Shown here: in pieces, positions 1 through 64,000 of the stretch
Layout: the number at the start of each line of letters is the position of its first letter
Position numbering within the stretch: the first letter of the stretch is position 1
Assembly: GCA_003388505.1 (NCBI GenBank)
Contig: QQVO01000012.1
Location: forward strand, 124,001-188,000
Length of the DNA: 64,000 bases
Direction of reading: 5' to 3'
Origin: Planctomycetota bacterium
Lineage (GTDB): Bacteria > Planctomycetota > Planctomycetia > Planctomycetales > Planctomycetaceae
The notes under the pieces: model-generated
What the model saw: only the letters and a program-made list of their open reading frames with translations
What the model was told of the DNA's origin: nothing
Database searches by the model: none
Made by a program: the position numbers and the translations under genes

Positions 1-816
1 TGGGGCGCTGTAGCGTCGCTCGTCCCCGTCGTCGGCGAGCGTCCAGTCGGATGCATCGGCCCAGTCTGCGAGCAGGGCGTCGTTCTCGGATTTGCGCATG
101 GCGTGCCAGCGCTCCGGCCAGCCGGCGGCGATCAACTCGCGAGGCGGATGCCGGTCGTCGTAGACGGGGATCTGCAACCGGCGTTGCTTGTCGGGGTTGT
201 CTTTGCGGAGGATTTTTTCGCTGCGCTCGCCATCGGCGCCGACTAAATAGAGGTTGCCCTGTTTAATGCGGATTGTTTCGTCCGGCAGGCCGACGACGCG
301 TTTGATGTAGTTCGTTTCCGGTTCTTCGGGCCACTTGAAGACGAAGACGTCGAACCGGTCGGGGTCGCCGAACTCGTAGGGATACTTGTTGACGAGAATG
401 CGGTCGCCGTTGAACGCGAGTTTTTCTTCGAGGTTCTGGTTCTCGAACCCGCAATTCGGGCAGAGGGCGGTGTACAACCGCGGTCCGCCGAGGTAGTCAC
501 CCTGCCTGTCGACGGTCCACTTCAGGTAGCCTTCGCGATCGACCTCGTCGCTTGCGCCGACCACGATGCGGTACCCGCATTGCTCGCACAGACATTCCTT
601 ATGGCGACCATACAAAGTGGGGGCCATCGATCCGGTCGGAATGACGAAGGCCTCCGCCTCGAAGGTGCGAAACAGAAAGGCGAGCACGAAAGCGAACACG
701 ATCGATTCAATCGTGTCGCGCCAGCTCTCCCTGGGCTTCGTCTGTTCGGGCGCAGACTTGTCGGCGGACCGGGAAGTCTCACCTGCCGATTTGTTCGTCG
801 ACTTCTCTTTCGCCAT
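1..816 (-). CDS. lepB: Signal peptidase I, partial (C-terminus beyond window)
   Basis: Membrane serine-lysine protease (family S26) that removes signal peptides from Sec-exported proteins. The 272 visible residues show one hydrophobic segment (about 38-52), the nucleophile motif IPTGSMAPTL (Ser63) and the lysine box YIKRVVGLPDE (Lys172). Between them are two CxxC pairs (CEQCG near 77-80, CPNCG near 119-122), a zinc-ribbon-like insertion. The frame stays open to the window edge, so the final GDN/SR box is outside. Residues after 215 resemble the start of the large insert of the paralogue at 1025-2779, so this copy may carry the same extra domain. The ATG is the first Met before the hydrophobic segment. 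Function confident; size unknown. Confidence 0.9.
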   Translation of the reverse strand, partial: MAKEKSTNKSAGETSRSADKSAPEQTKPRESWRDTIESIVFAFVLAFLFRTFEAEAFVIPTGSMAPTLYGRHKECLCEQCGYRIVVGASDEVDREGYLKWTVDRQGDYLGGPRLYTALCPNCGFENQNLEEKLAFNGDRILVNKYPYEFGDPDRFDVFVFKWPEEPETNYIKRVVGLPDETIRIKQGNLYLVGADGERSEKILRKDNPDKQRRLQIPVYDDRHPPRELIAAGWPERWHAMRKSENDALLADWADASDWTLADDGDERRYSAP

Positions 817-1024
817 GGTCCTTGAGCGTTCTGATCGAGACGGTCTCCCGTGGGGACCGCTGTGCCTGAATTCCTCGGGAAGGGACTGGGGGTGATTTCG
901 CCGGTGGGCGGGCGTTTGCCTCTCATCTTAGGGCGAGCGCGTTGCGTGAACAGTGACTACGCCGCTGCCGGCCGGTTCATTGGAGGAAAGTGCGAATTGC
1001 GGGGCGCCTCCGATTCGCTGCAAG

Positions 1025-2779
1025 TTACTGAATGTAGCGGATTCGTGAAAAATCGGGAACGCGGATCGTTCTTGTGCGGTTTCCGATCTGGAAGCGGGCG
1101 GGACGCGAGGGGAGGTGCACGACCAGCGGGCGTCCGATGAGCAGTTCCCTCCGGAGGCCGGGGTTTGTCCAGTGGCGGCTGTCGACCGAGACGGCGCTGT
1201 TGTCGCCGAGCATGAAGAATTCGTCGGCCCCCAGTTGGAACTGCTGCGTGGGCCGATCTCTGGCAGGGGTGTAGTAGACGTCGCGGAACAGACCGACGTG
1301 GTTGACCGCGGCATCCAGTCCCGCGCCGCCGAAGCTGACCGGTCTCTGCAGGGCGGCTTGCGAGTCTTCAGACTCTTCGTAGCGGAAGGGCTCGCAGATT
1401 GGCGCGTCGTCGCAGGCGAGCAAGATCTGGCGGTCAAACGTCGACATGATGAGGATTACGGGGCGTCGGCGGAGTTTCGGGGGGAGCGGTGCGGTGCGGA
1501 GCGGCTTGTCGACGCCGTCGGCCGTGATGCGGACCTGATCTCGCCCGAAGTCGAACTCGGCGTAGAAGACGTTGGCTCCGTCGGTCATTTCCATGACGAA
1601 GAGTCCGGTTCCGGCTTTCCATTCGAGTTCCAGTTCCAGCATGAGATCGCGAACCGGGTAGGACTCCTCGTCGCTGTGGCTGTGGTTGTATTCGAGCGTG
1701 TTGGTGAGGGGGGCGACATGCGATCGAACGTAGAGCCTGCGGACGGCGCGACGAAACTCCTCGTCGTCGGTCATTTCGTCCCAGCGCCTCCAGGAGCGGT
1801 GCGGCAGGGCCCCGAAGCATGTCAAACGCTGCGGCTCGGCGTCGTATTCCAGGGATGAGAGGAGCGGATTGGGCGGTTCGACGCCCTCCGGCCAGGCGGA
1901 CAGTTCGACGGAGGAGCGATGGATTCCGCCGGCGCGCTGCCAGTGACGGTATTCGATCCAGTCGAGCGAGGCGGTTTCGGGGGAGCGGCCGGCGGTCGAG
2001 GGGGCGGTTGCCCCACTCGCTTTCAGTAGGAACCGGCTGCCGTCGCTCGTCCAGTTGGAATTTCGGGCGACGCTGGACCAGCGGGGACGCCAATCCGGAT
2101 CGTCATCGTCGGGCTGGAAGTCGTGCAGTGTGACTGGAATCCGGATGCCGAGCTGGGTCGCGAGGGGTTTCCGCGCCAGTCTGCCATCGACGTAGACGTC
2201 GCCGTCTTTCAACTCGAGCTGTTCCCCCGGCAGACCGACGACGCGCTTGACGTAGGGGGTGGTGGCGTCTTCGGGGCTGCGGAAGACGGCGACTTCCCAG
2301 CGGCGCGGTCCCTGGCCGCGGAGGCGTTCCCGCCAGGCGAATGCGTTCTTGTGCACGAGAAGCTGGTCGCCCTCGGTTCGTGAGAATGAGCCCAGGGGGA
2401 TTCCCGTTTGACCGCAGTTCGGGCAGGCGACGTGAGCCTGCGAATCGGCGGTCGAGGCGATGCCGACGGAGGCGTCGCCTCGGACTTCGGCGCCCTGAAA
2501 GGCGTCGTCCGGGGGGGCGGCGCCGCACGCGAATTCAAGATGACAGGCGGGGCAAGTGACCCGATTGTGATAGCCGAGCAGGCAGGGGGCCATGGACCCG
2601 GTCGAGACCATGTAGCCTTCGAGGGCGAAGCCCCGGAAGATCACGACCGCGAGTGCCAGGAGAATGAGCCACTCGACGAGCGCCCGCATTCCTCCCGCCG
2701 CGTGTTCGGGAGGTTGTGAATGCGACCACGGGGCCGCTTTCGGAATTGGTTTCTGCACGGAGGTCAATCGAAGCTCCAC
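1025..2779 (-). CDS. lepB: Signal peptidase I with large jelly-roll-like insert
   Basis: Second S26 signal peptidase, 584 aa, far longer than a usual bacterial enzyme. A transmembrane segment spans about 33-53. Catalytic Ser62 lies in STGSMAPC, Lys178 in YVKRVVGLPGE, and the final box reads FMLGDNSAVSVDSRHW (about 522-537), so all catalytic boxes are present. Two CxxC pairs (76/79 and 119/122) follow the nucleophile. Between the lysine box and the GDN box, residues about 210-508 form an extra domain with alternating beta-strands (LELELEWKAGTGLFVMEM, then HVGLFRDVYYT at its end). This looks like a concanavalin/LamG jelly roll; that is inference from pattern. It lies head-to-tail with the partial lepB, about 200 bp apart, suggesting a duplication. 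Confidence 0.88.
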   Translation of the reverse strand: MELRLTSVQKPIPKAAPWSHSQPPEHAAGGMRALVEWLILLALAVVIFRGFALEGYMVSTGSMAPCLLGYHNRVTCPACHLEFACGAAPPDDAFQGAEVRGDASVGIASTADSQAHVACPNCGQTGIPLGSFSRTEGDQLLVHKNAFAWRERLRGQGPRRWEVAVFRSPEDATTPYVKRVVGLPGEQLELKDGDVYVDGRLARKPLATQLGIRIPVTLHDFQPDDDDPDWRPRWSSVARNSNWTSDGSRFLLKASGATAPSTAGRSPETASLDWIEYRHWQRAGGIHRSSVELSAWPEGVEPPNPLLSSLEYDAEPQRLTCFGALPHRSWRRWDEMTDDEEFRRAVRRLYVRSHVAPLTNTLEYNHSHSDEESYPVRDLMLELELEWKAGTGLFVMEMTDGANVFYAEFDFGRDQVRITADGVDKPLRTAPLPPKLRRRPVILIMSTFDRQILLACDDAPICEPFRYEESEDSQAALQRPVSFGGAGLDAAVNHVGLFRDVYYTPARDRPTQQFQLGADEFFMLGDNSAVSVDSRHWTNPGLRRELLIGRPLVVHLPSRPARFQIGNRTRTIRVPDFSRIRYIQ

Positions 2780-2959
2780 ACCGCATGCTGAGGGCCGCCG
2801 GTGATTCTAGATCAACGCGTGAATCTGAGGGAACGCCGACTTTTCGGGGGATGGCGGAGCCAGAGGTGGGTCGGTTGCAGCGTTGCTTTGGTGGTGCAAT
2901 GCTCGCACGCGTTGGGAGGGCGCAAGCGAGTGATGTTGCGTCTTCCGTTCGGCTACAGA

Positions 2960-3045
2960 GGATCAATGCGACACACTGTTCCTCGAACCCACGGGACGCG
3001 GCCCGTGGGCTTTGAGAGGGGAATAGGTCAATCTGGTGCTCTGTA
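2960..3045. repeat. Dispersed palindromic repeat, family D copy 1
   Basis: Perfect arms CCCACGGG and CCCGTGGG (2988-3009) are followed by GCTTTG and a tail containing ATCTGGTGCTCTGT. The same hairpin and tail recur at 7132-7222, including similar upstream bases, so this is an element of about 85-90 bp rather than a simple hairpin. It sits between lepB and the divergent TauE/SafE gene. Confidence 0.7.
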
Positions 3046-3069
3046 AACCTCAAAATCAATCATCGCGAA

Positions 3070-3945
3070 ATGCCTGTTTCCCCGACCGATCTGGTGTTGG
3101 CTGCCGTTGCGGCGGCGGTGATCGGTCTGGTCTCGGGGATCTTCGGGATCGGCGGGGGATTTCTGTTGGTGCCCGTGTTGAATGTCGGTCTGGGCGTTCC
3201 GATGCACATTGCGGTGGGGTCTGCGGCGTGCCAACTGCTGGGGCCGGCGACCACGATTGCGCTGGCCCGCAAGGTGCGGCTCGCTGATACACGGCTGCCG
3301 CTGTTGATTTCGGGGGGGCTGTTGATTGGCGTGTTTCTGGGCGCGGACGTGCTGCGGCGGGCGAGCGCCCACGCGTCGTCTGATGCAGGGGGCGGGGCCG
3401 AGACGGCGGACGTGATCGTGCTGAGCGTTTACCTGGGCATTCTGTTGTTTCTCGGCGTGTTCTCGTTGTACGAGACGCATCGCGCGGAGGCGGGACGTCC
3501 TTTGCAGCCGTTGCAGATCGGGGTCTGGCCGGTTCCTCCCCGGGTGTTGCTGCCGATCGAATTTTCGGAGCGGGTTTCCGTAACGATTCTGGCCTGGCTG
3601 GGTTTGCTGGTCGGTTTTGTGTCGGGACTGATCGGGATCGGCGGGGGATTGCTGGCGGTTCCGGGAATGATCTATCTGCTGGGCGTGCCGACGCAGCGGG
3701 CGGTGACGTGGTCGAACATTATCGTGTGGATTGTCGCGTTGCAGTCGACGATTGTGCATGCGTGGTACGGCCACGTGCTGCTGCCGCTGGTAGCGAGCCT
3801 GCTGTTGGGGGGGACGGTCGGCGCGCGAATCGGGACGGGCGTCGGGCAGCGAATGCGGGGACGGCAGTTGCGGCGCAGTTTCGGCTGGCTCACGTTGGCG
3901 ACTGCGGGGATGACGCTGATCCGGCTGGTGGTCCTGTTGAAGTAA
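3070..3945 (+). CDS. TauE/SafE family sulfite/anion exporter (DUF81)
   Basis: Polytopic inner-membrane permease of 291 aa. It has the two-fold repeat typical of TauE/SafE proteins: GIFGIGGGFLLVPVL near the N-terminus and GLIGIGGGLLAVPGM in the second half, each followed by further hydrophobic helices. Members export small sulfur-containing or organic anions; the substrate here cannot be told from sequence. The reading frame starts at an ATG 24 bp after the family D repeat, and a family C repeat begins within about 5 bp of its stop. No partner gene for sulfur metabolism is adjacent. Confidence 0.88.
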   Translation: MPVSPTDLVLAAVAAAVIGLVSGIFGIGGGFLLVPVLNVGLGVPMHIAVGSAACQLLGPATTIALARKVRLADTRLPLLISGGLLIGVFLGADVLRRASAHASSDAGGGAETADVIVLSVYLGILLFLGVFSLYETHRAEAGRPLQPLQIGVWPVPPRVLLPIEFSERVSVTILAWLGLLVGFVSGLIGIGGGLLAVPGMIYLLGVPTQRAVTWSNIIVWIVALQSTIVHAWYGHVLLPLVASLLLGGTVGARIGTGVGQRMRGRQLRRSFGWLTLATAGMTLIRLVVLLK

Positions 3946-3948
3946 TGC

Positions 3949-4006
3949 GCTGTGAGGGCTTTGTTTGCGGGCTGGATGACCGGCAAGTCCGCACGAAATC
4001 CTGAAC
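3949..4006 (+). repeat. Dispersed repeat, family C copy 1 (partial)
   Basis: Matches the family C consensus: TG then AGGGCTTTGTTTGCGG, a GC-rich stretch, then CGCACGAAATCCTG. Other copies are at 21041, 53175, 60253 and 62891. It starts 3-5 bp after the TauE/SafE stop codon. Confidence 0.6.
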
Positions 4007-4008
4007 TG

Positions 4009-4128
4009 CTAACGTACAGAATCTTGTTGTCCTCCAGAGATTGTTACGTTTGTCTGTAGCGCACGCTGCCAGCGTGCGTGAGGGGCGTTTGCGGTCAGCG
4101 GGACGCACGCAAGGCTGCGTGCGCTACG
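4009..4128 (+). repeat. Two-hairpin palindromic element, family A copy 1
   Basis: Begins CTAACGTACAGAATCTTGT, then has a first hairpin (CGCACGCT-GCC-AGCGTGCG) and a second (GCACGCA-AGGC-TGCGTGC). The outer arms GTAGCGCACGC and GCGTGCGCTAC are complementary, so the whole unit can also fold as one long stem. A near-complete copy is at 59439-59558. Confidence 0.8.
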
Positions 4129-4176
4129 GTAATGGGTTGCGGACGACGCTCGCGCTGCGCTACTCACCAGCGAAAG

Positions 4177-4310
4177 TTTGTCGTCCTGCGCAAATTGTCG
4201 CGCTTGTCTGTAGTGCACGCTGCCAGCGTGCGTGAGCGGCGTTTGCGATCAGCGGGACGCACGCAAGGCTGCGTGCGCTACGGTAATGGGTTGCGGACGA
4301 CGCTCGCGCG
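4177..4310 (+). repeat. Two-hairpin palindromic element, family A copy 2
   Basis: Tandem copy of the preceding element. It contains the same pair of hairpins and the same following GGTAATGGGTTGCGGACGAC stretch. Copies 1 and 2 differ at a few positions, for example GTAGTGCACGC here against GTAGCGCACGC, so the duplication is not recent. Confidence 0.8.
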
Positions 4311-4487
4311 GTGAGATTCGCGCTTCCGAGGGAACCGGTCGAACCGAAGATTGTCGATTGAAAACGAGTCGTGCGCCGCAGCAGCGAGGCCGCTGGCGGA
4401 GGCTGATTGCCTGCGATAGATTGAAGGGGACGCGGCGTTTCGCGTAACGACGATTGGGATACTTCAGGACTTCGGGACATTTCAACC

Positions 4488-5069
4488 ATGCCGCAGAAAC
4501 AGATTCTTCTTCTGGCGGGGGACTTCGTCGAAGATTACGAGATCATGGTTCCGTTTCAGACATTGCAGACGGTGGGGTATACGGTGCACGCCGTCTGCCC
4601 GGAGAAGAGCGCCGGCGATACAGTGCGGACGGCGGTGCATGACTTTGAAGGCGACCAGACCTACTCGGAGAAGCCGGGGCATAATTTCACGCTGAACGCT
4701 GATTTCGCAAACGTGAAAGCGGGTGATTACGCAGGGTTGGTCGTGCCGGGAGGACGCGCTCCGGAGTATCTCCGGCTGAACGAGGCGGTGTTGTCGCTGG
4801 TCCGGGAATTCGCATCGGCGGGGAAGCCGATTGCGGCGATCTGCCACGGCCTGCAACTGCTGGCCGCGGCCGGGTTGCTGGAAGGGAAGACGTGCACGGC
4901 GTATCCGGCCTGCCAGTACGAAGTGACGGCGTCGGGCGGGAGTTACTCCGCCGTGCCGGTGGACCAGGCGGTCGTCGACGGCAATCTTGTAACGGCACCG
5001 GCGTGGCCGGCGCATCCCCGATGGCTGGGGGAGTTTCTGAAGGTTCTGGGAGCGAAGATTGAGCTGTAA
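4488..5069 (+). CDS. DJ-1/PfpI family protein
   Basis: 193-aa flavodoxin-like fold protein of the class I glutamine amidotransferase-like superfamily. The nucleophile elbow is [10 protein letters not shown], with Cys119 and His120; an early acidic residue near position 15 probably completes the site, as in DJ-1/PfpI. Family members include deglycases, chaperones and proteases, so the exact activity is open. No signal peptide is visible; cytoplasmic. Short intergenic spacing (57 bp) to the following DUF423 gene suggests co-transcription. Confidence 0.88.
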
Positions 5070-5126
5070 GGGGCTGGCCAGTGCAATTCGGTTCGTGTTA
5101 CCCGGCAGAGAGGGCAGGCAGCAGCA

Positions 5127-5591
5127 GTGAATTCTTCGACTCGATCATGGTGGAGCGTCGTTGGCGCTGTGCTGGCCGGGGTGGCCGTTGTGACAGGCGC
5201 GTTCGGGGCGCACGGTCTCCCGGCCTGGTTGCAGGACATTTACGGCAGTCAAACGAAGATGGTTCACGGTGAGGAGGTTCTGGCGTGGAAGAAGTACCTC
5301 GGCGACTTCCAGACCGCCGCCGAGTACCAGATGTATCACGCTCTGGGACTGGTTGCTTTGGGCCTCGCGACGAATTTGCGCTGTACGAAGTCGCGTTCGA
5401 TTGCCGCCTGGTCGCTGCTGCTGGGGACGCTGCTGTTCTCGGGGAGCCTGTACGTGCTGGTACTGACGGGACAGACGTGGCTGGGGATGATTACGCCGAT
5501 CGGCGGGTTGCTGTTCATCGTCGGGTGGCTGGCGTTCGCGTTCGCGGTGTGCCCGTGCGGCGGTGGAACCTGTCCGGTTTCGGATGAGTGA
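5127..5591 (+). CDS. DUF423 family membrane protein
   Basis: 154-aa small integral membrane protein. The N-terminus has the DUF423 hallmark, a hydrophobic helix ending in GAFGAHGL, and three further hydrophobic segments follow (about 68-84, 92-112, 115-137). The C-terminal tail is cysteine-containing (CPCGGGTC). The family is widespread and functionally uncharacterised. The gene starts 57 bp after the DJ-1 gene on the same strand, and the sulfatase start is 30 bp downstream of its stop, so these three may form one transcription unit. Confidence 0.85.
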   Translation: MNSSTRSWWSVVGAVLAGVAVVTGAFGAHGLPAWLQDIYGSQTKMVHGEEVLAWKKYLGDFQTAAEYQMYHALGLVALGLATNLRCTKSRSIAAWSLLLGTLLFSGSLYVLVLTGQTWLGMITPIGGLLFIVGWLAFAFAVCPCGGGTCPVSDE

Positions 5592-5621
5592 ACTGAGATT
5601 TTTGACTTCGGGAGCAAACAT

Positions 5622-7115
5622 TTGCGTGCTACGACGATTCGGCAAGTGTTTTCAACAGCGGCTGATCGACGCACCGCTCTCCTGGCGTTTCTCTTGCCGG
5701 CGATCTGTGTGCTATTCGCTTCGATTGCTGCGGGTGAAGAGGAGTCGGCGCGGCCGCCGAACATTGTGCTGATCGTCAGCGACGATCAGGGGTACAATGA
5801 TCTCGGCGTGCTGAATGAGGAGCTGATCTCGCCGAACCTCGACCGTCTGGCGCACGAGGGGGTCCGGTTGACGAGTTTCTATGTGGCCTGGCCGGCGTGT
5901 ACGCCGTCGCGGGGTGCGTTTCTGACGGGCCGGTATCCACAGCGGAACGGGCTGTACGACATGATCCGCAATGAAGCTCCGGATTACGGGCACGAGTACA
6001 CGCCTGAGGAGTACGCCGTCACGTGGGAGCGGATCGGCGGGATGGACACGCGGGAAGTGCTGTTGCCGGAGGTGCTGCAGCAAGCGGGTTATCGCTGCGG
6101 CGTGTTCGGCAAATGGGACATGGGGATGTCGCGCCGGTTTCTGCCGTTGCAGCGGGGGTTTGATGACTTCTACGGGTTCGTGAATTCGGGCATCGATTAT
6201 TTCACGCACGAGCGGTACGGCGTGCACGCGATGTACGAGGGGAACGAACCGACGCGCCGCGATCAGGGCGTCTATTGCACCGAATTGTTTGAGCGGGAGG
6301 CGTTGCGATTCCTGGATGAAAACCACGAGCGGCCGTTCTTTCTGTACCTGCCGTTCAACGCACCGCATGGGGCATCGAACCTGGATCCGGCCGTTCGCTC
6401 GGCTGCTCAAGCGCCGGAGGAGTACAAGGAGATGTACCCGCATCTGGAGGACGAACTGGTCCCGGGCAGGCGGTACGGTGAGGAGGCGATGGTTGCGGGA
6501 CCGTCGAAGCGGAAGCTGGAATACCTGGCCGCCATCACCTGCATGGATGACGCGATCGGCAGCGTGCTGGACCGGCTGGATGAATACGGTCTGTCAGAGA
6601 ACACGATTGTGGTTTTCTTTTCGGACAATGGGGGCGGGGGATCGGGCAAGAACAAGCCGCTGCGCGGCGGGAAAGGGAACACGTTCGAGGGGGGCGCGCG
6701 GGTCTGTTCGATCGTGCGTTATCCGCCGCGGATTGACGCGGGTACGGTCAGCGATGAGTTTCTGACGAGTCTGGAGTTGTTTCCGACGCTGGTGGAACTG
6801 GCGGGAGCGGATGCGCCGGACGGGGTGATTCTCGACGGTTACGACATGTTGCCGACGCTGGCGGAAGGAGAGTCGTCGCCGCGGGAGGAGATGTTCTGGA
6901 AGCGGCGCGACCATGAGGGGGCGCGGGTGGGCGACTGGAAGTGGGTTCGCAACGGGACGGGGACGTTTCTGTTCGATCTGTCGGAGGACATAGGCGAAAC
7001 GAACAATCTCGTCGACGACGAGCCGGAGCGGGCGGTGAAGATGCGGGAACGATTTGAAGGGTGGCTGGCCGAGATGGACGCGGCCGAGCCGCGGGGACCG
7101 TTTAAGGACTACTAG
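5622..7115 (+). CDS. Exported arylsulfatase (sulfatase family S1)
   Basis: 497-aa sulfatase that hydrolyses sulfate esters, typically on polysaccharides in planctomycetes. The N-terminal hydrophobic stretch (about 19-37) ending in AAG is a signal peptide. Metal-binding residues appear at IVSDDQGYND (about 51-60). The formylglycine motif is CTPSRGAFLTGR with Cys93, which needs maturation by a formylglycine-generating enzyme. A second metal site, FSDNGGGG, is near 330. The start is a TTG preceded by GGGAG at about 8 bp; no ATG precedes the signal peptide. Substrate unknown. No anti-sigma or SusCD partner is adjacent. Confidence 0.92.
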   Translation: MRATTIRQVFSTAADRRTALLAFLLPAICVLFASIAAGEEESARPPNIVLIVSDDQGYNDLGVLNEELISPNLDRLAHEGVRLTSFYVAWPACTPSRGAFLTGRYPQRNGLYDMIRNEAPDYGHEYTPEEYAVTWERIGGMDTREVLLPEVLQQAGYRCGVFGKWDMGMSRRFLPLQRGFDDFYGFVNSGIDYFTHERYGVHAMYEGNEPTRRDQGVYCTELFEREALRFLDENHERPFFLYLPFNAPHGASNLDPAVRSAAQAPEEYKEMYPHLEDELVPGRRYGEEAMVAGPSKRKLEYLAAITCMDDAIGSVLDRLDEYGLSENTIVVFFSDNGGGGSGKNKPLRGGKGNTFEGGARVCSIVRYPPRIDAGTVSDEFLTSLELFPTLVELAGADAPDGVILDGYDMLPTLAEGESSPREEMFWKRRDHEGARVGDWKWVRNGTGTFLFDLSEDIGETNNLVDDEPERAVKMRERFEGWLAEMDAAEPRGPFKDY

Positions 7116-7131
7116 CGTCCACTGTTGGTCA

Positions 7132-7222
7132 GTTTGAGGAATGCGTTACTCTGTTTATCGTGACCCACGGGACGCGGCCCGTGGGCTTTGGAAGGGCGAA
7201 CGAGTCTATCTGATGCTCTGTG
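7132..7222. repeat. Dispersed palindromic repeat, family D copy 2
   Basis: Same hairpin as 2988-3009 (CCCACGGG, spacer ACGCGG, CCCGTGGG) followed by GCTTTGG and a tail with CTATCTGATGCTCTGTGTAC. It lies 17 bp after the sulfatase stop and before the LmbE-type deacetylase. Confidence 0.7.
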
Positions 7223-7294
7223 TACGCAGCCGGTCGAACCGGTTCGGCAGTTTTGGAATGCACTGTCGGTGTTGATGAAGGCGGTTGATTCTGA

Positions 7295-8008
7295 ATGAAG
7301 TTCGATTTTGCGCAGGATCGTGTCCTGGCGGTAGTCGCTCACCCGGACGATGCGGAATTGTTGTGCGCGGGGACGCTGGCGCGTGCGAAGCGGGATGGGG
7401 CGGCGATCGGCGTGTGCGTGTTGTGCCGGGGAGACAAGGGTCAGCCTGCGGAAGGGGCGATTGCGGACCTGGTCGAGGTTCGCCGGCGCGAGATGCAGGC
7501 TTCAGCGAAGTTGCTGGGGGCGGAACTGTTCACGGGCGAGGCGGAGGATTCGAGATTAGCCGATACGTACGAATTGCAAGGTTGGCTGCGGGACGTGGCG
7601 CGGCGATTCCGGCCGACATTGCTGCTCGGTCACTTTCCGGGCGATTACCACGTTGACCATCGGGCTGCATCGGCTGTGACGGAAGCGGTTTCCTGGAATT
7701 GCGCTTCGCCGGGCCAGCCTTCGGAGGAGCCGCCGCTCGAGCGGCCGACCGCGTTGTGGTGGATGGACACGGTGACGATGCAGGGCTTTGAACCGGAGAT
7801 CTTCGTCGACGTCAGCGATCATGCCGAGTTGAAGCACGAACTGCTGGCGTGCCATCAGAGCCAGCTGGCGCGGGCGGGGGACTCGGCGTTTACGTCGCTC
7901 GATGGGTTGATGCGGCAGCAGTACACGGCGCGCGGGATGCAGGCTGATGTCGCGGCCGCGGAGGCGTTTCGGGTGTATCGCTCGTTCAAGCGGACGCGGG
8001 CGTGGTGA
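7295..8008 (+). CDS. PIG-L/LmbE family zinc deacetylase (BshB1-like)
   Basis: 237-aa GlcNAc deacetylase-like enzyme. The zinc motif VVAHPDDAELLCAGTL is at 13-28 (His16, Asp18, Asp19), and a downstream GDYHVDHRAA carries the third ligand and a catalytic histidine. The spacing and the middle motif are most like BshB1, the N-acetyl-GlcNAc-malate deacetylase of bacillithiol synthesis. No bshA or bshC is in the window, so the pathway assignment is tentative. Cytoplasmic, no signal peptide. Confidence 0.88.
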   Translation: MKFDFAQDRVLAVVAHPDDAELLCAGTLARAKRDGAAIGVCVLCRGDKGQPAEGAIADLVEVRRREMQASAKLLGAELFTGEAEDSRLADTYELQGWLRDVARRFRPTLLLGHFPGDYHVDHRAASAVTEAVSWNCASPGQPSEEPPLERPTALWWMDTVTMQGFEPEIFVDVSDHAELKHELLACHQSQLARAGDSAFTSLDGLMRQQYTARGMQADVAAAEAFRVYRSFKRTRAW

Positions 8009-8059
8009 AGTAACGAGAGCTCAACTGATGCGTTGATGCTGCGAAGCCGCGAAGCGGCG

Positions 8060-8135
8060 GGAGCATATAGCCGTGAGCGTCAGCTCATGGCACGCGGGTT
8101 GCGACCTGAACGGTGAGCCGCGAAGCGGCGTGAGC
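8060..8135. repeat. REP-like inverted repeat, left flank of transposase
   Basis: Holds GCCGCGAAGCGGCGGGAGCA and then a 22-bp stretch (8069-8090) that is the exact reverse complement of 8663-8684 on the other side of the transposase. A further GAGCCGCGAAGCGGCGTGAG hairpin is at about 8110-8130. Confidence 0.75.
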
Positions 8136-8137
8136 AA

Positions 8138-8602
8138 TCATGCGAGGTGTTCCTCCTCGAATAGCCATTCGCGTTTGAATTCAACGTCGTGCCGCCGCAG
8201 GAAGGCGATGTATTCCTCTTCGAATGTCGTTGTTCGATGATGCTGGCGCTGTTTCTGTATGTACGCCTGCACTGACGGAACGTTTGAATGACTGACCGTA
8301 AACTCAGCGTAGCCTTTCTGCCATTCGAACTGTGACTTCACCTGGGGCAATTGGTTCATCCACCGCGAGGCGTTGGCCTTGACGTCGCGGATCATGTCCG
8401 AGACGGCTCTCGCGGGCGTGAGATTCGTGAGGATGTGGAGATGATCCTCAACGCCGCCGATCTGAATGAGATGGCCGTTCAATTCGCGAATCGTGCCGCC
8501 GATGTACTCGTAGAGCCGCTCCCGGAGTTGTTCTCGGATCGACGGTCGGCGGTGTTTTGTGCCGAAGATCACGTGATACGTCAGTTTGGTGTAGGCGCCC
8601 AT
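8138..8602 (-). CDS. REP-associated tyrosine transposase / IS200-like Y1 transposase
   Basis: 154-aa HUH single-strand transposase. The HUH motif is EDHLHILTNL (His54, His56), and the nucleophilic tyrosine is Tyr114 in VQAYIQKQRQHH. The length is normal for the Y1 family and there is no frameshift, so it may be active. The chosen ATG gives MGAYTKLTYH, the canonical family N-terminus; a longer frame upstream reads into the flanking repeat and is rejected. The gene lies between REP-like inverted repeats, the arrangement of RAYT proteins, which are domesticated mobilisers of REP elements. Confidence 0.9.
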   Translation of the reverse strand: MGAYTKLTYHVIFGTKHRRPSIREQLRERLYEYIGGTIRELNGHLIQIGGVEDHLHILTNLTPARAVSDMIRDVKANASRWMNQLPQVKSQFEWQKGYAEFTVSHSNVPSVQAYIQKQRQHHRTTTFEEEYIAFLRRHDVEFKREWLFEEEHLA

Positions 8603-8639
8603 TGGTCTCCCCGCTTGCTGTCGCGGCTTCGCCGCCCTC

Positions 8640-8710
8640 GACTTCGGGAGGGGACTCGTTATCCATGAGCTGACGCTCACGGCTACATGCTTTCCGGCTT
8701 CGCCGCTATC
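8640..8710. repeat. REP-like inverted repeat, right flank of transposase
   Basis: Mirror image of the left flank. Positions 8663-8684 are the perfect reverse complement of 8069-8090, and the adjoining GCTTTCCGGCTTCGCCGCT matches the left GCGAAGCGGCGGGAGC in reverse complement with a few changes. Confidence 0.75.
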
Positions 8711-9092
8711 ACAAACGCCTGTCGTATTTGAGAAGGACGTGTGTTATCGGCCACCAGTTGTCACTGTTGGGGTCGCTTGTGTCCATCCAGTAAGAGAGTT
8801 CCTCTTCATGGATGCGTCGATTGTCAAAGAGGGCATGAAGAATTCGATCTTCGAGAGGATGGATTGCACCGGACTGAACAACTTCGTTGAGACACTCCAA
8901 CATGAAGCAGCAAAGCACGTGTTTCTCGGATTCTGGCGTGTCAACACGCTCATACAATCTGATGTATTCCGACAGTTCTGCGATTCGGCAGGAGGTGTAC
9001 TCCGCATCCTGGTCTCCCGATCCAACCCGAGTGGATGGATCCACTCCGATGCGTCTCAACACGTTTTCGATATCGGAGAATCCAAATGGCAT
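8709..9092 (-). CDS. Hypothetical protein
   Basis: 127-aa soluble protein that I do not recognise. It is acidic and mostly helical in pattern, with two cysteine-containing stretches (HVLCCFML near the middle) and a tryptophan-rich C-terminal part (SDNWWPITHVLL). No signal peptide or membrane segment. By eye its base composition is less GC-rich than its neighbours and its codon use is more mixed, which together with the adjacent transposase hints at transfer. Size and helical pattern would suit an immunity-type protein, but nothing in the sequence proves that. Confidence 0.6.
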   Translation of the reverse strand: MPFGFSDIENVLRRIGVDPSTRVGSGDQDAEYTSCRIAELSEYIRLYERVDTPESEKHVLCCFMLECLNEVVQSGAIHPLEDRILHALFDNRRIHEEELSYWMDTSDPNSDNWWPITHVLLKYDRRL

Positions 9093-9158
9093 GTCGGGTG
9101 TCTAGCAATGTTGCAATGAGCTTTCCGCCAGACTTTCCCCTCTCTGTGAATGTCGTTT

Positions 9159-10589
9159 CTACTCGATCCCGTTTTCGACCAGATTATTCTCGACAACTAC
9201 GTTCTCTCCGCCGGTCACCCGCATCCCGACCGAATCGGCCCCCTCCCGTTCGTCGCGCACCATGCAGCCGGTGACGTTGACTGATTCGCAATTCTGGAGG
9301 AGCAGGCCGCAGTGGTCGTTGTCGAGGAGGAGGCAGTCGGAGATGGTGAACCAGCGGCAGTTTTCCAGGGTGAGGGCGGCGCGGTCGTCGCGGGCGCCTT
9401 TGATGACGTTGCTGCTGAGGATGCCTTCGGTCGAGTTGCGGATGAGGACGCCAAGTTTCGAGTCGGCGCCGTCGCCGTAGTGGTAACGGGGATTTCGGTG
9501 GAAGGCGTTGTTCGAGACGACGACTCCCTCGCAGTTGTCGATCACGAGGTTGTGCTCGTATCCCTTCCATACGGTGTTTCCGGTGATCGTGACGCCGATG
9601 GCGTTTTTGATCTCGATGTTGACCTGCACGTCGGAGAGGACATTGTCGGCGATCGTGACGTAGCCGTGGCGGGTTTCGTCCGTGAAGTCACGCGGCGTTG
9701 ACTCGCCATTGAAGCGGATGTTGGCTGAGCCGGGCGCGTCGTGCGAATGCTGGATCGTGCAGCCGACGATGGCGACTTCGGCGATCGAGGCGCCGGTCGA
9801 ATCGAGCCAGATGTTTGCCGTCGGTTCGGAATCGGGGCCGCCCATGTTGCCTTCGATGTCGCAGGTTCCGATCTGCAGGTTGCGGACCTCGCTGCCGCGC
9901 ACGACGATTCCGCCGCCGTCGTTGTAGCTGACGTGGCAGCCGACGATGTTGATCTGGTGCAGGTTGACGCCGTCGAGAAAGATTCCCGCGCCGTGATTGT
10001 CGTAGATGTGGCAATCGGAGATCTGGACGTTGCGGTTCCGCTGGGTGATGTGGATGCCGTGCAGGGCGTCGCGAACGGTGACTCGTGTGATGGTCGGCTG
10101 CATCGTGCCGGTGAGTTCAATGCCGCATGCTTCGGGGTGGCGGCCGATGACTTCGATTCCATCGACGAGCGGCATTCGCTGGTTCTGCCAGACATTGGGC
10201 TGCACGGTATCGGGTGAGGCGGTTCCTCCATGCGTGCCGACGAGGTGGATCGCCGGTCCCGGTCCGTCCATGACGAGCCGGGTGACGCCTGCGGCTGAGA
10301 TCGAGACGGGGCCGACTTCGTCGAGCATGACTTCGAGAGGCCGGGTGAGGCGATACGTGCCGGCGGGGAAGGTCAATTCGCCGCCGCGCGGTCGTGCTGA
10401 GTCGATCCATGCCTGGAGGATGTCGGTGGCGTCTTGTGAGCCGCCTTCGACTGATGTGAGGTCGGGCGCAGCTCTGGGTTGAGCCTGAGGTGCAGCGCCT
10501 GGGCTTTGGACGACGGCCTGGTAGATGGCGATCAGAACGAGCAGGCCGGCCGTGCGGGTGAGGAGGAAGCGCGGGGTGGCGTGGGGCAT
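9159..10589 (-). CDS. Exported right-handed parallel beta-helix protein
   Basis: 476-aa secreted protein. A signal peptide or anchor (about 7-30, hydrophobic LLVLIAIYQAVV) is followed by a pectate-lyase-3-like start (DATDILQAWIDSARPRGGEL, then FPAGTYRL). A long run of beta-helix coils follows, of the type xxxISDCHIYDNHGAGIFLDG, GCHVSYNDGGGIVV and ISDCLLLDNDHCGLLL (about 110-470). Such folds act in polysaccharide lyases, hydrolases and epimerases or serve as binding scaffolds; no catalytic signature for a named family is visible. It lies 82 bp downstream of the MFS gene on the same strand, so both may be co-expressed for uptake and processing of the same substrate. Confidence 0.85.
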   Translation of the reverse strand: MPHATPRFLLTRTAGLLVLIAIYQAVVQSPGAAPQAQPRAAPDLTSVEGGSQDATDILQAWIDSARPRGGELTFPAGTYRLTRPLEVMLDEVGPVSISAAGVTRLVMDGPGPAIHLVGTHGGTASPDTVQPNVWQNQRMPLVDGIEVIGRHPEACGIELTGTMQPTITRVTVRDALHGIHITQRNRNVQISDCHIYDNHGAGIFLDGVNLHQINIVGCHVSYNDGGGIVVRGSEVRNLQIGTCDIEGNMGGPDSEPTANIWLDSTGASIAEVAIVGCTIQHSHDAPGSANIRFNGESTPRDFTDETRHGYVTIADNVLSDVQVNIEIKNAIGVTITGNTVWKGYEHNLVIDNCEGVVVSNNAFHRNPRYHYGDGADSKLGVLIRNSTEGILSSNVIKGARDDRAALTLENCRWFTISDCLLLDNDHCGLLLQNCESVNVTGCMVRDEREGADSVGMRVTGGENVVVENNLVENGIE

Positions 10590-10605
10590 GGTGAGTCCTT
10601 TCCGG

Positions 10606-10668
10606 ATGTCCCGCCGGACGCAGCCGGCGGGCTTTGTGCGGTCGCAGCCGGCGGGCTTTGGCGGCGGC
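10606..10668. repeat. Small palindrome cluster between MFS and beta-helix genes
   Basis: CCCGCCGGACGCAGCCGGCGGG is a hairpin, and the GCAGCCGGCGGGCTTTG half is repeated immediately after it. The layout (arms, then GCTTTG) resembles family D with different arm sequence. Confidence 0.5.
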
Positions 10669-10671
10669 GCG

Positions 10672-12372
10672 TTACTCGGGCAGTTCGCGACCTCTGGTTT
10701 CAGGGGCGAAGACGAGGACGACCGCTCCGACGAGATAGAGCAAGCTCAGGAGGGACCAGGCGTCTTCCTTGGGCAGATCAAGATCTTGAACCCAACCGCT
10801 GAGGATCAGGATGGGGGGGACGATCATGCGGGCCGCATTGAAGCAGAATCCGCCCCCCGTTCCGCGGAGGCGCGTGGGATAGAGTTCGGGGAAGTAGATC
10901 GCGTAGCCGGCGTGCATCCCGAGGGTGAAGAACCCGAAGATCGGGAGCACGATCGTCAGCAGTCCCAGCCCGGCGGCGAACTGGAATGTGAGCACGGCGA
11001 CGATCAGGCCGCCCAGGTGGAAGACGAGAAAGGCGGGACGCCGGCCGACCCGCTCGCAAAACGGTCCAAAGGCCAGCAGGCCGAGTCCGCCGCCGGTGGT
11101 GGCCAGCAGCATGCCGAACATTTCCCAGTTCTTGAGCTTCTGGTCGATACGCAGGCGGACGGCGTGCATCGATTCTCTCACAAACGACGCGCCACCTTCC
11201 GTGAGATCATCGGCGACCACGATCGTTGTGCGGCTGGACGGCTCCTCCGGATTCGGAGGGAATTTCGCGAGGACGCGGTTCGTCCCGCTCTGGGGATCGG
11301 GCTCGACGTCGAACGCGCGGGCTGCCTGCCAGGAACTCGCGAGATAGCTCTGCCGGACGATGTCGAACAACGTTTCCTGCTGCGCCGCGTCGGGAACCGG
11401 TTGCTCCTGGGCCTGCAACTCTTCGAGGGCGTCCTCCCGGGCGGTGTCGAAGACCGGTTGCATCCACTCGCGACGTTCCTCAGCGGTGACGGTCACGCGG
11501 GCCTGGTCCGCCGGGACCGGAACGAAGTAAGGGGTCGCGTCGCGGCGCATCAGGTTGCGGCCGAAGATATGCGCGCCCCAGAATGTCGCGAGTCCGACGG
11601 CCGCCAGGGAAACGCCGACGAGAGTCGGGCGCAGGAGGTCGCCGCGGAAGAGGTCGCTGATGCGGCCCATCGATTGCGAACGGCCGGCAGAGGCCTCGGC
11701 GCGGGCTCGTTCCCAGGACTCGGGTTCTTTGAGGCTGCGGCGGATCCAGAGGATCAGCAGCGCCGGCAGCGCGCCGACGACAAAGCCCAGGCGCCAGGAG
11801 AGTTCGGGATGCTCTTCGCTCTTGAACATCGGATTGCCGATGATCCACACTCCGGCGGCGACGGCGAGGTAGGTTCCAAAGACACTGGAAGCGTGAAAGA
11901 TTCCGCTCACCCGAGCGCGGGCCCGTTGGGGGAACTCCTCGGCGACCAGGGTGCTGGCGACCGCCCACTCTCCGCCGACGCCGATCGCCACGAGGAGGCG
12001 AAACGCCGCCAGGTGCCACCAGGCCATGGAGAGCGCGGAGAGACATGTGAAGGCGGAGTAGAACAGGATCGTCAGCGACATGGTCTTCTTGCGGCCGATG
12101 CGGTCGCTGAGCATGCCGAAGCCGACGCCTCCGACGGCGCCGCCGAAGAGAAAGGCGCCGAGAGCGATGTTGTTGTAGGTGGCGACGGGCGCTCCTTCGT
12201 CGACGAGGGACTTCATCGCCTCGTTCATACTGGCGACGAAGATCTGGCCTTCGAAGACGTCGAACACCCAGCCGAGCGAGGCGATGATCAGCACGGTCCA
12301 CTGGTAGCGGGTGATTCCGTCGTACCAGCGGCGGTCGTCAACGGGTTGATCGGACTCAACGGGTGAAATCAC
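10672..12372 (-). CDS. MFS transporter with large loop insertion
   Basis: 566-aa major facilitator of the sugar/metabolite:H+ symporter type. The inter-helix 2-3 signature GMLSDRIGRKKT is at 86-97, and GVGGEWAVASTLVAEEF at 131-147 matches the sialate/aromatic-acid branch of the family. Twelve hydrophobic segments can be picked out. Between helix 7 (about 248-270) and helix 8 (about 416-435), residues 275-412 form a soluble, charged loop of about 140 residues that ordinary MFS proteins lack; it should face the periplasm. Substrate unknown. Likely in an operon with the downstream beta-helix protein. Confidence 0.9.
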   Translation of the reverse strand: MISPVESDQPVDDRRWYDGITRYQWTVLIIASLGWVFDVFEGQIFVASMNEAMKSLVDEGAPVATYNNIALGAFLFGGAVGGVGFGMLSDRIGRKKTMSLTILFYSAFTCLSALSMAWWHLAAFRLLVAIGVGGEWAVASTLVAEEFPQRARARVSGIFHASSVFGTYLAVAAGVWIIGNPMFKSEEHPELSWRLGFVVGALPALLILWIRRSLKEPESWERARAEASAGRSQSMGRISDLFRGDLLRPTLVGVSLAAVGLATFWGAHIFGRNLMRRDATPYFVPVPADQARVTVTAEERREWMQPVFDTAREDALEELQAQEQPVPDAAQQETLFDIVRQSYLASSWQAARAFDVEPDPQSGTNRVLAKFPPNPEEPSSRTTIVVADDLTEGGASFVRESMHAVRLRIDQKLKNWEMFGMLLATTGGGLGLLAFGPFCERVGRRPAFLVFHLGGLIVAVLTFQFAAGLGLLTIVLPIFGFFTLGMHAGYAIYFPELYPTRLRGTGGGFCFNAARMIVPPILILSGWVQDLDLPKEDAWSLLSLLYLVGAVVLVFAPETRGRELPE

Positions 12373-12548
12373 ATGTCCCTCGCATCTTGCGCGTCAGCGA
12401 CAGGATGGCGGGACAGGGACGGGGATTCAAGTCGGCCGGTTCAGGTGCACGCCGCGCTCTTCAGCGCCGACGTTTCGACGCAAAGACGCGGAGAGGCAAA
12501 GGACCGCGAAGGGGAACAGGGAACAACGGTGTTCAACCGGCATGCGGG

Positions 12549-12578
12549 CGAGGCGCACTGTTCCAGGGTCGCTTGCCG
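12549..12578 (+). repeat. Direct repeat flanking antitoxin gene, left copy
   Basis: 30-bp stretch containing GCACTGTTCCAGGGTCGCTT. It matches 12871-12900 at about 27 of 30 positions in the same orientation, so the small gene between is bracketed by direct repeats. Confidence 0.7.
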
Positions 12579-12593
12579 GGTTACGATACTTTC

Positions 12594-12821
12594 ATGAGCA
12601 CAACCGCCGAACGATTGTTCTCCGAGGCGCTGGAACTTCCGGATGCGGAACGGGCCGCGCTGGCGGCGCGGCTGATCGAGAGCCTGGATTCAGAGGCGGA
12701 GGAAGACGCTGCCGAGAAGTGGGAGACGGAGATCCGGCGGAGAGTTGAGGAGCTCGATTCCGGCGCCGTGAGGCCGATTCCCTGGAGCGAAGTCCGGCGC
12801 ACGATGCTTGGGCTCGAGTGA
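12594..12821 (+). CDS. Addiction module antitoxin-like protein (TIGR02574 type), solo
   Basis: 75-aa helical acidic protein of the addiction-module family usually paired with a RelE/ParE toxin. The pattern is characteristic: RLFSEALELPDAERAALAARLIESL followed by a middle acidic helix and a C-terminal WETEIRRRVEELDSGAV plus PWSEVRR. The conserved start is MSTTAERL; a longer frame upstream runs through unrelated repeat sequence. No toxin ORF follows in the 275 bp downstream, so it is a solitary antitoxin or the toxin has been lost. Direct repeats flank it. Confidence 0.85.
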   Translation: MSTTAERLFSEALELPDAERAALAARLIESLDSEAEEDAAEKWETEIRRRVEELDSGAVRPIPWSEVRRTMLGLE

Positions 12822-12870
12822 TGTCCCACGGTCGTAAAGTGAGACGAATCCACGGACGGCGCGGGAAAGG

Positions 12871-12900
12871 CGAAGCGCACTGTTCCAAGGTCGCTTGCTG
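12871..12900 (+). repeat. Direct repeat flanking antitoxin gene, right copy
   Basis: Partner of 12549-12578, same orientation; contains GCACTGTTCCAAGGTCGCTT. Confidence 0.7.
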
Positions 12901-13003
12901 ACGCGGTTGCAGCAATGAGAATTGCACTGCATTGTCAACGACAGAGAGCCTTTTCGGCGTTGTTCCCGCCCTCAACGATCCGGGGCGCAGGAGTCGAATC
13001 GCG

Positions 13004-13029
13004 AAAAAAAAGCGGCGACGGGTCGCCGC
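13004..13029 (-). terminator. Intrinsic terminator
   Basis: On the minus strand, an 8-bp perfect stem (GCGGCGAC / GTCGCCGC, 2-base loop) is followed directly by eight T residues. It lies about 70 bp after the stop of the minus-strand gene at 13097-13324 and is one of only two textbook intrinsic terminators seen in the window. Confidence 0.85.
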
Positions 13030-13096
13030 AGTCCGAAAGACGCGGCGCCGCCTTGCAATTCGTTGATCGCTCGAAGAGACGGGCCGGACGCTCGCG

Positions 13097-13324
13097 TTAA
13101 CCGGGTGGATCGAAGGCGAGGAGGACGGCGCCGTCTGCGGCGCGGACTTCCGTGGGCAGGCCGCTGCGATGGTGGGCCAGTTCGGCCATTGTTTCCGCCT
13201 CTTGAATCGAACTGTAGACGACCGTCTGGATCCACCGTTCGCGGTGCTTCACGAACATGTAGAATTCTTCGGTATACGATTCGGCTTCTGTCAGCTCGAA
13301 GAAGGCGGTTTTGGCGAGGGACAT
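13097..13324 (-). CDS. Small hypothetical protein
   Basis: 75-aa protein, not recognised. Residues 1-45 (MSLAKTAFFELTEAESYTEE and on, with FVKHRERWIQTVVYSSIQEA) look like one alpha/beta unit; the C-terminus is VLLAFDPPG. No signal or membrane segment. The start chosen is the Met before SLAKTAFF; a longer frame upstream is Arg/Pro-rich and unlike coding sequence. The intrinsic terminator just downstream on the same strand and a TATTAT -10-like hexamer (13445-13450, minus strand) upstream support a real, monocistronic gene. Confidence 0.65.
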   Translation of the reverse strand: MSLAKTAFFELTEAESYTEEFYMFVKHRERWIQTVVYSSIQEAETMAELAHHRSGLPTEVRAADGAVLLAFDPPG

Positions 13325-13657
13325 GGCAGTATTCGTTCTGTTGCCGGGACGGGCTGCAGCGCCGTGAGTCAATGCGACCTGTTGCTGGCTGTCGGGCGAC
13401 CGCCTCGAATGCTGTGGGGGACTCTCTGGAGCGCGGAACCGGAAATAATAGCCCCACGTCACCGTCCGGCGCGAGAATCCAGCAGAAACACGGCAGGTCG
13501 AGGGACCGGATGTGACGGTCCCACGGGGACTAGGGGAGCCCGGCGGCAGGTCGTCGCGGTTGTGCGTTCTGTGAGAGTGAGGAGAGAGGAATCGAGCCGC
13601 GATTCAACGCGGAGCGGTGCCGTGCAGGTCGCGGCGGAACGTTGCGTCTGCAGTTGG
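13325..13657. other. Intergenic region between small orphan and mraY
   Basis: 333 bp without a supported gene. It holds the presumed promoter of the small orphan (TATTAT at 13445-13450 on the minus strand, no good -35). No terminator is visible after mraY. Confidence 0.45.
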
Positions 13658-14761
13658 CTATTGAATCTTGAGACTGGCGACGGCGACGAGTGCCAGGAGG
13701 GCTCCGCCGATCCAGAAGCGGACGACGATTTTATGTTCGTCCATGCCGCGAAAGAGGTAGTGATTGTGCAGCGGGCTGCAGGCGATGAGGCGGTTGCCGG
13801 TGATGCGAAACCAGCCGACCTGCGCCAGCACACTGAGCGTCTCGACGACGAAGACTCCGCCGACGACCAGCAGCAAGACTTCCTGTCGCGTGACCAAAGC
13901 CGCCAGGGCGAGCAGCGCTCCGAGGGGCAGCGCGCCGGTGTCTCCCATGAAGACTTGCGCAGGGTGGCAGTTGTACCACAGGAATCCGAGCATCGCGCCG
14001 ACCATCCCGCCGAGGAGGATGCCCATTTCGCCGCTGCCGGAGACGTAGGGGATGCCGACGTACGCGGAGAGGACGCTATGCCCGGCGAGATAGCAGAGAG
14101 CGGCGAAGGCCGCGCCCGCAAATACGACGCATCCGCTGGCGAGACCGTCGAGGCCGTCCGTCAGATTGACGCCGTTTGAACTGCCGACGAGGACGAGCAC
14201 GCACCATCCGAGGAAGCCGACTCCCAGCGGCAGCGCTACGTTTCCGATGGGCCAGATGAGGTCGGTTCCCATCGGTTTGGACGCTTGAACGGCGTACAAC
14301 CAGCCGCCGGCGATGACGGCGAGGAGAACTTGCAGGGAGAGCTTCTGCCTGACGGTGAGGCCGCGTCGGGCCGTTCGCAGCTTGATCCAGTCGTCAACGG
14401 CGCCGAGCGTTCCGAAACTCAAGGCGACGAAGAGTCCGATTTGCAGGTAGGCGTTCGAGAGATCGCCCCACAGCAGGACGGATGCGACGATCGCGGCCAC
14501 GATGAACAGGCCGCCCATCGTGGGGGTATCGGACTTCGTGGAGTGGAGTTCATTGAGTTTTTCGGAGGCGGAGTCGATCCGCTCGCGGAACCTGGCTTTC
14601 AGCCAGCGAATGACGATCGGTCCGAGCAGGAGCACGGTGAGAAACGACGTGACAACGGCGGCCGCGGTTCTTGCCGTCAGAAAGACGCGGGAATCGCCCG
14701 TGGTATGCGCTTCCATCTGGGAAGCGAAGGGGCGAATTTGTTCGAGGAGCCAGATCAACAT
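13658..14761 (-). CDS. mraY: Phospho-N-acetylmuramoyl-pentapeptide-transferase
   Basis: MraY transfers phospho-MurNAc-pentapeptide from UDP to undecaprenyl phosphate, giving lipid I. 367 aa, the normal size, with about ten membrane segments. Family motifs are visible: the aspartate pair in [19 protein letters not shown] (catalytic Asp of loop 3), and [15 protein letters not shown] near the C-terminal histidine motif. Start MLIWLLEQ is chosen because the N-terminal periplasmic helix follows directly; the upstream extension has no family match. It is the third gene of murE-murF-mraY, separated from murF by 261 bp. Confidence 0.95.
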
Positions 14762-15022
14762 CGGAATTGCGGGGGCCCATGTTGCAGTCGGTTGATCTGC
14801 GATTCGAACGGGGTTGCCTGGTCGCGAAAGGAAAAACAAGCCCTGCTGTGAAGCGGCGATTGGAGTGATCGACCCAGTAACCACTATGACCCAATTGCCT
14901 GTAGCGCTTCCATCCGAGACGCCGGGGACGGTGCTGCCGATTCCCGCAAACCGACAGCACACAGCAGGGCTCAATAGTTCCTTCCTGAACGAGTTCTCTT
15001 GGATTCGATGATTGCTACCGAT

Positions 15023-16429
15023 TCAGGCCGCCTTGCGCGACCGGATCCGCTTTTTGTGGGCTGTCGCCAGTTGTTGCAGCGACTCGACGACTGTTTCCAT
15101 TCGCATTGCGCGCGAGCCTTTGACGAGCACGACGTCGCCCGGTTCCAGCCAGCAATCGAGGAGGACGGCCAGTGTGTCGAGATCGTGACAGGCGCCCAGG
15201 CAGCCGGCATCCATGCCAGCTTGTTTCGCACTCCCTGCGACAGTTGCTGCCTGGGCGCCCAGCGCGACCAACCGGTCGATTCCGTTCCGGGCGACGTCGA
15301 TTCCGAGCTGTTGGTGGTAGTGCTCGCTTTCGTGTCCGAGTTCGCGCATGTCTCCGACGACGAGGATCCGATGGCTGGTCGTTTTCCAGTCTCGCAAGAG
15401 GTGGCATGCGGCGTGCATTGACTGCGGACTGGCGTTGTAGGTGTCGTCGATGACCGTCCAGGGACCGATCGTGGAGACCCGGCAGCGTCCCGGCATGGGG
15501 CGGAACTTTGCGAGACCGGCGGCGATGTCTGCGTCATCCATCCCGATTTCGCGGGCGACGGCAACCGTCAACACGGCGGAGGTCAGGAAGTGGCGGCCGG
15601 CGGCGTGGACCATGAACCGGGAGCGGTCGACATGGAACCGGAGCCGGTCGTTATCGATTTCAATTCGGCGGGCGACGACGTCGTTTCCGGCGCGTTCTCC
15701 GGCGAAGAGGACGGGGCAGCGGGCTCGATTGGCCAAAGATCTGGCCCGTTCGTCGTCGCCGTTGATGACGGCGAAGCCGCTCTCGGGAATCGCCTCGATC
15801 AATTCGCCCTTGGCGGTGCAGACGTCGTCGATCGTTCCGAAGCCGTCGAGATGGGCGGGGGCGACGGCGGTGACGACTCCGACTTCCGGCTGCGCGAGCG
15901 CCGCCAGTCGGGCGATCTCACCAACGGCCGAGGCGCCGAGTTCGATCGCGGCGAATTCGTGATGGGATTCGATGGAACACAGGCTGAGCGGTACGCCGAA
16001 GTGGTTGTTGAAATTCTGCGGGCTCTCTGCGCCTTCGAAGCGGATGGAGAGCGTTGAGGCCAGCATGTGACGTGTTGAAGTCTTTCCGACGCTGCCGGTG
16101 ATGGCGATCACCAGAGATTCAAGGCGGCGGCGGTGCCAGGCCGCGAAGTCCCACAGGGCGTGGAGCGTGTCATTGACGATGACGGCCGGTCCGAGGGCGT
16201 CGGATCTTCTTTCTGCGGCGACGATTGAGGCCAGGGCTCCGCGGGAGTGGGCTTCGTGCAGGAAGTCGTGTCCGTCGTGCCGGTCGCCCCGGAGAGCCCA
16301 GAAGAGATCGCCGCGGCGCACCCGTCGCGAGTCGGTTTCGATCCTGTCGAAACTTCGCTCGGCGTCCGAAATGCCGACCGGCTTGCCGCTGGTGGCGGCG
16401 ACCAGTTCGTTGAGGGTGACCGACTGCAT
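15023..16429 (-). CDS. murF: UDP-N-acetylmuramoyl-tripeptide--D-alanyl-D-alanine ligase
   Basis: MurF adds D-Ala-D-Ala to UDP-MurNAc-tripeptide. 468 aa in three Mur-ligase domains: an N-terminal UDP-binding part (about 1-85), a central ATPase with the P-loop ITGSVGKTSTRHML (about 105-118), and a C-terminal domain (about 310 on) with DDTYNASPQSM and VLVVGDMRELG-like motifs. A longer in-frame start would overlap the murE stop by about 60 bp; MQSVTLNELVAAT is preferred because it aligns with family N-termini. Cytoplasmic. Confidence 0.94.
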   Translation of the reverse strand: MQSVTLNELVAATSGKPVGISDAERSFDRIETDSRRVRRGDLFWALRGDRHDGHDFLHEAHSRGALASIVAAERRSDALGPAVIVNDTLHALWDFAAWHRRRLESLVIAITGSVGKTSTRHMLASTLSIRFEGAESPQNFNNHFGVPLSLCSIESHHEFAAIELGASAVGEIARLAALAQPEVGVVTAVAPAHLDGFGTIDDVCTAKGELIEAIPESGFAVINGDDERARSLANRARCPVLFAGERAGNDVVARRIEIDNDRLRFHVDRSRFMVHAAGRHFLTSAVLTVAVAREIGMDDADIAAGLAKFRPMPGRCRVSTIGPWTVIDDTYNASPQSMHAACHLLRDWKTTSHRILVVGDMRELGHESEHYHQQLGIDVARNGIDRLVALGAQAATVAGSAKQAGMDAGCLGACHDLDTLAVLLDCWLEPGDVVLVKGSRAMRMETVVESLQQLATAHKKRIRSRKAA

Positions 16430-16485
16430 GACGTGTCTGAGCCAGGGCGGCGAGTTCGGGCCGCCGGAGGTGATCCTTCTTGAGT

Positions 16486-17997
16486 TCAGGCCTGTTGCAT
16501 TTCGCGATGCGGGGATCTGTGAAGGCGATTCAGCCAGGACCGGCATTCGATGCGGTCATCGAACGACAGCCGCTGCGATCCGACAATCTGATCCTGCTCG
16601 TGACCTTTGCCCGCGACGAGGACGGCGTCGCCGGCTCTGGCGTGGCGGACGGCCCAGCCGATGGCGTGACTGCGATTCGGCTCGACGTGCACCTGGGCGG
16701 CGGCATCCGGAGTTCCGCGCAGAATGTCGTCGATGATGCGGTCCGGCGGTTCGGAGCGCGGGTTGTCGCTGGTGACGACCATGACGTCTGCGGCCGTTGC
16801 GGCTTCGCCCATCAGAGGCCGTTTGTTCGCATCCCGGTCGCCTCCCGCGCCGAAGACGCAGAAGACGCGTCCGGGCGTGATGCGGCGAAGTGATTGAATT
16901 GCGTGCCGGAGGGCGTCGTCGGTGTGTGCGTAATCGACGTAGACGCTGAAATCCTGGCCGACGTCGACCCGTTCCAGTCGCCCGGGAACGAACGCGACGC
17001 CTCGAATGCCGGCCGCGATCTGCGGCAACGAGAGGCCGAGGTGCTGGCAGGCGGCGGCCGCGGCGAGGCAGTTCATGACGTTGTGGCGGCCCACCAACGG
17101 AGTCTGGACATCGACCTGTTCCGGACCGCTGCGCAGGGTGAACTGGCAGCCGTCGGCGGATTCTTCGGTGATGAGTGCTGACAGATCAGCATGGGCGTCG
17201 AGCCCGATTGTTCGCAACTGGCAAGTGGCGGGGATCTGCTGCGCCAGAACGGCGGAGATGGGGTCGTCGGCGTTGAGGACAACCAGGCCGCCGCGCTTGA
17301 CCATCTGCAGAATTTTCGACTTTGCGGCGACGTAGTTTTCGGCGGTTTCGTGGTAGTCGAAGTGATCGCGGGTGATGTTGGTGACAACGGCGACGTCGAG
17401 CAGGGTGCCGGCACAACGATATTGCTCGAGGGCGTGGCTGGAGAGTTCCACGGCGGCGTACCGGGCGCGGGAGGCCACCATCGACGACAGCCAGGCCGCG
17501 AAGGTCTTGGAGTCAGGGGTCGTGAGCCGGGCGGGGGATCGCTGCAGGCTGTCGCTGTATTCGACCGTGCCGAGCAATCCGGTGGGCTGTCCGGCCGACT
17601 CAAGGATCGAACGCGCGAGCCAGGTGGTGGTGGTTTTTCCGTTGGTGCCTGTGACGCCGATCAGCCCGAGACGCCAGGAGGGGTATCCGTACAGCGCGTG
17701 ACAAACGGTGGCGTATGCGGCGCGGACGTCCGGAACAACGCACTGCGGGACGTGAGCGGCGGGGAGCGCGTGATTCGTGAGAACGGCGATCGCTCCCCGT
17801 GCGAGCGCATCGGGGACGAAGTCGGAACCGGTGTGTGTTTTGCCGGGGATGGCTGCGAACACGCCTCCCGGCCGGCATTGGCGGCTGTCTTCGGCCACGT
17901 CGGAGGCGACGATGTCTGCACAGCCGACGAAGCTGGCCGACGGCAGCAGTCGCCGCAGGCTGACGCTCATCGAGGGGGGCCGGTTCGCGGGATTCAT
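16486..17997 (-). CDS. murE: UDP-N-acetylmuramoyl-L-alanyl-D-glutamate--2,6-diaminopimelate ligase
   Basis: MurE adds the third residue of the peptidoglycan stem peptide. About 503 aa from MNPANRPPS (a start nine codons later is also possible). The P-loop GVTGTNGKTTTTWLA and a DYAHTDDALRHAI motif mark the ligase, and DNPRSEPP matches the DNPR signature of enzymes specific for meso-diaminopimelate, so the organism should make an A2pm-type wall. The long upstream in-frame extension runs through intergenic repeat sequence and is rejected. First gene of the mur run; no ftsI, murD, ftsW or murG adjoins. Confidence 0.94.
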   Translation of the reverse strand: MNPANRPPSMSVSLRRLLPSASFVGCADIVASDVAEDSRQCRPGGVFAAIPGKTHTGSDFVPDALARGAIAVLTNHALPAAHVPQCVVPDVRAAYATVCHALYGYPSWRLGLIGVTGTNGKTTTTWLARSILESAGQPTGLLGTVEYSDSLQRSPARLTTPDSKTFAAWLSSMVASRARYAAVELSSHALEQYRCAGTLLDVAVVTNITRDHFDYHETAENYVAAKSKILQMVKRGGLVVLNADDPISAVLAQQIPATCQLRTIGLDAHADLSALITEESADGCQFTLRSGPEQVDVQTPLVGRHNVMNCLAAAAACQHLGLSLPQIAAGIRGVAFVPGRLERVDVGQDFSVYVDYAHTDDALRHAIQSLRRITPGRVFCVFGAGGDRDANKRPLMGEAATAADVMVVTSDNPRSEPPDRIIDDILRGTPDAAAQVHVEPNRSHAIGWAVRHARAGDAVLVAGKGHEQDQIVGSQRLSFDDRIECRSWLNRLHRSPHREMQQA

Positions 17998-18297
17998 AAA
18001 CGAGGGGCGTCCTTGCCCGGCGAAGCGCGCGGGAGCGCGCTTCGCGATCAGGTCCATGATCAGTTGGGTCGTGCCGGACTGGGAAGGGAAAAGAAAGGTC
18101 GTCCGGCGGGTCTGGAGTGGACTCCGAATCAGGCCATCGATTCGGCGGGCCGGGATTTTGGCGAAATTCCGCAAACCGTCAAGCAGACTTGAACAAGTTT
18201 TCAATTGGGGCGGCGGCAGATTGTAAACGTTACACGGTTCTGCGGAGGCTCGGGGTGAGAGCGGGGGTGCTGCGTGTTCGTGCGGTCGCTTCAAGGC

Positions 18298-18327
18298 GCG
18301 TTTCCAAACGGAAGTTTGGGAACGAGG
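18298..18327 (+). repeat. Palindromic repeat, family B copy 1
   Basis: Arms TTCCAAAC and GTTTGGGAA around a GGAA loop, followed by CGAGG. One arm base differs from the perfect copies. Confidence 0.75.
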
Positions 18328-18491
18328 AATGACGTGTGGGTGTTCTTTCCTGTTCGTCCGAAGACTCACGACTTCGGCTACGTTTCGTTCCGGTTGTTTC
18401 GCCGGCTTGACGACGGCGTTAGAATTGGGTGGACGGTCAGGTTGGTTGCGCTCCACTTTCGGTTAGGTGTCAGTGCGGTCAACTCAGAGGG

Positions 18492-18521
18492 GCGTTCCCA
18501 AACAGAAGTTTGGGAACGAGG
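18492..18521 (+). repeat. Palindromic repeat, family B copy 2
   Basis: Arms GTTCCCAAAC and GTTTGGGAAC (second arm imperfect: AGTTTGGGAAC) around a 4-base loop, followed by GAGG. It ends 33 bp before the start of the DUF1553 gene. Confidence 0.75.
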
Positions 18522-18553
18522 TATTGATTGAGTCCTCGAAAAACCGAGTTGCG

Positions 18554-21037
18554 ATGCATCTTTTGAATCTGACGCGGGCAACCGTGATCTTGTCTGTCTT
18601 GAGCGGCATTGTGCAGGCTGCGGATGGCGGCGTGGAGACAGAGTTTCGTCCCGAACAGATCCGGTTTTTCGAGACCGACGTGCGGCCGCTGCTGGTCGAG
18701 CACTGTTTTGAATGTCACGCCGCGGAGAAGCAGAAGGGGGGACTGCGGCTCGACGCCCGCGAGTTGATTCTCAGCGGCGGTGATTCGGGGCCGGCGATCG
18801 CTGCGGGAAAGCCCGATGAGAGCCTGCTGATTGAGGCGGTGCGTTACGAGTCGTTCGAGATGCCGCCGAAAGGGCAGCTTCCGGAGGAAGACGTTGCGAC
18901 TCTCGTCCGTTGGGTGAAGGCCGGCGCGCCGTGGCCGGACGGAGAGACGATTGCGTCAGCGCGAACTGAGCCCGATATCACGGACGAAGACCGTAACCAC
19001 TGGGCGTACCGTCCGCTGACCGACCCGGACGTGCCCGAGGTGGAGGACGGCGGCTGGTCGCGGACGCCGATCGATCACTTCGTGTACCACAGGCTGTCGG
19101 AAGCAGGTCTCGAGCCGACCGAGGAGGCGGACCGGGTGACGGTCGTGCGGAGGCTCTATCAGCAGTTGGTCGGCTTGCCGCCCGCGCCGGAAGACGTCGA
19201 TGCGTTTCTGAGCGACGATTCGCCTCGGGCTGTGGAGAACCTGATCGACCGTCTGTTGGACAGCCCCCGGTACGGCGAACGGTGGGCGGTGTTCTGGCTC
19301 GACCTGGTGCGCTTCGCCGAGTCGGACGGGTACAAGGCGGATCATCTGCGGCCTGATGCGTGGCGCTATCGCGATTACGTCGTGCGTGCGTTCAACGAGG
19401 ACAAGCCGTACGACCGGTTCGTGATGGAGCAGTTGGCGGGAGATGAGTTGGCGCCGGGAGACCCGGAAGCGCTGGCGGCCACGGGATATTTGCGGCACGG
19501 GATCTACGAATACAACCAGCGTGACGCCGAGGGGCAGTGGCAGGACATGCTCAACGACATCACTGACAATGTCGGTGACACGTTTCTGGCGATGGGGATG
19601 GGCTGTGCGCGGTGCCACGACCACAAGTTCGACCCGATTCTGCAGAAGGACTATTACCGTTTGCAGGCGTTTCTGGTGAATGTTTCGTTCCGTGACGAAG
19701 TTCCGCTGGCGAGCGCGGCCGAGGTTGAACGCCATCGGCAGCAGGAAGCCGCCTGGCGGGAGGCCGCCGCCGACGTGTTGGCCGCAATTGAAGAGATTGA
19801 GGAGAAGCAGCGCGAAAAGGCGGAGCAAGCCACGGTGGCCAAGTTCGCGCCTGAGATCCAGGCCATCTGGGCGAAACCGGAGGAAGAGAGGACATCGTAC
19901 GAGAAGCAGATTGCGCGGCTGGTGTGGCTGCAGGCGATCGGCACGGAAGGTCAGAACGCCTCGAAACTGAGCAAGGAGGATCAGGCGCGGTGGGAGTCGC
20001 TGCAGCAGGAACTGGCTGAGTTTGCGGACCTCAAGCCCGAGCCTTTGCCAAGCGGTATGACTGTCGCTGATACGGGACCGGTCGCTCCAGTCGTGTTTAT
20101 TGACGGCAAGGAGCGACTGGGTGAGATCGAGCCAGGGTTCCCGACGCTCTTCGAGCCGGAGCCGGCGACGATCGAACCGATTCCGGAATTGCCGCAGACG
20201 ACCGGACGGCGGCTGGCGCTGGCACGCTGGCTGACCCGCCCCGATCATCCTTTGACGTCGCGGGTGATCGTCAACCGCATCTGGCAGGAGCACTTTGGAA
20301 CGGGGCTTGTCAGCACGACCAGTGATTTCGGGCGGTTGGGAGAAGCGCCTTCGCATCCCGAACTTCTCGACTGGCTGGCCGTCCAGTTCGTCAACGACGG
20401 CTGGAGTCTGAAGGAATTGCACCGCAAGATCCTCCGTTCGGCGACGTTTCGGCAGACATCGTTGCGAGAGATGCCGGACGCTGCGATGGCGGCGGATCCT
20501 GCGAATCGGTTGCTGTGGCGGTACCCTGCACGGCGGCTGTCAGCCGAGCAGATTCGAGACTCGATGCTCGCCGTGAGCGGCGAACTGAGTCTGACCGAGG
20601 GAGGACCGGGAGTCGGCCCGGACGTCCCGCGACGTGCGGTCTATCTGAGGATGATGCGAAACGAGCGGGATCCGGTGCTGGACGTGTTCGACTTCCCGGA
20701 CCGGATTACCGGAACGGGCGACCGGAACGTGACGACGACGCCGGGTCAGTCGCTGCTGATGATCAACGGCGACTGGGTGCTGGAACGGGCCGATCGATTC
20801 GCCGACCGGGTTGCGCAGGAGATTCCCGGGGCTGCGGATTCTCAGGTCCGGCACGCCTATCGTCTGGCGTTCGCGAGAGAGCCTTCCGACTCGGAACTGC
20901 AGCGGGCGGTGCGGTTTCTTGAAGATCGTGAATCGTCTTCGGTTGCCGGAGAGGCGGGAGACGATCCGCGACGGGAGGCGCTGGTCGACCTGTGCCACGT
21001 ACTGCTCAATGCGAACGAGTTTCTCTACGTCGATTGA
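18554..21037 (+). CDS. Planctomycete cytochrome C / DUF1549 / DUF1553 protein
   Basis: 827-aa exported protein found almost only in Planctomycetota and relatives. A signal peptide (about 1-24, ending GIVQA) precedes a PSCyt1 domain with the haem motif CFECH (about 58-62). DUF1549 (about 150-370) follows, with a second CxxCH-like motif CARCHDHKFDP. A charged coiled-coil-like spacer (about 400-500) leads to DUF1553 (about 545-815). Such proteins are often paired with a DUF1501 gene and are thought to act in periplasmic redox or sugar chemistry; the reaction is unknown. ATG at 18554 is chosen over longer frames because the signal peptide starts there. Confidence 0.9.
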   Translation: MHLLNLTRATVILSVLSGIVQAADGGVETEFRPEQIRFFETDVRPLLVEHCFECHAAEKQKGGLRLDARELILSGGDSGPAIAAGKPDESLLIEAVRYESFEMPPKGQLPEEDVATLVRWVKAGAPWPDGETIASARTEPDITDEDRNHWAYRPLTDPDVPEVEDGGWSRTPIDHFVYHRLSEAGLEPTEEADRVTVVRRLYQQLVGLPPAPEDVDAFLSDDSPRAVENLIDRLLDSPRYGERWAVFWLDLVRFAESDGYKADHLRPDAWRYRDYVVRAFNEDKPYDRFVMEQLAGDELAPGDPEALAATGYLRHGIYEYNQRDAEGQWQDMLNDITDNVGDTFLAMGMGCARCHDHKFDPILQKDYYRLQAFLVNVSFRDEVPLASAAEVERHRQQEAAWREAAADVLAAIEEIEEKQREKAEQATVAKFAPEIQAIWAKPEEERTSYEKQIARLVWLQAIGTEGQNASKLSKEDQARWESLQQELAEFADLKPEPLPSGMTVADTGPVAPVVFIDGKERLGEIEPGFPTLFEPEPATIEPIPELPQTTGRRLALARWLTRPDHPLTSRVIVNRIWQEHFGTGLVSTTSDFGRLGEAPSHPELLDWLAVQFVNDGWSLKELHRKILRSATFRQTSLREMPDAAMAADPANRLLWRYPARRLSAEQIRDSMLAVSGELSLTEGGPGVGPDVPRRAVYLRMMRNERDPVLDVFDFPDRITGTGDRNVTTTPGQSLLMINGDWVLERADRFADRVAQEIPGAADSQVRHAYRLAFAREPSDSELQRAVRFLEDRESSSVAGEAGDDPRREALVDLCHVLLNANEFLYVD

Positions 21038-21626
21038 GTGGCCTGTCAGGGCCTTGTTTTCGGGTGGGCGGGATCGCGAACCCCCACGAAACCCTGCACG
21101 TGGGTATCCGCGCGGATTTCGGCAGTTGTTGAACACGCGCGGCTCGTTCCTTCGTAGGACAGGTTGAAAACCTGTCGTTTACACACATCTCGAGATCACG
21201 CTGGCTCCGTCAACGCGGCGCGGGCGCCAATCGTACGCTGAAGGCGTACGACAGCGGAGCCCAGGGTGAGCGGCGCAGCCGCGTCACCCTGGGTTGTCGT
21301 GGGCAAGGATTCCGTGAACTCTGAAAGAGTTCCACAGTGACGCGCCGCAGCCTGTCGAACGCCTTCAGCGTTCCTGCACGCGCGCCAACCTCAAACCGGG
21401 GGTGCGCTCCTGTCGTCGCGACCCCCGGCTTTGCTGTGCGACGCCTTCAGCGTCGCTCGCAGTCGGCGTTTCTGGCCAACGTCGCACGAGGGAATTGGGA
21501 AGACTTGTGCGTAAACAACAGCCTTCCAAGGCCGTGATCGAGAAGAGTCCTGCCGACAACGTCCGCGCTGGGCAGTTTGATGGCGATCGTCGCATCCCAG
21601 AAACTGAGAAACGGACTTCAGAGTGC
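21038..21626. other. Repeat mosaic between convergent genes
   Basis: 589 bp without a credible gene. It starts with a family C repeat (21041-21100) and then strings together distinct short palindromes: AGGACAGGTTGAAAACCTGTC (about 21156), GTACGCTGAAGGCGTAC, a long stem CCCAGGGTGA/TCACCCTGGG (21260-21293), GAACGCCTTCAGCGTTC, and GCGACGCCTTCAGCGTCGC-like repeats (to about 21460). Short ORFs here are fortuitous. Confidence 0.7.
21041..21100 (+). repeat. Dispersed repeat, family C copy 2 (partial)
   Basis: CCTGTCAGGGCCTTGTTTTCGG, then CCACGAAACCCTGC. It begins 3 bp after the DUF1553 stop codon. Confidence 0.65.
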
Positions 21627-23072
21627 TCAGGAGAAGATCGCTGAGAGCGGTCGGCCGCCGTCCATGATCGGGACGGGGCGGCCGAAGGCGTCGTGAACGC
21701 GGGTCTCGGGCGAAATGCCGAGCGCGCTGAAGATCGTGGCGCCGAGGTCGATGGGGCGGACGGCCCCTTCGATGGGATAGGCGGCGTCTTTGTCAGAGGT
21801 GCCGTAGACAGCGCCTCCCCGGACTCCTGCGCCGGCCAGCACGGCGGGAAAGCTGTAGCTCCAGTGGTCTCGTCCCCAGCCCGCCTTGCCGCGCGGCGTG
21901 CGGCCCATCTCCCCGAGACAGACCACGAGCGTTTCGTCCAGCAGACCGCGGTCCTGCATGTCTTCCAGCAGGGCGGACAACGTCTGGTCGAGTCCGGGCA
22001 GGAGGTGGTCGCGGACGTCGTCGGAGTTGAGGTGACTGTCCCAACTGTAACCGTCGGGGCAATCCCAGAGGACGGTCACGAACCGGGCTCCGGCTTCGAT
22101 CATCCGCCGACCCATGAGCGCCGACTGGCCGAACAGATGGCGGCCGTAGCGATCGCGCAACGCGTCGTTCTCCTGCCTGATGTCGAAGGCGGTCCGCATG
22201 CGGTCGGAGGTGACGAGGTCGAAGGCGCGGCGGCGGCTGTCCTCGAAGTCCTGCACACGGGATGAGCTGTCCAGTTCCCGGCGGGCCGCGTCGAACTGCG
22301 TCAGCAGGCTCTCGCGGCGGACAAGCCGATCGAGGCTGACTTCCGACTGGGCCTGCACGCCTTCGATCTGGAAATTGAGTTCGTCGTCTGTGCAGTCGCG
22401 GAAGTAGGGGTTGTCGCTCGCGTCGCGCTTGCTGATCTTCGTGGCGAGGGCGTTGTAGGAACGGCCGAGCCAACCGGCGTACTGACCGAGGCGGTCGTAG
22501 CCCTGAATGTGCCCCAACCGATTCGGCAGATAGACGTAGCTTGGAAAGTTTCGTCGCTCGGCGAGCGGTCGTTGCCGGTCGCGCTGCTGATCGAGGTACT
22601 CGACGACCGATCCGAACGCGGGCCAGTCGTTTTCGGCGGCGTTGACGCGGGCGGGGCCGCGCTCGGCGGGCGGCATCGGGTGGCCGGTCTGGATGTAGTG
22701 GGCGGCATTGTGGTCGTTCTGTTCGTGCGCGATGGTGCGGATGACGGCGTACTGATCCGACATCGCAGCCAGCTTCGGAAGCTTCTCGCAGATGCGAAGT
22801 CCCGGAGAGCGGGAGGCGATCGGCTTGAACGGTCCGCGGATTTCTGTCGCCGCCTCGGGCTTCATGTCGAAGGTTTCGAGCTGGCTGGGACCGCCGAACA
22901 AGAACAGAAAGAGGACGGATTTCGCCCGGGGCTGGACGACAAGACCGGCGTCTTCGGCCGCGAGAAGCTGTGGAAGGCTCGTTCCCAGGAGACCCGCGCC
23001 CCCGGCCCGCAGCACGTCGCGGCGCGTGGCGCCGCTGCAAACAGTCTGGGGATGTCCGTGGATCGTGAGCAT
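21627..23072 (-). CDS. DUF1501 family protein, Tat-exported
   Basis: 481-aa protein of the DUF1501 family, related to the sulfatase/alkaline phosphatase superfamily. The N-terminus carries a twin-arginine signal (TRRDVLRAGGAGLLG, about 16-30). Typical family stretches are FLFLFGGPSQLETFDMKP, CEKLPKLAAMSDQYAVIRTI and GDNHP-like H-bearing loops (EQNDHNAAHYIQTG), with VCLGEMGRTPRGKAGWGRDHW near the C-terminus. The function is unestablished. It converges on the DUF1553 gene rather than following it in tandem, as these pairs usually do. Confidence 0.88.
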   Translation of the reverse strand: MLTIHGHPQTVCSGATRRDVLRAGGAGLLGTSLPQLLAAEDAGLVVQPRAKSVLFLFLFGGPSQLETFDMKPEAATEIRGPFKPIASRSPGLRICEKLPKLAAMSDQYAVIRTIAHEQNDHNAAHYIQTGHPMPPAERGPARVNAAENDWPAFGSVVEYLDQQRDRQRPLAERRNFPSYVYLPNRLGHIQGYDRLGQYAGWLGRSYNALATKISKRDASDNPYFRDCTDDELNFQIEGVQAQSEVSLDRLVRRESLLTQFDAARRELDSSSRVQDFEDSRRRAFDLVTSDRMRTAFDIRQENDALRDRYGRHLFGQSALMGRRMIEAGARFVTVLWDCPDGYSWDSHLNSDDVRDHLLPGLDQTLSALLEDMQDRGLLDETLVVCLGEMGRTPRGKAGWGRDHWSYSFPAVLAGAGVRGGAVYGTSDKDAAYPIEGAVRPIDLGATIFSALGISPETRVHDAFGRPVPIMDGGRPLSAIFS

Positions 23073-23185
23073 CGCGGCTTCTCCAACAGTTCATTCGTCT
23101 GCCGACAGTGACCAGCATAACCCCGTCCATGGAAACCATCAACGGGAACCGATGGGTTGTGCCGACGAGGGAAACATCGATCGGC

Positions 23186-24247
23186 TTACTCTTCTGCCTG
23201 ATGAAGCCGGATCTTTTGAAACACGAGGTAGCCGATCTCCTGCGGATCGCCGGTTGTGACCGAGACCGACAATTCGTCCTCGACGGCAACCCGCTCGAGG
23301 GAGAGAGAGAGTTCGCCGGGATCGATTTCCGACAGTTCGAGTTGGATGGCGTCTGTTCCAGTTCCTACAACGAGTGTTCCGGTCCCGGCCACTCCCAGAA
23401 CCTCAATCGTGATGCGGTGCGGCCGGCTATGGATGTCGATCAATCGGAGTTCAATGGAACCGCCGTCGACCGATGACGGGGGGCGGCCTACGTGATTGGG
23501 TTGATGCACGGGAACGTAGGTGGCGTCGTCCCCATCCTGTTCTGCGGTCGCTCGCAGATGGATCGTGCCGGAGTGACCGCGGAGGACGTCGGTCGGTTTC
23601 CAGTCGACGTAGACGAGCGGGTCGAGACCGGCCTCGATCCATTGCTGGAACCACAAGTCAGTTTCGTTCGATTCGGCCAGGTCTCTTGGGGAGTCGGCGG
23701 CGAGAATCTCCGTGATGGAGAGGACGTCGTCGCGGGCTGCGTCTGGTTTCCGGAACACCGTGCCCCAGGTGACGTCAAAGAAATGCCAGTCTTCGTCGTA
23801 GAAGACTTCGACGGCGATGTGACTGGAATTCTCGTCGGGAGTTTCTCCGTGCGGGTAGAATTCCACGCTGCGCGCCTGCAATCCGATGCGTTCGGCCAGA
23901 GCCAGAAACACGGCGACCTGGCTGCCGCAGATCCCGGCGCCCCGAACGAGGCATTCGTCGGGATTCTGCGGCGGTTGCTCACCGGCGCGGATGAGCATCG
24001 AGTAGTTGAGCGGACTGACGCGCGACTGAACGTAGTTCATGACGGCGGTGGCTGCGTAATAGTCATGCGACAAGCCGTGCGGCCGGTCGCCGAAATGTGC
24101 GACCTGCCGCTGAAGCAGCTTTGCGGCCGCATCGACCGGGGACGACTCGGGCTGTTGGCCGGATGCAGGGAGTGAGCGCCCCAACAGCAGTGCGATGCAC
24201 CACAGCAGGTAGACCGGTCGACGTTGACTTGAATCCAGGCTTGCCAT
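23186..24247 (-). CDS. Exported transglutaminase-like protein
   Basis: 353-aa protein with a signal peptide (about 10-30). The transglutaminase-like triad is visible: Cys107 in GAGICGSQVAVF, His143 in SSHIAVEVFY, Asp158 in FFDVTWGT. Such domains act as cysteine peptidases or transglutaminases on peptides or envelope proteins; the C-terminal 120 residues are beta-rich and may be a separate domain. The start MASLDSSQ is preferred, since the longer frame runs into upstream intergenic DNA. It follows the eutBC-like gene by 103 bp on the same strand, so co-transcription is likely. Confidence 0.78.
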   Translation of the reverse strand: MASLDSSQRRPVYLLWCIALLLGRSLPASGQQPESSPVDAAAKLLQRQVAHFGDRPHGLSHDYYAATAVMNYVQSRVSPLNYSMLIRAGEQPPQNPDECLVRGAGICGSQVAVFLALAERIGLQARSVEFYPHGETPDENSSHIAVEVFYDEDWHFFDVTWGTVFRKPDAARDDVLSITEILAADSPRDLAESNETDLWFQQWIEAGLDPLVYVDWKPTDVLRGHSGTIHLRATAEQDGDDATYVPVHQPNHVGRPPSSVDGGSIELRLIDIHSRPHRITIEVLGVAGTGTLVVGTGTDAIQLELSEIDPGELSLSLERVAVEDELSVSVTTGDPQEIGYLVFQKIRLHQAEE

Positions 24248-24350
24248 TGCACCCTTCCGCTGTCCGATAACATGGGTTCCCAACGACCTTACGGCCGGAA
24301 AGTCTCTCACCGAGTTGCCGATTGAAACGATTGCCACGGGCGCGACCGAT

Positions 24351-26645
24351 TCAGTTCGTCATTGCCTTCAGCACGCGAACCGTTTCGGCGGCGCCCTGCT
24401 CGGGAGCGAGCGCCGTAACGGCGATTCCCGATACGACTCTGGTGATGTTGTGGTCGACTTGGCCCGCTTCGTTCCAGACGGCGCCGTCCGGTGCAGTGAT
24501 GTAGACGGAAAACGTGTGGTGACCGGCGCCGGGGCGCTCGCCGATGACGTGCAGGATGGCTCTCGGCCCCGGCAGACCTCCGAAGAGGAGTTCTCCGATG
24601 CGGTAGCCGGCCCGGACGCGCCCCGACGTGACGACGAAGTGTTGCGGAGCGGGGCGATAACCGGCCTGGTTCAGCGCATCGCGAACTTTGGACAGGAAAA
24701 CGTCGAGGTGTCCTTCGTCGGAGATGGCGAGGGCGTTGAGGCCGTCGGAGATCACGATCTGCACGTCGAACTCGCCGGCCTGCTCCCTCCGGACTCGATG
24801 AACGGTCTCGATGGCTGAATCCGAGAGTTGCTCGCCGGACTGCGGATGCAGAATGTAGTCGTTGCGATCGATCGAGAGGGTCGTGAGGGAAACCTGATCC
24901 GGAATGGTTGCCATGAAGGCCGGTGTGAGTTCGGCCCAGATTGACTCCTTTGAATCCTCATAGATGTGCTGGATTTTCGCTGCGAGTGATTCTTCGAGGT
25001 CTCCGTATTGCCGGCCGTAGCCTTCGGCGAGGAAGACGCCGCGGCCGCGGACTTCTTCCATCCGGCGGCGGCCCTCGTTTCGGATGTCTGCATCGGTCCG
25101 TGAATCGCCCTTGCGGCGGCGGTATTGGAGGTAGACCCAGAGTGGATCGCCGAAGTGCTCGGTCGGCCGGTCCTGATCGTCGAGGATGCCGAGTTCGCGG
25201 AAGAAGGCCGTCACCCGGTCGTCGGCGCGAAGCGCGAACTTTTCGCGGAGGCGCACGTGATCCTGGTAGCCGGTGGTGAGGTAGCCGAGCATCGGGTCGA
25301 TCTTGGTCGGCAGCGCCATCAGGTACGCGGGACAGGCCGGCATGATGCGGTCGAGGCACCAGTCGAGGTCTGCGAGCGAAACGTCCATGTGCAGAGTCGA
25401 GCAGACGTCGAGGCCGATGGTCAGACCGTGCAGTTTGCCCATGACGATGTCTTCCAGGCAGCAGCGGACGAGTTGCTCGCGGGTACGGAACACTTCCGGT
25501 CCGATGAAGCCGGCGACGTCGTTGAGATGCACCCACGGCGCGGGGACTCGTCCGGCGTTGCGTTGGGCGTCGGCGACGATCTTCGTCAGAGCGCGGGCGA
25601 AGCCGTACTTGCGGGACTCGTGCAGGACCATGTCGAATCCGTGCGCGTGGCCGTTGGTGAAGTCGGCCCCCTGGCCGGTTTCGAAGTAGAGGCCGAATTT
25701 GCCGGTGCGCTGAGCCGCGTAGTCGCGCATCTTCTCGATGCTGATGTCGAACGTCTGGTTGGCGCCGTCCGTTCCGGCGATGCTCTGGAACCAGAGGGCT
25801 GTGCGGTCGGGGAAGGTGCGTTCCACTTCGGCCTGGACGTCGATATGGGCCAGCACGCAATGGGGGAGGACGTTGTCGATTCCGAAGGTGACCAGCAGAT
25901 CCTGCAGAGTGCCTTCCACCGCTGCGACCGAAGCCGGATCGCTCGAGACGGGGTTTGTCCCGAGAAGGGCATCCCCGACGGCGTAGGACCAGCCGCTGAA
26001 TACCTGCCAGCGGATGTCGTCCAGGTTGTCGGTCGGTGAGTTGGGCTGAATCCGGGCGGAGAGATAGCCTTCGCCGCCGATGTTGCTGTCGGGCAGCGAA
26101 TGAAAGAGTCTGGCGCCGACGGCGATGAGTTCTTCATTCGTCATCAGCTTGACGAGACAGCCGATCACGTCGCTGGTGAGACCGGCCGCGGCCGATTTGA
26201 CGTCATCCTCGGATTGTGTGAGGACGAACTCCTGAAGCTCTCCCAGCGTCAAATTGGAGGATTGGTCATCACGGTCGTTAAATCCGGCGGTGATGAAGCG
26301 GTGCAGGTCGTCTTCATGGACGGGGTGCGCAGCCAGGTCTCCCACGCGGGTGGCGGCGATGAGTGATCGCGCGTTCTGTCGCGACTGGTCGTCCGCTGCC
26401 GCGACGCCGACGATTTCGTCCCCCTCTTTGAAAGGGTTGGCCGCGCCGAGAATCTGCCGGTAGAGCGCGGCATCGAACTGACCGCGCTGCCGGCGAACAT
26501 AGGTGAAGAGGTCTTCGCCGGAGCGAATCCGGTCGACGGTGACACGGCCCGCCGGGGATTGCCCCTTTGCGAGGAGACCGGGGGGCAATCCGGCGATTGC
26601 TCCGCCGGCGGTGAGGAGTTGCACGAATCGTCTCCGGGTGAGCAT
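24351..26645 (-). CDS. eutBC: Fused EutB-EutC ethanolamine ammonia-lyase with Tat-type signal
   Basis: 764-aa single chain. Residues about 40-480 match the large subunit EutB: MTNEELIAVGARL, RIQPNSPTDNL, VLAHIDVQAEVE, LWFQSIAGTDGANQTF, YFETGQGADF (the Glu of the ethanolamine site), GFIGPEVF, MGKLHGLTIGLDVC, YLTTGYQDH. Residues about 628-764 match the small subunit EutC: VISDGLNALAI, GELLFGG, ILHVIGERPG. The normal enzyme is two polypeptides that use adenosylcobalamin to split ethanolamine to acetaldehyde and ammonia. The N-terminus, MLTRRRFVQLLTAGGAIAGL, is a twin-arginine-type signal, surprising for a cobalamin radical enzyme. About 150 residues between the two parts are extra. No other eut or microcompartment gene is present. 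Confidence 0.88.
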   Translation of the reverse strand: MLTRRRFVQLLTAGGAIAGLPPGLLAKGQSPAGRVTVDRIRSGEDLFTYVRRQRGQFDAALYRQILGAANPFKEGDEIVGVAAADDQSRQNARSLIAATRVGDLAAHPVHEDDLHRFITAGFNDRDDQSSNLTLGELQEFVLTQSEDDVKSAAAGLTSDVIGCLVKLMTNEELIAVGARLFHSLPDSNIGGEGYLSARIQPNSPTDNLDDIRWQVFSGWSYAVGDALLGTNPVSSDPASVAAVEGTLQDLLVTFGIDNVLPHCVLAHIDVQAEVERTFPDRTALWFQSIAGTDGANQTFDISIEKMRDYAAQRTGKFGLYFETGQGADFTNGHAHGFDMVLHESRKYGFARALTKIVADAQRNAGRVPAPWVHLNDVAGFIGPEVFRTREQLVRCCLEDIVMGKLHGLTIGLDVCSTLHMDVSLADLDWCLDRIMPACPAYLMALPTKIDPMLGYLTTGYQDHVRLREKFALRADDRVTAFFRELGILDDQDRPTEHFGDPLWVYLQYRRRKGDSRTDADIRNEGRRRMEEVRGRGVFLAEGYGRQYGDLEESLAAKIQHIYEDSKESIWAELTPAFMATIPDQVSLTTLSIDRNDYILHPQSGEQLSDSAIETVHRVRREQAGEFDVQIVISDGLNALAISDEGHLDVFLSKVRDALNQAGYRPAPQHFVVTSGRVRAGYRIGELLFGGLPGPRAILHVIGERPGAGHHTFSVYITAPDGAVWNEAGQVDHNITRVVSGIAVTALAPEQGAAETVRVLKAMTN

Positions 26646-27011
26646 GGTGGTCTCGCTGTTCCGGAAGCTGCGATTGAAGCGGCCGAGCGGCGCGGCCGAT
26701 CGACGACGTTGCGTTCGCTTGCGGCACGCCATGCCCAATTTACCAGTCCACGATTGCTCGGGGAAACAGGAACGGCGGAAATTGCCGGTGTCCCATCGGT
26801 GATTGGGTGTTCGAAATCGGGGCCTGACCAAGCTTGGAACTTCCTGTTGCCGCAACTTTGTGGACCGATTAGTCTCCGGCCCCCTCCCTGTTCCGTCTCA
26901 CAGTTTCCCTCAGCAATTCCATTCTTAACGGTGTCGCCTCGGGCAGAGTGCGTCCACAGCACGCGCATCGCGCTGGCTGTCGACCGTCGCCTGGGTTGCC
27001 GCCCTACCCTC
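26646..27011. other. Divergent promoter region, eutBC and oxidoreductase
   Basis: 366 bp between two divergent genes. No gene, riboswitch or strong promoter is recognisable by eye; in particular I see no cobalamin riboswitch. Confidence 0.4.
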
Positions 27012-27917
27012 ATGCTGCGTCTGGGCATCGTCGATTTCGATTCGTCGCACTCGATCGAGTTCACGCGACGGTTCAACCAGGTCGGGCTGAATCCCGATCA
27101 GTACGTCGATGGTGCGCGCGTGGTGGCGGGCTGGCCGGGGACGTCGGAGATGGCTCCGGAACGGATCCCGGGATTTCTTGAACAGATGATCGACGCCGGC
27201 GTCGAGATCGTCGACTCGCCCGATGCGCTGCATGACAAGATTGATGCGGCGCTCGTGCTTTCGCTGTGCGGCGCGGCGCACCTCGAACGGGCGCGTCCGT
27301 TTCTGGAAGCGAAGATTCCGACGTTCGTCGACAAGCCGTTCGCCTGTTCCGTCGAGGACGCGCGGCAGATTGTCGAACTGGCCGATTCGAGCGGAGCGCA
27401 GTTGTTGTACTCCTCGGCGCTGCGTTACTCGGAAGAAGTGCTGGCGCTCAAGCGACTGATCGATTCCTGCGGTCCGCTGCACGGACTGGTGAGTTACGGC
27501 CCGGCCAAACGGGCGGAAGGGAATCCCGGACTGTTGCATTACGGGGTTCACGCCCTCGAACTGATGTGCACATTGATGGGACCGGGATGCCGCCGGGTGA
27601 GTGCTTCGCACACGGATGGGGTCGACGTCGTCACCGGAACGTGGGACGACGGACGGGTCGCCACGCTGCGGGGACTGCGAACCGGTTCGACGGCCTACGG
27701 TCTCGTGGCGTTTTGCGAGCAGGCGGTGCTGCCGCGGCCGGTTTCGACAATCTACGCGTATCGAAACCTCTGCCGGGCGATCGTGCGTGCGCTCGAATCG
27801 GGTGAGGAACTCGTCACGCGGCAGGAGATGGTCGAAATCGTGGCGGTGGCCCTGGCGGCACTGGAGAGCGAGCGGCGCTGGGGAGTTCCGGTCGACGTTC
27901 GGCCGAGCGAGGAATAA
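27012..27917 (+). CDS. Gfo/Idh/MocA-family oxidoreductase
   Basis: 301-aa NAD(P)-dependent dehydrogenase-like protein. The N-terminal Rossmann half starts LRLGIVDFDSSHSIEF, lacking the usual GxGxxG pattern (here D-F-D-S-S), which may reduce or change cofactor binding. The central EAKIPTFVDKPFACSVEDA supplies the conserved lysine of the family (K in DKPF). The C-terminal half is a beta-sheet dimer domain. ATG 27012 is the only start that fits; the longer frame begins in the divergent eutBC gene. It could act on a product related to the adjacent lyase, but this is only positional. Confidence 0.78.
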   Translation: MLRLGIVDFDSSHSIEFTRRFNQVGLNPDQYVDGARVVAGWPGTSEMAPERIPGFLEQMIDAGVEIVDSPDALHDKIDAALVLSLCGAAHLERARPFLEAKIPTFVDKPFACSVEDARQIVELADSSGAQLLYSSALRYSEEVLALKRLIDSCGPLHGLVSYGPAKRAEGNPGLLHYGVHALELMCTLMGPGCRRVSASHTDGVDVVTGTWDDGRVATLRGLRTGSTAYGLVAFCEQAVLPRPVSTIYAYRNLCRAIVRALESGEELVTRQEMVEIVAVALAALESERRWGVPVDVRPSEE

Positions 27918-28006
27918 TACAGGTCTTGTGAAACGGAAGTGAAACGACGCGCGGCAGGATCGTCGCGCGATGTGTACGTCAAAGAAGTCACCTCACGAAC
28001 TGCGAC

Positions 28007-28014
28007 AAGGAGGT
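28007..28014 (+). promoter_or_regulatory. Strong Shine-Dalgarno for exported orphan
   Basis: AAGGAGGT sits 5 bp before the ATG at 28019, a near-perfect match to the anti-SD and one of the strongest in the window, implying efficient translation. Confidence 0.85.
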
Positions 28015-28018
28015 CGCC

Positions 28019-28849
28019 ATGAGTCGGTTTACGAATATTCTTGCGGCAATGTTACTGGCGACAACGGTTCCCGCGAGCGCCGCGGCAGACGACGTCACGG
28101 TGTATACGACCGTCACGCGAGTGGGCAAAGACGCGGCAGATTCTCCGGTGGTCGGGCGGAGCCTGACGCTGTTCCACGCCGGGAAAGTTTATGACTGGAT
28201 GGAGGACTTCGACGAGGTTGTGATCTTCGAGCCGATTCATGACCGGTTTGTGATCATGAACGGCGACACTTACATCGCGGCGCGAGTGGAGTTCAGCGAA
28301 TTGCACCAATTCCTGAACGTCGCTCGTCATGAAGCGGAGAAGTATCTTCAGGAGTTGTCGGTCAGCGACGACCGGGCCGATCGCCGCCGGGCTGCGGCGC
28401 TCGAGTTTCAGCTCCAGCCGAAGTTTGAGGAACGGTATGAGCCGACGTTGAACCGTTTGCAACTGGCCGGCGATACGCTGAGTTACAACGTCGAGACCGC
28501 GCGGATCGAAGACGCGCAGGTGATTCGTCAGTACCTGGTTTACGCTGACTGGGCGTGCCGACTGAACTACGTGCTGCACCCGCATTCGATGTACCCGGCG
28601 AGTCGCGTGGCGCTCAATGCGAGCCTGATGGAGAAGGGGTTGCTGCCGACTTCGGTCGAACTGCGGACGCAGATCGATGAAGAAGAGGTGGTGCTGCGGG
28701 CCAGTCACAAGTTCCAGTGGGAACTCCAGCCGTCCGACAAGACGCACATCAATTTCTGGGAGCGGCTGCTCGATTCGGACAAGATCGAGTGGGTCAGCTT
28801 TCACGAATACCAGCAGCAGTTGTTTTCCGAAAGTGTCGCCAGGGACTGA
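28019..28849 (+). CDS. Exported hypothetical protein
   Basis: 276-aa protein with a signal peptide (about 1-23, ending ASAAA). The body alternates beta-rich (VTVYTTVTRVGKD, VVIFEPIHDRFVIM) and charged helical stretches (YLQELSVSDDRADRRRAAAL). I do not recognise a family. It is probably periplasmic or surface-located and highly translated. It is followed by a second exported orphan on the same strand, which has its own promoter-like element. Confidence 0.7.
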   Translation: MSRFTNILAAMLLATTVPASAAADDVTVYTTVTRVGKDAADSPVVGRSLTLFHAGKVYDWMEDFDEVVIFEPIHDRFVIMNGDTYIAARVEFSELHQFLNVARHEAEKYLQELSVSDDRADRRRAAALEFQLQPKFEERYEPTLNRLQLAGDTLSYNVETARIEDAQVIRQYLVYADWACRLNYVLHPHSMYPASRVALNASLMEKGLLPTSVELRTQIDEEEVVLRASHKFQWELQPSDKTHINFWERLLDSDKIEWVSFHEYQQQLFSESVARD

Positions 28850-28979
28850 GGATAGGTCGGCAGGCCGGGGATCGGTCGACGCATGAAAGCGGGAGTTGGC
28901 GAGTTCGGTTGGGTCGCCTGTGACATTTCCTGGCTGTCGGCTGCGGCGGTCGAGGGCGGGTTTCCGGCGGGATTGGACC

Positions 28980-28988
28980 TGCTAGAAT
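28980..28988 (+). promoter_or_regulatory. Extended -10 promoter-like element
   Basis: TGCTAGAAT (extended TGn plus TAGAAT) lies 80 bp upstream of the next start; no good -35 is seen, as expected for an extended -10 promoter. Confidence 0.4.
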
Positions 28989-29067
28989 GAGGGCTGCCGC
29001 AGACGATCGGCCCGCTGATTCGGGCCGTCTGCGCCGTTTCGACTCTGACCCGCGATCAGGGAGGTGG

Positions 29068-29838
29068 ATGATGGTATTGAGATGGACGTTGTGCTGTGCG
29101 TGCGCCTGGATGCTGACGATCGGAGACGCACAAGCTCAGTCGCGCGATGACGATGCTCTCGACAGTCGGCGCGACGGCGATGCGGCTGAGATCGAGATCG
29201 ACGACGACGGAGAAGTTGAAGTCGACGATGAGGGCGACACTGACGTTTCCGGTCTGGTGCTGGACATCTTGCGTCGGGTCGGGTCGGGCCGCCACTCGGC
29301 CAGACATTCTCGCCACAAGATGAGGCATGCGCGGCGGCACGGAAATGTTGCGCCGCAGGCCGTCACTCCGGCCAGCCGCGAGGAAATCGCCCCGCAGCCT
29401 GTTGATGCCGAAGAGAGCGACGACGTGCTGGTGCCGCCGCTGCCGCTGCCCGAGGACGCGGAGGGCGCTGCGACGCCGTTGCCGCCCGAGGGTCTCGATC
29501 CGGCGGTGGTTGCTCCGGCTGCTCCGCTTTCGTATCGCGACCGGTTGCTCGCCCGGCGACTGGCCCTGATTGACCGGATGCGTGCCTCCGCCGCAGATCC
29601 TGCTCAGCAGCAGCAACTTGACTACCTGGAAGGAATGGTGTTCGAACTTCACGACCAGGGGCTGATGACGTTTGCTCAGAGGTTCATCGGCAGCCTGCAG
29701 GAAGGCGACTCGGCCGCGGCTTCGGAGATTCCGCCGGTCGATGTTCCGGAACTCGACCTGGGAGAGTCGTCGCCGCTGCCGCTCGACGATGGTGAGGCCC
29801 CGCCTGAACTTCCGCCGCCTGCGCCGGAGAACGAATAG
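29068..29838 (+). CDS. Exported low-complexity hypothetical protein
   Basis: 256-aa protein. A signal peptide (about 1-22, ending DAQAQ) is followed by an acidic run rich in Asp and Glu, a His/Arg-rich patch (HSARHSRHKMRHARRHG), then Pro/Glu-rich sequence. A helical segment (about 155-190, YRDRLLARRLALIDRMRAS) is the only ordered-looking part. Not recognised. ATG at 29068 (or 29071) follows GGAGGT by a few bases. An intrinsic terminator follows 31 bp after the stop. Confidence 0.6.
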   Translation: MMVLRWTLCCACAWMLTIGDAQAQSRDDDALDSRRDGDAAEIEIDDDGEVEVDDEGDTDVSGLVLDILRRVGSGRHSARHSRHKMRHARRHGNVAPQAVTPASREEIAPQPVDAEESDDVLVPPLPLPEDAEGAATPLPPEGLDPAVVAPAAPLSYRDRLLARRLALIDRMRASAADPAQQQQLDYLEGMVFELHDQGLMTFAQRFIGSLQEGDSAAASEIPPVDVPELDLGESSPLPLDDGEAPPELPPPAPENE

Positions 29839-29868
29839 TCCGGACAGCGGCCGCACGCAGAAATCGTC

Positions 29869-29906
29869 AGAGACCCGGCTTCCTGAAGAGGCCGGGTCTC
29901 TTTTTT
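29869..29906 (+). terminator. Intrinsic terminator
   Basis: Perfect 11-bp stem AGAGACCCGGC / GCCGGGTCTCT with an 11-base loop, followed by a run of T. It cleanly separates the upstream exported orphan from the YqiJ-YqiK unit. Confidence 0.92.
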
Positions 29907-29977
29907 CTTACGCAGGGTGCGCTTGCGACTCTCCGGCGATTGCGCTCGCCGGATCGTCGTGCCTCATCGCTCGCATG

Positions 29978-29986
29978 TGGTATAAG
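29978..29986 (+). promoter_or_regulatory. Extended -10 promoter-like element
   Basis: TGGTATAAG, an extended -10 without a recognisable -35, just after the terminator and upstream of the YqiJ-YqiK genes. Confidence 0.35.
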
Positions 29987-30186
29987 CGGGGCTTCCGGTC
30001 GGTCCGGCGATCGCGGCAGGTCGGCGATTGCGGACAATCGGCGCAGACGGATCAATGATCCCAACTGACAAACTTCGGTCAGGGGCCTGATTTTTGTGAT
30101 CCGATTCAGACGGAATCCGTTTGCCAATCGAATCGGTCGCCGTGCATGTTGCATATTGTCAACGTGCAGGCATCGGGAGAGCAACG

Positions 30187-30804
30187 ATGGTGGAATCCCT
30201 GCAAACCTGGTTTTCGTGGCCGACGCTGCCGTTTTCGTTGCTCCTGTCGGCGGTGCTGGCCTACTGGCTGGTTGTGATCCTGGGCGCGCTCGACGTCGAC
30301 ATGTTCGATTTCGACATCGACCTCGACCCTGGGCTCGACGGGCATGAGTCGCTGTTCGACTGGGGACTGGTGGGCCTGAGATGGCTCAACCTGGGCGACG
30401 TGCCGCTCATGGTGTGGATGAGTGTCTTTGGGCTGGCCGCGTGGCTGAGTTCGACGATGCTGGACAAGGGAATGACCGACCCCACGGCGGGGGAATGCGT
30501 GATTTCCATTCTGAGGAGTACGGGAATCGGCCTGGTGGCAGCCAAGCTGCTCACACAGCCGCTGAAAGGGAAACTGAAACTGGTGGAACCAAACCCGGTC
30601 GAATCGATGATCGGGCGAACGTGCGTGATTACGAGCAGCGAGGCGACGCCGGAACACGGGCGGGCCAGTTGCCAATCGGACGGAGCGCCGTTGATTTTGA
30701 ACGTGCGGTCGATGGATGGACCCATTGCGAAGGGCGAGACCGCGGAGATCGTTGACTATTCACAGGACCAGCACCTGTACTACGTCCGCACGATGAAGAG
30801 CTGA
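30187..30804 (+). CDS. YqiJ-like membrane protein with OB-fold (DUF1449)
   Basis: 205-aa inner-membrane protein. Two or three hydrophobic segments (about 14-35, 75-97, 108-126) precede a soluble OB-fold-like C-terminus (about 135-205; ESMIGRTCVITSSEATPEHG onward). In many bacteria yqiJ lies directly upstream of the flotillin gene yqiK, as here (40-bp gap), and the OB domain is related to NfeD-type partners of SPFH proteins. Start MVESLQTWF is chosen, since the upstream extension has no counterpart in the family. It probably anchors or tunes the flotillin assembly at the membrane. Confidence 0.82.
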   Translation: MVESLQTWFSWPTLPFSLLLSAVLAYWLVVILGALDVDMFDFDIDLDPGLDGHESLFDWGLVGLRWLNLGDVPLMVWMSVFGLAAWLSSTMLDKGMTDPTAGECVISILRSTGIGLVAAKLLTQPLKGKLKLVEPNPVESMIGRTCVITSSEATPEHGRASCQSDGAPLILNVRSMDGPIAKGETAEIVDYSQDQHLYYVRTMKS

Positions 30805-30844
30805 CCCAGCAATTCATCACACGCGACAAAAAGGACCTCGGATC

Positions 30845-32938
30845 ATGGAATACATCGTTGCCGGCGTGATCGGTGTTTTCGTTTTGTTCGGCCTCCTGGT
30901 GATGGCCTCGCGCTTCTATCGCAAGGTCGGACCGGAAGAGGCGCTGATTATCACCGGGTTCGGTGGATTGCGCGTGGCGACCGGGCGGGGAACGATTGTC
31001 GTCCCGGTCGCGCATCGCGCGGAGCAGATGGACCTTTCGGTCAAGCGGATCGAGATCGCCCGCCGCGGGGAATCGGGTCTGATCTGCATGGACAACATTC
31101 GAGCCGATATCGAAGTCGCCTTCTTCGTCCGCGTGAACAACACGCGGGAAGACATTCTGCAGGTGGCCCAGTCGCTCGGTTGCCGCCGGGCCAGTGAGCA
31201 TCAGGCGCTGGTTGAACTGTTCGACGCCAAGTTCTCCGAGGCGCTGAAGACGGTCGGTAAGCATTTCGACTTCGTCGATCTCTATACCGAGCGGGACAAG
31301 TTCAAGGACGAGATCCTGCGGCACATCGGCACCGATCTGAACGGCTACATTCTCGACGACTGCGCCATCGACTTCCTCGAGCAGACGCCGGTCGAGTTGC
31401 TGAGCCAGATGAATATCCTCGACGCCGAGGGCATCAAGAAGATCACCGACCTGACGGCTCGCGAGCACGTCCGCGCGAACGAGATCACGCGCGAGAAGGA
31501 AAAGACGATCAAGAAGCAGGACGTCGAGGCCCAGGAGGCGATCCTGGAGCTGGAACGTCAGCGGGTGGAGGCGGTCGAGAAGCAGAAGCGGGAGATCGCC
31601 GCGATTTCGGCGCGGGAACATGCCGAAGCCGCGCGGGTGCAGCAGGAAGAACGGCTGAAGGCCGAACGGGCCCGCATTACGACGGACGAAGAGGTCGCCG
31701 TCGCCGAGCAGAACAAGGACCGGCAGATTATTGTCGCCGAGCGGAGCAAAGAGCGGACCGACGCGGTCGAGAGAGAGCGGGTCGAGAAGGATCGCATGCT
31801 GGAAGTGACCGAGCGCGAGCGCGTGGTCGGGCTGGCCGACATCGACAAGGAAAAGGCGATTGAAGTCGAGAAGCGGAATATCCAGGAGGTCATCCGCGAG
31901 CGGGTCGCCGTCGAGCGCACGGTGGTCGAAGAACAGCAGCGGATCAAGGATACGGAAGAATTCGCAACGGCCGAACGATCGAAGAAAGTGGCCGTCACCG
32001 CGGCCGAAGAAGCGGCGGAGTCGGCATTGGTCAAGGATGTGAAGGCGGCTGAGGCTCAGAAGAACGCGGCTGAGCATCACGCGCGGCAGGTGCTGATCGA
32101 AGCGGAAGCGGAGCGGGAAGCGGCCGTGAAGCAGTCCGAAGCGCAGAAAGTGCTGGCCGAAGGTCGGCAGGCGACCGTCGCCGCCGACGGACTGGCCGAA
32201 GCCGAAGTGCAGGCGGCCCGTGCGGAGTCTCTCGAGAAGGAAGGGACCGCCGAGGCGAACGTCATCCAGAAGAAGGCGATTGCGGAAGCCAAGGGGCTCG
32301 AGGCGAACGCCGTGGCCGTCCAGAAACAGGGTGCGGCGGAGGCGGACGTGATGCACCAGAAGTTCGCCGCCGAGGCGAAGGGCATCGAAGAGAAAGCCGA
32401 GGCGATGAAGCTCTTCGACGGCGTGGGCCGCGAGCACGAAGAGTTCAAGCTGCGGCTGAACAAGGACAAGGACATCGAGATCGAAGCGATCCACGCCCAG
32501 GAAGAGATCGCCAAGCGTCAGGCGGAGGTCGTCAGCAAGGCGCTCGAAACGGCGCGGATCGACATTGTGGGCGGCGAGACGGAGTTCTTCGACAAGATTG
32601 TTGACTCGATCAAAGCCGGCAAAGCGGTCGATCGCTGGGTCTACAACAGCGACGTGCTGAGCGACGTGAAGAACACGTTCTTCGACGGAGAAGCGGCCGG
32701 CGACTTCCGCGAGAGGCTGACCGGTTTCGCGAGTCAGTTCGGGATCAGCTTCGAGGACGTGAAAGACCTGTCGGTGACCGCCTTGATTGCCAAGATGCTG
32801 GTGCAGTCCGACGACGAAGGCACGAGCAACGAACTGCGACAGTTGCAGCGGTTCATCAAGTCGGCCGGACTGGGCGAAAAGAAGATCGCCGCTCTGGGGC
32901 TGGGGGCGATGGGCGCCGAGGAGAAGTCGAACGCCTGA
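30845..32938 (+). CDS. yqiK: Flotillin family protein (YqiK type)
   Basis: 697-aa SPFH protein. One N-terminal membrane segment (about 3-22) precedes the SPFH domain (about 25-195; EEALIITGFGGLRVATGRG). A very long Glu/Ala/Lys/Arg-rich coiled coil follows (about 195-560; repeats such as EIAAISAREHAEAA and AEARAES-like heptads) and then a globular end (about 570-697). Flotillins build large oligomeric cages in the inner membrane. The pairing with a YqiJ-like gene is the conserved context. A family A half-palindrome begins about 6 bp after the stop. Confidence 0.92.
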   Translation: MEYIVAGVIGVFVLFGLLVMASRFYRKVGPEEALIITGFGGLRVATGRGTIVVPVAHRAEQMDLSVKRIEIARRGESGLICMDNIRADIEVAFFVRVNNTREDILQVAQSLGCRRASEHQALVELFDAKFSEALKTVGKHFDFVDLYTERDKFKDEILRHIGTDLNGYILDDCAIDFLEQTPVELLSQMNILDAEGIKKITDLTAREHVRANEITREKEKTIKKQDVEAQEAILELERQRVEAVEKQKREIAAISAREHAEAARVQQEERLKAERARITTDEEVAVAEQNKDRQIIVAERSKERTDAVERERVEKDRMLEVTERERVVGLADIDKEKAIEVEKRNIQEVIRERVAVERTVVEEQQRIKDTEEFATAERSKKVAVTAAEEAAESALVKDVKAAEAQKNAAEHHARQVLIEAEAEREAAVKQSEAQKVLAEGRQATVAADGLAEAEVQAARAESLEKEGTAEANVIQKKAIAEAKGLEANAVAVQKQGAAEADVMHQKFAAEAKGIEEKAEAMKLFDGVGREHEEFKLRLNKDKDIEIEAIHAQEEIAKRQAEVVSKALETARIDIVGGETEFFDKIVDSIKAGKAVDRWVYNSDVLSDVKNTFFDGEAAGDFRERLTGFASQFGISFEDVKDLSVTALIAKMLVQSDDEGTSNELRQLQRFIKSAGLGEKKIAALGLGAMGAEEKSNA

Positions 32939-32942
32939 TCGC

Positions 32943-32968
32943 CCGTAGCGCACGCTGCCAGCGTGCGG
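32943..32968 (+). repeat. Family A half element
   Basis: GTAGCGCACGCTGCCAGCGT: the first hairpin of the family A element without the second. Confidence 0.7.
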
Positions 32969-33046
32969 AGGTCACGATGGGCGAAGAAGGTGCCGTTGAG
33001 TCAGTCGAATAGACCGCGGATGACGCTGATTCGGCGGATTTCCCCT

Positions 33047-33072
33047 TGTGCCCAAACTTCCGTTTGGGCACA
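33047..33072 (-). repeat. Palindromic repeat, family B copy 3 (inverted)
   Basis: Arms GTGCCCAAAC and GTTTGGGCAC with a TTCC loop, so opposite in orientation to the other copies. Confidence 0.75.
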
Positions 33073-33083
33073 CGCAACCGAAG

Positions 33084-33114
33084 GCGTTCCCAAACGGAAG
33101 TTTGGGAACGAGGG
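33084..33114 (+). repeat. Palindromic repeat, family B copy 4
   Basis: Perfect 10-bp arms GTTCCCAAAC / GTTTGGGAAC, GGAA loop, followed by GAGGGG. Confidence 0.8.
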
Positions 33115-33141
33115 GTGTGAAGAGTTTCAGGAACGACACGT

Positions 33142-33168
33142 TGTGCCCAAACGGAAGTTTGGGCCCAC
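33142..33168 (+). repeat. Palindromic repeat, family B copy 5
   Basis: Arms GTGCCCAAAC / GTTTGGGCCCAC around GGAA. Confidence 0.75.
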
Positions 33169-33226
33169 CCCACGGGAGTTCGGATGCAGTCGGCATCAGC
33201 AGATTTCAAAGGCGTTCGCAAACGGA

Positions 33227-33256
33227 GCGTTCCCAAACGGAAGTTTGGGAACGAGG
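33227..33256 (+). repeat. Palindromic repeat, family B copy 6, carries the SD of the next gene
   Basis: Perfect 10-bp arms with GGAA loop; its trailing CGAGG continues into GAGGAGGTA, which is the ribosome binding site of the ATG at 33262. A partial arm (GTTCGCAAACGGA) lies just before it. Confidence 0.8.
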
Positions 33257-33261
33257 AGGTA

Positions 33262-33876
33262 ATGGGGCGGATGCGTCAAGCGGGTCATCGGAGCGGCCGG
33301 GCGCGGCGGCCGGTCTGGCTGACTCTGGCGATCATCGCACTGGCCGCCGGCACTCTGGTCTATCGCAGCGGATTTGACGGAGCGATTGAGCGGGCGGATG
33401 GGGAACGCGGGCCGCAGGCGCGCAACTCCTCGACGCAAGAAGCCGAACAGGAACTCCACGGCGCTGAGAGTGAAACCAACGAAGGCTGGGGCGAACTGAC
33501 GGAAATCGCTCCCGGGGTGTTCGAGTCGACGGCCGGTCTTGTTTACAAGCCCGGCAGCCGGGAGGGGCATCGGATTGACCATGTGCTGCGGCATGCGGAG
33601 GATGCACCGGAGCGTCCGATCCACGGCGTGTTCGACGGGGGCCGGGATGAAATCTTCGCGGTTCTGGACGAAGCCTGGTCGATCGCAAGGCAACGGGGAC
33701 CGCCGGTTAAGATCGAAAGGAACGGGCAACGGACCACGTACACAATTGATATGGGCCGGCGCGTTGGATACGTCGGCGGCGGAGCCGGTCTGAGGAATGG
33801 ATACCCCGCCGCATCGCACATCCGGCTGGTGTTGGAGGACCGCGACGTCATTACCGCCTTTCCCTTGAACCCCTGA
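33262..33876 (+). CDS. Membrane-anchored protein with toxin-like C-terminus
   Basis: 204-aa protein. The N-terminus is basic and then hydrophobic (about 17-35), a signal anchor; residues 40-80 are polar linker. The C-terminal 110 residues (HRIDHVLRHAED, HGVFDG, VLDEAWSIA, YTIDMGRRVGYVGG, HIRLVL, ending VITAFPLNP) have the conserved spacing I associate with barnase/EndoU/colicin-E5-type RNase tails of polymorphic toxins. That is pattern recognition, not a match. The start is set by GGAGG 3-7 bp upstream, supplied by a family B palindrome. The stop is 7 bp before the next gene, so the pair is translated together. Confidence 0.6.
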   Translation: MGRMRQAGHRSGRARRPVWLTLAIIALAAGTLVYRSGFDGAIERADGERGPQARNSSTQEAEQELHGAESETNEGWGELTEIAPGVFESTAGLVYKPGSREGHRIDHVLRHAEDAPERPIHGVFDGGRDEIFAVLDEAWSIARQRGPPVKIERNGQRTTYTIDMGRRVGYVGGGAGLRNGYPAASHIRLVLEDRDVITAFPLNP

Positions 33877-33883
33877 TGGCGTC

Positions 33884-34153
33884 ATGGAGCACTTTGGAAT
33901 CTGTGCGGCCTGCGGGCAGGGGGCGAAACGGCTTCGGGCGTGCGCCTCGGAGAGGCACTTCCTGATTCTGTGTGATGAATGTGACGCGGCGTGGTTTACT
34001 CTGGAAGACGAAGCCCCGACCTACCTGAAACAACCCGACCTCCCCTGCCCCGCCTGCGGTGCGTCGCTCGTGCAGCCACCGTCGCGGTGGGCGACACTCG
34101 ACGAGATCCGGCAACTCGGCTGGGGAGACGACCTAGTGAGCAAGAGCGAATAG
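33884..34153 (+). CDS. Small zinc-ribbon protein
   Basis: 89-aa soluble protein with three CxxC pairs (CAAC near 7-10, CDEC near 30-33, CPAC near 55-58), consistent with one or two zinc ribbons. The rest is not recognised. The gene starts 8 bp after the toxin-like gene, so it could be its partner or immunity protein; this is positional inference only. Its TAG stop codon is the start of the family E inverted repeat, so the C-terminal end may have been set by insertion of that element. Confidence 0.65.
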   Translation: MEHFGICAACGQGAKRLRACASERHFLILCDECDAAWFTLEDEAPTYLKQPDLPCPACGASLVQPPSRWATLDEIRQLGWGDDLVSKSE

Positions 34154-34360
34154 GCCGCGATTGACGCGGCACACGCAATACCATTGCGAATTGAACCACG
34201 AAGACACAAAGGACACAAAGTAGGGCCGGCTGTGCCGGCCGCCTGAGGGAAACAATTCCACGAGCGCGTGCTCGTTGATACTTGCACAACCCCTTTGTGC
34301 CCTTCGTGCCTTTGTGGTCCCCTTCACCGCGATTGAATCCGCGTTATCCGCGGTCTATTG
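34149..34360. repeat. Large inverted repeat element, family E copy 1
   Basis: Outer arms AATAGGCCGCGATTGACGCGG and the complement of CCGCGTTATCCGCGGTCTATT. Inner arms (34195-34220 and 34293-34318) contain CCACGAAGACACAAAGGACA and the complement of CTTCGTGCCTTTGTGGT. The element fills the gap between the zinc-ribbon gene and the giant ATPase. A related single arm is at 33007. Confidence 0.75.
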
Positions 34361-34369
34361 AGTTGTGAC

Positions 34370-37300
34370 ATGGCTGACGAACAGGCCACAGCATCGACGG
34401 ACGCGGAGCCGCAACTGGAGGGCGGCACGTATGAGATCATCCGCAATCGCTTGCGCGGATATGGGGACGAGCTGCGCGCCCGGCTGGCCCGGCTGAATGA
34501 AAGCCGCAAGGAGGTTTTCGGCTCGATCGACCTCAAGCTGCTGGCGACGGAACGGATTACGACGGATCACAACTGCATCGCGCGGGACATGGTCGCCGTC
34601 GGGAACCGGTTCCTGTTCGGATACAACGTTCACTTCGGGCTGCAGACCGAGCGGAACATCGCCGACGTCTTCGCGGCGTATGAATACATCGCGCCAGGCG
34701 CGGACGAAGCCCACAGATTGCAACCCGTGGGCTTGGAATTCCTTGCCGATCCGCAGTTCGAGAAGGATTTCAAGGACGTCTACCGCTATTACAAGAACGC
34801 CACGTTTGCGCGGTTCTTTGCGCGCGGGCCGCACCTGTTCATGGTGTTTCAGGTCGGCAAGACGCCGCGGGACATCAAGACGTTCAAGTGGCTCGTCGAA
34901 GGCGACACGCTGCGGTACCTGGACAATCGCAGCGATCATGAAGTGGGCTACCCTGCACAACATGAGTTCGAATGGATTCGCGCCACGCGCGACATGCACC
35001 GGCACGGGACGCACCCGCACGTTTCGATCGATGATCGCGTCTTCGTCGAGACGGTCGGGGGCGACCTGACGATCAAGATCGAGGACAATACCGATTCCGG
35101 CCGGGGCATCTATTCAGAACCGGTCGACGATCACGATCAGACGCTCGACGACGCCGAGATCCATTACGCGATCGTGGGCAACACGGTGCTGCTCAAGATC
35201 AAGCCGTATCAGGAAGCGCAGTTCCGGTACATCGTCTACAACGCCAAGATCCAGCAGGCCCGGCGGGTCGATTCGATCGCACATTCGTGCGTCCTGCTGC
35301 CGGACGATCACGGGCTCATTTTCTCGAACGGGTACTACCTGCAGTCGGGTGAGCACAAGACGTTTGAGAGCGACCTGCAGGGCCTGTTGTTCGAGCGGCG
35401 GATCGCCAGCCCCAACGGCGAGGATACGCTGTTCGTGTTTCACCAGCCGGAGTCGGGCGCGTATGTGCTGCTGGGCTACAACCTGATCGCGCAGCGCGTC
35501 GACACGCCTGTGGTCTGCAGCGGGTTCACGATGTTCAACGGCGGCGAGATGGTGCAGTTCAAGGCGCACCACGAGCCGCAGAAGCACCATGCGATTCAGG
35601 TGTGGCAGACGCCGTACGTCGGGGAGAACTACGTCCCGACGACCGACACCGATTCGTACCTGTACAAGATCGGCAACCGCGACATTGTCCGCGGCATGGC
35701 GGAATGCCACGAGGTGCTCAACCTCATCGACAAGGAGGACACCTACGCCGGCCTGTACGTCGATCTGGTCAAGCAGACGACCGATATTCTCGACTCGTAC
35801 TTCTGGATCAACCACGACGAAGCGGCCAATCCCGGTGAATCGGTCGGACAGATTCGCGACGCCGCGCGTTCGGCCGTCGACGAGTTCGAGAAAGTCGTCC
35901 GCGTCAGGCGGAACACGAACGAGCAGACGCAGGCCGTTCAGGAGCGGACGCGCGAGTTGCTGCAGTCGGTGAACCGGCAACGGTTCGAGACGATCGACGA
36001 GTTCGTGAAGTCACTGGCCGGCTTGCGGGCCGTGCGGGGCGAAATCATCGGGCTGCGGGAGTTGCGATACGTCGACCTGGAACTGGTCGAGCAGTTGGAA
36101 GGCGAAGTCTCCGAGGAGACCGACCGCCTCTCGCATCGCTGCGTCGAGTTCCTGCTGAGGCCCGACTCGCTGCAGCCTTATGCCGACAAGGTGGCTGAGG
36201 AGCAGGCCGGGATCAGCAGCCTCACCAAGGTGGCCGATGCGAAGCAAGTCGAGGAGTTAATCGCCGCGTCGGCGAACGAACTCGAAATGCTGATCGAGAT
36301 CGTCTCGAACCTGAAGATCGAGGATGCGACGCAGCGGACCACGATCATCGACAGCATCTCGGCGATCTTCTCGACGGTGAACACGGCGCGGGCGGAACTG
36401 AAACGGAAAACACAGGAACTCGCCTCGGTCGAAGGGGCGGCGGAGTTCGGTTCGCAACTGAAGCTGCTCAACCAGTCGGTCGTCAACTTCATCGACGTCT
36501 GCGACACCCCCGACAAGTGCGAAGAATACCTCACCAAGCTGATGGTGCAGGTGGAGGAACTCGAAGGGAAGTTTGCCGAGTTCGACGAGTTCGTGGTGCA
36601 GCTCGCCGAGAAGCGCGACGAAATCTACAACGCGTTTGAAACGCGCCGTCTGCAGCTTGTCGAGGCGCGGAACAAGCGGGCGGGGGCGCTCGCTTCGGCG
36701 GCTGAGCGGATTCTCAAGGGGATCAAGACGCGCGTCGACGGGCTGGCGTCGGTCAACGAGATCCACGGCTACTTTGCCGCGGACCTGATGATCGAGAAGG
36801 TCCGGGACATCGTCGAACAACTGGGGGGGCTGGGCGACAGCGTCAAGGTCGACGACATCCAGTCGCGGCTGAAGACGATTCGGGAAGACGCCGTCCGGCA
36901 ACTCAAGGACAAGCAGGAACTGTACGAGGACGGCGACAACGTCATCCGCTTCGGCAAGCACCGGTTTTCGGTGAACACGCAGGTGCTCGACCTGACCACG
37001 GTGCTCCGTGACGACGAGATGTGTCTGCACCTGACCGGCACGGACTTCTACGAGCCACTTGACAGCAGCGAACTGGAAGCGACGCGCGACGTGTGGGATC
37101 AGGAGGTCGTCAGCGAAAACGACAGGGTGTACCGGGCGGAATATCTGGCGCATGCGATGCTGCAGGCGGCGCGCGGCGGAGAGACGTTCTCAACCGATGA
37201 TCTGCTGGGAGAAGTGCAGCGGTTTATGGCCCCGCGGTACAGCGAGGGCTACACCAAGGGGGTTCACGACCACGACGGGAAGGTGCTGCTCGAGGCGCTG

Positions 37301-39841
37301 CTGGAGATCGACGCGAATTGCGGGCTGTTGCGGTTTTCGTCGCAGGCGCGGGCCCTGGCGCGGTTGTACTGGGAATGGTTCGCGGACAAGCGGACGAGAA
37401 CATTGATGGCCGCGCGGCTGAGCGGGTTCGGCGCGGTGACCGCGCTGTTCCCCAAGACGCCTCACCAGCGGCAGTACGTCGCGCAACTCGCCCGGATGCT
37501 GACGGAATGGCTGGCGGAAGTGCCCATCGTTGAGAGTGAAGACCGAGACGCATTGGCGGACCGGGCGGCGGAGTACCTGTTCGAGGAACTGACGACCGGG
37601 GACACGTTCTGTATCAGCCAGTCGGCGGCGGAGTTGTTCCAGGGCTTTCACGCCCATCTGGAGAGAAACAGCGCGGCCGATCGATTCGCGAATTCGATGA
37701 AAGGTGTGGAGAAGAATCCCGCCGCGGCGTTTCAACTGGCGCGGGACTGGGTCGGGGCGTATGTCGGCTCGGCGGAGGATCAGGACTCGTCGGAAGACGC
37801 GGAGGACGCGCATGCGGCGCGGTCCCAGACGGCACTGGCTGATTACGTGGACGAAACGGCCGTCTGCCTGCTGGCGGGCGCCATTGATGAGCGGGCGGTC
37901 ATCCGGGCTCATACGGACCGCGATCTCACCGGCCTCGTCGGGTCCCACAACGTCGTCCAGGGGGGCGACTACCAACTGAACTTCAATCGCTTCCTGCGGA
38001 AGCTCGATTCATTTCGGCGAAACGTTGTGCCTCGGTTCGAGCAGTATCACCGGCTCAAGTCAAAGCTGGTCGACGCCGCGCGCGAGGAGATGAAGCTGGA
38101 CGAGTTCAAGCCGCGGGTGCTGACGTCCTTCGTGCGGAACCGGTTGCTGGACACGACCTATCTGCCGCTGATCGGCGACAACCTGGCCAAGCAGATCGGC
38201 ACGGCCGGGGCCGACAAGCGGACCGACCGGCAGGGTTTGCTGCTGCTGATCTCTCCGCCCGGTTACGGCAAGACGACGCTGATGGAGTACATCGCCAACC
38301 GGCTGGGCATCATCTTCATGAAGATCAACGGCCCGGCGCTGGGGCACGACGTGACTTCGCTCGATCCGTCCGCCGCGCCGAACGCCGGGGCGCGGGAGGA
38401 AGTCGAGAAGCTCAATCTCGCCTTCGAGATGGGCGACAACGTGATGATCTACCTGGATGACATTCAGCATTGTCATCCGGAGTTTCTGCAGAAATTCATC
38501 TCGCTCTGCGACGCCCAGCGGAAAATTGAGGGCGTCTACAAGGGGCACACCCGCACCTACGACTTCCGTGGGAAGAAAGTCTGCGTGGTGATGGCGGGCA
38601 ACCCGTATACGGAGAGCGGCGAGAAATTCCGCATCCCCGACATGCTGGCCAACCGGGCCGACATCTATAACCTCGGCGAAATCATCGGCGACAGCGCCGA
38701 CGCGTTCGAGTTGAGCTACCTCGAAAACTCACTGACGTCGAACCCGGTGCTCGGCCGGCTCGCGTCGCGCAGCCGGGGCGACGTGCAGGGCGTGATCAAG
38801 ATGGCCGAGCGCGTCGCCCGCGGCGATTCCGTCGCGGCGGCTGCGGAAGGCATCGACCTGGAAGGGAACTACTCGCTGGAGGAACTCGGCGAATTCGTCG
38901 GGACGATGCGGAAGCTGCTGCGCGTGAGAGACGTGGTGCTTGCCGTCAACCGCGAGTACATCAAGAGCGCCGCGACTCACGACGACTACCGCGTCGAGCC
39001 GCCGTTCCTGCTGCAGGGTTCGTATCGAAACATGAACCGCATCGCCGAGAAGGTGCTGCCGGTGATGAACGACGCGGAACTGGAGTCGCTGATCGTCTCC
39101 AGTTACCAGAACGACGCGCAGACGCTCACGTCCGGAACGGAGTGGAATCTGCTGCGGTTCAAGGAACTGCTTGGCATTCTGACCGACGCGGAACAGGCGC
39201 GGTGCGAAGACATTCGCCGCACGTTCCGGCAGAACCTGAAGCTCAAGGGAGTCGCGCCGGACGACAAGATCGGGCTCGTCATCGCGCAGCTTTCGACATT
39301 TGCGGACGGTCTTGATTCAATCCGGAAGAGCGTTTCGGACGGCGTCACGCGGTTGAGCGACAACGCGGCCCAGGACGAGCATCTGGCGGCGGCAGTCGCC
39401 CGGATGGAGTCACTCGGCAGCGGCGTGCAGTCGCTGTCCGATCGACTGAACGAGGGGCTGACGCAGATTGCGCGTCTCGCCGACCGGCCGATTCAGATCG
39501 ACGTGCCGCCGATTGACGTGAAGTGGCCGGACACGATGCCGGCGATTTCCGGTGCTGGAGGAGATCCCTCCGCGGCGGGTGCGGTGGAGAAGCGCGCGGA
39601 ACCGGAGATCCCGGATCGCATTACGGTGGTCAACAAGCTGCCGCGCTCGGTGCTGAATGTGCTGGAGCAGCAATTTGAACTGATGCAGGGCTGGATGAAG
39701 CCGCTGCTCGAGTTGTCCACTCAGCAGCGGGAAGAATTGGCCGATTTGCGTCCGATGGTCGAGGAGTGCCTGCGACATTACCGATTGCTGCTCCGCAAGC
39801 TGGAAACGGCTCACGACCACGACGCCTCGCAGCAGGTTTGA
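34370..39841 (+). CDS. Giant AAA+ ATPase, 'DNA repair ATPase' family
   Basis: 1823-aa protein. The N-terminal half (about 1-430) is a conserved family-specific beta-rich region. Residues about 430-870 are long charged coiled coils. A AAA+ module lies at about 1250-1500, with Walker A SPPGYGKTTLMEY (near 1295) and Walker B NVMIYLDDIQ (near 1360). The C-terminal 300 residues are mostly helical. Databases name relatives 'DNA repair ATPase', but I know of no direct proof of that role. Start MADEQATAS is chosen over a TTG 12 bp upstream; no clear SD is seen and the leader is the end of repeat E. The closeness to YqiJ-YqiK suggests a membrane-linked remodelling system. Confidence 0.85.
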   Translation: MADEQATASTDAEPQLEGGTYEIIRNRLRGYGDELRARLARLNESRKEVFGSIDLKLLATERITTDHNCIARDMVAVGNRFLFGYNVHFGLQTERNIADVFAAYEYIAPGADEAHRLQPVGLEFLADPQFEKDFKDVYRYYKNATFARFFARGPHLFMVFQVGKTPRDIKTFKWLVEGDTLRYLDNRSDHEVGYPAQHEFEWIRATRDMHRHGTHPHVSIDDRVFVETVGGDLTIKIEDNTDSGRGIYSEPVDDHDQTLDDAEIHYAIVGNTVLLKIKPYQEAQFRYIVYNAKIQQARRVDSIAHSCVLLPDDHGLIFSNGYYLQSGEHKTFESDLQGLLFERRIASPNGEDTLFVFHQPESGAYVLLGYNLIAQRVDTPVVCSGFTMFNGGEMVQFKAHHEPQKHHAIQVWQTPYVGENYVPTTDTDSYLYKIGNRDIVRGMAECHEVLNLIDKEDTYAGLYVDLVKQTTDILDSYFWINHDEAANPGESVGQIRDAARSAVDEFEKVVRVRRNTNEQTQAVQERTRELLQSVNRQRFETIDEFVKSLAGLRAVRGEIIGLRELRYVDLELVEQLEGEVSEETDRLSHRCVEFLLRPDSLQPYADKVAEEQAGISSLTKVADAKQVEELIAASANELEMLIEIVSNLKIEDATQRTTIIDSISAIFSTVNTARAELKRKTQELASVEGAAEFGSQLKLLNQSVVNFIDVCDTPDKCEEYLTKLMVQVEELEGKFAEFDEFVVQLAEKRDEIYNAFETRRLQLVEARNKRAGALASAAERILKGIKTRVDGLASVNEIHGYFAADLMIEKVRDIVEQLGGLGDSVKVDDIQSRLKTIREDAVRQLKDKQELYEDGDNVIRFGKHRFSVNTQVLDLTTVLRDDEMCLHLTGTDFYEPLDSSELEATRDVWDQEVVSENDRVYRAEYLAHAMLQAARGGETFSTDDLLGEVQRFMAPRYSEGYTKGVHDHDGKVLLEALLEIDANCGLLRFSSQARALARLYWEWFADKRTRTLMAARLSGFGAVTALFPKTPHQRQYVAQLARMLTEWLAEVPIVESEDRDALADRAAEYLFEELTTGDTFCISQSAAELFQGFHAHLERNSAADRFANSMKGVEKNPAAAFQLARDWVGAYVGSAEDQDSSEDAEDAHAARSQTALADYVDETAVCLLAGAIDERAVIRAHTDRDLTGLVGSHNVVQGGDYQLNFNRFLRKLDSFRRNVVPRFEQYHRLKSKLVDAAREEMKLDEFKPRVLTSFVRNRLLDTTYLPLIGDNLAKQIGTAGADKRTDRQGLLLLISPPGYGKTTLMEYIANRLGIIFMKINGPALGHDVTSLDPSAAPNAGAREEVEKLNLAFEMGDNVMIYLDDIQHCHPEFLQKFISLCDAQRKIEGVYKGHTRTYDFRGKKVCVVMAGNPYTESGEKFRIPDMLANRADIYNLGEIIGDSADAFELSYLENSLTSNPVLGRLASRSRGDVQGVIKMAERVARGDSVAAAAEGIDLEGNYSLEELGEFVGTMRKLLRVRDVVLAVNREYIKSAATHDDYRVEPPFLLQGSYRNMNRIAEKVLPVMNDAELESLIVSSYQNDAQTLTSGTEWNLLRFKELLGILTDAEQARCEDIRRTFRQNLKLKGVAPDDKIGLVIAQLSTFADGLDSIRKSVSDGVTRLSDNAAQDEHLAAAVARMESLGSGVQSLSDRLNEGLTQIARLADRPIQIDVPPIDVKWPDTMPAISGAGGDPSAAGAVEKRAEPEIPDRITVVNKLPRSVLNVLEQQFELMQGWMKPLLELSTQQREELADLRPMVEECLRHYRLLLRKLETAHDHDASQQV
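34709..34732 (+). repeat. Palindrome inside the ATPase coding region
   Basis: Arms GCCCAC and GTGGGC, with CCCGTGGGCTTGG matching the right half of family D. It is translated as AHRLQPVGLE in frame. Confidence 0.45.
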
Positions 39842-39856
39842 GGCCGCAATGCGTTA

Positions 39857-39877
39857 CGGCCGGCTTACGCCGGCCGC
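39857..39877. terminator. Hairpin between convergent genes
   Basis: CGGCCGGCTTACGCCGGCCG, a GC-rich stem with a short loop between the convergent ATPase and PhoX genes; no T run, so at best a factor-assisted or bidirectional terminator. Confidence 0.4.
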
Positions 39878-39922
39878 TCGCCGCGGGAAATCCCGGCAGG
39901 TCGGGTGCGTCCCGATGCACGG

Positions 39923-41317
39923 CTACCGATTGGCCCGCCGCCCCCACGGTCCGGTGATGGCGAGGGTCAGTCCCTCCTGCTGCAGGTTCACAAACAGCGT
40001 GGAATAATCCGGGGAGAACGCAGCCCCGGCCAGTTCCGAACGGACACAACTTTCCGCCAGAGTGTAGATGCGGCCCTCCGGGGTGACGCCGACCAGCCTG
40101 CACGGGTGGGCCGACGTGTCTTCACAGACGATCAAATCGCCCCACTCTGCGATCGTGAGGTTGTCGCAGTTGGCAACGAGCGACGCATCGTCGGGTTCGA
40201 TGAACAGTTCGAGCTTTCCGGGACTCTCGATCTCGCCGGAGTTGCCCTCATGGGGACTCGGCGTGTAGCGCCAGATCTGTCCCATCTTCGCCGCGCCGCC
40301 GCTGGTGCAAGCGAAATAGAATTCGCCCGCGCCGTACCAGATGCCTTCGCCGCGGGCGAACCGGGCGGCGCCTGCCTGAAATCCCCGCGTTCTCAGATCA
40401 TCCTGCGGAGCTTCGACGTCGTCGAGGTCGATCCACTCGACGTCGAAGGTCTGTCCCTGTTTGAAGCGGTCGGCATCCTGCGACCAGTTCCTGGTGTCGG
40501 CTGAAGCGCGACTGACGATTCCGAGCGCCTGCAACCGACCACCCGCTCTCAGATCCTTTCCCGTCTCCGGCAGGAACCGGTAGAACAAACCGTCGTCGCG
40601 ATCTTCGGTCTCGTACACGAAATCGGTGGCCGGATCGACGGCTACGGCCTCGTGGTTGAAGCGTCCCATCGCCTTCAGCGGAATCGGATCGGCAAGGCCG
40701 ATCCGCTCGCGCGCGGGCACCTCGAAGACATAGCCGTGATCCTGATCGGTGACGTACCGGCCGTCTTTGTGGCGACCGCGCCTCAAGACCGATTCCTCGC
40801 AACTGAGCCAGCTTCCCCACGGCGTCAGTCCGCCGGCGCAGTTGCGCACGGTCCCGGCCAGGCTGAGGAACTGTTTGACGACCCGGCGCCGTCTGGTGTC
40901 ATAGACGACCGTTGTTGTGCCGCCGAGCGAGGGCGTTTCGTTGTTACCGAGATCATAGATCCGGTCCGGATCGACCATTGCGAGGCGTTCATTCCCCGCG
41001 CCGAACGGGCCTCGCTGGTCGGGTTCGAGTTCGTGGTTGCGAACGACGATCGTCCGCCCCTCGTTGCCGGGAAACGTCGCCATCCCGTCCGGGAGACCGG
41101 GAAGCAAGAGGCCGTCGTCCATTTCCATCCCGTGCCGGGAGACGACCTGGTAGGCGAAACCTTTCGGGAGGCTCAGAACGCCGTCGGGATCCGGGTGTAA
41201 CGGTCCGTATCCAACGGCGGGTTCTCCCGACGTTGTGTCGGACCACGCGCGGAGACCGGCGAACGCTGCTCCGACGGCGCTGGAGGCGGCCAGAAATTCT
41301 CTTCGTGACAATCGCAT
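39923..41317 (-). CDS. PhoX/DUF839-family protein, Tat-exported
   Basis: 464-aa protein of the PhoX-like (DUF839) beta-propeller phosphatase family. The N-terminus has a twin-arginine signal SRREFLAASSAVGAAFAGL. Family landmarks follow: VVRNHELEPDQRGPFG, GGTTTVVYD, NCAGGLTPWGSWLSCEE, FNHEAVAVDP, ETEDRDDGLFYRF and a C-terminal ADCDNLTIAEWGDLIVCED-like stretch. Canonical PhoX is a calcium/iron phosphatase exported by Tat. Start MRLSRREF is used, as the longer frame crosses the divergent promoter of the kinase. The activity is likely phosphoesterase, substrate unknown. Confidence 0.88.
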   Translation of the reverse strand: MRLSRREFLAASSAVGAAFAGLRAWSDTTSGEPAVGYGPLHPDPDGVLSLPKGFAYQVVSRHGMEMDDGLLLPGLPDGMATFPGNEGRTIVVRNHELEPDQRGPFGAGNERLAMVDPDRIYDLGNNETPSLGGTTTVVYDTRRRRVVKQFLSLAGTVRNCAGGLTPWGSWLSCEESVLRRGRHKDGRYVTDQDHGYVFEVPARERIGLADPIPLKAMGRFNHEAVAVDPATDFVYETEDRDDGLFYRFLPETGKDLRAGGRLQALGIVSRASADTRNWSQDADRFKQGQTFDVEWIDLDDVEAPQDDLRTRGFQAGAARFARGEGIWYGAGEFYFACTSGGAAKMGQIWRYTPSPHEGNSGEIESPGKLELFIEPDDASLVANCDNLTIAEWGDLIVCEDTSAHPCRLVGVTPEGRIYTLAESCVRSELAGAAFSPDYSTLFVNLQQEGLTLAITGPWGRRANR

Positions 41318-41474
41318 TGTTTTTCTTCTGCTGGAATCGACAGTCGGCAGTTTAGGGCGATGGAGTGATTCTCTCCACGGCGGGGAGCATAAGAAAGAGC
41401 AGAATTGTCGCTCGTGCGGATGTCGTCCGTCCGCTCCCGGGTTCGCCGTCACTTTCAGCAAATCGAGACCCACT

Positions 41475-41504
41475 TTGACGTTGCCGCAACCGACGATGTA
41501 TAGT
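41475..41504 (+). promoter_or_regulatory. Sigma-70-like promoter of the kinase gene
   Basis: TTGACG, an 18-bp spacer and TATAGT make the best -35/-10 pair in the window. It places transcription start near 41511, after the first possible start codons at 41504-41507 and before the chosen ATG at 41591. Confidence 0.7.
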
Positions 41505-41590
41505 TGATGAACGGGCATGTTCCCATTTCTCGCGGTTCCAGGCAGCCCGGCGCTCTGCGGGCAACAGAGAACGCCCAATCCGAGGTGTCG

Positions 41591-44500
41591 ATGACATCAC
41601 ACGCCGAAGCTCCTGCTGCGTCGTCTTCGAAACCGGAGGCTTCCGATCCGAAGCGGCTGGGCAAGTACGTGCTCGAGAAGCGTCTCGGAACGGGCGGGAT
41701 GGGAACGGTTTTTCTGGCGGTCGACTCGGACCTGCACCGGACCGTTGCGCTCAAGCTGCTGCCGAAGGACCGGGCGGCGAACCCCACTCTGGTCAAACGC
41801 TTCAAGTCCGAGGGGCAGGCCGCTGCCCGGCTGGAACACGACAATATCGTGAAGGTGTTCGAGGCCGGCCAGATCCAGGGTCAGCTCTATCTTGCGCTGG
41901 AATACGTCGACGGCATTGACGTGCTCGAGTTGACTCGCAAGCGAGACGTGTTGCCGGTGCGGCGTTCGATCGAAATCGTGCGTCAAGTCGCCGCAGCGCT
42001 GCAGCATGCGGCAGAGAAAAAGATGGTCCACCGGGACATCAAGCCGTCGAACATCCTCATCCGCAAGGACGGCGTCGTCAAACTCGCCGACATGGGGCTG
42101 GCGCGCGTGATCGACGATACGACCGACACGAACATCACGCGCGACGGGATGACGGTCGGCACGGTGGATTACATGTCGCCCGAGCAGGCGCGGGACAGCA
42201 AGTCGGCCGACATTCGCAGCGACCTCTACTCGCTGGGGTGCAGTTGGTATCACATGCTGACGGGTCAGCCTCCGTTTCCCGACGGGAGCGTGACGAGCAA
42301 ACTGCAGGCGCACGCCACCTCGCCGCCGCCCGACCCCAGGCACGTGAACGATCGTGTGCCGGAGGCGATCGTCGCCGTGATCCAGCGGTTGATGGCGAAG
42401 CGGCCGATTGACCGCTACCAGACTCCGGAGGAGTTGATTGCGGATCTGAGCCAGTCTCATCTGGGACGGACCGGCGTGCAGTCGGATCTCCTGGCCGGAT
42501 TGGCGGACGCTCACACTGAGGAATCCGCGTCGGAATCGACAACCGGTGAAGAGGGCGCTCCAACGTCTCCGGAGAAGAAACGCGTCCGGAAGCGAGGGCC
42601 GGGCGAAAAGTCCACCGGGGAAGAGAAGTCTGCCAGGAGGTCTGCTCCGCGCACGGCGCGACGGAAAAAACGCGAACAGTCTTCCAGGGAGGTCGAGGGT
42701 GAGGGGGGTTTGCCGCCGCGGTCGGCCAATCCCGAAGCGCTGGGAGGGTCTCAGCGGAAGCTTGATCCCGAACTGATCAAGTTTGCATTCTTCGGGGTGT
42801 TAGGGCTGGCATTCATCGGCATCGTGGGCTGGGCCGTTTCCCGACTGAGCATCTTCGATGATGGAGGCCTCGGTCCGGGAGGCAACCCGTTCGCCTCCCG
42901 AGATATTGAGCTGGGGGAAGAGCCGCCGGCGGCGACTCATCAAGCGGTGACACCGGCCGCGCCACCGGAGGATACGTCCGCAGCACAGGCCGATCCGGTT
43001 CCGACGACCGAGGTTCGCGAGTTTGACCGCTCGGATCCGTTTCCCGGAACCGAACGCGCGCACTTTGACGACTCCATCGATGACGTCCCGCAGTGGGTTT
43101 ATGAGGCGAGATCGCAGCCGCTGAGAGGGTTGTCGACCTTCAACGTCAATTCCGGCTCGGTGAGCCGCGAAGAATTCGCGAGAGTCGTCGCCGCGTTGCC
43201 GCAATCGGGAGGGATCATCGAGTTCGTCGGTCGGGGCCCGTTCCCGATCGATGCGACGGAGATTTCGGGGCGCAGTCGCGTTGTGTTTCGCGGCGCGGGG
43301 GGGAGTCAGCCGGTGTTGTTGCTGCGCTCTCCAATGCGATTGAAAGGGGGGCAGTTCGAGTTCAGGGGAGTGCATGTCGTGGCGCCCGGCCGCGACGTTG
43401 CCGGCAGCAGTGGGTTGATACAGGTTGAGTCCGGAACGCTCTTGCTGCGCGACAGTTCGATCACGGTCACGGACCCGCTGCCGGAAGCGGTCGCTGCGCT
43501 CAAAATCAGCGGCGGGACTGCGGCGGGACGCTGTGTTCTTGAACACACGATCATTCGCGGCAACAACCTGACGGCCGTGGCGACGTCGGGCCCGAATGTC
43601 GAAGTCGTCATCGGGAACTGCCTGTTGGCCGGGGGAGACGCAGCCCTGGTCTCGGTTGCAGACCCGTCGACGAAAGAGGAGACGTCCGGTGAGTCGGAAC
43701 CGGTTGCGGGCTTCGACATTCTTGCGTCGGCGCTGGTGACGCGGAACAGTGGGTTTGTCTTTTCGCAGTCTCCCGGACGAGCGGTCCCGGGCGTCCGGTT
43801 GCGGACTGGCGATGTGCTGTTTGTCGCCGCCGGAGACACACCAGCGCCCTGGATGCGACTCAACCTCTGGCCGGAAGTCGCCCGCGGCGACACGAAGAAC
43901 GCTCGCGCCAAGGGCCTCGACTTCAGCCGCCGGGAGACCCGTTGGATCGGTTGGAACGAACTGGTCCGGATGGCCCCTCCGACGGGAAACGAAATCCTTG
44001 TTTCCGATGAATCGGAATGGGTGCAGTTCTGGCGACGACCGATTGACAGCCGGACGCTGCTGAGTTCGCCGGCGGTGAATCTTCCGGCTGACGAGAGCCG
44101 GTTGAACCCGGCCGAAGTGGAATCGGCCGTGGAGACTGTCTTCACCGCAGCGGGAGAAAGTTCCGGCCTGCCGATCGCGGTGGATTCGCTGCCCCGCGTT
44201 CCGGAGAGCGTCATCGAGCGGATTCGAGTCGTCAGCGGCCGGCCCCGCCTGCCGGCGGAGTTTGCCGCCGGGTCGACGACGAACCGCGTCGAGTTCGATC
44301 TCGACAAGGGGCGGACGCTGAATGACTTTCTCAACAGCGACGCCTGTCCGGATCGGTCGCACGTCGTCCTGTTCGGATCCGGCCGCAAGGTGATTGAGGC
44401 GGTTCGCCTCGAAAACAAGACGCTGCGCCTGGAGTTTCTGGCGCGCGAGAAGCCGCTGTTTATCGAGCCGATCGCGGCGACTGCGGGCGAGCGTCCGGAG

Positions 44501-45424
44501 GCGCTCTTCGACGTGGAGGGGGGGCGGATCGATCTGGTGGGGGCCCGAATTCGCATTCCGGCCTCGGCGACGCGTAAGTATCCCCTGCGGATCCTGCGGG
44601 TTTCGGGAGGCGATTTCACTTTGCAGAATTGTCAACTGGAGGGCCAGTTGCGCGACGGTGCGACCGATGATCCGCTGATCGAGTGGAACCGGTCGACAGG
44701 CGCGGAGTCTTCGTCGCGGGGGCGCGCACTCATCAAGAATTCATTCCTGGTGGGACGAAGGGCGGTGCTGGCCGCCGACGCGGGCGGGTGTCTGCTGGAA
44801 GTGCGGAACTGCATTCTGCTGAGCCAGTTCGACGGCTTGTCGCTGAGCGGCTCGGAGGGGACGGACGAGGGCCATGTGGTGCTGACGGACTGCACGGTTT
44901 CGGTGGGCCGCTCGGCTGTTGTGCTTGAGGCGCCGTCGAATGGTGCGCAGATCACTGTTCTCGTCGACCATACGGTTTTCGGCCCCGCTGTGGAACCGGT
45001 CGACGAAGGCCCGATTGTTGTCACACTGCCTGCGAGTGAAAGCGGGGCCGGGTCGCTCTCGTGGTGGGAAAACAGGAACGCCTTTTCTTCGCAGTTCGAG
45101 ACGTTTCGATCGTTGTCGGAAGAAACGCCGGAGCCGCAGGACTTTCAGGAGGACTGGCAACGCGCTTGGGGGCCTGAGCATGTGCTCGACCCGCTGACCG
45201 GACCGACGGCGGTTCTGTTCGAGTCGCCGCCCAACTCCATCGAGAAGGCGGTTCCCGGCGATTTCATACTGGCCGATTCGTCCGGCGCGTCGCGCTGGGG
45301 GCCCGGCGGCGGTCCGGTCGGCGCCCGGCCGGCTGAGATCGGGCCGGATGCAGAGGCTCCCGAGTCAGACGAAACCGGTCGGCCGAAACCCAAGCGGCCG
45401 TCACGAACCATGCCGGATTTTTAA
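41591..45424 (+). CDS. Ser/Thr protein kinase with beta-helix-like ectodomain
   Basis: 1277 aa. A PknB-type kinase domain (about 22-290) has GTGGMGTVFLA, VALKLL (ATP lysine), HRDIKPSNILI and VGTVDYMSPEQA; the usual DFG is DMG. A basic linker (about 330-390) leads to one membrane helix (about 398-417). The extracytoplasmic part (about 500-1150) is rich in beta-helix coils such as VEVVIGNCLLAGGDAALV and LEVRNCILLSQFDGLSLSG, ending in a Pro-rich tail. This suggests a sensor whose outer part binds a polymer or cell surface. Start: ATG 41591 with GAGGTG upstream; alternatives at 41504-41507 lie inside the promoter. Confidence 0.9.
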   Translation: MTSHAEAPAASSSKPEASDPKRLGKYVLEKRLGTGGMGTVFLAVDSDLHRTVALKLLPKDRAANPTLVKRFKSEGQAAARLEHDNIVKVFEAGQIQGQLYLALEYVDGIDVLELTRKRDVLPVRRSIEIVRQVAAALQHAAEKKMVHRDIKPSNILIRKDGVVKLADMGLARVIDDTTDTNITRDGMTVGTVDYMSPEQARDSKSADIRSDLYSLGCSWYHMLTGQPPFPDGSVTSKLQAHATSPPPDPRHVNDRVPEAIVAVIQRLMAKRPIDRYQTPEELIADLSQSHLGRTGVQSDLLAGLADAHTEESASESTTGEEGAPTSPEKKRVRKRGPGEKSTGEEKSARRSAPRTARRKKREQSSREVEGEGGLPPRSANPEALGGSQRKLDPELIKFAFFGVLGLAFIGIVGWAVSRLSIFDDGGLGPGGNPFASRDIELGEEPPAATHQAVTPAAPPEDTSAAQADPVPTTEVREFDRSDPFPGTERAHFDDSIDDVPQWVYEARSQPLRGLSTFNVNSGSVSREEFARVVAALPQSGGIIEFVGRGPFPIDATEISGRSRVVFRGAGGSQPVLLLRSPMRLKGGQFEFRGVHVVAPGRDVAGSSGLIQVESGTLLLRDSSITVTDPLPEAVAALKISGGTAAGRCVLEHTIIRGNNLTAVATSGPNVEVVIGNCLLAGGDAALVSVADPSTKEETSGESEPVAGFDILASALVTRNSGFVFSQSPGRAVPGVRLRTGDVLFVAAGDTPAPWMRLNLWPEVARGDTKNARAKGLDFSRRETRWIGWNELVRMAPPTGNEILVSDESEWVQFWRRPIDSRTLLSSPAVNLPADESRLNPAEVESAVETVFTAAGESSGLPIAVDSLPRVPESVIERIRVVSGRPRLPAEFAAGSTTNRVEFDLDKGRTLNDFLNSDACPDRSHVVLFGSGRKVIEAVRLENKTLRLEFLAREKPLFIEPIAATAGERPEALFDVEGGRIDLVGARIRIPASATRKYPLRILRVSGGDFTLQNCQLEGQLRDGATDDPLIEWNRSTGAESSSRGRALIKNSFLVGRRAVLAADAGGCLLEVRNCILLSQFDGLSLSGSEGTDEGHVVLTDCTVSVGRSAVVLEAPSNGAQITVLVDHTVFGPAVEPVDEGPIVVTLPASESGAGSLSWWENRNAFSSQFETFRSLSEETPEPQDFQEDWQRAWGPEHVLDPLTGPTAVLFESPPNSIEKAVPGDFILADSSGASRWGPGGGPVGARPAEIGPDAEAPESDETGRPKPKRPSRTMPDF

Positions 45425-45545
45425 CCACAAAGGCACGGAGAGCAGCAAGAAGATTCAGAGAAGGGGAATTCCAGAAGCCGACAGGTTTGAGGACAAACCC
45501 GGTCCGTTGGCCTGGTGTCCTTTGTGTCTTCGTGGTTCACCACGG
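45423..45545. repeat. Inverted repeat element, family E copy 2
   Basis: Arms TAACCACAAAGGCACGGAGA and TCCTTTGTGTCTTCGTGGTT enclose about 75 bp immediately after the kinase stop. Related to the element at 34149-34360. Confidence 0.65.
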
Positions 45546-45563
45546 CTGGGCGGACGCGTCGGT

Positions 45564-46958
45564 TCACGTCAAACCCGGGATCGGTGTGGCGTTGGTGGCG
45601 GCCTTGATGACGTCGGCCGGCAGGCCGGGGATCAGCCTGACCTGTCCGACGTCCATCAGCGTGTGCAGAATCGTTGAGACGAGATTGGGGATGCGGATCG
45701 GCTCGGTCAATGGCTGCGACGCATCGCGGGTCGACTGACCAATCACCTGCCCCATTCTGAGTCCGCCGCCCGAGAGCAGCAGCGGGGCGAGTCCACCCCA
45801 GTGATCGCGTCCGCCCCGGGCGTTGATCTTCGGTGTGCGGCCCATTTCTCCGCAACAGACAAGGAGGATCTTCTCGTCCAGGCCGCGCTGATGGACGTCT
45901 TCGATAAACGCGGAGACGGCATGGTCGAACGGCAGTCCCATATAGCGCATGCCTTCGACCACGCCGGCGTTGTTCTGGTCCGCGTGCATGTCCCACACGA
46001 AATTGGTGGTGACGGTGACGAAACCCGCGCCGCGCTCGCAGAGCCGCCGGGCGAGGAGCATCAGCTTGCCGATCGACTTGGCGTTGTCCGCGTATCGTTC
46101 GTGGTTGTTCCATTTCTTGTCGATCGCCTCCGGCCGGACCAGCGGAGCGGTGTCGTAGCGGGCGATGGTGTCGGGGCTCTCTTGCGAGAGATCGAATGCC
46201 TCCGCGACGCCGCCCAACAGGGCATCGAAGGCCTGCCGGCGCAGGTTGTCGACGCCCTCCATTTTTCCGCCGGCGTCGATCGTCCGCTGAATGCGGTCGA
46301 GACCGGCCAGCAACCGGCGTCGATCGTCGAGCCGGTCGACCGGAAGCTCGAGCTTCATGTTCTCGCGGAGGTCGCTGCCGCCGCTCGGCGCGAAGGGGGC
46401 GTAGGCGCTGCCGAGAGTGCCGGTGGACTCGAACTCGCCAAACTGTTTGATGGCCGGCATGGTGGAGTCGTCCACGGCGCGGGGGTAGAGCGCCACGTTG
46501 GTCGGCATGCCGGAGTCGGGGCGGTTGGCCCCGGCGACGCGGGCGTAGAGGGAGCCGAGGTTGGCGCCGTAGGTCGCTTTGTCGACAACCGGCTTGATGT
46601 TGTGATTGCCGTCGCCGGTGGTGAACGAGCGGACGATTGCGGTCTTGTCGGCCAAAGCGGCGAGCCGCGGAAACGCGTAACCGTAGGTCACCCCCGGGAT
46701 GTTGGTGGCGACTTCGCCGTTGGCGCTGCATACGCCGGGCGGGGCGGTCATTTTCGGATCGAACGTTTCGATCTGGCTGGGTCCGCCGTGCATGAAGACG
46801 AAGACGACCGACTTGTCCGAGATCGGCGGGGCGACTTCGGCGGCGTGCAGATGTCGCGCGACCATCTCCGGCAGCGCCGCGCCGCCGAGGGCCAAACTGC
46901 CAACCTTCAGAAAGTCGCGTCGATCGCGCCGAGCGGATTGGCCGCCGATCTGCAGCAT
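45564..46958 (-). CDS. DUF1501 family protein, Tat-exported
   Basis: 464 aa, second DUF1501 protein in the window. The Tat signal is DRRDFLKVGSLALGGAAL (about 13-30). Family stretches are VVFVFMHGGPSQIETFDPK, TAIVRSFTTGDGNHN and LLVCCGEMGRTPKINARGGRDHW. It is about 17 residues shorter than the copy at 21627 and only moderately similar, so not a recent duplicate. No DUF1549/DUF1553 partner is adjacent. It converges with the kinase gene across a family E repeat. Confidence 0.88.
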   Translation of the reverse strand: MLQIGGQSARRDRRDFLKVGSLALGGAALPEMVARHLHAAEVAPPISDKSVVFVFMHGGPSQIETFDPKMTAPPGVCSANGEVATNIPGVTYGYAFPRLAALADKTAIVRSFTTGDGNHNIKPVVDKATYGANLGSLYARVAGANRPDSGMPTNVALYPRAVDDSTMPAIKQFGEFESTGTLGSAYAPFAPSGGSDLRENMKLELPVDRLDDRRRLLAGLDRIQRTIDAGGKMEGVDNLRRQAFDALLGGVAEAFDLSQESPDTIARYDTAPLVRPEAIDKKWNNHERYADNAKSIGKLMLLARRLCERGAGFVTVTTNFVWDMHADQNNAGVVEGMRYMGLPFDHAVSAFIEDVHQRGLDEKILLVCCGEMGRTPKINARGGRDHWGGLAPLLLSGGGLRMGQVIGQSTRDASQPLTEPIRIPNLVSTILHTLMDVGQVRLIPGLPADVIKAATNATPIPGLT

Positions 46959-47116
46959 CTGGTCCTCCGAATCTACAGCGCCTTCGTCCCTCTTAAGACA
47001 TATCAGAAGGCGCTGATATCTTCAATTGGAATCGATTCGTGGATCTCAAGTCCACCGCTTTGGTTCCTTCGTTCCCTCTTGTGGCGTACGATCGCTGCGT
47101 GGAGTCCTCTCAGCCC

Positions 47117-47126
47117 CGGAGGAGGG
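47117..47126 (+). promoter_or_regulatory. Shine-Dalgarno selecting a TTG start
   Basis: CGGAGGAGGG lies 4 bp before TTG 47131, fixing that TTG as the start of the DUF1445 gene. Confidence 0.8.
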
Positions 47127-47130
47127 TCGC

Positions 47131-47925
47131 TTGCCAGCGCAGATTGATTTCAAATCAGGTTCGGAGGTCCGGTCGGCCTGCCGGAACGGGGAACTGACCG
47201 GGCAGACCTCGGGTCTCGCGCCGGGCTATGCGCAGGCGAACCTGGTCGTGTTGCCGAGGGAGTATGCGTTTGACTTCCTGCTCTTCTGTCAGCGAAACCC
47301 CAAACCTTGCCCCTTGCTCGATGTGACGGAACCGGGTGAAACGTCGCCGCTGCGCGCGGCTCCCGCTGCCGATCTGCGGACGGACCTGCCTCGCTACCGG
47401 GTGTGGCGGAATGGAAAGCTGGCCGATGAACCCGGCGACGTGAGCAGCCTCTGGCGCGACGACCTGGTCTCGTTCGTAATCGGTTGTTCGTTCACGTTTG
47501 AGGCGGCGATGCTCCGCGCGGGACTGCCGGTTCGGCACGTCGAGCAGGGTTGCAATGTGCCGATGTACAAAACGAACATCGCCTGCGATCCGGCCGGTTG
47601 TTTCTCCGGGCCGCTTGTGGTGTCGATGCGACCGATGACGCATTCGCAGGCCGTGCAGGCCGTTCAGGTGACGTCCCGCTATCCGCAGGTTCACGGTGCG
47701 CCAGTTCACTTCGGTGAGCCGTCGCTGATCGGTGTCGGTGACCTGTCGCGGCCCGACTTCGGGGACGCGGTCGAAGTGCGCGATGGTGAGATTCCGGTCT
47801 ACTGGGCGTGCGGTGTGACGCCGCAATGCGCTTTGATGAACGCTGGCGTCCCCTTCGCGATCACACACTCCCCCGGCTGCATGTTTGTCACCGACCTGCT
47901 GGACGAATCACTGGCGATCGGCTGA
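47131..47925 (+). CDS. Putative hydro-lyase (DUF1445 / UPF0317)
   Basis: 264 aa, the normal family size, when started at TTG 47131 behind a strong SD; an ATG further upstream adds an unrelated tail. Family landmarks: CRNGELTGQTSGLAPGYAQANLVVLP near the N-terminus, FVIGCSFTFEAAML, VPMYKTNIAC, MVVSMRPM-like VVSMRPMTHSQ, and WACGVTPQ plus ITHSPGCM near the end. Some relatives are D-glutamate cyclases or act on 5-oxoproline-type substrates; the reaction here is not known. First of three plus-strand catabolic genes. Confidence 0.85.
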   Translation: MPAQIDFKSGSEVRSACRNGELTGQTSGLAPGYAQANLVVLPREYAFDFLLFCQRNPKPCPLLDVTEPGETSPLRAAPAADLRTDLPRYRVWRNGKLADEPGDVSSLWRDDLVSFVIGCSFTFEAAMLRAGLPVRHVEQGCNVPMYKTNIACDPAGCFSGPLVVSMRPMTHSQAVQAVQVTSRYPQVHGAPVHFGEPSLIGVGDLSRPDFGDAVEVRDGEIPVYWACGVTPQCALMNAGVPFAITHSPGCMFVTDLLDESLAIG

Positions 47926-48140
47926 CGACGATGCGGTCGCCGACCCGAAAGAGAGGGTAACCGCGTCCGCCGGGATGAATGGGGGTCGTGCGTCAGGAAT
48001 CGCGATTCGGCAGGCGGGTCAGAGTTGATAGCCTGCGGGGATTGCAGTACCGTTCGCGTCAGGCAAGTGCTTCGGTGGTCGTCAGGCTGGGTTCGTGACT
48101 CCGAAGTGCAACGGGTGGGTCAGGCTGCGTTTGTTCACCG

Positions 48141-49058
48141 ATGAAACGCTATCCCCAATGCATCATGGCGACCTGTTGCGTCCCTTGGGACGAACAGGGG
48201 CAATTCATGGAGGAAGTGTTTCGGCGCGGCGTGGGCAACACGTTGCGAGACGGCACGCGACACCTCTACGTGTTCGGCACCGCGGGCGAAGGCTACGCCG
48301 TCACGGATGAACAGTTCTTCGCGATTGTGACCGCGTTCGTCGACGAAATGCGGAGCGGGAACGCCGAGCCGATGGTGGGGGTGATCCACCTTTCCCTGGG
48401 AACGATTCTGGAGCGGATCGAGCGTTGCCGGGAGATGGGCGTCCGGGATTATCAGATCTCGCTGCCGAGTTGGGGCGCGCTGAGCGAGCGGGAGGTCTTC
48501 ACGTTTTTCCAGGAGGTGTGCGGGCGATTTCGCGACTGCCGGTTCCTGCACTACAACCTGCCGCGGACCAAGCGACTGGTAACGCCCGAAGAATACGCCC
48601 GACTGGCTGAAGAGCATCCCAACCTGGTCGCCACCAAGAACAGCAGCGACTCCTTTTCGACGACGGCCCGGTTGCTGGAGCAGGCGCCGCAGCTTCAGCA
48701 CTTTCTCAGCGAGACCGGGTTCGCGTACGGCAGCCAGTTCAGCGAGTGCGGACTGCTGGCCTCGCTGGTGACCGGATGGTCGGAATTGCGGCGGTTGTTG
48801 AGGGCGGGCATCGAGAAGGATGCGGCGACGCTGACACAAGTCACTCGCGACGTGCGGATCTACTTTGAACAACTCCGATTCCTGATGGACCCGCCCTTGA
48901 TCGACGGCGCGTACGACAAAATGTTCGCGCGCATTCATGATCCGGAATTCCCGCTGCGGTTGCTGCCGCCATACGAGTCGGTCGGCGAGGAAGAGTTCAA
49001 GCGGTTCGAGGCGGCCTTGCGAGAAAAGCTTCCCCACTGGATGCCCCCGCTGCGATGA
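48141..49058 (+). CDS. DHDPS/N-acetylneuraminate lyase family aldolase
   Basis: 305-aa class I aldolase of the DapA superfamily. GTAGEGYAV is the substrate-binding loop, Tyr in HYNLPR and the Schiff-base lysine in ATKNSSDSF complete the active site, so it should be active. It lacks features specific to lysine biosynthesis, and its neighbours are catabolic, so it more likely cleaves or forms a 2-oxo acid. Cytoplasmic. It lies 79 bp before the amidohydrolase gene on the same strand. Confidence 0.88.
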   Translation: MKRYPQCIMATCCVPWDEQGQFMEEVFRRGVGNTLRDGTRHLYVFGTAGEGYAVTDEQFFAIVTAFVDEMRSGNAEPMVGVIHLSLGTILERIERCREMGVRDYQISLPSWGALSEREVFTFFQEVCGRFRDCRFLHYNLPRTKRLVTPEEYARLAEEHPNLVATKNSSDSFSTTARLLEQAPQLQHFLSETGFAYGSQFSECGLLASLVTGWSELRRLLRAGIEKDAATLTQVTRDVRIYFEQLRFLMDPPLIDGAYDKMFARIHDPEFPLRLLPPYESVGEEEFKRFEAALREKLPHWMPPLR

Positions 49059-49137
49059 TCCTGGTGTGTCCGCGAATCGCATCGATCCAGGAGCGAAAGA
49101 GCGGCGGTTGCTTATCGCAGTCAGGCTGAGCGCTCTC

Positions 49138-49974
49138 ATGGAATCCGAGTCAACACCGGCGATTGACGTTCACGGGCACTACGGGGAATACATCCGCGTC
49201 GAGGACGGCAGCCTGCGCGACCGTTTGCCTTCAGCCGACGCAGCAGAGGTGGCCAGGCGGGCGCTCCAGGCGAATATCGTGGTGACGATCGTATCGCCGC
49301 TCCAGGCGCTGCTTCCGCGTTTTGGAGCGGACGCGGTTTCGGGCAACAGGCAGGCTGCAGCGGACGTCGCGGGAACGCCGGGCTTGCGGCAGTACGTGGT
49401 GATCGACCCCCGCGTCGAGGAGACCTACCGGCAGGCGGCGGAGATGCTCGCGCAGCCTCAGTGCGTCGGGATCAAGATTCATCCCGAAGAACATGGCTAT
49501 CCCGTGGTGGAGTTCGGCGACGCGATCTTTCGATTTGCCGCAGACCAGAAAGCGGTGGTCCTCACGCACACCAGCGAGGCCAACAGCCGTGCGCACGAGT
49601 TTGTACGGTGGGCGGACGAGTTTCCGGAAGTGAGAATCATTCTGGCGCACATCGGCCACGGACTGGACGGCGACCTGGCGGAACAGGTGCGAGCGGTCGA
49701 GCGATCCCGGCATGGGAATCTCTATGCCGACACGTCGAGCGCAAGGTCCATCACGCCGGGTCTTATCGAATGGGCCGTTTCGGAAATCGGCGCAGAACAC
49801 GTCCTGTTCGGAACCGATACACCTCTGTATCACACGGCCATGCAGCGGGCCCGCATCGATCACGCCGACCTGTCGGACCGCGAAAAGACGATGATCTTGC
49901 GTGAAAACGCCGTGCGGCTGTTCGGTTTCGAGGAGGATCCGGCGACGCTTCCGGCTGCTGCTACTCCAGCGTAA
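49138..49974 (+). CDS. Amidohydrolase family protein (TIM-barrel)
   Basis: 278-aa metal-dependent hydrolase of the amidohydrolase 2 type. The HxH motif is DVHGHYG near residue 12; later ligands appear in KIHPEEHG, LTHTSEAN and LAHIGHG; the final aspartate is in FGTDTPLY. Related enzymes are decarboxylases and lactonases of sugar or aromatic catabolism. Start MESESTPAIDVHG is chosen because the barrel begins 9 residues later; the longer frame overlaps the upstream lyase. Its end overlaps the convergent oxidoreductase by 14 bp. Confidence 0.85.
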   Translation: MESESTPAIDVHGHYGEYIRVEDGSLRDRLPSADAAEVARRALQANIVVTIVSPLQALLPRFGADAVSGNRQAAADVAGTPGLRQYVVIDPRVEETYRQAAEMLAQPQCVGIKIHPEEHGYPVVEFGDAIFRFAADQKAVVLTHTSEANSRAHEFVRWADEFPEVRIILAHIGHGLDGDLAEQVRAVERSRHGNLYADTSSARSITPGLIEWAVSEIGAEHVLFGTDTPLYHTAMQRARIDHADLSDREKTMILRENAVRLFGFEEDPATLPAAATPA

Positions 49975-51082
49975 AGGCCGGCAGCGGCACGATCTTTCCG
50001 CCCTGCTCCGTCGACTGATGGGCGCAGATGCCGACACAGGTCCAGTTGGCGGACTGCACCGCGTTCGGCCAGGGGTCGCGATCTTCCACGAGGGCGCTGA
50101 CGAATTCGTGCACCAGGTGCGGGTGCGAACCGCCGTGGCCGCCCCCCTGGATGAAGGAGAGGTGCCCGGCATCGTGGATCTCCTGCGGTTGGGTGAACCG
50201 GCGGATCGGTTCGGGGAGCAGGTGGGCATAGTCGGGCGCCTCGATCAGTTCCGGGATTTCCGGTTCGGGCTTCTTTGCCGTATGCAGCACGTGCGGCTGA
50301 TTCTCGATCAGCGTCCACTCGAAGCTCTTCTTCGTGCCGTAGACGTCGAAACTCTCCCGGTATTGGCGCGCGGTGTCGTACAGGAACCGCCAGATATGAG
50401 CCGCGACGTCGGAATCCTTGAGCTGAATGTGGCATGACTCGACCGCGTACTTGTTGCCGGACTTCTGCTGGATGTCCTCCCGGACGGTTCCGGAACCGAA
50501 GCAACTCACGTACTCGGCGCGGCTGTCCATCAATCCCAGCACGGGACTGACGACGTGCGTGGCATAATGCATGGGGATCATGCGTTCCCAGTAGTCGGGC
50601 CAGCCGTCCATGTCCTGCGGATGCGAGGCGGCCATGTACTGGATCTTTCCGAGTTCGCCCCGCTCATACATCTCCTTGATGAACAGGAACTCGCGGCTGT
50701 AGACGACCGTTTCGGCCATCATGTACTTGCGCCCGGTGTCGGTAACGTCCTGGCAGATTTTTTCGCAGTCGTCGATCGTGGTCGCCATCGGGACGGTGCA
50801 CATCACGTGCTTCCCGGCCTCGAGCGCTTGCAGCGACATCCAGGCGTGGTCCGGGATGGGACTGTTGATGTGGACATAGTCGATCGAACCGTCGGCCAGG
50901 ACTTCGTCGTAGGAGGTGTATCGTTTCTCGATCCCGAACTGGTCGCCGCACTTGTTGAGTTCGGCTTCGTTCCGGCGACAGAGAGCGGCGACATTTGCTT
51001 GCGGATGGGCCTGGTAAATCGGAATGAACTCCGCACCGAACCCCAGCCCGACCATTGCCACGTTCACCTGCCGGTCGCTCAT
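49961..51082 (-). CDS. Gfo/Idh/MocA-family oxidoreductase
   Basis: 373-aa NAD(P)-dependent sugar-type dehydrogenase. The Rossmann motif VAMVGLGFGAEFI starts at residue 8, and the conserved lysine block is EAGKHVMCTVPMA (the usual EKP is replaced by CTVP, so the catalytic lysine position needs care). The C-terminal half is the beta-sheet substrate domain, with a Gly/His-rich stretch (QGGGHGGSHPHLVHEF). GGAGG lies 6 bp before ATG 51082, favouring it over a GTG 6 bp upstream. Convergent with the amidohydrolase; probably part of the same catabolic group. Confidence 0.85.
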   Translation of the reverse strand: MSDRQVNVAMVGLGFGAEFIPIYQAHPQANVAALCRRNEAELNKCGDQFGIEKRYTSYDEVLADGSIDYVHINSPIPDHAWMSLQALEAGKHVMCTVPMATTIDDCEKICQDVTDTGRKYMMAETVVYSREFLFIKEMYERGELGKIQYMAASHPQDMDGWPDYWERMIPMHYATHVVSPVLGLMDSRAEYVSCFGSGTVREDIQQKSGNKYAVESCHIQLKDSDVAAHIWRFLYDTARQYRESFDVYGTKKSFEWTLIENQPHVLHTAKKPEPEIPELIEAPDYAHLLPEPIRRFTQPQEIHDAGHLSFIQGGGHGGSHPHLVHEFVSALVEDRDPWPNAVQSANWTCVGICAHQSTEQGGKIVPLPAFTLE

Positions 51083-51304
51083 GGCCACCCTCCTGCTGTT
51101 TGATTGAAGACGTCTCGCGCGGCGTGCCCGGGAAAGTCTCCGCGCGTTGTTTCAAGCGACAGGAAGCGAAACACGCGGGCGATGCGATTCCCCCGAGAGC
51201 CGGTGGAGGGAGTCTATCGCGTTGGAATCGGAGAGGGCAACTTGGGGCGAGACTCGTGCAGCGAAGAGTGTGGAGGAGACCGGCAGCGGCCTGTGCGGTC
51301 GTCG

Positions 51305-53074
51305 TCAGCAGTTGTCAGAGCGCTTCTCAGTCAGTTCCCGCCGTCTTCTGCGCAGCCGTGAAAAGAGCCGCTCGTAACGTCGCTGCCCGAACTCCGCGTG
51401 CTCGACCGGCAGCGTCTGCACGACTTCGTCGGCTGTTTCGTCGCCGGAATCATCGGTTGTCGGCTCCGCGCAATCGGTCGCGTTTTGGGCCGTCTCCACA
51501 GCGCAAGAATCGGTAGCCTCAAACGAAGCGTCGTTTTCGGTCCCGTCGTCGGGCTGGATGACGTCCCATGCGTCTCCGTTCTCCGCGTCGGCACGGTCCC
51601 ATGTCGAGGCTGGAGTGTCGCACGGCGCGTGGTGATCTGTGGTCAATGCACGAATCTCCTTCTGCAGTTCGGACAGCTCGCTTGCCAACTGCTGCTCGAT
51701 CCCGTGTTGTTCTCCGGGGAACTCGTCTCCGGCGTGCAAGTCGAGAGGGACTTTCGCCGTCTTCCAAGCGGGCGCGGCACACGCGGACATCGCTACGACG
51801 CCGTCGCGCTCCGATCGACTGAAGGCGGCATTCCGCAGGGGCACGCACGCTCGCTGTCTTTCGGCGGCGCTGTCGAGAGCGGCGTAATGGTCTTCAACCG
51901 AGAATTCGCGGCATTCAACTGCGTCGTTTACGCGAGGACCATCGTTTGCGGAATCGATTTCACCGGAAGCGTCGGCCATGATCTTGTCCTGTTTCTGCGC
52001 CTGCTGTGCTGCCGGTTCCTCACGCATCACTCCGTTCGCTGAAGTCCGGCCGTCGTCGTCCATGTTGTCGCATCCACTCTCCGCCCCGACCTCCAACACC
52101 ACGGCGTGGTCGTCGGCGGTCCACCAGGCGTCCTTGCTCTCCGTTTCCGAGGACTCGATTTCGCCTTCGGTTCCGTTGCTCGCTTCTATTTCGGTCGTCG
52201 CTTCCGGGTCGTCGCCGTGGTCTACTTCAGAGTCCATCGCGCGGGTGGGAACATTCCAGTGCAACGGGAGTCCTTTCAGGTCGTCCAACGCCGCCATGAC
52301 GATGCTCGGCGAGACGGTGGGGATGCCGTCGATGCACGCCAGCAGCAGGCTTTGATCGCAGAGATGATTCAGGCACCTCGGGTTGCCGTCAGCGATTCGG
52401 CAGATCAGGTGGATCGCCTCTTCTTCAAATATCTCTTCACATTCGCCTCCGGCGGCGGCCAGACGGCGGCAGATGAATTCCGCCGATTCGTCGCGGCTGA
52501 GCGGCTCGAGGACGTTGTGGCAGCCGATTTGCTGATTCAGCGAGTCGACTTCGGCCGACGCAAGACTCTCTTCCAACTCGAACTGCCCGCTCAGCAGCAG
52601 GCGGACGAGCGGCCGGCCAGCGTGTCGTTGACTGGTGAGGGCGGGAAGCTGCGCAAGGATCGCCGGGCTGAGGCAGTGGGCGTCGTCGAGCAGCAGCAGA
52701 ATTCCTTCCGAGTCGGCCGTCTCCTTGCGGGCCGATTCGAGAATCTTGAGTCGGGCTTCGTCCTCTGTGAGGCCGAGATAACTTTCACCGAGTTCGAAGA
52801 GAACCGTCTGCCACAGCGATGCGACCGAATCGACTCCGGTACAGCCGACGGAGACGGGAAGCAGCCGCGCGCGCGTCCTCTCTGCCACTTCGTGCGCGAA
52901 CGCGGTTTTGCCGGTCCCGGTCGGTCCGGTGACGACCGCCACCCCTGCGCCGTCGAGAAGAGCCGCCAGAGCCTGCTGGAGCAGGTTTTCGAGCTGCCCG
53001 ACCGGGACGAAACCGCCCGGTCCTGCATAGGCGCGAAAAGGTCGGCTCTGGAGGGAAAAGAAGCCTTCGTACAC
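51305..53074 (-). CDS. ExeA-like AAA ATPase with acidic C-terminal tail
   Basis: 589 aa. Residues 1-330 form an ExeA/MshM-type ATPase: VYEGFFSLQSRPFRAYAGPG at the start, Walker A VTGPTGTGKTAFAHE, Walker B LLLLDDAHCLSPAIL, an arginine-bearing sensor (NPRCLNHLC). Residues about 330-560 are very acidic and repetitive-looking, then a short basic end (RRYERLFSRLRRRRRE). The start is a GTG at 53074 with AGGAGG 5 bp upstream; the longer ATG frame runs into a family C repeat and is rejected. ExeA helps place the type II secretion secretin; relatives regulate other envelope machines. No exe genes adjoin. Confidence 0.85.
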   Translation of the reverse strand: MYEGFFSLQSRPFRAYAGPGGFVPVGQLENLLQQALAALLDGAGVAVVTGPTGTGKTAFAHEVAERTRARLLPVSVGCTGVDSVASLWQTVLFELGESYLGLTEDEARLKILESARKETADSEGILLLLDDAHCLSPAILAQLPALTSQRHAGRPLVRLLLSGQFELEESLASAEVDSLNQQIGCHNVLEPLSRDESAEFICRRLAAAGGECEEIFEEEAIHLICRIADGNPRCLNHLCDQSLLLACIDGIPTVSPSIVMAALDDLKGLPLHWNVPTRAMDSEVDHGDDPEATTEIEASNGTEGEIESSETESKDAWWTADDHAVVLEVGAESGCDNMDDDGRTSANGVMREEPAAQQAQKQDKIMADASGEIDSANDGPRVNDAVECREFSVEDHYAALDSAAERQRACVPLRNAAFSRSERDGVVAMSACAAPAWKTAKVPLDLHAGDEFPGEQHGIEQQLASELSELQKEIRALTTDHHAPCDTPASTWDRADAENGDAWDVIQPDDGTENDASFEATDSCAVETAQNATDCAEPTTDDSGDETADEVVQTLPVEHAEFGQRRYERLFSRLRRRRRELTEKRSDNC

Positions 53075-54062
53075 GAATTCCTCCTGCAATCTCTCGTCCG
53101 CGAGCGATGGGACTGTGGGCGGGCGAACCGGACGTGTGGGCGCGATGTCGAACCGAGAGCGGGAGACGAGTGTTCTGTCAGGGCTCTTTTCTCGGGGTTG
53201 GTTGGACTGCCGATGCGGACGAAACCCTGCGGGATTCGTGCTCCCGTGAGAACCGGCCCACCCCAGGCATCTGAATCGACGGACCACGAGGGCGCGGACT
53301 GTCAGACGAGGCGCTTCACCCGCTCCTTGGAAGAAATCGAACCGGAGAGGGCCGCGTCTTCAGCCGAACCGAGTCGACCGCCCTGACCGGTCGATTCCCG
53401 CGCAGCGAAGCGCCGTCAGACACCGGTTATCGCGGGTTTTCGGGACATTTCCGATGAATTCGGTCAGGAAGGATTGGCGAGGAAGGGCCGGATCTACCGA
53501 CGGTCCGCCGGGATCGGCGCGCGTGGTTCAAAATCGCCGCAGAAGGTTGTGATGGCGGAGGTTGTGCTGAATTCATCGTTGACATTCCCGATGAGAATTG
53601 ACTTCGTCGCCGCAGGCGAGCACGCAAGGATCGTTGTAACGCTTTTTCGATAAACAACATGCGTCGTTCGTTCGTCGGATAAGAGGCCGGCCCGGCGATG
53701 TCGCGATCGAGAACCCCACGTGAGGGAAACGGCGTTCGGGCCAGTGGAATCTCTTGCAATTCTTTCCTTGGAGGCGATACCGGGCTAAGATGCACAGTGG
53801 AGCCGCGAGGCGGCGCTTTGGCTGTACGCTCCCGACTTCTGTCACTGGAACCGACCGCAACTGCAAGCGTCTGTCGAAATCCTCTGTGCTGTGCTTCGTC
53901 CGACTTCGCTGAGACCAACCTGCCAACTCCGAGTCCGCGAAAGTCCTGTTCTCTCATCAGAGCCGTCCGCAATGCCGACGACGGCGTATCCGCACCAGGC
54001 CCAGTCGAACTGAGTTCCCGGCCTTGAGTGAAACTGCTTCCCGATCGGGCGAACCCCACCGC
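53075..54062. other. Long intergenic region upstream of ExeA-like and phoH genes
   Basis: 988 bp without a credible gene. It contains one full family C repeat (53175-53290). A TAAGAT -10-like hexamer lies at 53786-53791, about 270 bp before phoH, without a good -35. A minus-strand ORF of 255 codons crosses it but is Arg/Ser/Pro-rich and lacks any family features. Confidence 0.6.
53175..53290 (+). repeat. Dispersed repeat, family C copy 3 (full length)
   Basis: About 115 bp. Nearly identical over the central part to 60253-60367: ACGAAACCCTGCGGGATTCG, then GTGAGAACCG, a CCACCCC stretch and ACGGACCAC at the end. Confidence 0.8.
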
Positions 54063-55022
54063 ATGTCGACCGCGACGATCCCGTTCACCAATCCCGACGA
54101 TGTGCGGACCCTGTTCGGTGCGCAGGATCATCATTTGCGCCGAGTGCGCGATGCGCTGGGCGTGATGCTGGTCTTGCGGGACGGAGAACTGCACATCGAG
54201 GGGAGCGACGAGCAGGTGGATCGGGGACGGGAAGTGATCGAAGAGCTGCAGTCGATCGTGTCCGAGACGGGAAGCCTGGCAGAGGATCAGGTTTCGCAGG
54301 TTCTGGCCCGCTCGCTGCAGGATCCGGGCGACTCGAAGTCGACGATCGACCTATTCGAGAAGTCGCGTAACGTCGTGCCGCGAACGAGAGGGCAGGCAGG
54401 TTACATTGAGGCGATTCGCCGGCACGATTTGGTGTTCTGCCGCGGGCCGGCGGGCTGCGGAAAAACCTACCTGGCGGTGGCCATGGCGGTCAATGCGCTG
54501 CGTCTGGAGCAGGTGCGAAAGATCGTGCTGGTCCGCCCGGCCGTCGAAGCGGGCGAGCGATTGGGCTTTCTGCCCGGCGATCTCCTGGCGAAGGTGAATC
54601 CCTTCCTGCGTCCGCTCCTCGACGCCATGAATGAGATGCTCGACTTCGATCAGGTCCGGCGTTACATGGAGGCCGACGTCGTCGAAATCGTGCCGCTCGC
54701 TTTTATGCGCGGGCGGACGCTGAATCAGACGTTCATTATTCTCGACGAAGCGCAGAACACGACGGTGACCCAGATGAAGATGTTTCTGACCCGCATGGGG
54801 GAGGGTTCCAAAATCGTCGTGACCGGGGACGTCACCCAGGTCGATCTGCCTGCGAACATCACATCCGGGATGCAGGATGCGATCCAGCGGTTGAAAGAGA
54901 TCACGGGAGTTGCGGACGTGGAGCTTTCGACCCGGGACATCGTGCGGCATCGTCTGGTGCGTGAAATCGTTGACGCGTATGAAGGCAAGTCCACGAAAAA
55001 GGGAAAGAAGAGGAGCCGCTAG
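54063..55022 (+). CDS. phoH: PhoH family ATPase
   Basis: 319-aa cytoplasmic P-loop ATPase. Walker A is GPAGCGKTYLAVAMA (128-142), Walker B FIILDEAQNTT, and the family ending DIVRHRLVREIVDAY is present. A KH-like N-terminal part (about 1-60) precedes it. PhoH proteins are RNA helicase/nuclease-linked and commonly lie next to ybeY. ATG 54063 is chosen; a TTG 39 bp upstream is possible and neither has a clear SD. First gene of the phoH-HD-ybeY-corC unit. Confidence 0.92.
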   Translation: MSTATIPFTNPDDVRTLFGAQDHHLRRVRDALGVMLVLRDGELHIEGSDEQVDRGREVIEELQSIVSETGSLAEDQVSQVLARSLQDPGDSKSTIDLFEKSRNVVPRTRGQAGYIEAIRRHDLVFCRGPAGCGKTYLAVAMAVNALRLEQVRKIVLVRPAVEAGERLGFLPGDLLAKVNPFLRPLLDAMNEMLDFDQVRRYMEADVVEIVPLAFMRGRTLNQTFIILDEAQNTTVTQMKMFLTRMGEGSKIVVTGDVTQVDLPANITSGMQDAIQRLKEITGVADVELSTRDIVRHRLVREIVDAYEGKSTKKGKKRSR

Positions 55023-55215
55023 AGCGAATTGCTCTGCCATGTGTCCGCGTCGAGTGGTAATTGGACTGTCGAACCGGTGATTCCGCGAGACAGATCGCCA
55101 ACACGGATCCATAACGCGCAATTAAGCAGGCCCGGCCCCTCAATGCCTGCGCCGAGAAGGCCGGACATTCTGCGGTTGTCGACACCCTCCGAAAGAGGCG
55201 TCAATCGTTCGTTCC

Positions 55216-57555
55216 ATGTTCAACACCCCCCCGAAACGAAGCCGGAAATCCCGATCCGCCGGTCTCCGCGCGCCGGAGACGGTGTGGTCGAAACTGGCGC
55301 ATCGCTTGCGCGACCGGGGGACTTTGCTGCGACTCTCGCTGTGTCTGATCGCGCTGGTGATGTTCCTGGTGCTGGTCAAGAGCTGGCGGACGCCGTTCCC
55401 GTTCCGGGCCGGCCAACGCGTCCCGCACGGCGTCGCCGCAAAGATTCCCTTTGAGCGCATCGATGAACAGGCGACGGCCGAACTGCGTGAACAGGCCGAC
55501 CGGGAAGTTCCGTTTGTGTTTCGCAACAACCCGTCCCGCCTGGACCCGCTGCCGCAGCAATTGCGGGCGGCGCTGGGCGAAGTCTCGCAGTCGACATCGA
55601 TCGACGACCTGACTCCCGCCGTGGCGAAAGGATTCGGACTTGCACCGCGCGAGACCTCCGCCGGGAACGAGAATCCGTTCGCCGCTGCCGACCCGCTTCA
55701 ACGATACACCGAGTTGAAGCAGGCGCTCGGGCCGATGGATACGACCTCGCCGCGTCAGCGGATCGACGACATTTACGAGGACTTTTCCAAATTCATTTCC
55801 CCGCTGCGGCGAATCGGATTGATCGATCCGAAAGACGCGCAGTTGGACGGACTGGACGCCGACCGGCGGATTCGCATCGTGGGCGCCGAAGCCGTCGCCG
55901 ACGAAACCGAAATCTTCCTGCCGCAGGTTCGGATCGCAGATCGACTGAACGATGCGGGCGATCTCGGCAAGTCGTGGTTGTCCTATCCGTCGCTGACCGA
56001 GTCGCTGCAGCCGGCGCTGTCCCACTGGTTGGTCGTCAATGCGCCGGCGACGCTGCAATTCGACCAGAATGCCACGACGGAACTTCGGAGCGCGGCCAGG
56101 GACGCCGTTCCCGTGCAGAAGCAGCAATTTATTGAAGGCGACCTGCTGGTTCAGCCGGGAGCAGTGATTACGGAGAAATCGTTACAACTGCTCCGCGACG
56201 AATACGAAGCCGTGGAAGCCCGGATCGGTCCGACAGAACGGCTGACGCGAATCGCGGTCGTATTTCTGCTGATCTCGGTGCTGGCCGTGTTGAACGGATA
56301 CTACATCGTCCACAACGAGCCCCGCCTCGTGAAGAGCGTCTCACGACTGATCGTCTATCTCCTGATCATCGTGGGGTCGGCGGCGTTGGCCCGCCTGCTC
56401 TCGTTCTTCCCGATGCCGGCGGAAGTGGTCCCGCTCATCGCCGTCGCGATGCTCTTGACCATCAGTTACGACCAGGTTCTCGCGACGCTTTCGGCGCTGA
56501 CGCTGTGCATCGTGGTGACGCTTTCGACGACGTTTGAACTGTCTCAATTCATTGTGTTGATGAGCGTCGCCGCGATTTCCGTGATCCCCCTTTCGAGGGT
56601 TGCTTCGCGAAAGAAGATCGTGATCGTCGGTTTTTACGCGGCCCTCACCTATTTCTTCGTGCGGATGGGGTTGGGGATCATCGAAGCCCAGTCGCTGAAC
56701 GAAGTCACGCGCGACATGACGCTGTTGATCGAGAGCGCGCAGGGCGCGGGTCTCTGTCTGGCGGCGGCGTATATCGTGGCGGCCAACCTCCCGTTCGTGG
56801 AATCGGCCTTCGGCGTCGTGACCGACATCAGCCTGCTCGAACTCAGCGACCCGTCGCATCCGCTGCTGCAGGAACTCGTTCGCCGCGCGCCGGGGACGTA
56901 CAACCACTCCATTACAATGGGCAGCATCGCCGAGTCGGCGGCTGAGAGCATCGGTGCGAACGGACTGCTCGTCAGGGTCGGCGCGTACTTCCACGACATC
57001 GGGAAAATGCTCAAGCCGCAGTACTTTATCGAGAATCTCGAAGAAGGGGGCGAAAACCGCCACCAGCACCTGGCGCCGGCCATGAGCACGCTGATTATCG
57101 TCGGTCACGTCAAGGACGGGATGGATCTGGCGGAGCAGTACAATCTGCCGCAGGTGATTATCGATTTCATCGAGCAGCACCACGGCACGACGCTGGTGGA
57201 GTATTTCTTTCACGAAGCGACCCGGCAGGCGGAGGGCCAGCCCGACCATCGCACGGATGCTGAAGAATCCTCGTTCCGCTATCCGGGACCGAAGCCGCAG
57301 ACTCGGGAAGCCGGCGTGATGATGCTGGCCGACGCCGTGGAGAGCGCCAGCCGCGCGCTGTCCGACCCGACCCCCAAGCGGATCGAATCGCTGGTGAACG
57401 GGATCACGCTGAAACGACTCCTGGACGGGCAATTTGATGAGTCGTCGCTGACGCTCAGCGAGATTCGAACCGTGGAGGACTCGCTCATCAAGTCTCTGAT
57501 CGCCAACTACCATGGCCGGATCCGATATCCCGATGTGAAGGTGCAGACGGCGTGA
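55216..57555 (+). CDS. 7TM-HD phosphohydrolase (PgpH-like)
   Basis: 779 aa. One N-terminal membrane helix (about 37-55), an extracytoplasmic 7TMR-HDED domain (about 60-345) and a 7-helix membrane region (about 345-545). A cytoplasmic HD domain (about 560-770) has NHSITMGSIAE, the HDIGK motif YFHDIGKMLKP, HQHLAPAMS and IIDFIEQHHGT. PgpH in Firmicutes degrades c-di-AMP, so a cyclic-dinucleotide phosphodiesterase role is the best guess. Its stop overlaps the ybeY start by 4 bp, so the genes are translationally coupled. Confidence 0.92.
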   Translation: MFNTPPKRSRKSRSAGLRAPETVWSKLAHRLRDRGTLLRLSLCLIALVMFLVLVKSWRTPFPFRAGQRVPHGVAAKIPFERIDEQATAELREQADREVPFVFRNNPSRLDPLPQQLRAALGEVSQSTSIDDLTPAVAKGFGLAPRETSAGNENPFAAADPLQRYTELKQALGPMDTTSPRQRIDDIYEDFSKFISPLRRIGLIDPKDAQLDGLDADRRIRIVGAEAVADETEIFLPQVRIADRLNDAGDLGKSWLSYPSLTESLQPALSHWLVVNAPATLQFDQNATTELRSAARDAVPVQKQQFIEGDLLVQPGAVITEKSLQLLRDEYEAVEARIGPTERLTRIAVVFLLISVLAVLNGYYIVHNEPRLVKSVSRLIVYLLIIVGSAALARLLSFFPMPAEVVPLIAVAMLLTISYDQVLATLSALTLCIVVTLSTTFELSQFIVLMSVAAISVIPLSRVASRKKIVIVGFYAALTYFFVRMGLGIIEAQSLNEVTRDMTLLIESAQGAGLCLAAAYIVAANLPFVESAFGVVTDISLLELSDPSHPLLQELVRRAPGTYNHSITMGSIAESAAESIGANGLLVRVGAYFHDIGKMLKPQYFIENLEEGGENRHQHLAPAMSTLIIVGHVKDGMDLAEQYNLPQVIIDFIEQHHGTTLVEYFFHEATRQAEGQPDHRTDAEESSFRYPGPKPQTREAGVMMLADAVESASRALSDPTPKRIESLVNGITLKRLLDGQFDESSLTLSEIRTVEDSLIKSLIANYHGRIRYPDVKVQTA

Positions 57556-58088
57556 CGCACCGCGTGAGCATTACGGATTGGCAGTCCGCGCTGCAGATCG
57601 ACGCGGACCGCCTTGAGAAGATCGTCCTGCGGATCATCGAATGCGAGCGACTCGCCGCCGCTGAGATCAGCGTTGCGGTCGTCGACGACCGACGCAGCCA
57701 CGAACTCAACCTCGCCCATCTGCAGCACGACTACCCGACCGATGTGCTCAGCTTCCTGTTGGAGCAAGATCCCGAGACGGACCGTGATCCGCTGGCGGAG
57801 TTTCCGTCAACCGGGCTGCGGATCGAAGGTGAAGTGGTCGTGAGCGCGGAGACGGCATTGCGGGAAGCGGATCGCTTCGGCTGGAGCGCGGAGGACGAAT
57901 TGTCGCTGTACGTCGTGCATGGGGTATTGCATTTGTGCGGTTATGACGATTCACGCGACGATTTCCGCCGGGCGATGCGTCGCCGCGAGCGCGAAGTCTT
58001 GAAAAACTGGAGTCTCACGCCAAACTATACCGAGGAGCGGACCGGTTCCGGTCGATGCTCCGACGCGGCCCATTCACCCTCGGAGTGA
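57552..58088 (+). CDS. ybeY: Endoribonuclease YbeY, 16S rRNA maturation
   Basis: 178 aa. The zinc motif is HGVLHLCGYDDSRDD (His123, His127, Asp133); the third ligand is Asp instead of the usual His, a substitution the family signature allows. YbeY acts in 16S rRNA 3' end processing and ribosome quality control. The start is a GTG overlapping the stop of the HD gene (GTGA). The C-terminal 35 residues are longer than usual and poorly conserved. The next gene begins 2 bp after its stop. Confidence 0.9.
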   Translation: MTHRVSITDWQSALQIDADRLEKIVLRIIECERLAAAEISVAVVDDRRSHELNLAHLQHDYPTDVLSFLLEQDPETDRDPLAEFPSTGLRIEGEVVVSAETALREADRFGWSAEDELSLYVVHGVLHLCGYDDSRDDFRRAMRRREREVLKNWSLTPNYTEERTGSGRCSDAAHSPSE

Positions 58089-58089
58089 C

Positions 58090-59379
58090 ATGTCGCCAGG
58101 ATTCTGGGTATCGGTCGTCATCGGCCTGCTTGCCGCCGGCAGCGTTTTCCTCGCGACTGCATGCTTCAGCTTGCGGAATTTCTCCCGCAGCCGTTTGGCG
58201 TCGGTCTGCAAAGCTCGCGGCAACCTGCAACGGTTCGGGGACATCCTGAAAGAAGATGAGACCGCGCTGACGGCCTGCGAAATGCTGCTGCTCGGCGCGC
58301 TGGCGCCTGCCGTCGCGCTTCTGGCCCGGTGGATCGATGCGGGAGCGGGAACATTCTGGGCGACGACGGCGATCGAACTGCTGCTGATTGCCACCGGGAC
58401 GGTGCTGATGATCGTGGTCGTGCCGTTGTCCATCGGGAACGTGTTCGGCGAGAACATTCTATTTCGGTGCTGGCCGGTCATCCGCTGTCTTGCGTCGCTG
58501 GCCCGGCCGCTCACTTACCTGTCCTGGCGAATCGACACGCTGTTCCACCGCGTTGCCGGCAGGCGCGATCCCGAGCCGGACACGGTGGAAACGTTCACCG
58601 ATGAACTGCAGAGCATCGTCGACGAGGGTGAGCGGGAAGGCCTGGTCGAATCGAGATCGGGGCGGATGATTCAGCGGGTCATGGAACTCCGCGAAGACGA
58701 CGTGCGGGCCGTGATGACGCCGAGGACCGACATCGTCGTCATCCCTTCCGACGCTGACTGGAATCAGGCCCGCACGACGATCCTCGAATCGGGCCACTCT
58801 CGAATTCCGGTCGTCGACGGCACGCCCGACAATATCATCGGGCTGCTCTTTGCACGAGATCTGCTCGAGCACTCCTCGCCGGACGCTTCCGACCGGCAAC
58901 TCACGGAGATCGTTCGCCCCGCGCGCTACGTGCCGGAGTCAACCACCATCGATCACCTGCTCGAGCGAATGAAGCGTGAGCGATTTCACATGGCGGTTGT
59001 GCTGGATGAATACGGCGGCGTGGCGGGGCTCGTCACTCTGGAAGACATCCTCGAGGAAATCGTCGGGGACATTGCCGACGAGTTCGACGAAGACGAAGAA
59101 GAACAGATTCACCGGGTCAGCGATGACACGACGGACGTGGACGCCCGGGTGCGCGTCGACGAGTTGAATGAACTGTTCGAATACGGCTTGCCGGAGGAGT
59201 CCGATTTCGAAACGGTGGGGGGATTCGTCTTCTCCGAACTGGGACACGTCCCGGCGCCGAAGGAGACCTTCACGTGGCGGAATCTGCGGTTCACCGTGCT
59301 CGATGCGGATGAGCGCCGCATCGGCAAGCTGCGAATTCGAGTCGACCGAACGCTGGTCGCCACCGAAGAAGAGAGCTGA
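58090..59379 (+). CDS. CNNM/CorC family transporter-like protein
   Basis: 429 aa. Three or four N-terminal membrane segments (about 5-27, 64-85, 92-120, 130-150) form the DUF21 part. A CBS pair (about 200-330; [20 protein letters not shown], then [20 protein letters not shown]) and a CorC/HlyC C-terminal domain (about 345-425) follow. Bacterial CNNM/CorC proteins export magnesium or influence divalent cation resistance. The DUF21 part is shorter and less hydrophobic than usual. In proteobacteria ybeX, a CorC homologue, also follows ybeY, so the gene order is conserved across phyla. Confidence 0.9.
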
Positions 59380-59438
59380 TGCCCGGCGGGCTGTGTCATT
59401 CGTCAGCGGCGGGCCGCGTGGACAACCGCGCAGTGCTA

Positions 59439-59558
59439 CTAACGTGCAGAATCTTGTCGTCCTGCGAAAATCGATGCAATTGTCCGTAGCGCACGCTGCC
59501 AGCGTGCGTCAGTTGGCTCTGCGATAAGCGACACGCACGCAAGGCTGCGTGCGCTACG
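59439..59558 (+). repeat. Two-hairpin palindromic element, family A copy 3
   Basis: CTAACGTGCAGAATCTTGTC, then both hairpins as at 4009-4128, only the linker between the hairpins diverging. Confidence 0.8.
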
Positions 59559-59643
59559 TGTTTGCGCTGCAGGCGACGAACGCGCGGTGGTTCGCCGGTT
59601 CCTCCAAGTGCGGGGGCGATCTGTACACCGCAAGCTGCGCGCC

Positions 59644-60213
59644 CTAACACAGCGGGATCGGTTCCGGAATCAAGAGGAACGGAAACACGCGCAGGGGACG
59701 TCCCGGTTCCAGTCCTTTTGAGTAAGACAATTGCGCTGCCCGGTCGGCCGCGAACTGCAGGACGGTGAACTCCAGTCCGCAGAAGAACTCCGCATCGGTG
59801 TCGGCCGCGACGTCGGCGAAGACTTCGCCGGCGGAGGCGGCGTGGCGGCGGACGCCGTGGATGCTCTCTTCCCGCACTTTGATTCCGGCCGCTGCAAGTT
59901 TGACCAGGCCCTTCAGGAACTGGCCGACCGGGGTTTCGGGACCGGATGCGCGGAGCAACCGGTCCCATTCGTCGTTCGCTTCCCAGTAGAACCCGAGATT
60001 GAAGTAATCCAATCCGAGCAGATAGGAGCGGTTTTCGGCCCAGCGATCCTGCTCCAGGGCGGTTGGGGTGCCGGGGCGACGGTTGTAACTGTGTCCGCGC
60101 GGGTCGCGGTAGGGATGCGGCGTCCCGGTTCCCGGAACGTGCGTGTACCGGGGGAGTTCCGCAGAGGGAATCAATCGTGTGAACTTGACGTCACTCTTGC
60201 TCGCAGTCGACAT
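59644..60213 (-). CDS. DUF309 family protein
   Basis: 189 aa. The DUF309 hallmark is [21 protein letters not shown] (about 75-95), followed by [26 protein letters not shown]. The family is helical and functionally uncharacterised. The N-terminal 60 residues ([21 protein letters not shown]) are an extra, Pro/Arg-rich extension. Start [10 protein letters not shown] is favoured by GGAAG upstream; a start 10 codons earlier is possible. A family C repeat lies 40 bp upstream. Confidence 0.8.
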
Positions 60214-61022
60214 GGTCTTCCTTCTAAGACAGCGTCTGTTCAACCCAGTGCCCTGCCAGGGCTTTATTTTCGGTTAGCTGGACTTGCGGATTCGCACGAA
60301 ACCCTGCGGGATTCGTGCTCCCGTGAGAACCGCTCCACCCCGGGAATCTGAATTGACGGACCACCAGAGTTCCCGGCATCTTGCGCCCGATTGACTCTTG
60401 GAATAACAGGGCAACGCCCCACCGGGGGCGCCTGGAACCGTTCAATGCGAGTTTTCAATCATCACGAAAATACGCATTGTGAGGCGGCCTGTTTGCGAGA
60501 CGATCGTTCATCTCGCGCGTCCTGCCGATTGCTCGAGTCGTGGCAATCTGCGCGACCGCACGCCGGGCAATCAGCCCGTCGGTATTCCTGCTGCGTCCGC
60601 AGTCGGTCCGTCCCGACATTGGCCAGGCGATCGGCTCTTGCGACGAAACCTGCCGTCATATCCATCCGTAGTGGATGGAGGCCAGCCCTCCTGACCTGCC
60701 CCCGTCAAATCGACTCCCATTAAAATCAATTCCGACTCGCTTGAACAGACCGCTTTTCGCAATTTTACGGGTCGGTCGACGACCGACAGCGCGTCCTGCG
60801 TGGCATGCCGTTCCGGAAAAGTCGACCGGTCGCGCAGTCTCTTCCGCCTGCCCGGGGATTTTCTCCAGAGCCCTCACCCTGCGCAAGTCTCCAACTTCGG
60901 ATTGACCAATCTTCATACGAGGCTTATACATCCGCCGCGCCGGGGGGATCTCCGGGAGTTCTGGAGAAGAGCGGAGTCATCGCGACTCATCCGTTCGCAG
61001 CACACGCCGGGGAGTAAACGCT
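60214..61022. other. Intergenic region upstream of fliO
   Basis: 809 bp without a supported gene. It contains a full family C repeat (60253-60367) and a small hairpin (CCATCCGTAGTGGATGG, about 60661-60677), probably followed by the flagellar operon promoter. No convincing sigma-28 or sigma-54 site is seen. Confidence 0.6.
60253..60367 (+). repeat. Dispersed repeat, family C copy 4 (full length)
   Basis: About 115 bp, near-identical over the centre to 53175-53290. Confidence 0.8.
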
Positions 61023-61811
61023 TTGACGTCAGGCAGAGACCTGCATCGCCCTGTCGATTCGCGACGACGGCCGAAATCTCAACGGCCGTTCGGTTGCCGG
61101 TTTCTGACGCACATGGCAACGGTTCTCTGGCTATGGAACGGTTTGATGGGCCAACCGGTCGCGGCCCAGTTCGAGCGGCCCGCCGGCGCGCCGTCCCGGA
61201 TCGAGACGTCCGGAGCGAACACCGCGACGATTCCTGCGAAGGTCATCGACGACTCGCCCCCGGGATCCTCTCCGGGTGTTCCGTCCGAATCGAGTGGAGA
61301 TTCCCGCAGCGTTTCGCGGACGCCGATCCGCCGGGCCGAAGAACCCGGTGCAGGATCGTTGCGCCGCTCCGACCGCGGGTCAATCTGGTCCACCGTGGCC
61401 ATGCTTTCGGTCGTCGTCGGGCTATCGGCCGTCGGCATTCGCGTTTACCGCAGGCAGTCTCGATCAGGCGACCGGACCAGTCGCCACGAAATCGTGCGGT
61501 TGATCGCGAATCGTCGCCTGGACGGACAATCGTCGGTGCATGTGTTGCAGATCGGTGGTCGGGTGCTGGTCGTGGGCGCCGGTTCCGGCGGAATGACGAC
61601 GCTGGCGACATTCGAAAATCCGCGTGAGATTGAGCAGGTTCTCCACGGGGAGCAGGATCCTGCGGCGCCCCGGCCTCAAGCGAGACTGTTCGAGGGGCGA
61701 GGAGTTTCCGGCGCGGGTTACTCGCGATCAACCGCCGGGATCGCTCGCGAGGGTTCCGACAGGGAAGCCGACAAACAGTCCGGCACGCCGCAGGAGGTGC
61801 GTCGTGTCTGA
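61023..61811 (+). CDS. fliO: Flagellar biosynthetic protein FliO
   Basis: 262 aa, assembly factor for the FliP ring of the flagellar export gate. One membrane helix (about 123-140, MLSVVVGLSAVGIRVYR) is followed by the FliO core (about 155-200: IANRRLDGQSSVHVLQIGGRVLVVGAG). The N-terminal 120 residues are disordered and basic, possibly with a signal peptide (about 31-48). The start is a TTG with GGGGAG 7 bp upstream; an ATG at 61113 is an alternative. Its stop overlaps the fliP start, so both are coupled. Confidence 0.8.
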   Translation: MTSGRDLHRPVDSRRRPKSQRPFGCRFLTHMATVLWLWNGLMGQPVAAQFERPAGAPSRIETSGANTATIPAKVIDDSPPGSSPGVPSESSGDSRSVSRTPIRRAEEPGAGSLRRSDRGSIWSTVAMLSVVVGLSAVGIRVYRRQSRSGDRTSRHEIVRLIANRRLDGQSSVHVLQIGGRVLVVGAGSGGMTTLATFENPREIEQVLHGEQDPAAPRPQARLFEGRGVSGAGYSRSTAGIAREGSDREADKQSGTPQEVRRV

Positions 61812-62547
61812 GGGGCTTGCACTCAACCCGGAGGGACTGCTGAGTCCGGACGGACTTCCTGCGACTCTCAAACTCGTGCTGATGCTGAGTGCGCTGAGCC
61901 TGGTTCCCAGCCTGCTGATGATGACGACCTGTTTTGTCCGCGTGTCGGTCGTGCTCGGCGTGCTGCGCCAGGCCCTCGGAACCCAGCAGTTTCTTCCCAA
62001 CCAGGTCGTCACCGGGCTCAGCCTGTTTCTCTCGCTGACGGTGATGTGGCCGGTCTGGGAATCGGCGTGGGAACAGGGCATTCAACCGTATACGGAGGGC
62101 GTCTATGCGGATGAAGCGGCCCGTGCCGAGGCGTTCGAAACGGCGGTCGAACGTTCGCTCGAGCCGATCCGCCGTTTCATGAGCGCGCAAATCGAACTGG
62201 CGGGAAACGAGGCGGCGATCGATCTGTTTGTCGATTACCGGCATCCGGACGGCGTCGCGGAAGCAGGCTACCCGCAGTATTACGAGGACGTTCCGATCAC
62301 GGTGCTGCTGCCGGCCTACGTGCTGAGTGAATTGAAGACGGCGTTCCTGATCGGCTTTCAGATCTATCTGCCGTTTGTGGTGATCGACCTGGTCATCGCA
62401 TCCCTGTTGACGGGGTTGGGGCTGGTCAACGTGGCCCCGGCGACGGTCGCCCTCCCCTGCAAACTGCTGCTGTTCGTGCTCGTCGACGGGTGGTTTCTGA
62501 TCGTGGAACTGCTCCTCAACAGCGTCGGACCGATTGCCACCGGATGA
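61804..62547 (+). CDS. fliP: Flagellar export gate protein FliP
   Basis: 247 aa, normal size. It begins with a GTG at 61804 behind AGGAGG (spacing 6). Four membrane segments are visible (about 18-40, 55-72, 174-200, 215-240), with the family signatures MMTTCFVRVSVVLGVLRQALG and ELKTAFLIGFQIYLPFVVIDLVIASLL. FliP with FliQ and FliR forms the protein-conducting gate of the type III export apparatus. It overlaps fliO by 8 bp. Start by SD, not by the longer upstream ATG frame. Confidence 0.95.
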   Translation: MSEGLALNPEGLLSPDGLPATLKLVLMLSALSLVPSLLMMTTCFVRVSVVLGVLRQALGTQQFLPNQVVTGLSLFLSLTVMWPVWESAWEQGIQPYTEGVYADEAARAEAFETAVERSLEPIRRFMSAQIELAGNEAAIDLFVDYRHPDGVAEAGYPQYYEDVPITVLLPAYVLSELKTAFLIGFQIYLPFVVIDLVIASLLTGLGLVNVAPATVALPCKLLLFVLVDGWFLIVELLLNSVGPIATG

Positions 62548-62619
62548 CGATCCGTCCGCCGGGAGCACAGTTCCTCGATCCCTGTACCGCCTCGAACTCG
62601 CGACAGGTCGCAAGACGCA

Positions 62620-62886
62620 ATGGATATTGAATTCGCCTCGGGACTGACTCATTCGGCGCTCGTGTTGGCGCTGACGCTGCTCGCACCAGTGCTGGCTTGC
62701 GTCTTCGTGGGGGCGCTGGCGACCGGCCTGATGCAGGCGGTGACCCAGATTCAGGATCAGTCGTTGAGCGTCGTCCCCCGAATCGCCATCGGCGTTCTCG
62801 TGCTGTTGATGCTTCTGCCGTGGATGCTCGACCAGATCTCCGTCTACACGGTCGATTTGTATCGATCGATCCAGATTGGTCCGTAG
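62620..62886 (+). CDS. fliQ: Flagellar export gate protein FliQ
   Basis: 88-aa two-helix membrane protein, exact family length. Signatures are VGALATGLMQAVTQIQDQSLS and a second hydrophobic helix (about 54-75). It follows fliP by 72 bp. A family C repeat starts about 4 bp after its stop, between fliQ and fliR, an unexpected place for a repeat inside an operon. Confidence 0.93.
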   Translation: MDIEFASGLTHSALVLALTLLAPVLACVFVGALATGLMQAVTQIQDQSLSVVPRIAIGVLVLLMLLPWMLDQISVYTVDLYRSIQIGP

Positions 62887-62890
62887 TGCC

Positions 62891-62955
62891 CTGTCAGGGC
62901 TTTTATTTCCGGGTTGGTTGGACTGTCCATCCGCACGAAGCCCGTTCTGCGATTC
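62891..62955 (+). repeat. Dispersed repeat, family C copy 5 (inside fli operon)
   Basis: CTGTCAGGGCTTTTATTTCC, GGTTGGTTGGACTG, then CGCACGAAGCCC. It fills almost the whole 80-bp fliQ-fliR gap. Confidence 0.75.
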
Positions 62956-62966
62956 TCCGGCGTCTC

Positions 62967-63791
62967 ATGAGTGCAGAACTCGCCGATCAACTGGCATTCC
63001 GGATCGCGGCGCTTGCCGCCGAGTGGGGGCTGGGGTGGATGGTTCTGGCTGCGGTGCGGTGGCTGGGACTGCTGCTGACGCTTCCAGCGCTGGCGCCCTC
63101 CGGCGTGACGCTTCGGATGCGGGTTCTGCTCGCGATTCTATTGGCCGGCCTGGTGCTGCCCGTGATTTCCCGAACGCCGGGCCCTCCGCCGGACGGCTGG
63201 CTTGAACTGGCCGGGCTGGCCGTCGCGGAATTCCTGCTGGGAGGGGCGATCGGGTTCGGCATGCGAATTGTGCTGGGCGCGGCTCAATTGGCCGGTGAAC
63301 TGATCGATCATCAGGCCGGGCTGGCGATATCGCAGGTGTTTCATCCGGCCGTTGAAGGGGGCGTGACCGTATCGGGGCAATTCCTCGGTTGGGTCGCCGT
63401 CGTTGCCTTCCTGCTGTTGCCGCCGATGGGCGGAGATCTGTGGTTGACCGCGGCGATGCTCGAACTCTTCGAAACGGTTCCGATTGGCGCAATCGGCTCT
63501 CCCGGCTCACCGGTCGACCTGTTGATCGTATTGACGCAGCAATCGTTGACGCTGGCGGTTCGAGTGGCGGCTCCCGTGCTCGGGGTGATGTTTCTCGTGA
63601 CGACGGCTGTTTCGTGGCTGGAGCGCAATTCGGCGGGAGTCCCGGCGGCTCCCATGTTTGGAAGCCTGCGAATCGCCGTTTGTCTGGCAGTCATCCTGAC
63701 GACGCTTCCCGGCATGACGAGCGGTCTGGTCGACTCGTTTCACGTGCTGCTGGAGTCCGTGCCGGGAATGGTCGCCGGGTGGGAGGGATAA
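62967..63791 (+). CDS. fliR: Flagellar export gate protein FliR
   Basis: 274 aa, six or seven membrane segments. Family features: WMVLAAVRWLGLLLTLPAL near the N-terminus, LGGAIGFGMRIVLGAAQLAG and QAGLAISQVFHP in the middle. ATG 62967 is chosen as the first start after the fliQ-fliR repeat; the longer frame reads through the repeat and fliQ. The flhB start follows 7 bp after its stop, so the two are coupled. Confidence 0.94.
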   Translation: MSAELADQLAFRIAALAAEWGLGWMVLAAVRWLGLLLTLPALAPSGVTLRMRVLLAILLAGLVLPVISRTPGPPPDGWLELAGLAVAEFLLGGAIGFGMRIVLGAAQLAGELIDHQAGLAISQVFHPAVEGGVTVSGQFLGWVAVVAFLLLPPMGGDLWLTAAMLELFETVPIGAIGSPGSPVDLLIVLTQQSLTLAVRVAAPVLGVMFLVTTAVSWLERNSAGVPAAPMFGSLRIAVCLAVILTTLPGMTSGLVDSFHVLLESVPGMVAGWEG

Positions 63792-63797
63792 GCGCGA

Positions 63798-64000
63798 ATG
63801 GCCTTCTCAGACGCCGACGATCGCACGAACGCCCCGTCACCGCGCCGCCTGGAAGAGGCGCGGAACGCGGGACAGGTTCCCCGCAGCATTCCGTTCACAT
63901 CGGCGGCCGTGTTGCTGGCTGCGAGTCTGACGTTCTGGATTCTCGGTCCGAACCTGTGGGCGGCCGGCCGGGAGTTGTTCAACACGACACTGGCTGCGAC
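63798..64000 (+). CDS. flhB: Flagellar export protein FlhB, partial (cut by window end)
   Basis: 67 codons visible. The N-terminus SPRRLEEARNAGQVPRSIPF is the FlhB signature, followed by the first membrane helix (about 36-54, FTSAAVLLAASLTFWILG). FlhB is the self-cleaving switch protein that sets export specificity. It begins 7 bp after fliR, with GGGAGGGA upstream. The rest, including the NPTH cleavage site, lies beyond the window. Confidence 0.92.
   Translation, partial: MAFSDADDRTNAPSPRRLEEARNAGQVPRSIPFTSAAVLLAASLTFWILGPNLWAAGRELFNTTLAA

Follow-up and report, generated by a model that had tools for sequence, protein, structure and literature searches.

A single-chain EutB-EutC ethanolamine ammonia-lyase with a twin-arginine signal that probably works outside the cytoplasmic membrane

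The classical ethanolamine ammonia-lyase (EAL) works in the cytoplasm or inside a microcompartment, and its radical cofactor is fragile. In E. coli and Salmonella (PDB 3abo), the enzyme is encoded by two genes without an export signal, and it comes with EutA, EutH, and a eut operon. The single-chain protein that we describe here departs from that arrangement, while sharing with it both folds, the catalytic residues, and most of the contacts to adenosylcobalamin (AdoCbl); the identity to E. coli in the EutB part is ~34%. In Acinetobacter baumannii, EAL is functional without EutA or a metabolosome and has been observed at the cell membrane (PMC9426561). The A. baumannii genome, like that of our host bacterium, has a PduO-type adenosyltransferase, but its EutBC consists of two subunits with no signal sequence, adjoins eutH and ald1, and is only ~30% identical to the fused protein.

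Other planctomycetes also have EutB and EutC in one chain (L120-L125). Unlike the form studied here, which we call exported after its predicted location, those proteins have no signal and are read as cytoplasmic, nearly all of their genomes have a full-length EutA, often adjoining, and they fall on the opposite side of the tree with ~40% identity to E. coli EutB. Sequences L120-L126 form a second planctomycete EAL group, mostly single-chain, and mostly accompanied by full-length EutA. As for corrinoid enzymes with Tat signals, reductive dehalogenases (RdhA) bear them (PMC12908670), but RdhA has an unrelated fold and performs corrinoid redox chemistry with iron-sulfur clusters and no adenosyl radical. 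Our literature search, for which subscription journals were mostly out of reach, found no paper on a fused or exported EAL.

The window is the whole stretch of DNA that we analyzed, 64,000 nucleotides long. The fused EAL is a single uninterrupted frame of 764 amino acids on its minus strand (24351-26645, stop included), with an ATG at 26645 and the stop at 24351. A longer frame could start at a TTG at 26855; we prefer the ATG because the additional N-terminus has no counterpart in the relatives. Pfam identifies EutB (PF06751, residues 62-496, 437 bits, E-value 1e-130; window 25158-26462, minus) and EutC (PF05985, residues 557-763, 104 bits, E-value 9e-30, above the Pfam cutoff), so that both domains lie in one reading frame, as the initial annotation had said. 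With NCBIfam, EutB is above the cutoff (568 bits vs. 554), and the EutC equivalog is below it (79.7 bits vs. 230, a curated naming threshold and not a functional feature); by that score, the EutC half is diverged.

The AlphaFold2 model, built from 51 relatives, has a pLDDT of 89.7 and a pTM of 0.87, and matches the overall folds of both subunits. In VIA-align comparisons, residues 45-506 superpose on E. coli EutB (3abo_A, Z 44.9, 2.2 Å, 436 aligned), and residues 499-764 (window 24354-25151, minus) superpose on residues 56-285 of EutC, with 229 residues aligned both to 7xrm_B (Z 23.5, 2.8 Å) and to 5ysr_D (Z 24.0, 3.1 Å). The about 150 extra residues thought at first to join the two halves do not hold up. 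The Pfam domains are 60 residues apart, and since residues 499-764 superpose on EutC 56-285, this "linker" is mostly the N-terminal helical part of EutC itself, diverged; the 266 residues compare with 230 in EutC, which leaves ~37 extra.

One scan of species-representative genomes recovers fused relatives in 80 loci, many of them metagenome bins, at 55-68% identity. Going by their record titles, they come from Planctomycetota, Myxococcota, Acidobacteriota, Gemmatimonadota, Bacteroidota, desulfobacterial lineages, and others; Sinorhizobium and Pararhizobium also have copies (~54% identity), which sit on large plasmids. No relative appears in the viral contigs searched. Some myxobacterial genomes have two fused EALs, one predicted to be a Tat lipoprotein and one without signal: L018 and L039 in Myxococcus sp. 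RHSTA-1-4, L025 and L048 in Archangium lansinium, and L059 and L055 in Pyxidicoccus caerfyrddinensis. In the tree of the EutB part, the fused proteins make one clade (SH-aLRT 100 in a quick search) with a long stem separating it from classical EutB. Judged by sequence, the fused, signal-bearing EutB-EutC is thus a distinct and strongly supported clade that spans several phyla.

Is this clade still an ethanolamine ammonia-lyase? All 101 fused sequences are identical at EutB R160, Q162, N193, P194, Q246, S247, E287, F329, D362, M401, and L402, and at EutC V207 and E228 (E. coli numbering). In the numbering of the fused protein, the key residues are R198, Q200, N231, P232, Q287, S288, E322, F380, D413, M443, M452, and L453 in the EutB domain, and V677 and E703 in the EutC domain. 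A second alignment shows EutB M392 replaced by I in 4 of its 83 sequences. We take R160, Q162, N193, E287, and D362 to be the residues that bind ethanolamine or act in catalysis in the E. coli structures, and, following UniProt, we take the AdoCbl contacts to be EutB P194, Q246, S295, and M401 together with EutC V207, E228, and C258. Five of these seven contacts are kept. S295 has become T in the fused clade, a residue also found in 7 of 20 classical sequences, and C258 has become V or L. Among the classical sequences, the substrate-contact D362 is A or G in 7 of 20, probably the L120-L126 group. The initial annotation had left room for the cobalamin residues to be missing; most of these contacts are present and invariant, as are the contacts to ethanolamine.

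The protein could still be exported with the same AdoCbl radical chemistry, and have another extracellular amino alcohol as its main substrate. The long stem of the clade speaks for this, as do clade-wide changes close to the catalytic E287 (S292-A293 to A-D, and A296 to N), the lack of EutA, and the lack of a eut neighborhood. Against it, every residue taken as an ethanolamine contact is invariant, and of the positions conserved within both the fused and the classical groups, only 5 differ between them while 70 are the same. We consider a different main substrate unlikely, although it is the least unlikely of the alternatives.

The first 26 residues, MLTRRRFVQLLTAGGAIAGLPPGLLA (window 26568-26645, minus), fit the Tat consensus, with TRRRFVQ, a hydrophobic stretch, and LLA, and the signal is shared with the relatives. 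Residues 1-31 have a pLDDT below 50 in the model, as expected for a signal. Our strict rule for a Tat signal, applied along with visual inspection, asks for RR, a start within 40 residues, and a hydrophobic region without acidic residues. It accepts 83 of 101 distinct relatives (82%), none of the 20 classical EutB sequences, and 2% of shuffled N-termini. After inspection, 86 of 101 relatives have a credible RR signal, since the RR of L069 is spurious, and L003, L050, L066, and L079, which have a clear RR, were added; this final count leaves out the RK motifs as well as L069, both accepted by a looser rule. The twin-arginine signal proposed at first is clear, and across the phyla it is either conserved or exchanged for a different export signal.

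Myxobacterial members have RR...LLGC or similar, which is a predicted Tat lipoprotein signal with a lipobox (the lipoprotein label comes from the looser rule, and it is itself loose outside Myxococcota). Sinorhizobium and Pararhizobium members have Tat signals such as ISRRDLLLIAG. Two Bacteroidota-type sequences, L057 and L067, have RK in place of RR (SRKFFLK or SRKDFLK), and in L068, L071, and L081, from desulfobacterial-type bins and one further bacterium, a Sec-type signal replaces the Tat signal. The N-termini of L060 and L108 are cut by contig ends. Eight of the 101 have no signal, namely the myxobacterial L039, L048, L054, and L055, at least three of which are second copies, and the Gemmatimonadota L061, L063, L065, and L069; the signal was lost at two places in the EutB-part tree.

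These eight sequences suggest that the enzyme can also work inside the cell, and that a cytoplasmic form can exist. Could the host protein be an ordinary cytoplasmic EAL with an unused Tat-like N-terminus? Classical EAL is cytoplasmic, after all. But the RR signal persists in several phyla despite divergence elsewhere in the N-terminus, none of the classical controls has a signal, and where the Tat signal is swapped, it is for a lipobox or a Sec signal and not for random sequence, which is the pattern expected of selection for export. We regard an unused signal as very improbable, the least probable of the alternatives that we have considered. The envelope location put forward by the initial annotation finds good support in this comparison of sequences.

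We have also searched the 6.8-Mb host genome with profiles. Its single EutB match is the fused gene, and the genome has no EutA, no EutH, and no Eat permease; as first noted, no other eut gene lies nearby either. It does have TatC (202 bits), a PduO-type adenosyltransferase, and methylmalonyl-CoA mutase, and therefore both AdoCbl and the Tat pathway should be available. No cobalamin riboswitch reaches the gathering score in the window or in five loci. One small-RNA match, Acido-Lenti-1 (window 8045-8090, minus), is exactly at its gathering score of 37 bits.

Of 170 genomes in the host's family, 70 have the exported form only, 38 classical EutB only, 2 both, and 60 neither. The Eat permease (TIGR00908, E-value up to 1e-40) is found in 0 of 70, 23 of 38, 1 of 2, and 17 of 60 of these, respectively. 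The contrast between exported-only and classical-only genomes (Fisher test, p = 8.5e-14) concerns Eat as the importer and is confounded by ancestry, and outside the family most classical genomes also go without Eat. By genera, the comparison becomes 1 of 18 for the exported form vs. 9 of 15 for the classical (p = 0.0015), and wherever a genus includes genomes of both kinds (codes 25, 48, and 51), Eat occurs in genomes without the exported form. Eat directly adjoins eutB in several of the classical genomes (e.g., G087, G089, and G092). For the other families of the class, the numbers are 0 of 17 exported vs. 14 of 71 classical (p = 0.06), and in other phyla Eat is present in 0 of 29 genomes that host the fused protein.

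EutA is above the cutoff in 9 of the family's genomes, with no exported-only genome among these 9, and EutH is nearly absent across the family. Seven of the 70 exported-only genomes have no match to the PduO-type adenosyltransferase, and four of those seven are less than 90% complete. In the other phyla, 24 of the 25 genomes with EutA matches have weak and partial ones (~45-130 profile positions), which we read as other actin-like ATPases; the remaining genome, a Nannocystis MAG, has a full-length EutA.

The lack of a reactivase bears on another alternative, in which the exported protein makes no catalytic use of AdoCbl and instead binds, stores, or senses corrinoids, or is an apo-enzyme. The three relatives with Sec-type signals would agree with it, and so would the light sensitivity of a cofactor placed at an exposed site. 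However, R160, E287, and D362 are invariant in 101 sequences, and binding alone would not need them. A non-catalytic role thus seems doubtful to us, somewhat more so than a change of substrate.

The gene neighborhood adds little. The gene directly downstream of the fused EAL encodes a transglutaminase-core protein that starts with a plausible Sec signal (window 23186-24337, minus). Such an exported neighbor had been offered as support for an envelope location. The gene is indeed present, but it adjoins the fused EAL in the host genome only, with no homolog near 100 other loci, and we do not use it as evidence of location. No conserved operon partner survives scrutiny: the first recurrent clusters turned out to be shadow frames inside the EAL gene itself, and the others either belong to families common in planctomycetes or do not extend beyond near relatives. 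Beyond near relatives, no conserved neighbor in the 100 other loci points to ethanolamine.

Other features of the window deserve mention in their own right. A PSCyt1/DUF1549/DUF1553 protein (18467-21037, plus) and a DUF1501 protein (21627-23072, minus) are a common planctomycete pair, and the DUF1501 protein has its own Tat-like start, ATRRDVLRAGG. A near-palindromic 20-mer, CCCAAACGGAAGTTTGGGAA, occurs six times where zero copies would be expected by chance, in two clusters (18303-18516 and 33049-33251). The copies lie partly within predicted frames, and this dispersed repeat produces false peptide ends of the "PKRKFGNE" kind.

The explanation that we consider probable is that of an AdoCbl-dependent ethanolamine ammonia-lyase exported by Tat and active outside the cytoplasmic membrane, where no importer would be needed. 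Thanks to the fusion, one signal would be enough to export the two halves of the active site together. The chain would fold in the cytoplasm and probably bind there the AdoCbl that the PduO-type adenosyltransferase supplies, and Tat would then move the folded protein to the periplasm, to be anchored as a lipoprotein in Myxococcota. Periplasmic ethanolamine, for instance from phosphatidylethanolamine, would be converted to acetaldehyde and ammonia. We propose that, since these products are uncharged and can diffuse into the cell, an ethanolamine permease becomes unnecessary, and no acetaldehyde would be released in the cytoplasm.

Some observations count against this explanation. AdoCbl is light-sensitive, and the exported enzyme has no reactivase at hand. 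The changes at EutC C258 and EutB S295, the seven exported-only genomes without a PduO-type match, and the lack of neighbors related to ethanolamine weigh on the same side. The Sec-type members (L068, L071, and L081) do not fit well with a simple export of cofactor-loaded protein: if they are exported unfolded, AdoCbl is bound outside or not at all. We are evenly divided on a broader reading, in which an entire multi-phylum family of AdoCbl radical enzymes would work outside the membrane, export would replace permease, reactivase, and microcompartment in the use of ethanolamine, and the Sec-type members would point to AdoCbl binding outside the cytoplasm.

If the explanation that we favor is true, this would be, to our knowledge and as far as the searched literature goes, the first AdoCbl radical enzyme outside the cytoplasmic membrane. 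A reaction thought to be intracellular only would probably run, in these bacteria, outside the cell membrane. It would be an alternative answer to the acetaldehyde problem, and it would account for a possible use of membrane-lipid ethanolamine by many environmental bacteria without a permease. How the cofactor gets loaded and stays active outside the membrane would then become a question, as would, for the Sec-type members, the place where the corrinoid would bind. The family includes genetically tractable members in Myxococcus and Sinorhizobium, in which direct tests are possible.
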